Shown: piece after piece, positions 1 through 37,845 of the stretch | How positions within the stretch are numbered: the stretch's first letter is position 1 | How the letters are laid out: each line of letters starts with the position of its first letter | DNA from: Streptantibioticus silvisoli | GTDB taxonomy: Bacteria > Actinomycetota > Actinomycetes > Streptomycetales > Streptomycetaceae | NCBI RefSeq assembly: GCF_027947535.2 | Contig: NZ_JAAGKO020000064.1 | Span: 1 to 37,845, forward strand | DNA: 37,845 nucleotides | Direction: 5' to 3' | Notes under the pieces: model-generated | What the model saw: the letters and a program-made list of their open reading frames with translations, nothing else | Databases searched by the model: none | What the model was told of the DNA's origin: nothing | Program-made: the position numbers and the translations under genes

Positions 1-813
1 TATCCGGCGTCGGCGGCGGCGAGGACGGCGGGCCGCACCCCGCGCACCGCGGGCGCCGGCACCGCGCGCGACTGGGCGGAGATCCAGGAACGCATGCTCG
101 TCCCGCTGTACGAGGCGGTCTACGCCCGGCTGGAGATCGGCACCGGCACCCGGCTGCTGGGCGTCGGCTGCGGTTCGGGGCTGGCGCTGCTGATGGCCGC
201 CGCCCGCGGCGCCGACGTCACCGGGGTCGAGCCGGACGAACGGCGGCTGGCGCTGGCCCGCGAACGCCTGCTGCCCGGTCCCCGCACCCGGCCCGCCCGG
301 CCCCGTCCCGCACCGGCGCGGCTGGTGCGCGGCGGGCCGGAGGCGGTCGGCGGCACCGGGCGGGGTGCGGCGCCGTTCAACACGGTGACGGTCTTCGGGC
401 CGGCCGGCGCCGACGTGCTGGGCGCGGCGGCCGCGCTGGCCGAGCCGGGCAGCCCGGTGATACTGGCCGGCTGGGGACCGCCGGAGCGGTGCGCGACCAC
501 CCGGGTGCTGCGGACGGCGGCGCCGTCGGCCACCGTGTCGCCGGCCGCCGGGCGCGACGGGCTGGAGGAACTGGCCCGCCGGGCCGGGCTGCGGCCGGAC
601 GGCTCGGGGCGGGTGGCCTGCCCGTTCGCCTACCCGGACATGGACAGCGCGGTGCGCGGCCTGGTCTCCACCGGTCTGCCGGACGCGCCGGACGGCCCCG
701 CCGATCCCGACGTGGTCGCCAAGGACCTCACCGAGGCGCTGCACCCGTTCCGCCGCCCGGACGGCTCGGTCCGGATGGACAACGTCTTCCGCTACCTGAT
801 CGCACGGACGTGA
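1..813 (+). CDS. Class I SAM-dependent methyltransferase, 5' end cut by the window
   Basis: The reading frame is open from the first base, so the gene begins outside the window and about 270 codons are visible. Around residues 51-62 from the window edge is a glycine-rich motif I (LLGVGCGSGLA), followed by an acidic residue at the end of strand beta-2 (TGVEPDE). These are the signature of the Rossmann-fold class I methyltransferases that bind S-adenosylmethionine. The stretch just before it (DWAEIQERMLVPLYEAVYARL) is typical of actinomycete members. Substrate is not readable: the C-terminal half has no diagnostic motif. The first ATG (position 94) lies inside the conserved part and is unlikely to be the true start. 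It is convergent with the downstream acetyltransferase. The family is secure, the function unknown. Confidence 0.8.
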   Translation, partial: YPASAAARTAGRTPRTAGAGTARDWAEIQERMLVPLYEAVYARLEIGTGTRLLGVGCGSGLALLMAAARGADVTGVEPDERRLALARERLLPGPRTRPARPRPAPARLVRGGPEAVGGTGRGAAPFNTVTVFGPAGADVLGAAAALAEPGSPVILAGWGPPERCATTRVLRTAAPSATVSPAAGRDGLEELARRAGLRPDGSGRVACPFAYPDMDSAVRGLVSTGLPDAPDGPADPDVVAKDLTEALHPFRRPDGSVRMDNVFRYLIART

Positions 814-975
814 GCGGGGACCGACCCGGGCGGGGACCGACCCCGGCACGGACCGACTGAGCACGGACGGACCTGGGTACGCACGGGCCCGAGCACGGCC
901 GGACGTAAGCCCGCACGAACCCCCGCCGCACGGACCTCACCTCGCGCCGGCCCGTTCGCGCCGGCCCGTCACCGG
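811..975. repeat. Degenerate GCACGGACC-type intergenic repeats
   Basis: The gap between the two convergent genes is made of imperfect copies of a 12-20 bp unit beginning GCACGG or GGGGACC (two GGGGACCGACC copies, then GCACGGACCGACTGA, GCACGGACGGACC, GCACGGGCCC, GCACGGCCGGAC, GCACGAACC, GCACGGACC, and two GCGCCGGCCCGTT/C copies). No gene or clear terminator hairpin is seen here. Confidence 0.5.
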
Positions 976-982
976 CGGACCG

Positions 983-1498
983 TCAAGGGAGCGGCCACTC
1001 CTCGGCGGTCAGCGCGAAGCGCTCGTGGTCGCGCCAGGCGTCGTTGAGGTAGAGCATCCGCGGCGAGAAGCCCTCGTGGCGGAAGCCGAGGCGGCGGGCG
1101 AGGGCGATGGAGCGGGCGTTGCCCGGCTGGACGTTGATCTCCAGCCGGTGCAGCGCCAGGCCGTCGGGGAAGGGCGCGAAGCAGCGGGTGACGACCTGCC
1201 GCATGCCGAGGGTCATCCGGCCGGTGCCGGCGAACGGCAGGTAGGAGTCGTAGCCGAGCACCCCGTTGCCGAACCGGGCGCGGGAGATGCCGGAGACGTT
1301 GCACTTGCCGACGATGCCGCCGCTGTCGTCGTCGATGACGAGGTAGGTGCGCAGGCCGGGGCCCTGGCGGCGCATCAGGTCGTGGAGCCCGTCGGGTTCG
1401 ACGGGGTTCCACTCCCCGATGTGTTCGGCCGACCGCACCACGGCCTCGGAATAGGGCACGGTGTCGCTCTCGCGCGGTGGCCGGATGTGTACGGTCAT
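983..1498 (-). CDS. GNAT-family N-acetyltransferase (RimJ/RimL-like)
   Basis: A 171-residue protein with the GNAT fold. The acetyl-CoA pyrophosphate-binding motif A region is followed by the characteristic NARSIALARRLGFRHEG segment near residues 126-142, as in RimJ/RimL-type acetyltransferases that modify N-terminal amino groups of proteins or small amines. The substrate cannot be predicted. I chose the ATG at 1496-1498 (MTVHIRPPRE), which starts the family's usual first beta strand; the frame is open further upstream but that would run into ffh. It lies 28 bp downstream of ffh on the same strand, so it is probably cotranscribed. A weak GGCGAG precedes the start. Confidence 0.85.
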   Translation of the reverse strand: MTVHIRPPRESDTVPYSEAVVRSAEHIGEWNPVEPDGLHDLMRRQGPGLRTYLVIDDDSGGIVGKCNVSGISRARFGNGVLGYDSYLPFAGTGRMTLGMRQVVTRCFAPFPDGLALHRLEINVQPGNARSIALARRLGFRHEGFSPRMLYLNDAWRDHERFALTAEEWPLP

Positions 1499-1526
1499 GG
1501 TCTCGCCGGTCGCCGGGGCCGCCCGG

Positions 1527-3074
1527 TCAGCCCATGAACTTCTTGAACTCGTCGGGCAGTTCGAACTGCCCGGCCTCGTCGGCACCGGGGACGCCGAACG
1601 CGCCGCCCTGGGCGGCCTGCTCGCGGCGGGCGGCCGCGGCGGCCTCCTCCTGCTTGCGCTTCATCGGGTTGCCGGAGCGCTGCTTGCCCTTGCCCTGCTT
1701 GATCTGCTTCTTCTTCTTGGCGCCGCCGCCGCCCATGCCCGGCATCCCCGGCATCCCCGGCATGCCGCCGCCCTGGGCCATCCGCGACATCATCTTGCGG
1801 GCCTCGAAGAACCGCTCGACCAGGTTCTTGACCGCGCCGACCTCGACGCCGGAGCCCTTGGCGATACGGGCGCGGCGCGAGCCGTTGATGATGGTGGGGT
1901 CCTGGCGCTCGCCGGGGGTCATCGACTTGATGATGGCGGCGGTGCGGTCCACGTCGCGCTCGTCGAGGTTGTTGATCTGGTCCTTGATCTGGCCCATGCC
2001 CGGCAGCATGCCCAGCAGCTTCGACAGCGAGCCCATCTTGCGGACCTGCTCCATCTGCTGGAGGAAGTCGTCGAGGGTGAACTCCTTGGGGCCCTTGGCC
2101 AGCTTGGCGGCCATCTTCTCGGCCTCGGCCTGGCTGAAGGTCTGTTCGGCCTTCTCGATCAGGCTCAGGACGTCGCCCATGCCGAGGATGCGGGACGCCA
2201 TGCGGTCCGGGTGGAACGCGTCGAAGTCGTCCAGCTTCTCGCCGTTGGAGGCGAAGATGATCTGCTTGCCGGTGACGTGGGCCACCGACAGGGCGGCACC
2301 GCCGCGCGCGTCGCCGTCGAGCTTGGACAGCACGACGCCGTCGAAGCCCACGCCGTCGAGGAAGGCCTGCGCGGTGTTGACCGCGTCCTGGCCGATCATG
2401 GCGTCGACGACGAAGAGGATCTCGTCGGGGTGGACCGCGTCGCGGATGTCGGCGGCCTGCCGCATCAGCTCCTCGTCGATGCCCAGCCGGCCGGCGGTGT
2501 CGACGACGACCACGTCGAACTGCTTGGTCCTGGCGTAGCCGATCGAGTCCTCGGCGACCTTCACCGGGTCGCCGACGCCGTTGCCCGGCTCCGGGGCGTA
2601 GACCGCGACGCCGGCCCGCTCGGCGACGACGCTCAGCTGGTTGACCGCGTTCGGCCGCTGGAGGTCGCAGGCCACCAGCAGCGGCGCGTGGCCCTGGGTC
2701 TTCAGCCAGGCGCCGAGCTTTCCGGCCAGCGTGGTCTTACCGGCGCCCTGGAGGCCGGCGAGCATGATGACGGTCGGCGCGGTCTTGGCGAAGCGCAGCC
2801 GGCGGGTCTCACCGCCGAGGATGCCGACCAGTTCCTCGTTGACGATCTTGATGACCTGCTGGGAGGGGTTCAGCGCCCGGGAGACCTCGACGCCGAGCGA
2901 GCGCTCCTTGACCCGGCCGATGAACGCCCGGACCGCGGGAAGCGCGACGTCCGCCTCCAGCAGGGCGATGCGGATCTCGCGCGCGGTGGCGTCGATGTCC
3001 GCCTCGCTGAGGCGGCCTTTGCCCCGGAGGTTCTTGAACGTCGCTGCCAGGCGGTCGGAGAGGGTATCGAACAC
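1527..3074 (-). CDS. ffh: Signal recognition particle GTPase Ffh (SRP54)
   Basis: Protein subunit of the bacterial SRP: it binds signal sequences and 4.5S RNA and, with FtsY (also in this window), delivers ribosomes making membrane proteins to the translocon. It is 515 residues, the normal length. The N domain covers about residues 1-95. The G domain has the P-loop GLQGAGKTT at 107-115, DTAGR at 192-196 and the guanine-specificity motif SKLDGDARGG near 250-259. The methionine-rich M domain runs from about 330, including GSLSKLLGMLPGM. An MPGMPGMPGM repeat and a lysine-rich tail close the protein. The start is a GTG (3072-3074) with GAGGACC upstream. It follows glnD by 93 bp, and a palindrome sits in that gap. 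Confidence 0.97.
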   Translation of the reverse strand: MFDTLSDRLAATFKNLRGKGRLSEADIDATAREIRIALLEADVALPAVRAFIGRVKERSLGVEVSRALNPSQQVIKIVNEELVGILGGETRRLRFAKTAPTVIMLAGLQGAGKTTLAGKLGAWLKTQGHAPLLVACDLQRPNAVNQLSVVAERAGVAVYAPEPGNGVGDPVKVAEDSIGYARTKQFDVVVVDTAGRLGIDEELMRQAADIRDAVHPDEILFVVDAMIGQDAVNTAQAFLDGVGFDGVVLSKLDGDARGGAALSVAHVTGKQIIFASNGEKLDDFDAFHPDRMASRILGMGDVLSLIEKAEQTFSQAEAEKMAAKLAKGPKEFTLDDFLQQMEQVRKMGSLSKLLGMLPGMGQIKDQINNLDERDVDRTAAIIKSMTPGERQDPTIINGSRRARIAKGSGVEVGAVKNLVERFFEARKMMSRMAQGGGMPGMPGMPGMGGGGAKKKKQIKQGKGKQRSGNPMKRKQEEAAAAARREQAAQGGAFGVPGADEAGQFELPDEFKKFMG

Positions 3075-3118
3075 GGCGCTCGTCGGTCCTCGGGGTCGGG
3101 GGCGGGGGATCGTCCTCC

Positions 3119-3146
3119 AGGGTATCCGGACCGTACCCGTACGGTC
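3119..3146 (-). promoter_or_regulatory. Candidate ffh promoter with overlapping perfect palindrome
   Basis: On the minus strand a possible -10 (TACCCT, 3119-3124) lies about 45 bp upstream of the ffh GTG. Directly upstream, at 3129-3146, is the palindrome GACCGTAC-CC-GTACGGTC, 8 bp per arm with a 2-bp centre. The centre is too short for a good RNA loop, so a protein operator is more likely than a terminator. The -35 is not convincing. Confidence 0.4.
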
Positions 3147-3167
3147 TCCACCCCGGGGCCCATCGGC

Positions 3168-5666
3168 TCACCCCAGGGCCTTCTCCACCGCCTTCGCCAC
3201 CTCGCGGGCCCGGTCGCCCGGCAGCGGGGAGCCGTCGGGGCCGACGAGGTAGAAGGCGTCGACGACGTCGGCGCCCAGCGTGCTGATGCGCGCGGCGCGG
3301 ACCGAGACGCCGGGGGTGTCCTCCAGCGCGCGGCCGACCCGGTGCAGCAGGCCGGGGGCGTCGTGGGCGCGGACCTCGATGACGGTGGCCAGCTCGGAGG
3401 TGCCGGAGGCGACGGTGACGCGGGGCGGCGGGGCGGGCACGCCGCGGCGCCGCGGGTAGGCGGCCTCCCGTTCCGCGAGCCGGGACCCGATGTCCAGCGA
3501 GCCGTCGAAGGCGCGGGTGAAGTCGGCGCGCAGCCGGGCGGCCTCCGGCAGCGAGCCGTACTCGGCGGCCACCCGCCAGCTCAGCAGCGTCACCGGTCCG
3601 GCGCCGATCGGGTCGACCCGGCTGAGGTCGGCGGTGCGCACGGTCAGCCGGTGCAGGGCCAGCACGCCGGCCGCGGCGGGCAGCAGCCCCGGGCGGTCCG
3701 GCACCGCGAGCAGCAGCCGCACGCCGACCGGTTCGGTGCCGTCGCCGGGTTCGGTGCCGTCGGCGGGCGGTTCGGTCTCGGCGTGCAGCGCGAGGCAGAG
3801 GTGGCCGGTGCGGGCGGCCTCGACGGCCAGGCGTTCCTGCTCGGCGCTGGGCAGCGGGGAGGCGGCGACGGGCACGGTGCCGCCGGCCAGTACGGCGTCC
3901 ACCCGGCGCACCAGGTCGGCGACGAGCGAGGCGCGCCAGGTGCTCCAGGCGGCCGGGCCGGTGGCCAGCGCGTCGGCCTCGGTCAGCGCGTGCAGCAGTT
4001 CCAGCGCCGGGCGGGAGGTGACGGCGGCGGCGACGGTCTCGACGGTGGCCGGGTCGTCCAGGTCGCGCCGGGTGGCGGTCTCGATGAGCAGCAGGTGGTG
4101 GCGGACCAGCACCGCGAGGGTGTCGGCGTCGGCGCGGCCGAAGCCGAGGCGGTGGGCGGCGTCGCGGGCGATGACCTCGCCGGCGGTGGAGTGGTCGCCG
4201 GGCCAGCCCTTGCCGATGTCGTGCAGCAGGGCGGCGATCAGCAGCAGGTCGGGGCGTTCCACGTCGCGGGTCAGGTCGCAGGCGCGCACCGCGGTCTCCA
4301 CCAGGTGGCGGTCGACGGTCCAGCGGTGGACGGCGTTGCGCTGCGGGCGGAACCTGACGCGTTCCCAGTCGGGCAGCAGCCGGGTGATCAGGCCCTCGGA
4401 CTCCAGCGCCTCCCACACCGGTACGGCGGCCGGCCCGGCGCCGAGCAGGGTGACGAGCTGTTCGCGGGCCTCGGCGGGCCACGGCACCGGCAGCGGCGGG
4501 GCGCCGGCGGCGAGGGCGCGGACGGTGAGCGGCGACAGCGGCAGGCCGGCCTGGGCGGCGGCGGCCGCGGCGCGCAGCGGCAGGACCGGGTCGCGGTCGA
4601 CGCGGGCGGTGCGGGCGAGTACCGCCTCGCCGTCCTGCTCGACGACGCCGTCGGCCAGCGGGGTGCGTGTCGCGGTGTCGGGTGCGGAGCGGCCGCGGCC
4701 CAGCAGGGTGCGGATGCGGGGCTTGGCGGTGCGCGAGCGCAGGACGCGTTCGACGGCACGCCAGGTGACGTCGGTGGCGTAGGCGACGGTGCGGGCGGCC
4801 TCGTAGACGTGCCGCAGCAGGGTGTCGGCGTCGAGCAGGCCGAGGCGGGCGGCGACCTGGTCCTGTTCCTGCAGGGAGAGGCGGTCGGTGGCGCGGCCGG
4901 TGACCAGGTGCAGGGCGTCGCGGGCGTCGAGCAGCCGGGTGCGGGCCTGGTCGAGGCCGTCGCGGGGGGCGTCGGCGAGCCAGGAGGCGGCGACGGCGCG
5001 CAGCACGGTGGCGTCGCGCAGGCCGCCGTGCGCCTCCTTGAGGTCGGGTTCGAGCAGGTGGGCGAGTTCGCCCTGGCGGGCGGCGCGTTCCTGGGCGAGT
5101 TCGTGCAGTTCGGGCAGCCGGCGCGGGGCGGCGGCGCGCCAGTCGGTGAGGACGGCGGTGCGCAGCGAGGCGGTGAGCGCCCGGTCGCCGGCCAGGTGGC
5201 GGATGTCGAGCAGGCCGAGCTGGGCCTTGAGGTCGTCGGCGGCGGTCCTGCGGGCCTCGGCGGGGGTGCGGACCGAGTGGTCGAGTTCGAGGCCGAGGTC
5301 CCACACCGGGTACCACAGGTGGTCGGCGAGGGCGGCGATGTCGGCGGCGGAGTGGCTGCCGTCGTGCAGCAGGACGAGGTCGAGGTCGCTGCGCGGGGAC
5401 AGTTCGCCGCGTCCGTAGCCGCCGACGGCGACCAGGCAGGTGCCGGGCGGTGCGGGGGCGAACAGCCGGGCGAGCCAGCTGTCGGTGAGGGCGGCGAGTT
5501 CGCGGCGGCGGTCGGGGCCGGGGCGGGTGTCCTGGCCGAGCAGGGCCAGCCGGGCCGCGGCGTAGCCGCCGTCGGGGGTGCGTGGGGTCGCGGAGTCGGT
5601 GCCGGACGTGCCGTCCGTGGGACCGCCGTGGGTGCGGTGGCTGTTGCGGTCGGCACGGTCGGTCAT
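3168..5666 (-). CDS. glnD: PII nucleotidyltransferase GlnD
   Basis: Bifunctional enzyme that nucleotidylates and de-nucleotidylates the PII protein in response to nitrogen status; in Streptomyces it is known to adenylylate rather than uridylylate GlnK. It has 832 residues. The nucleotidyltransferase motif GGYGRGELS...SDLDLVLLHD lies at about 82-102, with the two metal-binding Asp of DLD. An HD hydrolase motif (AALLHDIGKG) lies near the middle. Two ACT glutamine-sensing domains are at the C-terminus (VPDRPGLLPAAAGVL and HDAPGLLHRVGRAL). The ATG at 5664-5666 is preceded by AGGGGAG. It is the third gene of amtB-glnK-glnD, 110 bp after glnK with a strong hairpin between them. The first 35 residues are non-conserved. 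Confidence 0.95.
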   Translation of the reverse strand: MTDRADRNSHRTHGGPTDGTSGTDSATPRTPDGGYAAARLALLGQDTRPGPDRRRELAALTDSWLARLFAPAPPGTCLVAVGGYGRGELSPRSDLDLVLLHDGSHSAADIAALADHLWYPVWDLGLELDHSVRTPAEARRTAADDLKAQLGLLDIRHLAGDRALTASLRTAVLTDWRAAAPRRLPELHELAQERAARQGELAHLLEPDLKEAHGGLRDATVLRAVAASWLADAPRDGLDQARTRLLDARDALHLVTGRATDRLSLQEQDQVAARLGLLDADTLLRHVYEAARTVAYATDVTWRAVERVLRSRTAKPRIRTLLGRGRSAPDTATRTPLADGVVEQDGEAVLARTARVDRDPVLPLRAAAAAAQAGLPLSPLTVRALAAGAPPLPVPWPAEAREQLVTLLGAGPAAVPVWEALESEGLITRLLPDWERVRFRPQRNAVHRWTVDRHLVETAVRACDLTRDVERPDLLLIAALLHDIGKGWPGDHSTAGEVIARDAAHRLGFGRADADTLAVLVRHHLLLIETATRRDLDDPATVETVAAAVTSRPALELLHALTEADALATGPAAWSTWRASLVADLVRRVDAVLAGGTVPVAASPLPSAEQERLAVEAARTGHLCLALHAETEPPADGTEPGDGTEPVGVRLLLAVPDRPGLLPAAAGVLALHRLTVRTADLSRVDPIGAGPVTLLSWRVAAEYGSLPEAARLRADFTRAFDGSLDIGSRLAEREAAYPRRRGVPAPPPRVTVASGTSELATVIEVRAHDAPGLLHRVGRALEDTPGVSVRAARISTLGADVVDAFYLVGPDGSPLPGDRAREVAKAVEKALG

Positions 5667-5719
5667 CCGGGTCTCCCCTCGGGCGCCGGGCGGCGCGGTG
5701 TGCTGCGGTGCTGCTGCGG

Positions 5720-5752
5720 CCGGACCGCCGCCCGGTGCGGGCGGCGGTCCGG
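5720..5752 (-). terminator. Perfect 15-bp hairpin between glnK and glnD
   Basis: An exact inverted repeat, 5720-5734 paired with 5738-5752, with a 3-nt loop (GTG on the plus strand), 24 nt downstream of the glnK stop. No T-tract follows, as is usual for Streptomyces terminators. It may terminate or attenuate the transcript, which would give less glnD than amtB-glnK, or it may protect an mRNA 3' end. Confidence 0.55.
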
Positions 5753-5776
5753 GTCGTGCTGCGGGGTCGGCGCCGG

Positions 5777-9476
<3,700 letters not shown>

Positions 9477-9780
9477 CGGAACGCCCCCATCCCGATTGTG
9501 TCGCCGATCATGAATGGACCACCGCCGGTCGGGCGTTCCCTCGTGGGCCGTGAACCGAAAGTAATCCTACGATCACGGTTCGAGCCAGGGTGCCTGCGCA
9601 AACGCCACCATTCGCCACCCCTTCGAATGAACTTCGTGCTGGTGCCGCGCGCTTGACTTGACGAAGGAACCACACGGCGAGGCGGAGTGAGGCAGGTACG
9701 GAGTGCGCGTTCCGGCTCGTGTCCACCCTGTGCCGACCGGGCGGGCGTAACCAATCCGGTCGCTGAGTGTTGGAGGTGAC
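9477..9780. promoter_or_regulatory. Divergent control region nsdA / primase-polymerase-like gene
   Basis: A 304-bp divergent region with no gene. For nsdA the best -10 is TAGGAT on the minus strand (9564-9569), about 88 bp upstream of its GTG, with a poor -35 (CACCCT at 17 bp). On the plus strand TTGACT/TTGACG occurs at 9653-9663, but no -10 is correctly placed. The plus-strand gene has a near-perfect ribosome binding site, GGAGGTGAC directly before its ATG. Confidence 0.4.
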
Positions 9781-10452
9781 ATGGTCTTCACGATCGGCAG
9801 TCTGCGGGGGATGCGCGCCGGCGCCCCCGGAGCACGCCGCCGCGTGCGGGGCTCGATCTGCTCCCTGGTCGCGGAGTACACCGGCCTGCACGGCTGGACG
9901 GTGACGCCCGGCGCGCGGGTGCGGCGCGACGGTGCCTGCGACTGCGGCGACCCGTGCTGCGCGGCGCCCGGCGCCCATCCGCTGGGGTACGCGCCGCGGA
10001 TTCCGGCCGGCACCCGGCGCGAGGAGGTGGCCGAGGCCTGGGGGCTGACGCCGGACGCGTCGGTGCTGCTGGCGGCCGGGCGCGGCTTCGACGTGCTGGA
10101 CGTGGCGGAGCAGGTCGGCTGCCGGGCGCTGGTGCGGCTGGAACGCATGGGGTTGCGGCTGGGGCCGGTGCTGGCCACCCCGGACGGCCGCGCGCTGTTC
10201 TTCGTCGCGCCGGGCGCCGCCGCGGAACTGCCCCGGCTGCTGTACCGCATGGGGTGGGACGACGCCGGGCTGGACCTGCGGTGCCTGGGCCGCGGCGACC
10301 ACGTCACCGCGCCGCCGTCCGATCTCGGCGCGCTGGGCCCGGTGCGCTGGCTGCGCCCGCCGTCCCCGGACCGGCAACCCCCCGAGGCCCGGCTGCTGCT
10401 CGGCACGCTGGCCTACGTCTGCCACCGGCACGGGTCCCTGGTCCGCTCCTGA
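9781..10452 (+). CDS. Bifunctional DNA primase/polymerase-like N-terminal domain protein
   Basis: A 223-residue protein made almost only of a PrimPol-type catalytic fold, without the helicase that accompanies it in plasmid or phage proteins. Visible are an SLVAEYTGLHGWTVTPGA entry helix, a cysteine cluster CDCGDPCC near 58-65 (possible zinc site), the acidic GRGFDVLDV strand near 100-108 and the histidine motif GDHVTAPPS near 172-180. The acidic and GxHVxAPPS motifs are the ones expected for catalysis and nucleotide binding in this family. The Streptomyces homologue next to nsdA has no assigned role to my knowledge. The ATG at 9781 has GGAGGTGAC immediately upstream. Activity is inferred only. 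Confidence 0.75.
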   Translation: MVFTIGSLRGMRAGAPGARRRVRGSICSLVAEYTGLHGWTVTPGARVRRDGACDCGDPCCAAPGAHPLGYAPRIPAGTRREEVAEAWGLTPDASVLLAAGRGFDVLDVAEQVGCRALVRLERMGLRLGPVLATPDGRALFFVAPGAAAELPRLLYRMGWDDAGLDLRCLGRGDHVTAPPSDLGALGPVRWLRPPSPDRQPPEARLLLGTLAYVCHRHGSLVRS

Positions 10453-10596
10453 CCCCGGTCGGCGGGTCCGTGCGGGGGTGCGTGCGCTGCGCCGGCGGGG
10501 GCGGCGGGCCGGCGGGGTGCGCGCCGTCGGCGGGGGCCAGCCGTCGCAGGTGCGGCGGGTGCACGGCGACGGCAGGCGCGGCTGACGCAGCGGTCG

Positions 10597-10630
10597 CGGA
10601 ACGCGTGAGGGGTCCGGAACGCGTGAGGGG
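10597..10630. repeat. 16-bp direct repeat feeding the convergent terminator
   Basis: CGGAACGCGTGAGGGG at 10597-10612 and again at 10615-10630. The second copy forms the left arm of the hairpin at 10620-10659; the first copy could pair with the same right arm, giving an alternative fold. Confidence 0.7.
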
Positions 10631-10659
10631 CGCCCGTGGACACGGGCGCCCCTCACGCG
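10620..10659. terminator. Bidirectional terminator between the primase-like gene and ftsY
   Basis: A very strong hairpin: CGCGTGAGGGGCGCCCGTG (10620-10638) is the exact complement of 10641-10659, about 17 bp of usable stem with a 6-nt loop. It lies 18 nt past the ftsY stop and 168 nt past the plus-strand gene, so it can serve both convergent transcripts. Confidence 0.8.
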
Positions 10660-10677
10660 GTAACGGCTTGCGGTGCC

Positions 10678-11895
10678 TCAGTCGCCGATCAGCGCGTCGA
10701 CGAACGCCTCCGGCTCGAACGGCGCCAGGTCGTCCGGTCCCTCGCCCAGGCCGATCAGCTTCACCGGCACGCCCAGTTCCCGTTGCACCGCCACCACGAT
10801 GCCGCCCTTGGCGGTGCCGTCCAGCTTGGTCAGCGCGATGCCGGTGATGTCGACGACCTCGGCGAAGACCCGGGCCTGGACCAGGCCGTTCTGGCCGGTG
10901 GTGGCGTCCAGCACCAGGATGACCTCGTCGAGCGGGCCGTGCTTTTCCACCACCCGCTTGACCTTGCCGAGCTCGTCCATCAGGCCGGTCTTGGTGTGCA
11001 GCCGGCCCGCGGTGTCGATGAGCACCACGTCGGCGCCCTCCGCGATGCCCTCCTTGACCGCGTCGAACGCCACCGACGCCGGGTCGCCGGCCTCCGGGCC
11101 GCGCACGGTGCGGGCGCCGACCCGCTCGCCCCAGGTCTGCAGCTGGTCGGCGGCGGCCGCCCGGAAGGTGTCGGCGGCGCCGAGCACCACGCTGCGCCCG
11201 TCGGCCACCAGCACGCGGGCGATCTTGCCGGTGGTGGTGGTCTTGCCGGTGCCGTTGACCCCGACGACCATCAGCACGGCCGGCTGGTCCAGCGGGCTCT
11301 CGGTGTGCAGGGTGCGGTCGAGGTCGGTGCCGATCAGGGTCAGCAGTTCCTCGCGCAGCAGGGCCCGCAGTTCGGCCGGGGTGCGGGTGCCCAGCACCCG
11401 GACCCGGGCCCGCAGCCGTTCGACGAGCTCCTGGGTCGGGGCCACCCCGACGTCCGCGGTCAGCAGGGTCTCCTCGATCTCCTCCCAGGTGTCCTCGTCG
11501 AGGTGCTCGCGCGACAGCAGCGTCAGCAGGCCCTTGCCCAGGGTGTTCTGCGAACGCGACAGCCGCGAGCGCAGCCGCACCATCCGGCCGGCCGCCGGTT
11601 CCGGGGTCTCCAGCGGCGGGGCGAGCGCGGCGGCCGCGGCCTCGTCGGCCTCCCCCGGCGGCGCGGTGGCCACCGGGGCCTCGGGGAGGCCGACCTCCTC
11701 GACGGTGCGGCGTTCGGGATCGCGGGGGGCCTCGGCGTCCTCGCCGACCTGCGGCTCGGCCGGCGGGGCGCTGCCCGCGCGATCGGTGGGCGTCGGCGGC
11801 TGCGCCCGGCGGCGGCGCAGGCCGCCGACCACGAGTCCGCTGATCGCGCCGACCACGACCAGGGCGATGACTACAGCAAGGATGACGGTTTCCAT
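10678..11895 (-). CDS. ftsY: SRP receptor GTPase FtsY
   Basis: Membrane receptor for the SRP, partner of Ffh. I start it at the ATG 11893-11895 (METVILAVVIALVVVGAISG), with GGGGGCG upstream, because this hydrophobic N-terminal helix opens actinobacterial FtsY; a GTG seven codons earlier (11916) is possible. It has 405 residues. An acidic, Ala/Pro-rich linker spans about 30-105. The NG domain follows, with P-loop GVNGTGKTTTTGK near 210-222, DTAGRLHTK, the conserved DATTGQNG and the guanine motif TKLDGTAKGG. It ends in the usual EAFVDALIGD. glcP lies 58 bp upstream on the same strand. Confidence 0.96.
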   Translation of the reverse strand: METVILAVVIALVVVGAISGLVVGGLRRRRAQPPTPTDRAGSAPPAEPQVGEDAEAPRDPERRTVEEVGLPEAPVATAPPGEADEAAAAALAPPLETPEPAAGRMVRLRSRLSRSQNTLGKGLLTLLSREHLDEDTWEEIEETLLTADVGVAPTQELVERLRARVRVLGTRTPAELRALLREELLTLIGTDLDRTLHTESPLDQPAVLMVVGVNGTGKTTTTGKIARVLVADGRSVVLGAADTFRAAAADQLQTWGERVGARTVRGPEAGDPASVAFDAVKEGIAEGADVVLIDTAGRLHTKTGLMDELGKVKRVVEKHGPLDEVILVLDATTGQNGLVQARVFAEVVDITGIALTKLDGTAKGGIVVAVQRELGVPVKLIGLGEGPDDLAPFEPEAFVDALIGD

Positions 11896-11953
11896 AACGC
11901 CCCCAGTATCGGCCACGTCCCGCGCGGCGGTCGAGGAAGCCCGACCGCCGTTG

Positions 11954-13381
11954 TCAGCCCATGTCCTCCAGCTTCTTGCCCTTCGTCTCGCGGACCAGGA
12001 ACGCCACGAACGGGATCGACAGCAGCGCGAAGCACGCGTAGATGATGTACGCGCCCGACAGGTCCCAGTCCGACAGCGTCGGGAACGTCACGGTGATGAG
12101 CCAGTTGGCGATCCACTGCGCGGCGGCGCCGACGCCGAGGGCGGCGGCCCGGATGCGGTTGGGGAACATCTCGCCCAGCAGCACCCACACCACGACACCC
12201 CACGACAGGGCGAAGAACAGCACGAAGGTGTGCGCGGCGATCAGGGCCGTGGTGCCCTGGCCGCTGGGCAGGCTGATGTGCGTGCCGGTGCCGGTCTTGT
12301 AGGAGAACGCCCAGGCGGCGGTGGCCAGCGACAGCATCATGCCGACCGAGCCGATCAGCAGCAGCGGGCGGCGGCCGAAGCGGTCGACGAAGATCATCGC
12401 GATGACGGTGCCGATGACGTTCACGATCGAGGTGGTGAAGGAGTACAGGAACGAGCTGGTGGGGTCGATGCCGACCGACTGCCACAGCGACGAGGAGTAG
12501 TAGAAGATCACGTTGATGCCGACGAGCTGCTGGAACATCGACAGGCCGATGCCGATCCAGACGATCGGCAGGAACAGCCCGCGCCCGCCCAGCAGGTCCT
12601 TGAAGGTGGGCTTGTGCTCCCGGCGCATCGCGTGGCGGATCTCGGCGACCCGCTCGTCGAGGTCGACGTCGTCGTCCTCGACCTCGGCCAGTACCTTGCG
12701 GGCCGCCTCGTCCTTGCCGGCCTCCAGCAGGTAGCGCGGCGACTCGGGGATGACCAGCGACAGCAGCCCGTAGATGATCGAGGGCACGACCATCACGCCG
12801 AGCATCCACTGCCAGGCCTCCAGGCCGCCGAGCTTGCCGCGCTGGTTGCCGTTGGCCCATTGCAGGATGCCGTAGTTGACCAGCTGGGAGATGGCGATGC
12901 CGACCACGATCGCCGCCTGCTGGAAGGAGGCGAGCCGGCCGCGGTAGGCGGGCGGGGAGACCTCGGCGATGTAGGCCGGGCCGATGACCGAGGCCATGCC
13001 GATGGCGAAGCCGCCGATGACCCGCCACAGGGTCAGTTCCCACACCGCGGTGGGCAGCGCGGAGCCGATCGCGCTGACGGTGAACATGGTCGCGGCGATC
13101 TGCATGACCCGGATGCGGCCGATCTTGTCCGCGAGCCGGCCCGCGGTGGCGGCGCCGACCGCGCAGCCGAGCAGCGCCGCGGCCACCACCTGGGCCAGCA
13201 GGGTGCTGCCCAGGTCGAAGCGGCCCTTGATGCCGACCACCGCGCCGTTGATGACGGAGCTGTCGTAGCCGAACAGGAAGCCGCCCATCGCGGCGGCCGC
13301 GGTGATGAAGATGACGTGCACGAGATGGTCCGGCCGCGCCGGTGGCGTGCCGTGCGGAACGTTCTGCGCGGTGTCGGTCAA
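11954..13381 (-). CDS. glcP: Glucose permease GlcP (MFS sugar:proton symporter)
   Basis: Twelve-helix major facilitator transporter of 475 residues, closely resembling the S. coelicolor glucose permease GlcP, the main glucose uptake system and so upstream of glucose-kinase-dependent carbon repression. Diagnostic sugar-porter motifs are FLFGYDSSVINGAV in helix 1, GRLADKIGR between helices 2 and 3, SPPAYRGRLAS, VIPESPRYLLEAGK before the central loop, and FQQLVGINVIFYYSS in helix 7. The start is a rare TTG (13379-13381) with GAGGAG seven bases upstream; no ATG or GTG fits. It lies in the same position between smc and ftsY as in S. coelicolor. Its 213-bp upstream gap shows no promoter I trust. 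Confidence 0.92.
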   Translation of the reverse strand: MTDTAQNVPHGTPPARPDHLVHVIFITAAAAMGGFLFGYDSSVINGAVVGIKGRFDLGSTLLAQVVAAALLGCAVGAATAGRLADKIGRIRVMQIAATMFTVSAIGSALPTAVWELTLWRVIGGFAIGMASVIGPAYIAEVSPPAYRGRLASFQQAAIVVGIAISQLVNYGILQWANGNQRGKLGGLEAWQWMLGVMVVPSIIYGLLSLVIPESPRYLLEAGKDEAARKVLAEVEDDDVDLDERVAEIRHAMRREHKPTFKDLLGGRGLFLPIVWIGIGLSMFQQLVGINVIFYYSSSLWQSVGIDPTSSFLYSFTTSIVNVIGTVIAMIFVDRFGRRPLLLIGSVGMMLSLATAAWAFSYKTGTGTHISLPSGQGTTALIAAHTFVLFFALSWGVVVWVLLGEMFPNRIRAAALGVGAAAQWIANWLITVTFPTLSDWDLSGAYIIYACFALLSIPFVAFLVRETKGKKLEDMG

Positions 13382-13594
13382 CGTGAACTCCTCGGGCGCG
13401 GCGCCGGGCCCTGGGGCGGACGGGGCCTGGACCCTTGAGTCTCGGTCGGTCCGGGCGCCGCCACCATTCGGCCACGGCCCCGGGGTGCGGCGGATCCCGG
13501 GCGGGACACGGGGTTCACGTGTTCATGTCGTTGGACCATTCGGTGCGTGTGCCCGCCCGCCGGGCGGACATGCCGGGCCCGCGGCCGGTGGTGA

Positions 13595-16500
13595 TCACAT
13601 CGCACGGGCGGGTTCGCGGCGGCTGTCGCGCAGCCGCTGGCTGATCACCTTCGACACCCCGTCACCCTGCATGGACACGCCGTAGAGCGCGTCGGCGACC
13701 TCCATGGTGCGCTTTTGATGGGTGATCACGATGAGCTGCGAGGACTCCTGGAGTTCGCGCATGAGCCCGATGAGCCGCTGGAGGTTGGTGTCGTCCAGCG
13801 CCGCCTCGACCTCGTCCATGACGTAGAACGGGCTGGGGCGGGCCTTGAAGATCGACACCAGCAGGGCCACCGCGGTCAGCGAGCGCTCCCCGCCCGACAG
13901 CAGGGACAGCCGCTTGACCCGCTTGCCCGGCGGGCGGGCCTCGACCTCCACACCGGTGGTGAGCATGTCGTCGGGGTCGGTCAGGATCAGCCGCCCCTCC
14001 CCGCCGGGGAAGAGCCGGGAGAAGACGCCTTCGAACTGCCGTGCGGTGTCGTGGAAGGCGGCGCTGAAGACCTGTTCGACCCGCTCGTCGACCTCCTTGA
14101 CGACCTGGAGCAGGTCGGTCCGGGTCTTGCGCAGGTCCTCCAACTGCTCGTTGAGGAACTTGTGCCGTTCCTCCAGCGCGGCGAACTCCTCCAGCGCCAG
14201 CGGGTTGACCTTGCCGAGCTGCTGGTACGCCCGCTCCGCCGCCCGCAGCCGCTTCTCCTGCTCGGCGCGGACGTAGGGGCGCGGCGCCGGCTCCTCCTCG
14301 CGGGTCTCGCCTTCGGCGGGCGGGCCGGCCGGGACGAGCCGGCCGGGGCCGTACTCGGCGACCAGGGCGGCGGCCGGCATGCCGTGCTCCTCCAGCGCCC
14401 TGGCCTCCAGCTGTTCGATGCGCAGCCGCTTCTCCGCGCCCAGCACCTCGCCGCGGTGCACGAAGTCGGTGAGCTTGTCGAGCTCGCCCTTCAGACCGCG
14501 GGCGGCGTCGCGTTCGGCGGTCAGCGCCGCCTCCCGCTCGGCCCTGGCGGCCTCGGCGGCGGCGCGTTCGCGTGCGGCGCGGGCCAGCGAGACGGTCACG
14601 TACTCCAGCAGGCCGCGGGCGCCGCCCAGCACCGCGCCGGCCGTGCGGGCCTCGTACGCCAGCCGGGCGCGGCGGTGTTCGGCGCGGGCCCGGGTCTCGC
14701 GTTCGGTCCGGGCGGCGCGGTCGAGGGCGTCGGCGCGGCCGGCCAGCGCCTTGACGCGTTCCTCGTGGGTGCGCAGCTGGAGCCGGGCCTCCATCTCGGT
14801 CTGCCGGGCGTTGGCGCCGTCGGCGGCGAGCCGGTCGCGGGCAGAGGTGTCGGGTTCCTCGTCGGCGGGGCCGTCCTCGGCCTCGTGCAGGCGTTCGCTG
14901 AGCGCGGCGAGGTCCTGGCGGGCGGTCTCCAGCGCCTCGCGGGCCCGGGCGACGGCGGCGGCGCCGCGTTCGGCCTCACCGGCGGCGCCGCGGGCCTGCC
15001 CGGCGAGCCGGCCGAGCTGCTGGCCGACGGCGGATCGTTCCTTCTCCGCGGTGCGGCGCCGGGCCGCCAGCTGTTCGACCGCGCGGGCGGCGGCGGCCCT
15101 GCGGTCCTTGGCGGTGTGCTGTTCCGCCGCCAGGGCGGCGCACCGCACGGCCAGCGTCTCCAGGCCGGCGGCCGCCTCGTCGACGGCGGCCCGCACCTCC
15201 AGCAGGCTGGGCGCCCCGGCCGAGCCGCCGTGGGCGTACCCGGCCGACAGCAGGTCGCCGTCGGCGGTGACCGCGGTGACGCCGGGGTGGCGGGCGACCA
15301 GCTCCTCGGCGGCGGCCAGGTCGGCGACCACCACCACCGACGCCAGCAGCGCGCGCACCGCGGGCAGCAGCGCGGCCGGGCCGGTGACCAGGCGGGCGGC
15401 CGCGGTGCCGCCGGGCGATACGGCGGCCGGCGCCGGCTCGGGGGCGCCGCCGATCAGCAGGGCGGCGCGGCCGCCGTCACCGTCGCGCAGCAGGCGCAGC
15501 GCCCGGACGGCGGCGGGCGGGCTGTCGACGGCGACGGCGTCGGCGGCGGCGCCCAGGGCGGCGGCGACCGCGACCTCGTGGCCGGGGCGGACGGTGAGCA
15601 GTTCGGCGGCCGGGCCGAGCAGGCCGGTGAGCCGGTCGGCGGCGTCGAGCAGTATGCCGGTGCCGTCCTTGCGGCGCAGGCCCAGCGCGAGCGCGTCACG
15701 GCGGGCGGTGAGGGCGGCGCGTTCGCGCTCCGCGGCGGTGGCGGCCTCCCGGGCGGTGCCCAACTCCTCCTCGGCGTCGGCCTGTTCGCGCCGCGCCCGG
15801 TCGTGGGCGGCTTCGAGTCCGGCGTCGCCGGCGTCGAGCGCGTCGACGCGGGCCTGGAGTTCCTCGTACTCCTCCTGGGCGGTGACCGCGCGGTCGGCGG
15901 CCTCCTGCTGGGCGGTGGCCAGCCGGCCGATCTCGGCCTCGGCGGCGGTGGCACGGCTGCGGGCGGCGTTGACCTGGCCGTGCAGCCGGGCGAGTCCCTC
16001 GCGGCGGTCGGCGATGGCCCGGGCGGCGGCGCGCAGCCGGGACTCCTCGGCGGCCAGGGCGCGTTCGAGGTCGGCGCGGTGCGCGACGGTGTCCTCCAGC
16101 GCGAACTCGGCGGCCTCCAGGGCGGCGGTGAGTTCAGCCTCCTGCTCGCGGACCCGGGCCGCCTCGCGTTCCAGCTCCTCCGGTTCGCGGCCGCGGCGTT
16201 CCTCGGGCTGTTCGGCGGTGGCGTGCCGGACGCGCTGTTCGGCCAGGCCGATGGTGCCGCGGACCCGTTCGGCCAGCTGGGACAGCTCGTACCAGGTCTG
16301 CTGGGCGGCGTCGACCGCGGGGGCCAGCCGCCGGGTCTCCTCCTCCAGGCGGGCCTCGCGGCGGGCGGCGGCGGCGACTTCGGCCTCGACCGTGTCGCGG
16401 CGCTCCTTCAGCGCGGCCTCGTCGGCGATCTCGGCGCGCAATGCGTCGTGCAGGGTGACCAGGTCGTCGGCGAGCAGCCGCAGGCGGGCGTCGCGCAGGT

Positions 16501-17161
16501 CGGCCTGGATGACGGCGGCCCGGCGGGCGACGGCGGCCTGCCGGCCCAACGGCTTGAGGCGGCTGCGCAGTTCGGAGGTGAGGTCGCCGACCCGGGCGAG
16601 GTTGGCCTGCATCGCGTCCAGCTTGCGCAGCGCCTTCTCCTTGCGCTTGCGGTGCTTCAGGACGCCGGCCGCCTCCTCGATGAAGGCGCGGCGGCCCATC
16701 GGGTCGGCGTGCAGCACGGAGTCGAGCTGGCCCTGGCCGACGATGACGTGCATCTCGCGGCCGATGCCGGAGTCCGACAGCAGTTCCTGGATGTCCAGCA
16801 GCCGGCAGGTGTCGCCGTTGATCTGGTATTCGCTGCCGCCGTTGCGGAACATCGTGCGGGTGATGGTGACTTCGGCGTACTCGATCGGCAGCGCGCCGTC
16901 GGCGTTGTCGATGGTGAGGGAGACCTCGGCGCGGCCGAGCGGGGGGCGGCCGGTGGTGCCGGCGAAGATGACGTCCTCCATCTTGCCGCCGCGCAGGGAC
17001 TTGGCGCTGTGTTCGCCCATCACCCAGGTCAGCGCGTCCACCACGTTGGACTTGCCGGAGCCGTTCGGGCCCACGACGCAGGTGATGCCGGGCTCGAACC
17101 GCAACGTGGTGGCGGAGGCGAAGGACTTGAAGCCGCGCAGGGTCAGGCTCTTCAGGTGCAT
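13595..17161 (-). CDS. smc: Chromosome segregation protein SMC
   Basis: Condensin ATPase of 1188 residues that organises and segregates chromosomes, acting with ScpA/ScpB (not in this window). The N-terminal ATPase half has Walker A GPNGSGKS at 31-38. Two long coiled-coil arms rich in Ala, Arg and Glu flank a hinge at about 500-680, seen as a Gly-rich low-charge region. The C-terminal half has the ABC signature LSGGERSL from 1088 and Walker B FYVMDE at 1112-1117. The ATG at 17159-17161 is preceded by GGAGGAG. The coils are unusually Ala/Arg-rich, in line with the genome GC. Confidence 0.97.
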   Translation of the reverse strand: MHLKSLTLRGFKSFASATTLRFEPGITCVVGPNGSGKSNVVDALTWVMGEHSAKSLRGGKMEDVIFAGTTGRPPLGRAEVSLTIDNADGALPIEYAEVTITRTMFRNGGSEYQINGDTCRLLDIQELLSDSGIGREMHVIVGQGQLDSVLHADPMGRRAFIEEAAGVLKHRKRKEKALRKLDAMQANLARVGDLTSELRSRLKPLGRQAAVARRAAVIQADLRDARLRLLADDLVTLHDALRAEIADEAALKERRDTVEAEVAAAARREARLEEETRRLAPAVDAAQQTWYELSQLAERVRGTIGLAEQRVRHATAEQPEERRGREPEELEREAARVREQEAELTAALEAAEFALEDTVAHRADLERALAAEESRLRAAARAIADRREGLARLHGQVNAARSRATAAEAEIGRLATAQQEAADRAVTAQEEYEELQARVDALDAGDAGLEAAHDRARREQADAEEELGTAREAATAAERERAALTARRDALALGLRRKDGTGILLDAADRLTGLLGPAAELLTVRPGHEVAVAAALGAAADAVAVDSPPAAVRALRLLRDGDGGRAALLIGGAPEPAPAAVSPGGTAAARLVTGPAALLPAVRALLASVVVVADLAAAEELVARHPGVTAVTADGDLLSAGYAHGGSAGAPSLLEVRAAVDEAAAGLETLAVRCAALAAEQHTAKDRRAAAARAVEQLAARRRTAEKERSAVGQQLGRLAGQARGAAGEAERGAAAVARAREALETARQDLAALSERLHEAEDGPADEEPDTSARDRLAADGANARQTEMEARLQLRTHEERVKALAGRADALDRAARTERETRARAEHRRARLAYEARTAGAVLGGARGLLEYVTVSLARAARERAAAEAARAEREAALTAERDAARGLKGELDKLTDFVHRGEVLGAEKRLRIEQLEARALEEHGMPAAALVAEYGPGRLVPAGPPAEGETREEEPAPRPYVRAEQEKRLRAAERAYQQLGKVNPLALEEFAALEERHKFLNEQLEDLRKTRTDLLQVVKEVDERVEQVFSAAFHDTARQFEGVFSRLFPGGEGRLILTDPDDMLTTGVEVEARPPGKRVKRLSLLSGGERSLTAVALLVSIFKARPSPFYVMDEVEAALDDTNLQRLIGLMRELQESSQLIVITHQKRTMEVADALYGVSMQGDGVSKVISQRLRDSRREPARAM

Positions 17162-17196
17162 GCCGGCTCTCCTCCTGCTGTGGTGCGAGCAGTCGG

Positions 17197-17202
17197 ACTC
17201 TA
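17197..17202 (-). promoter_or_regulatory. Possible smc -10 element
   Basis: TAGAGT on the minus strand, 36 nt upstream of the smc ATG, in the octamer GTAGAGTC. No good -35 at 17-18 bp (CCGGTG). The 343-bp gap between smc and the next gene upstream also holds an 11-bp repeat array and a terminator hairpin, listed separately, and no further gene. Confidence 0.3.
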
Positions 17203-17326
17203 CAGTTCGAGCGCGGTTTCACCGGGGAGGCGGCAGGGCACATCAGACGGTAAGGCGTCGGCGACGCGAGGGCGGGGACCGAGGGGGTACGGCTGGCGGC
17301 GGACGCGGAGCGGTTCCGGACGGCGA

Positions 17327-17381
17327 GGCGCACCGAGGGCGCACCGAGGGCACACCGGGGACAAACCGGAGACATGACGAA
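17327..17381. repeat. 11-bp tandem repeat, five units
   Basis: Plus-strand units in strict 11-bp register: GGCGCACCGAG, GGCGCACCGAG, GGCACACCGGG, GACAAACCGGA, GACATGACGAA. The first two are identical and the rest diverge progressively. It abuts the hairpin at 17381-17400. The period matches one helical turn. Confidence 0.65.
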
Positions 17382-17400
17382 GGGACGCCGAAGCGTCCCT
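17381..17400 (-). terminator. Hairpin with UUCG loop downstream of the 66-residue coiled-coil gene
   Basis: On the minus strand AGGGACGC-TTCG-GCGTCCCT: an 8-bp stem closed by the extra-stable C(UUCG)G tetraloop, 105 nt beyond the stop of the upstream small gene and followed by TTCGTC. Confidence 0.65.
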
Positions 17401-17504
17401 CGCAGTGCACAGTGGCGGATGCCGGATACCGGTCAACCGTCGATCAGGTCCGGCGGAACACCGGACCGGGTCGGGGCGGAGCGGAATCAGGTCCCAGAAC
17501 GGGA

Positions 17505-17705
17505 TTACGCGAGAGCGGGCTCCGCCTGGGGTACGTCGAAGCTGCTGAGAAGCGAGTCCTCACGCGACGAGGCAAGCATGTCGTTTTCGGCCTGCATCCG
17601 GACGAGCTCGGATTCCAGGTCCTGGACACGCTGCTGGAGTCGTCGCATCTCGGCGAGGATCCGCGGGTCCGTGCCGCCGACGTAACCGAGAAGCGCCTTT
17701 GCCAT
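17505..17705 (-). CDS. Small coiled-coil protein of unknown function next to smc
   Basis: A 66-residue protein. After MAKALLGYVGGTDPRI, residues 17-42 (LAEMRRLQQRVQDLESELVR and onward) form a clear heptad coiled coil, followed by an acidic tail ending in DVPQAEPALA. I recognise it as a conserved Streptomyces hypothetical found between the acylphosphatase gene and smc; no function is known to me. The ATG at 17703-17705 has GGAGGATC upstream. The frame opens earlier, but the ribosome binding site and conserved MAKALLGYVGG support this start. It has its own likely promoter and terminator, so it is not simply part of an smc operon. A scaffold or partner role is only a guess. Confidence 0.8.
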   Translation of the reverse strand: MAKALLGYVGGTDPRILAEMRRLQQRVQDLESELVRMQAENDMLASSREDSLLSSFDVPQAEPALA

Positions 17706-17846
17706 GATGGATGATCCTCCACGCTGAGTGACCCACCGAAACCGGTATGGGTCGTCAGAAGGGTTGTCGGCACCCGCTGCTGGGCCGTCGCCATCGTGCA
17801 CGTCCGTCGTCGCCACGGCCAAACAGTTGAGGTGCCCGGGGGTTCC

Positions 17847-17875
17847 AGAGTCTCACCAAATGGGAGGGCGGTCAA
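17847..17875 (-). promoter_or_regulatory. Candidate promoter of the small coiled-coil gene
   Basis: Minus strand TTGACC (17870-17875), 17-bp spacer, GACTCT (17847-17852). The -35 is strong, the -10 weak. It lies about 142 bp upstream of the ATG at 17705. The 400-bp gap 17706-18105 contains no convincing further gene. Confidence 0.45.
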
Positions 17876-18105
17876 CACGATCACAGCCCGACCGTCCGGC
17901 ATGCCGCCTCGAAACGCGGCCCCGGAGGAGCCGCGGAGTGCACCCCGCGTGGGCTTGGAGATCATCCTTGTTGCCGCAGCCTGGCACGCCGGAGCGGAAA
18001 TGGCAACACCCGATCCGCGGTCCAACACGCCCGTAACCCGTGGTATTCGTCCTCCTTTCGCGACATAACACGGCAAACCGCAGCACATGGCCTTCCGTGC
18101 GGCCG

Positions 18106-18648
18106 TCATCGGATCAGAAACCCGTCGTATCCGCCGCGGGCCGGCCCCCATATCTCGGTGACCCCGTCGACCCGGCCGGGCGTGTCACCGTGCCGCAGCC
18201 ACTCCAGCAGCCGCTCGCACGGCTCCCGGGCACCCTCGGCGACGACCTGGACCCGGCCGTCGTCCAGGTTGGAGGCGTAGCCGGTCAGCCCACCGGTCTC
18301 CAGCGCGGTCGCCCGCGTCCACCACCGGAACCCCACCCCCTGCACCCGGCCGCGCACCCAGGCGGTCATCCGGACGGGCGGCGCGGCGGAAGCGGTACGC
18401 GCTCCGGCGGAAGCGTTTTCCGCTCCGGAGGCCGAGGGGGCCTGCGCTCCGGCGGCCGAGGGGACCTGCGCGCCGTCCGGGGAGGAGGCGGCCGGTGAGG
18501 CCGCGATCCCCTCCAAGGAATCGGCCTCCGGTGAGGCCGCGGTTCCGCCCGGGGAGGAAGGGGCGGCCGGGGTCCGCGAGGGCGGGCGGGGGCTTTCGTC
18601 CGGGTCGCCGGAATCGTTCGGGTGTTCGCTTCGGAGTGCGTCGGTCAC
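18106..18648 (-). CDS. acyP: Acylphosphatase with a repeat-rich N-terminal extension
   Basis: The last 87 residues are a complete acylphosphatase, which hydrolyses acyl phosphates. [15 protein letters not shown] carries the phosphate loop and catalytic Arg, [16 protein letters not shown] the catalytic Asn, and the domain ends in GGYDGFLIR. The family is normally about 93 residues. Here the frame stays open for 93 more codons upstream to a GTG (18646-18648), with strong third-position GC. The extension is Ala/Ser/Pro/Gly-rich, with two 12-residue repeats (about 36-59) and four 7-8-residue repeats (60-89, e.g. [16 protein letters not shown]). Neither the GTG nor the internal ATG (18369) has a good ribosome binding site, so the true start is uncertain. 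It is divergent from the CAP gene. Confidence 0.85.
18382..18471 (-). repeat. Tandem ~24-nt repeats inside the acylphosphatase extension
   Basis: Codons 60-89 are four imperfect copies: [30 protein letters not shown]. Period 21-24 nt, in frame. Confidence 0.65.
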
Positions 18649-18774
18649 CCAGCGAAGGCTATCCGGCGAATGTCGCCCGGCTCACTTCCGTCACGGCCCG
18701 GGTTCGGTAGTGTCACGCCCCAGCTCGCATTCACTCATTCGGGTGAACGAGATCCGGGAAGCGAGGCCGTACGC

Positions 18775-19623
18775 ATGGGGCGCCATGGACGCAACTCCCC
18801 CCGCGCCGCCGCACCGGCGACCGGTCACCGCCGGCCCCGGCGCCGCAGTCCGGTCGCCCGCACCGGCCTGCTGGGCGCGTCGGCCGCGATGGCGGTCGGC
18901 GCGGTCGCGGTGGTCACCGGTTTCCTGCCCACCCCGGGCAGCCTGGCCGGCGCCGACCACGTCCACGGCGACCCGGGTTCGTCCGGCAACCTCAGCCGGG
19001 CCGACGGCACCCCGACCCCGCTGACCGGCGAAGCGACCGGTGCCGGCGCCACCGGCAGCGGTACGCCGGGCGGGGCGGCCGGCACCGCGAGCGCGCACGC
19101 CTCGCCCACCCGGACCACGGCACGCCCCTCGACGCCGGTCAGCCACCGCCCGGCCGCCACCGCCACCCCGGCCGCGACACCGGCGCACACCGCGACGGCC
19201 GCCACCCTGGCCGCGGCTCCGCCCGGCGGGGCCGCCGCCGCGCAGGTCGCGCAGGTGCTGACGCTGGTCAACCAGCAGCGGGCCCAGGCAGGCTGCCGGC
19301 CACTGACCGCCAACGCCCGACTGGCCGAGCTGGCCGGGGACTTCAGCGACGAGATGGCCGCCCGCGGTTTCTTCGACCACACCGACCCGGACGGCCAGAC
19401 CCCCTGGAACCGGGCCGCCGCGCTGGGCATCACCAACCTCGGCGGCGAGAACATAGCCGAGGGCCAGGCGGACGCCCGGGCCGTGATGACCGCCTGGATG
19501 AACAGCCCCGGCCACCGGGCCAACATCCTCGACTGCGATTACCACACCATCGGCATCGGCCTGCACTACGCGACCGGCTCGCAGTCCGGCGGTCCCTGGT
19601 GGACCCAGGACTTCGGCTACTGA
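18775..19623 (+). CDS. CAP/SCP-domain extracellular protein
   Basis: A 282-residue protein that is either secreted or membrane-anchored. An Arg-rich N-terminus (MGRHGRNSPRAAAPATGHRR...) is followed by a hydrophobic segment, LLGASAAMAVGAVAVVTGFL (about 37-56). Then comes a Thr/Ala/Pro-rich linker to about residue 155 and a C-terminal CAP (cysteine-rich secretory/PR-1) domain starting at VLTLVNQQRAQAGC. Domain hallmarks are FFDHTDPDGQTPWNRA with the conserved His, GENIAEG and MNSPGHRANILDCDYHTIGIG with the second His. Bacterial CAP proteins are extracellular, but their activity is mostly unknown. The start is ATG 18775, with GCGAGG about 12 nt upstream; the frame is open to 18622 but without family support. 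Divergent from acyP; mutM is convergent 19 bp beyond. Confidence 0.88.
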   Translation: MGRHGRNSPRAAAPATGHRRPRRRSPVARTGLLGASAAMAVGAVAVVTGFLPTPGSLAGADHVHGDPGSSGNLSRADGTPTPLTGEATGAGATGSGTPGGAAGTASAHASPTRTTARPSTPVSHRPAATATPAATPAHTATAATLAAAPPGGAAAAQVAQVLTLVNQQRAQAGCRPLTANARLAELAGDFSDEMAARGFFDHTDPDGQTPWNRAAALGITNLGGENIAEGQADARAVMTAWMNSPGHRANILDCDYHTIGIGLHYATGSQSGGPWWTQDFGY

Positions 19624-19642
19624 CCGGCGGCACCGGCCGCCG

Positions 19643-20518
19643 TCACGCCGCGCGCGGCGGCCGCTGGCAGGACGGGCAGAAGTAGCTGGAGCGGTTCATC
19701 CACGGCCGGCGGCGGATCGCGGTGCCGCAGCGGCGGCACGGCTCGTCCTCGCGGCCGTAGGCGTCCAGCGACCGGTCGAAGTAGCCGGACTCGCCGTTGA
19801 CGTTGACGTAGAGGCTGTCGAAACTGGTACCGCCCACGTCGAGGGCCGCGGTCATCACCGCCCGTACGTGGCCGACGAGTTCGGCGGTGCGCGGCCGGGT
19901 CAAGGTGGCGGTGGGCCGCTCGTAGTGCAGCTTGGCCCGCCACAGCGACTCGTCGGCGTAGATGTTGCCGACGCCGCTGATCAGCGACTGGTCGAGCAGG
20001 GCCCGTTTGACGGTGGTGCGCCGGCGGACCAGCGCGGCGTGGAAGGCGTCCTCGTCGAAGACCGGCTCCAGCGGGTCCGGGGCGATGTGGGCCAGCGGCT
20101 CGGGCAGCCCGGCGGCGGCGTCCGGACCACCGCCGACCTGCTCGTGCACCGACAGGCCGCCGAAGGTGCGCTGGTCGACGAAGCGCAGTTCGGTGCCGAG
20201 GTCGTCGGCGAACCGCACCCGGATCCGCAGGTGCTTCTCGTCCGGCGCGTCGTGCGGCTGGACCAGCAGCTGGCCGCTCATGCCGAGGTGGCCCAGCAGC
20301 GAGGTGCCGGTCTCCCCCAGCGGCAGCCACAGGTACTTGCCGCGCCGCCGCGCCGGCCCCAGCGCGACCCCGCGCAGCCGGGCGGCGAAGTCACCGGGGC
20401 CCTGGAGGTGGCGGCGTACCGCGCGCGGGTGGCGGACCTCGGCCTCCTGCACGGTGCGGCCGGTGACCCAGCGCTCCAGTCCGCGCCGGACGACCTCGAC
20501 CTCGGGCAGCTCAGGCAT
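19643..20518 (-). CDS. mutM: Formamidopyrimidine-DNA glycosylase MutM (Fpg)
   Basis: Base-excision repair glycosylase/AP lyase that removes 8-oxoguanine and ring-opened purines. It has 291 residues. The catalytic N-terminus is intact: after Met removal the protein starts [14 protein letters not shown], with the nucleophilic Pro and catalytic Glu. The conserved Lys sits in RRRGKYLWL and the void-filling GHLGMSGQL follows. The C-terminal zinc finger CRRCGTAI...YFCPSCQR carries four Cys. The ATG at 20516-20518 is the only sensible start, since Pro2 must follow it, although the frame is open 89 codons upstream. GGAG precedes it. It is last in the yceD-rpmF-rnc-mutM set, separated from rnc by a strong hairpin. 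Confidence 0.96.
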
Positions 20519-20600
20519 CAACACTCCGGAGAAGTATCGCGGGCCCGCCGCGCCACGAGGGCGGGACGGGCCCGGGAAGGGTGGTGCTGCAACGTTCCGG

Positions 20601-20632
20601 GTCCGGTTCCCGGCCGCAGCCGGGAACCGGAC
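20601..20632 (-). terminator. Perfect 14-bp hairpin between rnc and mutM
   Basis: GTCCGGTTCCCGGC (20601-20614) pairs exactly with 20619-20632 around a CGCA loop, only 4 nt past the rnc stop. It may be a terminator or attenuator limiting mutM, or an RNase III target, since the gene just upstream encodes RNase III. No T-tract follows. Confidence 0.6.
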
Positions 20633-20636
20633 ACCG

Positions 20637-21410
20637 TCAGCTCGCGGCGGTGTCCGCCGTGGCCTGGGCGGCCGCCCGATCGGCGGCCTCGCGCTTCGCG
20701 CGGATCTCCCGCCAGGCGGATTCCGCGGCCTGCTGTTCGGCTTCCTTCTTGCTGTGGCCGGTGCCGGTGCCGTACGTGACACCACCGACGCGGGCGGCAG
20801 CCGTGAAGGTCTTCTCGTGGTCCGGACCGGCCTCGCTGACCAGGTACTCCGGCACGCCCAGCCCCTCGGTGGCGGTGAGCTCCTGGAGGCTGGTCTTCCA
20901 GTCCAGGCCGGCGCCGAGGTTGGAGGACTTCTCGATCAGCGGGTCGAAGAGCCGGTGCACGAGAGCGGACGCGGCGTCCAACCCCTGGTCGAGGTAGACC
21001 GCGCCGATCACCGCCTCCAGCGTGTCGGCCAGGATGGACGCCTTGTTGCGTCCTCCGGTGCCTTCCTCGCCCCGGCCGAGCCGGATGAAGCTGCCCAGTT
21101 GCAGCTCACGGGCGACCTCGGCGAGGGCCCGTGAGTTGACGACCGCGGCCCGCAGTTTGGCCAGTTGGCCTTCCGGCAGGTCGGGATGGACGCGGTAGAG
21201 CGTGTCGGTGACGACCAGCCCGAGCACCGAGTCCCCGAGGAACTCCAGTCGCTCGTTGGTCGGCAGCCCGCCGTTCTCGTAGGCGAACGAGCGGTGGGTC
21301 AGCGCACGCACCAGAAGGGCGGGTTCGAGTGTGTACCCGAGCCGCCCTTCCAGAAGCGTGTGGGACGAGGCTGCCTTGGTGGAGTCTGCCGACGACTTGG
21401 CGTCTGACAT
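20637..21410 (-). CDS. rnc: Ribonuclease III (AbsB in S. coelicolor)
   Basis: Double-strand-specific endoribonuclease that processes rRNA and regulatory mRNAs; in S. coelicolor the orthologue (absB) is needed for antibiotic production. It has 257 residues from the ATG at 21408-21410. The catalytic signature [13 protein letters not shown] is present, as are the second acidic cluster [13 protein letters not shown] and a C-terminal dsRNA-binding domain ([11 protein letters not shown] to [16 protein letters not shown]). A GTG four codons earlier (21422) is an alternative; I prefer the ATG because GGGTGA lies at normal distance, while the GTG has only a distant GAGG. The start is within 20 bp of the rpmF stop, so translation is probably coupled. 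Confidence 0.95.
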
Positions 21411-21429
21411 GGAGCCTGTCACCCGCCGA

Positions 21430-21603
21430 TCAGACCTCGAGGACCTGACGGCTGTTGTAGGTGCCGCAGCTCGGGCACGCGATGTGCTGGAGCTTCGGCT
21501 CGTGGCAACGCTCGCACGCGACCAGGGTCACGGGCGCAGCCTTCCACTGCGAACGGCGGTGGCGCGTGTTGCTGCGCGACATCTTCCGCTTCGGAACAGC
21601 CAC
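21430..21603 (-). CDS. rpmF: 50S ribosomal protein L32
   Basis: A 57-residue ribosomal protein, [20 protein letters not shown] at the N-terminus, with a zinc ribbon made by C30xxC33 and C43xxC46 (VACERCHEP...ACPSCGTY). This is the zinc-binding form; the cysteine-free paralogues of actinobacteria are usually Zur-regulated and encoded elsewhere. The start is GTG 21601-21603 with AGGAG upstream. It lies 2 bp downstream of yceD and just upstream of rnc, the usual arrangement. Confidence 0.97.
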
Positions 21604-21605
21604 GG

Positions 21606-22211
21606 CTAACTCTCCTGCTTCTCGTCGGCGCCGCCCTCGGCACCGCTGACGTGGTCCTGCCCGCCGTCCTGTGCGTAGGAATCGGCGAGTCCCTGCAAAG
21701 CCGCCCAACGGATGTCGGAGGCGTCGTGGTGGTGACCGGGATCGTCCATCAGCCGTGCCCCGCATTCGGAACACAGACCAGGGCAGTCCTCCTGGCACAC
21801 CGGCTGCAACGGCAGTGCGAGCACCACCGCGTCCCGCAGCACGGGTTGAAGATCGAACATCTCGTCGATGAGGACGAGATCCTGCTCCTCGTCGCCGTCG
21901 GTGTCATCGGCGGGGGTGCCGCCGAACCGTTCGCCGGCGTCCGGGTAGGAGTACAGCTCCTGGAAGTCGGCGTCGAGCTTGCGCCCGATCGGCTCCAGAC
22001 ACCTTACGCACTCGCCGGTGACCGGCGCATGGGCGGTGCCACTGACGAGCACACCCTCCATGACCGACTCCAGCCGCAGCTTCAGCTCGACCGACGTCTT
22101 CTCCGGCACCCCGATCACGCCGGCCAGACCGAGGTCGGCGGGGGCGGGGACGGTGCGGGAGACCTTCTTCATCGCGCCAGGACGGCGCCCCAGCTCACGT
22201 GTGTCGAACAC
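21606..22211 (-). CDS. yceD: YceD/DUF177 family protein, start codon uncertain
   Basis: Member of the DUF177 (YceD) family, which sits upstream of rpmF across bacteria and is linked to 23S rRNA or L32 homeostasis in other organisms. About 201 residues from the GTG at 22211. Conserved features are GECVRCLEPIGRKL, the acidic Asp/Glu stretch and the CQEDCPGLCSECG metal-binding-like motif. The frame continues conserved-looking codons (INARLDHRDPLV) upstream of the GTG to an ATC at 22242-22244. That ATC, not the GTG, is preceded by a Shine-Dalgarno-like AGGAAG. As I recall them, homologues start with Met-Ala-x-Asn-Ala-Arg-Leu, so the canonical start seems missing. The stop is TAG, 2 bp before rpmF. 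Confidence 0.85.
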   Translation of the reverse strand: MFDTRELGRRPGAMKKVSRTVPAPADLGLAGVIGVPEKTSVELKLRLESVMEGVLVSGTAHAPVTGECVRCLEPIGRKLDADFQELYSYPDAGERFGGTPADDTDGDEEQDLVLIDEMFDLQPVLRDAVVLALPLQPVCQEDCPGLCSECGARLMDDPGHHHDASDIRWAALQGLADSYAQDGGQDHVSGAEGGADEKQES

Positions 22212-22358
22212 GAGCGGGTCGCGGTGGTCGAGGCGGGCGTTGATGGCTTCCTGCTTTCCTTGCGAGTGGCGTCCGACGTGCGGTGATGGTCGCCGCGCGG
22301 CACGGGCCCACGGGAAGGCGGGCAGCCGGAACCGGCGGATTCATCGGCCGGAGGTGTC

Positions 22359-22387
22359 AGGATACTGGACAAGCGGCGCGGGCCCAA
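22359..22387 (-). promoter_or_regulatory. Promoter of the yceD-rpmF-rnc operon
   Basis: Minus strand TTGGGC (22382-22387), 17-bp spacer, TATCCT (22359-22364), about 115 bp upstream of the likely yceD translation start. This is a good sigma-HrdB-type match in the only sizeable gap upstream of the operon. Confidence 0.55.
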
Positions 22388-22400
22388 CTCCGGGCCCGGC

Positions 22401-23552
22401 TCAGTGGCCCTGCTCCAGCTGCCGCAGCGCGTCGAGGTCGAGCATGCTGGTGTCGAAGAAGCTGGTCTCGTCCAGCCCGGCCGGCTGCGGCTGCTGCGCG
22501 TAGTGCTGCTGGTGCGGCACCATCGCCTGCTGCTCGTAGCCGCCCTGCTGCTGCCAGGTGTACGCGGCGGGGTCGGCGTACTCCGGCTGCTGCTGGGGGT
22601 CGGTGTACTCGGGCTGCTGCTGCGGGTAGCCGTAGGCGTCGTAGCCGGGCTGCGGCTGCCGCTGGTAGGGGTCCTGGGCGTAGACCGCGGCGGGCTCCTG
22701 GGCGGGGTAGCCCTGGGCGGCGGCCGGGGCGTACTCGGGCTGCTGCTGTCCGTAGCCGTAGCCGTCGGCCACCGGCACCTCCTGCGGCACCGGCTGCGGG
22801 GCGGCGGCCGGCGCGGGCAGCGGCACCGCGCCGGACAGGTGGGCCAGGAACTCGTCGTCGGTCTGCCGGGCCGGGCCGCCGTCGGCCAGGTCCTGGGCCG
22901 CCATGTGGGCCGCCAGCTCGTCGACCGCGCGGTGGCCGGTGAGCTTCTGCCGGCCGCGGCCGACCGCCTCCAGCGTCTTGGCGAGCACCGCCTCGAACGC
23001 GCCGAGCTTGGTGTCGACGTAGGCGTCCGCGCGGCGGCGCAGCTCGGCCGGGTCGGCGGTGCGCTCCGGGGGCTCGTCGTCGTCGTAGCCGTAGCCGTCC
23101 TCGCCGGGGTCGCGGCCCAGCAGCTTCTCGCGGCCGCGGTCGACCGAGCCGATGGTCTTGGTCAGGACGACCTCGAAGTTGGCGAGCTTGCTGTCGACGT
23201 AGTCGTCGGCCTCGACCCGGATCTCCTCGGCCTCGCGGCGGGCCTCGGTGAGGATGCGGTCGGCCTCCTCCTGCGAGCGCCGGGCCACCTCGGTGTCGGA
23301 GACCAGCGAACCGCGGTGCTGGTGGGCGGACTCGATGATCCGCTCCGCCTCGGCCTGCGCCTCGGCGACCACCTGCTCGCGGTCGCCCAGCATGGCCCGC
23401 GCCTCGGCCAGCGACTCCGGCAGCGCGCCGCGCACCTCGGTGAGCAGGGCGAGCAGGTCGGCCCGGTTGATCACGCAGGAGGCCGACATCGGCATGGAGC
23501 GCGCGCCTTCGACTGCCGCGACGATCTCGTCGAGCTTGTTCTGCACGTCCAT
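22401..23552 (-). CDS. DivIVA-like coiled-coil protein with a Gln/Pro/Tyr-rich tail
   Basis: A 383-residue protein, often annotated in Streptomyces as cell division initiation protein or ATP synthase F0 subunit B-like; neither function is established. Residues 1-150 are mostly alpha-helical and charged (MDVQNKLDEIVAAVEGARS, then EAQAEAERIIESAHQHR). A 33-residue segment is duplicated: 116-148 (DDYVDSKLANFEVVLTKTIG...) and 176-208 (DAYVDTKLGAFEAVLAKTLE...), offset exactly 60. Residues 235-365 are disordered and rich in Gln, Pro, Tyr and Ala (QQQPEY repeats). The protein ends in a distinct peptide, DETSFFDTSMLDLDALRQL, which I recall as conserved in the family and which may be a docking site. 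The ATG at 23550-23552 has GAGGAG and AGGGACG upstream. It follows coaD. Confidence 0.8.
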   Translation of the reverse strand: MDVQNKLDEIVAAVEGARSMPMSASCVINRADLLALLTEVRGALPESLAEARAMLGDREQVVAEAQAEAERIIESAHQHRGSLVSDTEVARRSQEEADRILTEARREAEEIRVEADDYVDSKLANFEVVLTKTIGSVDRGREKLLGRDPGEDGYGYDDDEPPERTADPAELRRRADAYVDTKLGAFEAVLAKTLEAVGRGRQKLTGHRAVDELAAHMAAQDLADGGPARQTDDEFLAHLSGAVPLPAPAAAPQPVPQEVPVADGYGYGQQQPEYAPAAAQGYPAQEPAAVYAQDPYQRQPQPGYDAYGYPQQQPEYTDPQQQPEYADPAAYTWQQQGGYEQQAMVPHQQHYAQQPQPAGLDETSFFDTSMLDLDALRQLEQGH

Positions 23553-23630
23553 GGCTACGTCCCTGCTCCTCGGTGTGTGCCTCGGCGGAACCCGTCGGGG
23601 ACCCCGGCGCGAGCCGGGCGGGTCAAGCAG

Positions 23631-23636
23631 ACTCTA
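23631..23636 (-). promoter_or_regulatory. Possible -10 for the DivIVA-like gene
   Basis: TAGAGT within GTAGAGTC on the minus strand, 79 nt upstream of the ATG. The -35 at 17 bp (GTGCCC) is weak. The octamer is the same as upstream of smc. Confidence 0.25.
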
Positions 23637-23698
23637 CGACCACCGGCCCGGCCGGGCACACCTGCTGCTGAGGCGGCCCGGCCGGCGGCCGGCGGCGG

Positions 23699-24816
<1,118 letters not shown>

Positions 24817-24853
24817 GTCGGTCACGTCCTCGTTCTGCGAGTGGTGTTGGGCC

Positions 24854-24885
24854 GGGGCGGAACGGCGCCTGGCCGGCGCCGCCCC
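24854..24885 (-). terminator. Bulged hairpin between the SANT-like gene and rsmD
   Basis: GGGGC (24854-24858) pairs with GCCCC (24881-24885) and GGCGCC (24864-24869) with GGCGCC (24875-24880), leaving a 5-nt bulge and a 5-nt loop, 17 nt past the upstream stop. Moderate support for a terminator or attenuator. Confidence 0.4.
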
Positions 24886-24901
24886 ACCACGATACGTAAC
24901 G

Positions 24902-25420
24902 TCAGCCCTGCGTGCCGTCCCCGGTGGAGCCGACCAGGGCGGCCGAGGCGTACCGCGACCAGGACAGGCAGCCGTCGGGCGGGCAGAACTCCGGGCGGCG
25001 CGGGTCGTGGCCCAGCTCGCGGATCTTGGCGCGCAGCGAGTCCGGGGTGCGGCCGAAGCGGGCCGCGATCCGGGCGGTGCTCTCCTCGTCGTGGAACCGG
25101 CGCAGCAGCTCCTCCTCGTGCTGCGGCACCCAGGGGGCGCCGTGGCCGGGGAACAGCTCGCGCAGCACGTCGCGGTCGGGTATGGGTTCGGCGACGTCGG
25201 CGACCAGGGCGAGGGCGCGCAGCGCGCGGTTGAGGGCGATGCGCAGCGCGGCGACGTCGGCCAGCGGCAGCCGCAGTTCACCGCTGGCCACCGCGGTGGC
25301 GGGGTCGGACTCGTTCCAGCCGGTCAGGGTCAGGGCGACGGTGAGGTCGTCGTCGCTGGCGAGTTCGACGCGGAAGACCTTCTCGCCCAGCGGCAGTTCG
25401 TTGAGATGACGGAACGCCAT
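24902..25420 (-). CDS. Conserved actinobacterial protein with a SANT/Myb-like C-terminal helix-turn-helix
   Basis: A 172-residue protein starting MAFRHLNELPLGEKVFRVEL. The first ~95 residues look like a small beta-rich domain with a conserved GELRLPLADVAALRIALNRA helix. The region PQHEEELLRRFHDEESTARI followed by AARFGRTPDSLRAKIRELGH (about 99-140) resembles the SANT/Myb or homeodomain-like helix-turn-helix used for DNA or protein binding. I know it only as a conserved hypothetical next to recG in Streptomyces. The ATG at 25418-25420 has GGGGG upstream; the frame extends 29 codons further without support. It may be first gene of the rsmD-coaD-DivIVA-like cluster. Confidence 0.75.
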   Translation of the reverse strand: MAFRHLNELPLGEKVFRVELASDDDLTVALTLTGWNESDPATAVASGELRLPLADVAALRIALNRALRALALVADVAEPIPDRDVLRELFPGHGAPWVPQHEEELLRRFHDEESTARIAARFGRTPDSLRAKIRELGHDPRRPEFCPPDGCLSWSRYASAALVGSTGDGTQG

Positions 25421-25480
25421 GATGAAAACCCCCAAAGGCGTGGCGGATCGGACGGTCCTCGGCGGACCGGCCGAACTGTG

Positions 25481-25512
25481 GTCAATTCTTCCAGGGGGGT
25501 CTGACAATTGAC
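25481..25512. promoter_or_regulatory. Inverted repeat GTCAATT-n18-AATTGAC
   Basis: Perfect 7-bp arms at 25481-25487 and 25506-25512, AT-rich against the surrounding GC. The arms also contain TTGAC on both strands, so they could be -35 boxes facing outward. The site is 60-90 bp upstream of the SANT-like gene; no matching -10 was found. Confidence 0.4.
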
Positions 25513-25543
25513 GTGCCGTCAGCTCTCACCTCCCGGGCCCGGC

Positions 25544-27856
25544 TCAGCCCTTCTCCAGGTAGCTCTCGCGGGAGGCGTCGACCAGGGCGGCGAGGGCGGT
25601 GCGCAGGTCGGGGTGGGCGTCGAGGCCGGGGTCGGCGGCGACCAGGGCGGTGGCCTCCTCGCGGGCGGCCTCGATGACCTCGACGTCGTCGATGACGGTG
25701 AGCATCCGCAGGCTGGAGCGGGTGCCGGACTGGGCCTGGCCGAGGACGTCGCCCTCGCGGCGCTGTTCGAGGTCGATGCGCGACAGCTCGAAGCCGTCCA
25801 GGGTGGCGGCGACCGCGGCGAGCCGGGGGCGGGCCGGGGACGCCTCGGGGGCGTCGGTGACCAGCAGGCACAGCCCCGGCGCGCTGCCCCGGCCGACCCG
25901 GCCGCGCAGCTGGTGGAGCTGGGAGACGCCGAAGCGGTCGGCGTCCATGATGACCATGGCGGTGGCGTTGGGGACGTTGACGCCGACCTCGATGACGGTG
26001 GTGGCGACCAGCACGTCGACCTGGCCGGCGGTGAAGCGGCGCATGACGTCGTCCTTGGCGTCGGGGTGCATCCTGCCGTGCAGCACCTCGACGCGCAGGC
26101 CCTTGAGGGGACCGTCGGCGAGCTGCGCGGCGACGTCCAGCACCGCCAGCGGCGGACGCCGCTCACCGTCGCCGTCGGCACCGCCGTCCGGGCCGCCGTC
26201 GGGACCGGCCGCACCGTCCGCCGCCGCCCCGCCGGCCCGGCCGCCCTGACCCGCCTTGGCCGCATTGGCCGCCTTGCCCGCCTTGGCCGGCTTCGCCCCG
26301 CCGGTCCCGGCCGCGCCCTCCTCCTCGTCGCCGATGCGCGGGCAGACGACGTACGCCTGGTGACCGGCGGCGACCTCCTCGCGGACGCGTTCCCAGGCGC
26401 GGGCCAGGAAGTGCGGTTTGTCCCTGGCCGGGACGACGTGGGTGGCGATCGGGGAGCGGCCGGCCGGCAACTGGTCCAGGACGGAGGTCTCCAGGTCGCC
26501 GAAGACGGTCATCGCGACGGTGCGCGGGATCGGGGTGGCCGTCATCACCAGCAGGTGCGGCGGCTGTTTGCCCTTGCCGCGCAGGGCGTCGCGCTGCTCC
26601 ACGCCGAAGCGGTGCTGTTCGTCGACGACGACCAGGCCGAGGTCGTCGAACCGCACCTTGTCCTCGATGAGGGCGTGGGTGCCGACGACGACGCCGGCCT
26701 CCCCGGTGACCAGGTCGAGCAGCGCCTTGCGGCGGGCGGCGGCGCCCATCGAGCCGGTGAGCAGCACGACCTTGGTGCCGCGGTTGTCACCGCCGAGCAT
26801 GCCGCCCTCGGCCAGGTCGCCCATCATCTCGGTGATCGACCGGTGGTGCTGCTGGGCCAGCACCTCGGTGGGCGCCAGCATCGCGGCCTGCCCGCCGGCG
26901 TCGACGACGGCGAGCATGGCGCGCAGCGCGACCAGGGTCTTGCCGGAGCCGACCTCGCCCTGGAGCAGCCGGTGCATGGGGTGTTCGGTGGCCAGGTCGG
27001 CGAAGATCTCACCGGTGACCCGGCGCTGTCCGTCGGTGAGGGTGAACGGCAGCCGGGCGTCGAAGGCGGTCAGCAGGCCGTCGGCGGCCGGTACCCGGGC
27101 GATCGCGGGCAGGGCGGCGTCGTCGGCGCGGCGGCGGGCCAGCGCGACCTGGAGGACGAACGCCTCGTCCCACTTGAGGCGTTCACGGGCGTCGTCGATG
27201 TCGGCCCGGGTGGCCGGGCGGTGCGCCTTGCGCAGCGCGTCGGGCAGCGCGGCCAGGCCGCGGTCGGTCCGCAGGCGTTCCGGCAGCGGGTCGGCCACCT
27301 CACTGTCGAGCCGGTCGATCACCGCGTCGACGGCCTTGGCGATCTGCCAGGAGGAGATCTGCTTGCACGCCGGGTACAGCGGCAGCAGCCGTCCGGCGAA
27401 GGCGTCGACGGCCTCGGCGCCGCCGGGCCCGTCGGCCTCGTCGGCGTCGAGCAGCTGGTAGTCGGGGTGGGCCAGTTGCCGGGTCCGGTTGAAGACGTTG
27501 ACCTTGCCGGCGAACATGCCGCGCTTGCCGGGCAGCAGCCGGTGGTGGTGGAAGTGGGCCGCCTTGTTGAAGAACACCAGGGTGAGCGAGCCGCTGCCGT
27601 CGGTGACGACGACCTCCAGCCGCACCCCGCGCCCGGCGTTGTAGGTCTTCTTGTCGGCCTTGGCCACCTGCGCGACGACGGTGACGTGCTCGTCCAGCGG
27701 CAGGTCGGCGAGCCGGGTCAGCTCACCGCGTTCGGCGTACCTGCGCGGGTAGTGGTGCAGCAGGTCGCCGACGGTGTGCAGGTCGAGGTGGTCGGCGAGG
27801 ACCTTGGCGGTGCGGTCGCCGACGGCCTTGCGCAGGGGTTCGTCCAGGGCAGCCAT
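25544..27856 (-). CDS. recG: ATP-dependent DNA helicase RecG
   Basis: Branch-migrating helicase that regresses stalled forks and processes Holliday junctions. It has 770 residues. The N-terminal wedge/OB region includes VGDLLHHYPRRYAERGELTRL and the OB strand VVTDGSGSLTLVFF. Helicase motifs are Walker A GEVGSGKTLVAL, the DEAH-like VVDEQHRFGVEQRDAL and motif III TATPIPRTVAMTVFGDLE. The C-terminal half has TTVIEVGVNVPNAT and the QLHQLRGRVGRG motif VI. A Gly/Ala/Lys-rich insertion lies around residues 510-550. I start at ATG 27854-27856 (MAALDEPLRK). The frame remains open for another 130 codons, but only through tandem repeats, so that extension is rejected. Confidence 0.95.
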   Translation of the reverse strand: MAALDEPLRKAVGDRTAKVLADHLDLHTVGDLLHHYPRRYAERGELTRLADLPLDEHVTVVAQVAKADKKTYNAGRGVRLEVVVTDGSGSLTLVFFNKAAHFHHHRLLPGKRGMFAGKVNVFNRTRQLAHPDYQLLDADEADGPGGAEAVDAFAGRLLPLYPACKQISSWQIAKAVDAVIDRLDSEVADPLPERLRTDRGLAALPDALRKAHRPATRADIDDARERLKWDEAFVLQVALARRRADDAALPAIARVPAADGLLTAFDARLPFTLTDGQRRVTGEIFADLATEHPMHRLLQGEVGSGKTLVALRAMLAVVDAGGQAAMLAPTEVLAQQHHRSITEMMGDLAEGGMLGGDNRGTKVVLLTGSMGAAARRKALLDLVTGEAGVVVGTHALIEDKVRFDDLGLVVVDEQHRFGVEQRDALRGKGKQPPHLLVMTATPIPRTVAMTVFGDLETSVLDQLPAGRSPIATHVVPARDKPHFLARAWERVREEVAAGHQAYVVCPRIGDEEEGAAGTGGAKPAKAGKAANAAKAGQGGRAGGAAADGAAGPDGGPDGGADGDGERRPPLAVLDVAAQLADGPLKGLRVEVLHGRMHPDAKDDVMRRFTAGQVDVLVATTVIEVGVNVPNATAMVIMDADRFGVSQLHQLRGRVGRGSAPGLCLLVTDAPEASPARPRLAAVAATLDGFELSRIDLEQRREGDVLGQAQSGTRSSLRMLTVIDDVEVIEAAREEATALVAADPGLDAHPDLRTALAALVDASRESYLEKG

Positions 27857-28282
27857 CACCGCCCAATCTTGGCGTACCGCGCTGACATCGCCCGGCAGGC
27901 GGGGGTCACGTGGCGGGCGGGGGATGCGGCGGCACGCGGTGCGAGCGGTCCACGGCACCGGCGATCCACGGCACCGGAGGCGTGGCGGCACCGGAGGCGT
28001 GCGGCACCGGAGGCGTGGCGGCGCGGGCGATCCACGGCACCGGAGGCGTGGCGGCGCGGGCGGTCCACGGCACCGGCGATCTGCGGCACCGGAGGCATAC
28101 GGCACCGGAGGCGCGGCGGCACCCGGAGGCATACGGCACCCGGCGGTGCGCGGCGCGGACGGTGTGCGCAAACCGGCGTTCTGCGGCGCGGCGCGGACGT
28201 ACGGCACCGGAGGCATACGGCACCGGCGATCCACTGCCAGCGGCATACGGCACCGCTGGCCTGCGGCCCGGCCGGCGGTGCC
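27857..28282. other. fakA-recG intergenic region, no gene
   Basis: A 426-bp gap between two minus-strand genes. All but about 100 bp next to recG is the tandem array described separately. No promoter is readable. The recG transcript either starts in the last ~95 bp or carries the array in its leader. Confidence 0.6.
27954..28264. repeat. Degenerate 16/17-bp tandem repeat array (about 19 units)
   Basis: Plus-strand units run in register from 27954 to 28264. The commonest types are GGCACCGGAGGCATAC, GGCACCGGAGGCGTGGC, GGCACCGGCGATCCAC and GGCGCGGGCGATCCAC. A higher-order 33-bp unit is duplicated with one mismatch (28003-28035 and 28036-28068), showing recent slippage or unequal exchange. The array ends 18 bp before the fakA stop codon. 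Because the period is not a multiple of three and is mixed 16/17, it is not a conserved coding repeat, though frames stay open through it. Confidence 0.85.
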
Positions 28283-30037
28283 TTACTCGACGCCGATCAG
28301 CAGCGGGCAGGTGTGCTGGCCGCCGGGGTGGACGACGGTGTCGACGGCCAGGTGGCCGGACTGGACGTGGGCCCGGAGGCGGTCGGCGAGGTCGTCGGGG
28401 GCGCCGGAGCCGAGCACCAGCGTGACCATCTCGCCGCCGGCCGCCAGCATGCGGTCCAGCACGATGCTGCCGGTCTCCACCAGGTTGCCGCCGATGACGG
28501 CGACGTCGCCGTCGATCATGCCGAGGGTGTCGCCGGCCTGGCAGACACCGGCCATGGTCCACGACTCGTGCTCGGCGACGGCGAGTTCGGCGAACCGGGT
28601 GGCGCCGGCCGCCGCGGTCATGGCGACGACGTCCTCGTCGAACCGCCGGCCGGGCTGGTGGACGGCGAGCGCGGCGATGCCCTGGACCGCGGAACGGGTG
28701 GGGATCAGGGCGACCCGGACGCCGTCGGCGCGCACCTGTTCGGCGGCGGCCGCGGCGGCGTCACGCGAGGCGTCGTCGCAGGGCAGCAGGACGACCTCGC
28801 GGGCGCCGGCCCCGCGCACGGCGTCGGCGATGTCGGCGCTGCCGGGGGCCCGGCCGTCGCGGTGCGGGACGGGCAGCGCGCCGGCCTCGGCGTACAGCGC
28901 GGCCAGCCCGTCGCCCTCGACGACGGCGACCACCGCGCGGGCCCGGTCGGCCGCCCCGCCGCTGTCCTGCGGCCGGTGGCGGGCGGCGTCGCCGAAGTGC
29001 GTGACGCGGATGCGGTACGGCCGGCCGGCCTCGACGCCGGCCTCGATCGCGGCGCCCGCGTCGTCGACGTGCACGTGGACGTTCCACAGCCCGTCGCCGC
29101 CGACGACGACCAGGCTGTCGCCGAGCGCGTCGAGCCGGGCCCGCAGCACGCCGACCGCGTCCTCGGGCGCCTCCAGCAGGTAGATGACCTCGAACGCGGG
29201 CCCGTCGTCCTCCTGGGCGGACGCGTCGGGGGCGGCCCGGTCGCGGACGGCCTCGGCGGAGCCGGTGACCTCGGCGCAGGCGGTCGCGGCAGCGGTGAAC
29301 GCGGCGCCGGCGGACGCGGCAGCGGCGAACGCGACGGGGGCCGGGCCCGGGTCGGGGGCGTGGCCGCTGATCGCCTCGGTGAGCGCGGCCAGCACCACGA
29401 CCAGGCCGCGGCCGCCCGCGTCGACCACCCCGGCGCGCTCCAGGACGCCGAGCTGGCCCGGGGTGGCCGCCAGCGCGTCCCGGGCGCCCCGGTGGGCGGC
29501 GGCGGCGACCGCGCCGAGCGGACCGCCGGCGACAACCTCGGGCGCGACGCCGTGCGCCGGAACGTCACGCGGCGCGGCGGCGAGGGCCCGGTCGGCGGCG
29601 TCGGCCGCGGCGGCGGCGACGGTGAGCATGGTGCCCTCGACCGGGTGGGCGACCGCCTGGTACGCGGCGGCGGCGGCCCGGCGCAGGGCGCGGCGCAGGC
29701 CCTCGGCGTCGCCGCGTTCGGCCAGTTCCTCGCTCATGCCGCGCAGCAGCTGGGCCAGGATCGTGCCGGAGTTGCCCCGGGCGCCGATCAGGGCGCCGTG
29801 CGCGAGGGCGCGGACCGCGTCGGGCAGCGGGAGCCGGCCGGGGTCGCCGGCCGCGTCCCAGGCGGCGTCCAGCGCGCGGGCGGCGGAGTCGACGGTCAGG
29901 TAGAGGTTGGTGCCGGTGTCGCCGTCCGCGACCGGATAGACGTTGATGGAGTCGATCTCCTCGCGGGCCCGGCCGAGCCGGCGCAGTGCCGTACCGCACC
30001 AGGTCCGCACCGTCGCTGCGTCGAGGGTGTGCGGCAC
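28283..30037 (-). CDS. FakA-like DhaL/DAK2-domain kinase
   Basis: A 584-residue protein with an N-terminal DhaL (DAK2) ATP-binding domain: INVYPVADGDTGTNLYLTV near residues 30-48 supplies the Asp residues that hold Mg-ADP, and GARGNSGTILAQLLRG follows. The long C-terminal part matches the FakA family, which phosphorylates fatty acids carried by a separate DegV/FakB protein (not in the window). In Streptomyces it is usually annotated DAK2 or dihydroxyacetone-kinase-like. The fatty-acid kinase role is inferred from other bacteria. The start is GTG 30035-30037 (MPHTLDAATV) with AAGGAG seven bases upstream; the stop is TAA, rare here. It is upstream of recG. Confidence 0.88.
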   Translation of the reverse strand: MPHTLDAATVRTWCGTALRRLGRAREEIDSINVYPVADGDTGTNLYLTVDSAARALDAAWDAAGDPGRLPLPDAVRALAHGALIGARGNSGTILAQLLRGMSEELAERGDAEGLRRALRRAAAAAYQAVAHPVEGTMLTVAAAAADAADRALAAAPRDVPAHGVAPEVVAGGPLGAVAAAAHRGARDALAATPGQLGVLERAGVVDAGGRGLVVVLAALTEAISGHAPDPGPAPVAFAAAASAGAAFTAAATACAEVTGSAEAVRDRAAPDASAQEDDGPAFEVIYLLEAPEDAVGVLRARLDALGDSLVVVGGDGLWNVHVHVDDAGAAIEAGVEAGRPYRIRVTHFGDAARHRPQDSGGAADRARAVVAVVEGDGLAALYAEAGALPVPHRDGRAPGSADIADAVRGAGAREVVLLPCDDASRDAAAAAAEQVRADGVRVALIPTRSAVQGIAALAVHQPGRRFDEDVVAMTAAAGATRFAELAVAEHESWTMAGVCQAGDTLGMIDGDVAVIGGNLVETGSIVLDRMLAAGGEMVTLVLGSGAPDDLADRLRAHVQSGHLAVDTVVHPGGQHTCPLLIGVE

Positions 30038-30155
30038 CGGGACTCCTTGACGGGCGCTGGGCGGACGGGCGGGCGGTCCGCCCGACCCTAGTGCCTCCGC
30101 TCCCGCCACCGGATGACGCCCGCCCCGGCACCGCGCTGCGCCGGGCCGGGCGCCG

Positions 30156-30281
30156 CCGGAGGAAGCCGCGGGGTGCGTGCGCGCGCCGGGGCCGCGCCGG
30201 AGGAAGGCGGAAGGCGGAAGACGGAAGGCGGAGGCTCGGAGGACGTCGCACCGGAGGAAGCCGAAGGCCCGCACCGGAGGA
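30156..30281. repeat. CCGGAGGA repeats and AAGGCGG heptamer run
   Basis: CCGGAGGA occurs at 30156, 30197, 30251 and 30274, the last two in the context GCACCGGAGGA. Between them, AAGGCGG is repeated four times in exact 7-bp register (30204-30231, third copy AAGACGG), making a 36-nt tract of purines interrupted only by a C every seventh base. Confidence 0.7.
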
Positions 30282-30337
30282 CGGCGAAGCCCAGACCGGC
30301 GTCCGCGCCGCAGGCCCCGACCGCACCGGCCAGCCTG

Positions 30338-30406
30338 CCTCCCTGGCCCGCGTCAGCCCGCCTCCCCGGCCCGCGTCAGGCCGCTCCCCCGGTCCGCGCC
30401 CGTCGC
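30338..30406. repeat. 23-bp tandem repeat, about three copies
   Basis: Copies at 30338-30360 and 30361-30383 differ at two positions (shared parts CCTCCC and GGCCCGCGTCAG); a third, diverged copy follows (CTCCCCCGGTCCGCG...). Pyrimidine-rich on the plus strand. Confidence 0.65.
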
Positions 30407-30497
30407 CGCGTTCGGGGCCCGGCGCCGTCCCCGACGTGCGCCGCGGCCTCCCCCGGCGCGGCTCCCGCGGCGAGAGGTGTGCGCCGGTCATGGTAAT

Positions 30498-30532
30498 TTC
30501 GTGGGGCGGGAGCAGGCGTTGTATGCTGCTCC
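30498..30532 (+). promoter_or_regulatory. rpmB promoter with an inverted repeat over the -10
   Basis: TTCGTG (30498-30503), 18-bp spacer, TATGCT (30522-30527). An inverted repeat GGAGCAG (30509-30515) / CTGCTCC (30526-30532) overlaps the -10, a layout suited to a repressor or to an early RNA hairpin. About 110 nt precede the rpmB start. Confidence 0.5.
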
Positions 30533-30637
30533 GGTTGCGCCCGGTACCGATCGGGCATTCCTCCCGGCCAGGTGCTCTGTTCATGGGGTTCCGGCTGGGA
30601 TCCACCGTACGTGCATCTGAAGTCTTTGGAGTGACCC

Positions 30638-30823
30638 GTGGCTGCCAACTGCGACGTCTGCGGCAAGGGGCCGGGCTTCGGCAACAACATCTCGCACTCG
30701 CACCGCCGTACTCGCCGTCGTTGGAACCCCAACATCCAGACGGTGCGTGCCGTGGTCGGTCGGACGCCGAAGCGCCTCAATGTCTGCACCTCGTGCATCA
30801 AGGCCGGCAAGGTCGCGCGCTGA
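30638..30823 (+). CDS. rpmB: 50S ribosomal protein L28
   Basis: A 61-residue ribosomal protein, [20 protein letters not shown] at the N-terminus, with C5xxC8 and CTSC near the C-terminus forming a zinc-binding pair. This is the cysteine-containing form. [18 protein letters not shown] is the conserved rRNA-binding stretch. The start is GTG 30638, with TTGGAG about nine bases upstream. It is monocistronic: its own promoter and a clear Rho-independent terminator bracket it. Confidence 0.97.
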
Positions 30824-30861
30824 CGTCTCAGTCGTCGTAGCGCGGCCGAGCGGCTTCCGAG

Positions 30862-30894
30862 AGCCGGTCCACCCTCCGGGGAGGACCGGCTTTT
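30862..30894 (+). terminator. Rho-independent terminator of rpmB
   Basis: AGCCGGTCC (30862-30870) pairs with GGACCGGCT (30883-30891), followed by TTTT: a 9-bp GC-rich stem with a T-tract, the most classical terminator in the window. It begins 38 nt past the rpmB stop and may also serve the convergent thiD. Confidence 0.88.
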
Positions 30895-30978
30895 CGCATG
30901 CCCCGCGGCAGCCGGGCGCACCCGCGGGACCCGCGGCCCCGGGCGGCGACCGCCGTCGGCGGGACCGCCGGCGGTGCG

Positions 30979-31800
30979 TCAGCGGGACCGCCAGCCGTGG
31001 TCGACCGGGCCGATGCCGCCGCCGAGCGGGAAGCCGGCGGCGATCGCGCCGGTGACGTAGCGCTTGGCCGAGCCGACTGCCGCCGGGACGGCCGCGCCGC
31101 GGGCCAGCTGGACGGCGATCGCGGTGGCCAGCGCGCAACCGGTGCCGTGGGTGTGCCGGTTGGGGTGGCGGGCGGCGCGGAACCAGTGCTCGCCGGTGCC
31201 GTCGGTCAGCAGGTCGGCCGCGGCGCCGCCGGGCAGGTGGCCGCCCTTGACCAGCACCCAGCGCGGTCCGTACGCCAGCAGTGCCGCGGCGGCCTCGCGC
31301 ATGCCGTCCTCGCCGGTCACCCGTACCCCGGTCAGCCAGCCGGCCTCGTCGAGGTTGGGGGTGAGCACGGTGGCGCGCGGCAGCAGCCGTTCGCGCAGGG
31401 TGCGCAGGGCGTCCGGCGCCAGCAGCGGGTCGCCGTGCTTGGAGACGCCGACCGGGTCGACCACCACGGGGACCCGGTCGCCGAGGCCGGCCAGCAGATC
31501 GGCCACGGTGCCGGCGAGTTCGGCGGAGGCCAGCATGCCGGTCTTGACCGCGTCCACGCCGATGTCATCGGTGACCGCGCGGAACTGCGCGCGTACCGCC
31601 TCGGCGGGCAGCGGCCAACTGCCATGCACCCCTTGCGAGTTCTGCGCGGTGACGGCGGTGACGACGCTCATGCCGTACGCGCCGAGCGCCGCGGCCGTCT
31701 TCAGGTCGCCCTGTAGGCCGGCGCCGCCGCCGCAGTCCGATCCGGCGACGGACAGCACCCGTGGCGGCACCGCGCGCGGCGGGCCCGGAGGATTGCTCAT
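30979..31800 (-). CDS. thiD: Hydroxymethylpyrimidine/phosphomethylpyrimidine kinase ThiD
   Basis: Thiamine synthesis: phosphorylates HMP and HMP-P to HMP-PP. It has 273 residues of the ribokinase-like fold. [19 protein letters not shown] is the diagnostic N-terminal motif, then [42 protein letters not shown], and the catalytic anion-hole motif [12 protein letters not shown] near the C-terminus. The start ATG at 31798-31800 (MSNPPG) is preferred; a TTG three codons upstream is possible. It lies 93 bp downstream of thiL on the same strand, a natural functional pair. Confidence 0.94.
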
Positions 31801-31893
31801 ACCGGGCAACCTAACCGCTGCCGGACCGCATCCGGTGACGCCGTCCGCAGGCGGCGGTGAACTCCCGGCGAACGGCGGCCCGGCGCGGCCCGG

Positions 31894-32853
31894 TCACGCG
31901 TCGCCGAAGTGCTCCCAGCCGCCGGCCGCCTCCCACGGGGCGCCGTTGACGGTGACCTGCGGCCGGCCGGCCGGCGGGCGGACCTCGCCGATGATCTTCC
32001 ACCGGGCGGGGAGCTTGGTGCCGGACGGGAAGGTGGCCACGATGGCGTGGTCCTCGCCGCCGGTGAGCACCCAGCGCACCGGGTCGACGCCGACCGCGTG
32101 GCCGATGTCGCGCATCTGGGCCGGGATGTCGAGGTCGCCCGAGCGCAGGTCGATCACCACGCCGCTGGCGTCCGCGATGTGGCCGAGGTCGGCGATCAGG
32201 CCGTCGCTGACGTCGGTCATGGCGGTGGCGCCGAGATCGGCGGCGGCGGGTCCGGCGTGGTACGGGGGCTCGGGTCTGCGGTGCGCCTCGACGAACGCCC
32301 GCGGACTGCGGAAGCCGCGGGAGAGCACCGCGAAGCCGGCCGCCGACCAGCCCAGCCAGCCGGTGACCGCGACCACGTCGCCGGGCCGGGCGCCGGAGCG
32401 GGTGACCGGTTCGCGGTTGCCCAGGTTGCCCAGCGCGGTGATCGCGACGGTGATGGTCGCGCCGCGCACCACGTCGCCGCCGACCACCGCGGCGCCGGCC
32501 ACCTGGCACTCGTCGCGCAGCCCGTCCATCAGCTCCACCGGCCAGGTCGCCGGCAGGTCGGGCGGCACCACCAGGCCGAGCAGCAGCGCGGTGGGCACCG
32601 CGCCCATCGCCGCGATGTCGGCGAGGTTCTGGGCGGCCGCCTTGCGCCCGACGTCGTAGGCGGTGGACCAGTCGCGCCGGAAGTGGTTGCCCTCCAGCAG
32701 CACGTCGGTACTGGCCACCACCCGCCGGTCCGGGGTGGCGACGACCGCCGCGTCGTCCCCCGGTCCGAGGGCGACGGCCGCGGTGGTGGTGAGCCGGGAC
32801 GTCAACTCCCTGATGAGCCCGAACTCCCCGAGCTCCCCCACGGTCCCCTTCAT
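31894..32853 (-). CDS. thiL: Thiamine-monophosphate kinase ThiL
   Basis: Final step of thiamine pyrophosphate synthesis: phosphorylates thiamine monophosphate. It has 319 residues of the PurM-like fold: MKGTVGELGEFGLIREL, then GPGDDAAVV (metal-binding Asp pair), STDVLLEGNHFRRDW, the Asp-rich DIAAMGAVPTALLLGL, VGGDVVRG, and TDVSDGLIADLGHI followed by TGGEDHA. All motifs look intact. The ATG at 32851-32853 has AAGGAG eight bases upstream. Probably an operon with thiD. A hairpin sits in its leader region. Confidence 0.95.
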   Translation of the reverse strand: MKGTVGELGEFGLIRELTSRLTTTAAVALGPGDDAAVVATPDRRVVASTDVLLEGNHFRRDWSTAYDVGRKAAAQNLADIAAMGAVPTALLLGLVVPPDLPATWPVELMDGLRDECQVAGAAVVGGDVVRGATITVAITALGNLGNREPVTRSGARPGDVVAVTGWLGWSAAGFAVLSRGFRSPRAFVEAHRRPEPPYHAGPAAADLGATAMTDVSDGLIADLGHIADASGVVIDLRSGDLDIPAQMRDIGHAVGVDPVRWVLTGGEDHAIVATFPSGTKLPARWKIIGEVRPPAGRPQVTVNGAPWEAAGGWEHFGDA

Positions 32854-32900
32854 CCGACTCGCTCCTTCGCCAAGACCGGCAACGCAGCCCCCTTCACCCG

Positions 32901-32919
32901 GCGGCCCGTTGCGGGCCGC
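32901..32919 (-). other. Hairpin upstream of thiL
   Basis: GCGGCCCG-TTG-CGGGCCGC: perfect 8-bp arms with a 3-nt centre, 48-66 nt upstream of the thiL ATG. It could be a leader-RNA stem or an operator. It does not resemble a TPP riboswitch. Confidence 0.5.
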
Positions 32920-33065
32920 ACCGCGTCCATAGCGTCAATACAGCACACGTTCCGCTCCCCCGGCGCGCCGGGCCCGCCGGGACGGGGGTCTCCCCGTGCC
33001 ACAGGCTGACGCGGTACCGTTGCGGTCCTTTCCCACATGATCCCCGTAGCCGCCGTGGAGGTTTC

Positions 33066-33299
33066 GTGGTCCAGGCGTACATCCTGATCCAGACCGAGGT
33101 CGGCAAGGCCACCGCGGTCGCGGAGACGATCTCCGGCATCCCCGGTGTCATGCTGGCCGAAGACGTGACGGGCCCGTACGACGTCATCGTCCGGGCCCAG
33201 GCCGACACCGTCGACCAGCTGGGACACATGGTGGTCGCCCGGGTCCAGCAGGTGGACGGCATCACCCGCACGCTCACCTGTCCCGTGGTCCACATCTGA
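33066..33299 (+). CDS. Stand-alone Lrp/AsnC ligand-binding (RAM) domain
   Basis: A 77-residue protein made only of the alpha/beta ligand-binding and oligomerisation domain of Lrp/AsnC regulators, with no DNA-binding helix-turn-helix. MVQAYILIQTEVGKATAVAE and GVMLAEDVTGPYDVIVRAQA are the usual strands and the conserved GPYD turn. Such single-domain proteins bind amino acids and may modulate full-length Lrp proteins; the partner is unknown. The start is GTG 33066 with GTGGAGG nearby. A possible -10 TACCGT is at 33015-33020, without a good -35. Divergent from thiL. Confidence 0.88.
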   Translation: MVQAYILIQTEVGKATAVAETISGIPGVMLAEDVTGPYDVIVRAQADTVDQLGHMVVARVQQVDGITRTLTCPVVHI

Positions 33300-33335
33300 C
33301 CCCGTCCCCCGGCGCGGTTGCCCCGCGTCCCGTCT

Positions 33336-33368
33336 CCCGGGCCGGCCCGGGCCACCTGCCCGGTGGCC
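33336..33368 (+). terminator. Palindrome and hairpin after the Lrp-like gene
   Basis: CCCGGGCCGGCCCGGG (33336-33351) is a perfect 16-bp palindrome. It is followed by GGCCACC-n5-GGTGGCC (33350-33368). Located 37-69 nt past the stop; no T-tract. Confidence 0.4.
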
Positions 33369-33396
33369 GGTGGCCGGTCCGTCCTATGCTCGGCCG

Positions 33397-33960
33397 GTGA
33401 ACTTCTCGCTCCCCGTCCCGTCCCCCGCGCCGCCCGCCTCCGCCCGCCGGCCCCCGCGCCGGTCCGTGGCGGGCCGTCCGGCCGCCCGCGTACTGGCCGC
33501 CGTGTGCTGCCTGCTGCCGCTGGCCGCCTGCGGGAGCGACCGGCAGCAGGTGGCGGCGCCGCGTCCGGCGGGCGCGGCGGCGCGGGACTGCCTCGCCCTG
33601 CACCGGGTGCTGCCGAAGTCGCTGCACGGGCTGGCCCGGCGTACCACCTCACCGTCGTCGGACTTCACCGCCGCCTGGGGTTCGCCGGCCATCGTGCTGC
33701 GCTGCGGGGTGCCGCGCCCGGCCCTGCTGACGCCCGGCTCGGCCGGTTACGACCCGAACGCCGAGGCCGCCGACCTCGGCGGCGTCAACTGGCTGCCGCA
33801 GACGACGCACCAGGTCGACGTGCTCATGACGACCACCGGGCGGCAAGCCTACGTGGAGGTGACCGTCCCCGCCCAGTACACGGGGAAGGCCGACTCCACC
33901 GACAGCCTGACGACGCTGGGGACGCTGGTCCGCAAAACCGTTCCTGCCGAGCTGGACTGA
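33397..33960 (+). CDS. DUF3515 family lipoprotein
   Basis: A 187-residue protein. A hydrophobic stretch, VLAAVCCLLPLAACGSD, ends in a lipobox (LAAC), so it is probably an exported, lipid-anchored protein. The mature part (RDCLALHRVLPKSLHGLARR, WGSPAIVLRCGV, VNWLPQTT) is the DUF3515 family of actinobacteria, always next to ddl and of unknown role. The start is uncertain: GTG 33397 gives MNFS, which fits my memory of homologues, but the n-region is then long. GTG 33466 (MAGRPAARVLAAV) would give a textbook 22-residue lipoprotein signal; GTG 33370 is also in frame. No strong ribosome binding site is seen before any of them. Confidence 0.82.
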   Translation: MNFSLPVPSPAPPASARRPPRRSVAGRPAARVLAAVCCLLPLAACGSDRQQVAAPRPAGAAARDCLALHRVLPKSLHGLARRTTSPSSDFTAAWGSPAIVLRCGVPRPALLTPGSAGYDPNAEAADLGGVNWLPQTTHQVDVLMTTTGRQAYVEVTVPAQYTGKADSTDSLTTLGTLVRKTVPAELD

Positions 33961-34001
33961 CCGGCCGGAACGGATCGGCGGGGGGCGGGCCGGACCGCGG
34001 G

Positions 34002-35171
34002 TCAGCGCAGCCCGGTCGGCCGGCGCAGCGCGGTGCGCAGCAACTGGTCGATCAGCTCCGGGTAGCTCAGGCCGCTGGCCTGCCACATCCGCGGGTACAT
34101 CGAGATCGGGGTGAACCCCGGCATGGTGTTGATCTCGTTGATGACGAACTCGCCGTCGTCGGTGAGGAAGAAGTCGGCGCGGGCCAGGCCCTCGCCGGAG
34201 ACCGCCTCGAAGGCCGCCACCGCCAGCCGCTGGACCTCGGCCGTCTCCGCACCGGTCAGCGGCGCGGGCACCACGCCCTCGGCGGAGTCGATGTACTTGG
34301 CCTCGAAGTCGTAGAAGTCGAACCCGTCGGCGGGCGGGATCCAGGCGGGCACGCTGGCGCGCGGGCCCTCCTCGAACTCCAGCACGCCGCACTCGATCTC
34401 GCGGCCGGTCAGCAGCGCCTCGACCAGCACCTTGGGGTCCTCCCGGCGGGCGCGTTCGATCGCCTCGTCCAGACCGGCCGGGCCGGTGACCCGGGTGATG
34501 CCGATCGAGGAGCCGGCCCGGGCCGGCTTGACGAACAGCGGCCAGCCGTGGGTGCCGGCGAACGCCACCACGCGGGCCCGCACCGCCGAGGGGTCCTGCT
34601 CCCACTCGCGCGGCCGGACCACCTGGTACGGGCCGACGTTCAGCCCGAACGAGGTGAAGACCCGCTTCATGTACTCCTTGTCCATGCCGACCGCGGAGGC
34701 CAGCACACCGGCCCCCACGTACGGCACGCCGGACAGCTCCAGCAGCCCCTGGAGGGTGCCGTCCTCGCCGTACGGGCCGTGCAGCACCGGGAAGACCACG
34801 TCGACCTGGCCGAGCGCCTTGGGCACCGCGCCGGGCTCGGTGTAGACCACCTCGCGGTTGACCGGGTCGACCGGCAGCGCGACGGTGCCGTCCAGCGACC
34901 CGGCCAGCGACGCCACGTCCGGCAGCGTGCGGCCGTCGATGACCATCCGGTCCGGTTCGTCGGCGGTCAGCGCCCAGCGCCCGTCGGCGGTGATGCCGAT
35001 GGGCAGGACGTCGTAACGCTCCCGGTCGATGGCGCGCAGCACGGCGCCCGCGGTGACCACCGAGACGGCGTGTTCGGAGCTGCGGCCGCCGAAGACGACG
35101 GCGACCCGCGGCTTGCGGCCGGCCGGGTCGCGGGGCAGCGAGGGGCTGGAGGATGCAGTCATGTCGCTCAT
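34002..35171 (-). CDS. ddl: D-alanine--D-alanine ligase
   Basis: Makes the D-Ala-D-Ala dipeptide for peptidoglycan precursors, in the cytoplasm. It has 389 residues. The N-terminal GGRSSEHAVSVVTA, the VFPVLHGPYGEDGTLQGLLE core and VGMDKEYMKRVF are followed by ATP-grasp motifs FVKPARAGSSIGI, FDFYDFEAKYIDS, and the metal-binding RADFFLTDDGEFVINEINTM. All key residues look present, so it should be the normal vancomycin-sensitive D-Ala-D-Ala type, not a D-Ala-D-Lac ligase. The ATG at 35169-35171 (MSDMTASS); a second ATG three codons in is possible. 34 bp after gpsA. Confidence 0.96.
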   Translation of the reverse strand: MSDMTASSSPSLPRDPAGRKPRVAVVFGGRSSEHAVSVVTAGAVLRAIDRERYDVLPIGITADGRWALTADEPDRMVIDGRTLPDVASLAGSLDGTVALPVDPVNREVVYTEPGAVPKALGQVDVVFPVLHGPYGEDGTLQGLLELSGVPYVGAGVLASAVGMDKEYMKRVFTSFGLNVGPYQVVRPREWEQDPSAVRARVVAFAGTHGWPLFVKPARAGSSIGITRVTGPAGLDEAIERARREDPKVLVEALLTGREIECGVLEFEEGPRASVPAWIPPADGFDFYDFEAKYIDSAEGVVPAPLTGAETAEVQRLAVAAFEAVSGEGLARADFFLTDDGEFVINEINTMPGFTPISMYPRMWQASGLSYPELIDQLLRTALRRPTGLR

Positions 35172-35205
35172 GTCGCCAAGACCCTACCGTTTGGTCGTGT
35201 GCAGG

Positions 35206-36210
35206 TCAGCGACGCTCGGCCTTGGCGGAGCGCGCCATCAGTTCCTTCAGGGCCACCAGGGGTGGTTTGCCCTCGTGGACGATGTCGACCACCGTCTCGG
35301 TGATCGGTACCTCGACGCCGTGCCGGCGGGCCAGATCCAGTACCGATTCGCAGGACTTGACGCCCTCGGCGACCTGTTTGGTCACCGCCAGCGTCTCCTG
35401 GAGGGTCATGCCGCGGCCGAGGTTGACGCCGAAGGTGTTGTTGCGCGACAGCGGGGAGGCGCAGGTGGCGGCCAGGTCGCCGAGGCCGGCCAGCCCGGCG
35501 AAGGTGTGCGCGTCGGCGCCCATCGCCAGGCCCAGCCGGGTGGTCTCGGCCAGGCCGCGGGTGATCAGCGACGCCTTGGCGTTGTCGCCCAGGCCCATGC
35601 CCTGCGCGATGCCCACCGCGAGGCCGATGACGTTCTTGACCGCGCCGCCGAGTTCGCAGCCCACCACGTCGGTGCTGGTGTACGGGCGGAAGTAGGCGGT
35701 GTGGCAGGCGGCCTGGATGCGGACCGCCACCGCCTCGTCCTGGCAGGCGATCACGCAGGCGGCCGGCTGGCGTTCGGCGATCTCCGGGGCGAGGTTGGGG
35801 CCGGACAGCACCGCGACCCGCTCGGGACCGGCGTGCGCGGCCTCGGCGATCACCTCGGTCATCCGCTTGGCGGTGCCCAGCTCGACGCCCTTCATCAGGC
35901 TGACCAGGACCGCGTCCGGCGGCAGCAGGTCCGCCCAGGCGGCCAGGTTGGCCCGCAGCGTCTGCGACGGCACGGCCAGGAAGACGAACTCGGCGCCGTG
36001 TGCCGCCCGCGCCGGGTCGGTGGTGGCCCGTACCCCGGGCGGCAGTTCGGCGCCCGGCAGGTAGTCGGGGTTGGTGCGGGTGGTGTTGATGGTCGCCGCC
36101 TGTTCGGCCCGGCGGCACCACAGGGTGACCTCGCAGCCCGCGTCGGCCAGGATCATGGCGAACGCCGTGCCCCAGGAGCCGGCGCTGTACACCGCGCAAC
36201 GCGTCGTCAC
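35206..36210 (-). CDS. gpsA: Glycerol-3-phosphate dehydrogenase [NAD(P)+]
   Basis: Reduces dihydroxyacetone phosphate to sn-glycerol-3-phosphate for phospholipid synthesis. It has 334 residues. The nucleotide-binding loop reads [14 protein letters not shown], with Ser in place of the first Gly of the usual GxGSWGTA, as I recall for Streptomyces enzymes. Further motifs are [33 protein letters not shown], the catalytic Lys in [15 protein letters not shown] and [14 protein letters not shown]. The start is GTG 36208-36210, overlapping the plsC stop (GTGA), so coupling is likely. With plsC upstream, the pair supplies glycerol-3-phosphate and acylates lysophosphatidate. Confidence 0.96.
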
Positions 36211-36941
36211 TTGGCGATTCCTTCGTGCTGGTTGCCCTTGTTCCTGCGCGGGTCGTACCGCTCGGCCGGAGCCTGCTCGCCGCGCAGTTCGGCGACCAGT
36301 GCGGTCACCGAGTCCATGATGGCCTCGGTGACCTTGCGCAGCAGCTCGGCGGTCATCTCCTCGCCGTAGAACGCCGACAGGTCCACCGGGGGGCCGGCCA
36401 GCACCCGGTTGGTCTTGCGCGGGAACGGCCGCGGCCGGCTGGAGTACGGCGCCAGCAGCTCGTTGGAGCCCCACTGGGCGACCGGGACGACCGGCGCGCG
36501 GGTCAGCAGCGCGACCCGGGCGATGCCGGTCTTGCCGATCATCGGCCACAGCTGCGGGTCGCGGGTGAGGGTGCCCTCGGGGTAGAACACGACGCATTCA
36601 CCGGCGTTGACGGCCTCGACCGCGGCACGGAACGCGCCGGCCGCGTCGGCGGTGGCGCGGTAAACCGGAATCTGGCCGGTGTTGCGCATGAAGGAGCCGA
36701 TGAAGAACGGTTTGAAGAGCCCGTCCTTGGCCAGGAACCGCGGGACGCGTCCGGTGTTGTACTGGAAATGCGCGTAGCACAGCGGATCGATCAAGGAAGT
36801 GTGATTCACGGCGGTGAGGAAACCGCCCTCGGCCGGAATGTTCTCCATTCCCCGCCAGTCCCGCTTGAAGGCCGCAATGAGGGGCGGCTTCGCGATGACG
36901 GCGGCCAAGCGGTACCAGAAGCCGATTCTGCGGCGGGACAC
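36207..36941 (-). CDS. plsC: 1-acyl-sn-glycerol-3-phosphate acyltransferase PlsC
   Basis: Membrane-associated acyltransferase that makes phosphatidic acid. It has 244 residues. Catalytic motif I is NHTSLIDP (HX4D). [20 protein letters not shown] precedes the substrate loop with Arg (PVYRAT). Motif III is [10 protein letters not shown] and motif IV VPVAQWG. Its N-terminus ([20 protein letters not shown]) is amphipathic rather than a clear transmembrane helix. The start is GTG 36939-36941, with a strong GAGGAGGAG upstream. First gene of plsC-gpsA-ddl, divergent from cofC. Confidence 0.94.
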
Positions 36942-37118
36942 CAGGACTCCTCCTCGATTGGCGCTGTCCAGGGCGGCCCCGGCTCGCTGCGGAGCAGGCG
37001 ACACGGCACGTGGACAGCCGCACAAGTGTGGCCCCGGGCCGACGCTGTGTCGAGAAGCGCCCGCCCGGCGCGTAGGGACACGGTAGTCCCCGTCCGCGGG
37101 ACGCCCGGCGCAGGCCGC

Positions 37119-37844
37119 GTGCAGAATGACCTGGTGCGCAGCTCGACGGTGTGGGATCTGGTGGTGCCGCTCAAACCGCTGCGGCTGGCGAAGAGCCGGC
37201 TGGCGGGGGCGGCCGGGGACGCGGTGCGGCCGGGGCTGGCGCTGGCGTTCGCGCAGGACACGGTGGCCGCGGCGCTGGCCTGCCGCGCGGTGCGCGCGGT
37301 GACGGTGGTGACCGACGACCCGGTGGCGGGCGCCGAACTGGCCGGGCTGGGGGCGCGGATCGTGCCGGACACCCCGGCGGCCGGGCTCAACGCGGCGCTG
37401 GCGCACGGGGCCGCGGCGATCCGCCGGGACGCGCCGGACGCGGCCGTGGCGGCGCTGGGCGCCGATCTGCCCGCGCTGCGGCCCGCGGAACTGGCGGCGG
37501 TGCTGGACGCCGCGGCGGCGGCCGGCCGGGCGTTCCTGCCGGACGCGGCCGGGATCGGCACGACGCTGCTGGCGGCGGCGGCCGGGCTCGCCCTCGCCCC
37601 GGCGTTCGGCGGCCCCTCCCGGGCCCGGCACCGGGCGTCCGGCGCACGGGAGATCCGCACCCCGGGCGTGGACTCGGTACGGCGGGACGTGGACACCGCC
37701 GAGGACCTGGCGGTGGCGCTGGGCCTGGGGGTGGGCCCGCGCACGGCACTGGCAGCGAGCGCGGCGGGGCTGGCGGGGCTGGCGGGCGGCACGGAACGGC
37801 GGGGCGCGGAGGGGGCGGAACGGCAGAGTGCGGAGGGGGCGTGA
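37119..37844 (+). CDS. cofC: 2-phospho-L-lactate guanylyltransferase CofC (FbiD-like), F420 synthesis
   Basis: Transfers a guanylyl group to phospholactate or phosphoenolpyruvate in coenzyme F420 synthesis. It has 241 residues. Nucleotidyltransferase features are VVPLKPLRLAKSRLAG near the N-terminus, TVVTDDPVAGAELAGLGARI, NAALAHGAAAI, the metal-binding GADLPALRPAEL and FLPDAAGIGTTLL, then SVRRDVDTAEDL. The start is taken as GTG 37119; GTG 37134 or 37149 are alternatives and none has a strong ribosome binding site. Odd: the C-terminal tail beyond the conserved RTAL is extended by a 24-nt tandem duplication. Divergent from plsC, with a 177-bp gap in which I see no clear promoter. Confidence 0.9.
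   Translation: MQNDLVRSSTVWDLVVPLKPLRLAKSRLAGAAGDAVRPGLALAFAQDTVAAALACRAVRAVTVVTDDPVAGAELAGLGARIVPDTPAAGLNAALAHGAAAIRRDAPDAAVAALGADLPALRPAELAAVLDAAAAAGRAFLPDAAGIGTTLLAAAAGLALAPAFGGPSRARHRASGAREIRTPGVDSVRRDVDTAEDLAVALGLGVGPRTALAASAAGLAGLAGGTERRGAEGAERQSAEGA
37792..37839 (+). repeat. 24-bp tandem duplication in the cofC tail
   Basis: Copies at 37792-37815 and 37816-37839 share CGGAACGGC and GCGGAGGGGG, differing at three central positions. They are in frame and give ERRGAEGA then ERQSAEGA just before the stop. Confidence 0.8.
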
Positions 37845-37845
37845 G

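Follow-up and report, generated by a model that had tools for sequence, protein, structure and literature searches.

The recG-fakA spacer and its tandem array

The window, that is, the whole 37,845-bp stretch of DNA analysed here, comes from a genome of 8.7 Mb in 130 contigs, which stood alone in its genus among the genomes returned. A first-pass annotation, made from the sequence alone, had named the two genes at the locus recG and fakA. Pfam agreed, recognizing RecG wedge, DEAD and helicase domains in the former and FakA-like and Dak2 domains in the latter. Further window genes identified by Pfam encode a phosphomethylpyrimidine kinase and an AIR-synthase-type protein. The features of the locus are as follows:

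25544-27859, minus strand: recG, ATP-dependent DNA helicase, with a start at GTG 27859 or ATG 27856 (Pfam and codon model)
27866-27888, minus strand: conserved recG promoter-like block, matching 9 of the 12 positions of tTGTCRgtg-N8-TannnT
27953-28263, no strand assigned: degenerate tandem array (minisatellite), from Tandem Repeats Finder (TRF), self-matching, shuffles and hand-cut units
28003-28068, no strand assigned: 33-bp two-unit block and its head-to-tail duplicate with one mismatch (28003-28035 and 28036-28068)
28249-28282, minus strand: hairpin directly past the fakA stop codon, from the fold of 28245-28285
28283-30037, minus strand: fakA-like gene with a Dak2 domain, starting as in our codon model; the longest open reading frame begins at 30274

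Of the 423 bp separating recG from fakA, the array occupies 311. Cut by hand, it yielded 19 units; most measure 16 or 17 bp, and the commonest was CGGCACCGGAGGCGTG with or without one extra G. The count is fair, if generous. The units scored 50-88% of the consensus, and the poor ones at 28151, 28168, 28184 and 28235 reached 50-65% of a consensus in which the unit types are mixed. TRF returned overlapping rows within 27945-28226 with periods of 16, 17, 33, 49 and 66. Its top score for the gap was 218, compared with a mean of 26.6 (sd 20.7, maximum 75) in 300 dinucleotide-preserving shuffles of the gap. Self-matching of the array was highest at lags 33 (0.55) and 16 (0.48); the remaining lags from 5 to 69 gave 0.26-0.44, with lags 17, 30, 49, 66 and 67 at the upper end. 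The scores and the hand-cut units bear out the degenerate array of about 19 units of 16/17 bp that had been proposed, and, as expected of a minisatellite or VNTR, the units (about 10-100 bp in that class) follow one another head to tail more regularly than chance allows.

Unit types alternate along the array. The two copies of the 33-bp block differ at a single base, just as had been claimed, indicating that the array grew by blocks as well as by single units and supporting the suggestion that it expanded recently. GGAGG occurs eight times on the plus strand of the array, the number given in the first-pass annotation, and CCTCC does not occur there at all; thus, the eight CCTCC listed for the minus strand are the same sites read from the other side. 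The reported distance of 18 bp between the array end and the fakA stop codon was also reproduced, with TAA at 28285-28283, 18 bp past 28264.

On the minus strand, the 28245-28285 segment folds at -27.8 kcal/mol (z -3.58), which none of 200 shuffles matched, and the far arm of the resulting hairpin lies within the last array unit. A scan for terminators with a T run found none after fakA, and the hairpin is probably the fakA terminator, one without a T run.

Several smaller repeats and genes lie nearby. Two short arrays are located upstream of fakA (30331-30398, 23 bp x 3.0; 30202-30232, 7 bp x 4.4), and within recG a 9-bp repeat (26239-26297, x 6.4) encodes an alanine/lysine-rich stretch inside the helicase. 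Divergent from fakA, a 61-amino-acid open reading frame on the plus strand (30638-30823) encodes a product that looks like ribosomal protein L28 (rpmB). Our codon model missed this frame, so in every genome the DNA called intergenic below will contain some small genes.

The spacer in relatives and the block upstream of recG

Relatives found by RecG were mostly Streptomycetaceae, for example, Streptantibioticus, Actinacidiphila and Streptomyces. From 109 loci, 80 distinct fakA-recG gaps were measured; the other 29 were dropped (16 because the stretch gave no fakA match, 11 because their gap duplicated another, and 2 because fakA was not upstream or fell below 45% identity). The 80 gaps had a median of 71 bp and a maximum of 2299 bp. 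With an array called at a TRF score of at least 50 and at least 2.5 copies, seven gaps contained one, all of other units with periods of 14-25, and 73 contained none. The core word of our array, CACCGGAGGC, was absent from all 80. In the nearest relative by RecG (G005), the gap measures 528 bp (522 bp in the comparison of orthologous gaps) and shows repeated words of another kind by eye, with no TRF array at the threshold; in seven further relatives it measures 35-158 bp. The recG-fakA spacer has thus grown differently from lineage to lineage and is array-free in most. The first-pass annotation had named, as evidence against its view, relatives with the same gap sequence and no periodicity; what we found instead were gaps that were mostly short and different. 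A general lengthening of the gaps in the window was rejected as a candidate, as this genome was the longer one in 12 of 27 orthologous gaps (p 0.86).

The promoter-like block sits between the array and recG, ends 12 bp short of the end of the ATG, and can be aligned across the window and 16 relatives; the array lies outside it. The consensus score was at least 8 of 12 in 28 of 30 loci, window included (mean 8.97), whereas shuffled tails scored a mean of 6.88 on the same consensus and 23% of them reached at least 8. The score of a single site is weak evidence, and more weight attaches to the position and sequence that the loci have in common. A sigma-70 scan of this stretch gave no match. The consensus tTGTCRgtg-N8-TannnT is presented in one report as that of LexA-independent DNA-damage promoters (PMC5656591), and another names the motif RecA-NDp, with PafBC as its activator (PMC6789036). 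By sequence, recG appears to carry a conserved promoter of the DNA-damage type (RecA-NDp or P1) close to its start codon, as do its relatives, and we infer that this block is the recG promoter in use. If so, the array would be absent from the RNA made from it.

Tandem arrays across this genome and its relatives

We sampled 400 kb of this genome from long contigs without regard to repeats, and 80 or 200 kb from the long contigs of each of nine relatives by the identical method. Loci selected because they resembled the array or its core form a biased sample and were kept out of the rate estimates. The 400-kb sample contained 81 intergenic arrays (20.2 per 100 kb) with periods of 7-106, and the units in gaps elsewhere in this genome differ from that of the recG array. 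Arrays were present in 59 of 263 gaps overall and in 53 of the 143 that were 200 bp or longer. The nine relatives contained 0, 0, 1.5, 3.0, 4.5, 5.0, 5.0, 12.5 and 15.0 arrays per 100 kb. This genome therefore tops the ten by count but is not alone, as G012 and G026 are also array-rich; the share of intergenic bases in arrays was 7.1% here and 6.5% in G026, the latter from 12 arrays in 80 kb. In Markov-resampled intergenic DNA of five genomes, 0.000-0.002 of the bases fell in arrays.

In this genome, 24 of 25 genic arrays had a period that is a multiple of three, compared with 35 of 81 intergenic ones. The fraction of gap bases in arrays was 0.121 for convergent, 0.069 for codirectional and 0.055 for divergent gaps, and the nine relatives pooled gave 0.056, 0.022 and 0.005, respectively. 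Frame-keeping genic arrays and a larger share in convergent than in divergent gaps are expected where selection against frame and promoter damage acts on general duplication.

Mycobacterial interspersed repetitive units are likewise actinobacterial tandem repeats located between genes, but they form a single family of related sequences present at many places. Of the 81 arrays sampled here, one was a blastn neighbour of the recG array, while the 18 blastn places and the enriched core described below point towards a dispersed family. When all arrays were compared with one another without a low-complexity filter, 25 pairs at E <= 1e-3 and largest groups of 14 and 6 of 82 arose, which we do not trust in GC-rich repeats. 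Prokaryote satellites and minisatellites are described as scattered unique arrays, many in some species, with long coding ones mostly in multiples of three (PMC6749651). Those of bacteria resemble the present arrays in their head-to-tail units and scattered unique arrays, but the units here are degenerate; the density given there for Streptomyces coelicolor, 4.20 per Mb, follows another criterion and is not directly comparable with ours. The tandem repeats of archaeal Borgs are also scattered genome-wide, with nearly all units unique and genic ones divisible by three (PMC9879509). Intergenic Borg periods are divisible by three in 14-38% of cases according to that account, against the 35 of 81 here. 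Borg repeats are described as perfect and A-rich (PMC9879509), whereas the arrays here are GC-rich and degenerate, and with the units of the recG array at 50-88% of consensus a Borg-type perfect tandem repeat was rejected. Tandem repeats of longer units are stated to be generally not suppressed in prokaryotes (PMC4060949). Among the matches listed in the open literature (titles and beginnings of abstracts), none dealt with such intergenic arrays in Streptomycetaceae or upstream of recG, which does not prove their absence.

Some core-like words are more frequent in this genome than in others. The 14-base core form GGCACCGGAGGCGT has 19 copies here and 0-5 in 40 relatives, and within this genome alone GCACCGGAGGC occurs 110 times compared with 37 for the reversed word. 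Close pairs of CACCGGAGGC number 24 here and 0-6 in the 40 relatives; the reversed-word control is also raised (6 pairs compared with 0-1), so this excess partly reflects general repeat richness. A blastn search with the array found 18 places in its own genome at E <= 0.001, the array included. Intergenic clusters of the core (at most two mismatches), in which units are in part spaced by 16 or 17, lie in C45, C38, C40 and C42. The commonest word of the array, CGGCACCGGA, occupies 16 one-kb bins of the 400-kb sample, the upper quartile for the words of other arrays being 15, and occurs in 9 of 241 gaps compared with 1 for its reverse.

In G012, the top-ranked gap 10-mer, CCGGAGGCGT, overlaps the core and occurs in 5 of 139 gaps, where 0.38 were expected. 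Of its sites there (L249-L258), one lies in an array (L252) and the others are scattered single sites in the stretches printed; here, the word occurs in 2 of 241 gaps. A repeat 'dialect' of the genome was rejected, since the recG core is absent among the 18 gap 10-mers ranked top against a Markov model. The 8-mer GGCACCGG occurs in 52 of 241 gaps here, and its per-base rate is about the same in G005 (15 gaps in 28 kb). The core enrichment, the spread of CGGCACCGGA and CCGGAGGCGT in G012 suggest that the arrays may not all be independent. We attribute the core excess to favoured words together with a set of arrays that our own search selected, and some copying between arrays may also have occurred.

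Origin of the array

Taken together, these data make it probable that the recG-fakA array is an intergenic minisatellite produced by tandem duplication, most likely functionless, and one of a genome-wide population of arrays whose units are mostly different. The neutral, slippage-prone reading in the first-pass annotation fits best: the presence and the unit of the array differ among relatives, gaps elsewhere in the genome have units of their own, and the array does not reach into the promoter-like block. A short GC-rich stretch beside the fakA terminator hairpin may first have been duplicated in tandem, and duplication may then have proceeded in larger blocks (16, 17 and 33 bp). Because of the block structure of the array, slippage in replication or unequal recombination would be the duplicating process, with decay by point mutation since. 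The site follows fakA and precedes the recG promoter-like block, in DNA that would tolerate insertion. Both the duplication mechanism and the neutrality of the array are inferred.

A more speculative and rather doubtful extension is a genome-wide burst of intergenic tandem duplication in this genus, in which some arrays share a core word that spread between loci. The driver would be some alteration of replication or repair that leaves NucS and SbcD in place, and array load would differ about tenfold among genera within a single family. These bacteria are reported to use NucS instead of MutS/MutL repair (PMC7736090), and in Streptomyces the loss of NucS is reported not to change the indel rate considerably (9 against 19 indels; PMC11109965). 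The NucS_C model scored over its cut-off in 41 of 41 genomes and the SbcD model reached E <= 0.001 in 25 of 26, with 14 of 26 over the cut-off, this genome included in each case. Loss of mismatch or hairpin repair was therefore rejected as the cause of the arrays, as both genes examined, NucS and SbcD, are present.

The first-pass annotation had also allowed for a protein-binding array. Each repeat would then be a site for a DNA-binding protein that regulates recG or fakA or organizes the chromosome, which we regard as unlikely. The repeated core, its enrichment in this genome and the overlapping word top-ranked in G012 gaps would suit such a role, and the 33-bp double unit is, by arithmetic, near three helical turns. 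However, CACCGGAGGC is rare in the unbiased sample (3 of 241 gaps, 5 one-kb bins of the 400 kb), and for 28 of 45 other arrays the commonest word is at least as widespread in one-kb bins. In addition, seven of the core clusters fall within predicted genes, where their spacings are multiples of three, and the unit is not conserved at this place in the relatives' gaps. The binding reading thus gains little support, although a local site is possible.

An equally improbable role is that of a transcription insulator or auxiliary terminator halting read-through from fakA. The strong hairpin past the fakA stop codon is in keeping with it, and in codirectional gaps of this genome the array is closer to the upstream stop in 28 of 41 cases (Wilcoxon p 0.009); in the relatives, this holds for 24 of 37 codirectional arrays, which is not significant (p 0.18). 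Moreover, over 36 non-overlapping array/stop pairs, words shared between a unit and the hairpin of its own gap had a mean length of 6.53 compared with 6.12, and 4 of 200 permutations were as high. Local base composition could yield so weak a resemblance, however, and growth of arrays from the terminator hairpin was rejected, the excess being weak. The array does not itself contribute an unusually stable fold, and 73 of the 80 relatives' gaps do without one.

The remaining suggestion, a structured RNA leader of recG or part of a longer RecG protein, is very improbable: GC-rich RNA and a recG frame open through the array from ATG 28246 (900 amino acids) speak for it, but the promoter-like block shared with relatives lies downstream of the array, recG begins at 27859 by our codon model, stepping by 16 or 17 bp from unit to unit shifts the frame, and folding is no better than in shuffles. 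Specifically, the array RNA (27940-28282) is less stable than shuffles (z +2.68 on the minus and +1.67 on the plus strand), two array parts folded alone on the minus strand gave z +1.28 and -0.03, and Rfam at its gathering threshold had no match in the window. The structured leader is thus not supported, and the array is probably not a leader of recG.

Read as a functionless minisatellite, the single recG-fakA array matters little, being one more of its kind. Its context may matter more: by one method, related high-GC genomes span 0-20 intergenic arrays per 100 kb, and if the 400-kb sample holds for all 8.7 Mb, this genome has about 1,750. The family offers natural contrasts for what makes and removes tandem duplications under NucS repair, and the arrays are candidate loci for strain typing. 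Arrays near contig ends (L196, 1-340, outside predicted genes; L208, 102-299, inside) look as if repeats broke the assembly, which may therefore understate copy numbers. In 400 kb, four perfect repeats reached both three units and 50 nt. A perfect 7-bp repeat x 17 between predicted genes (L225, 16109-16227) is a clean candidate for a variable locus.
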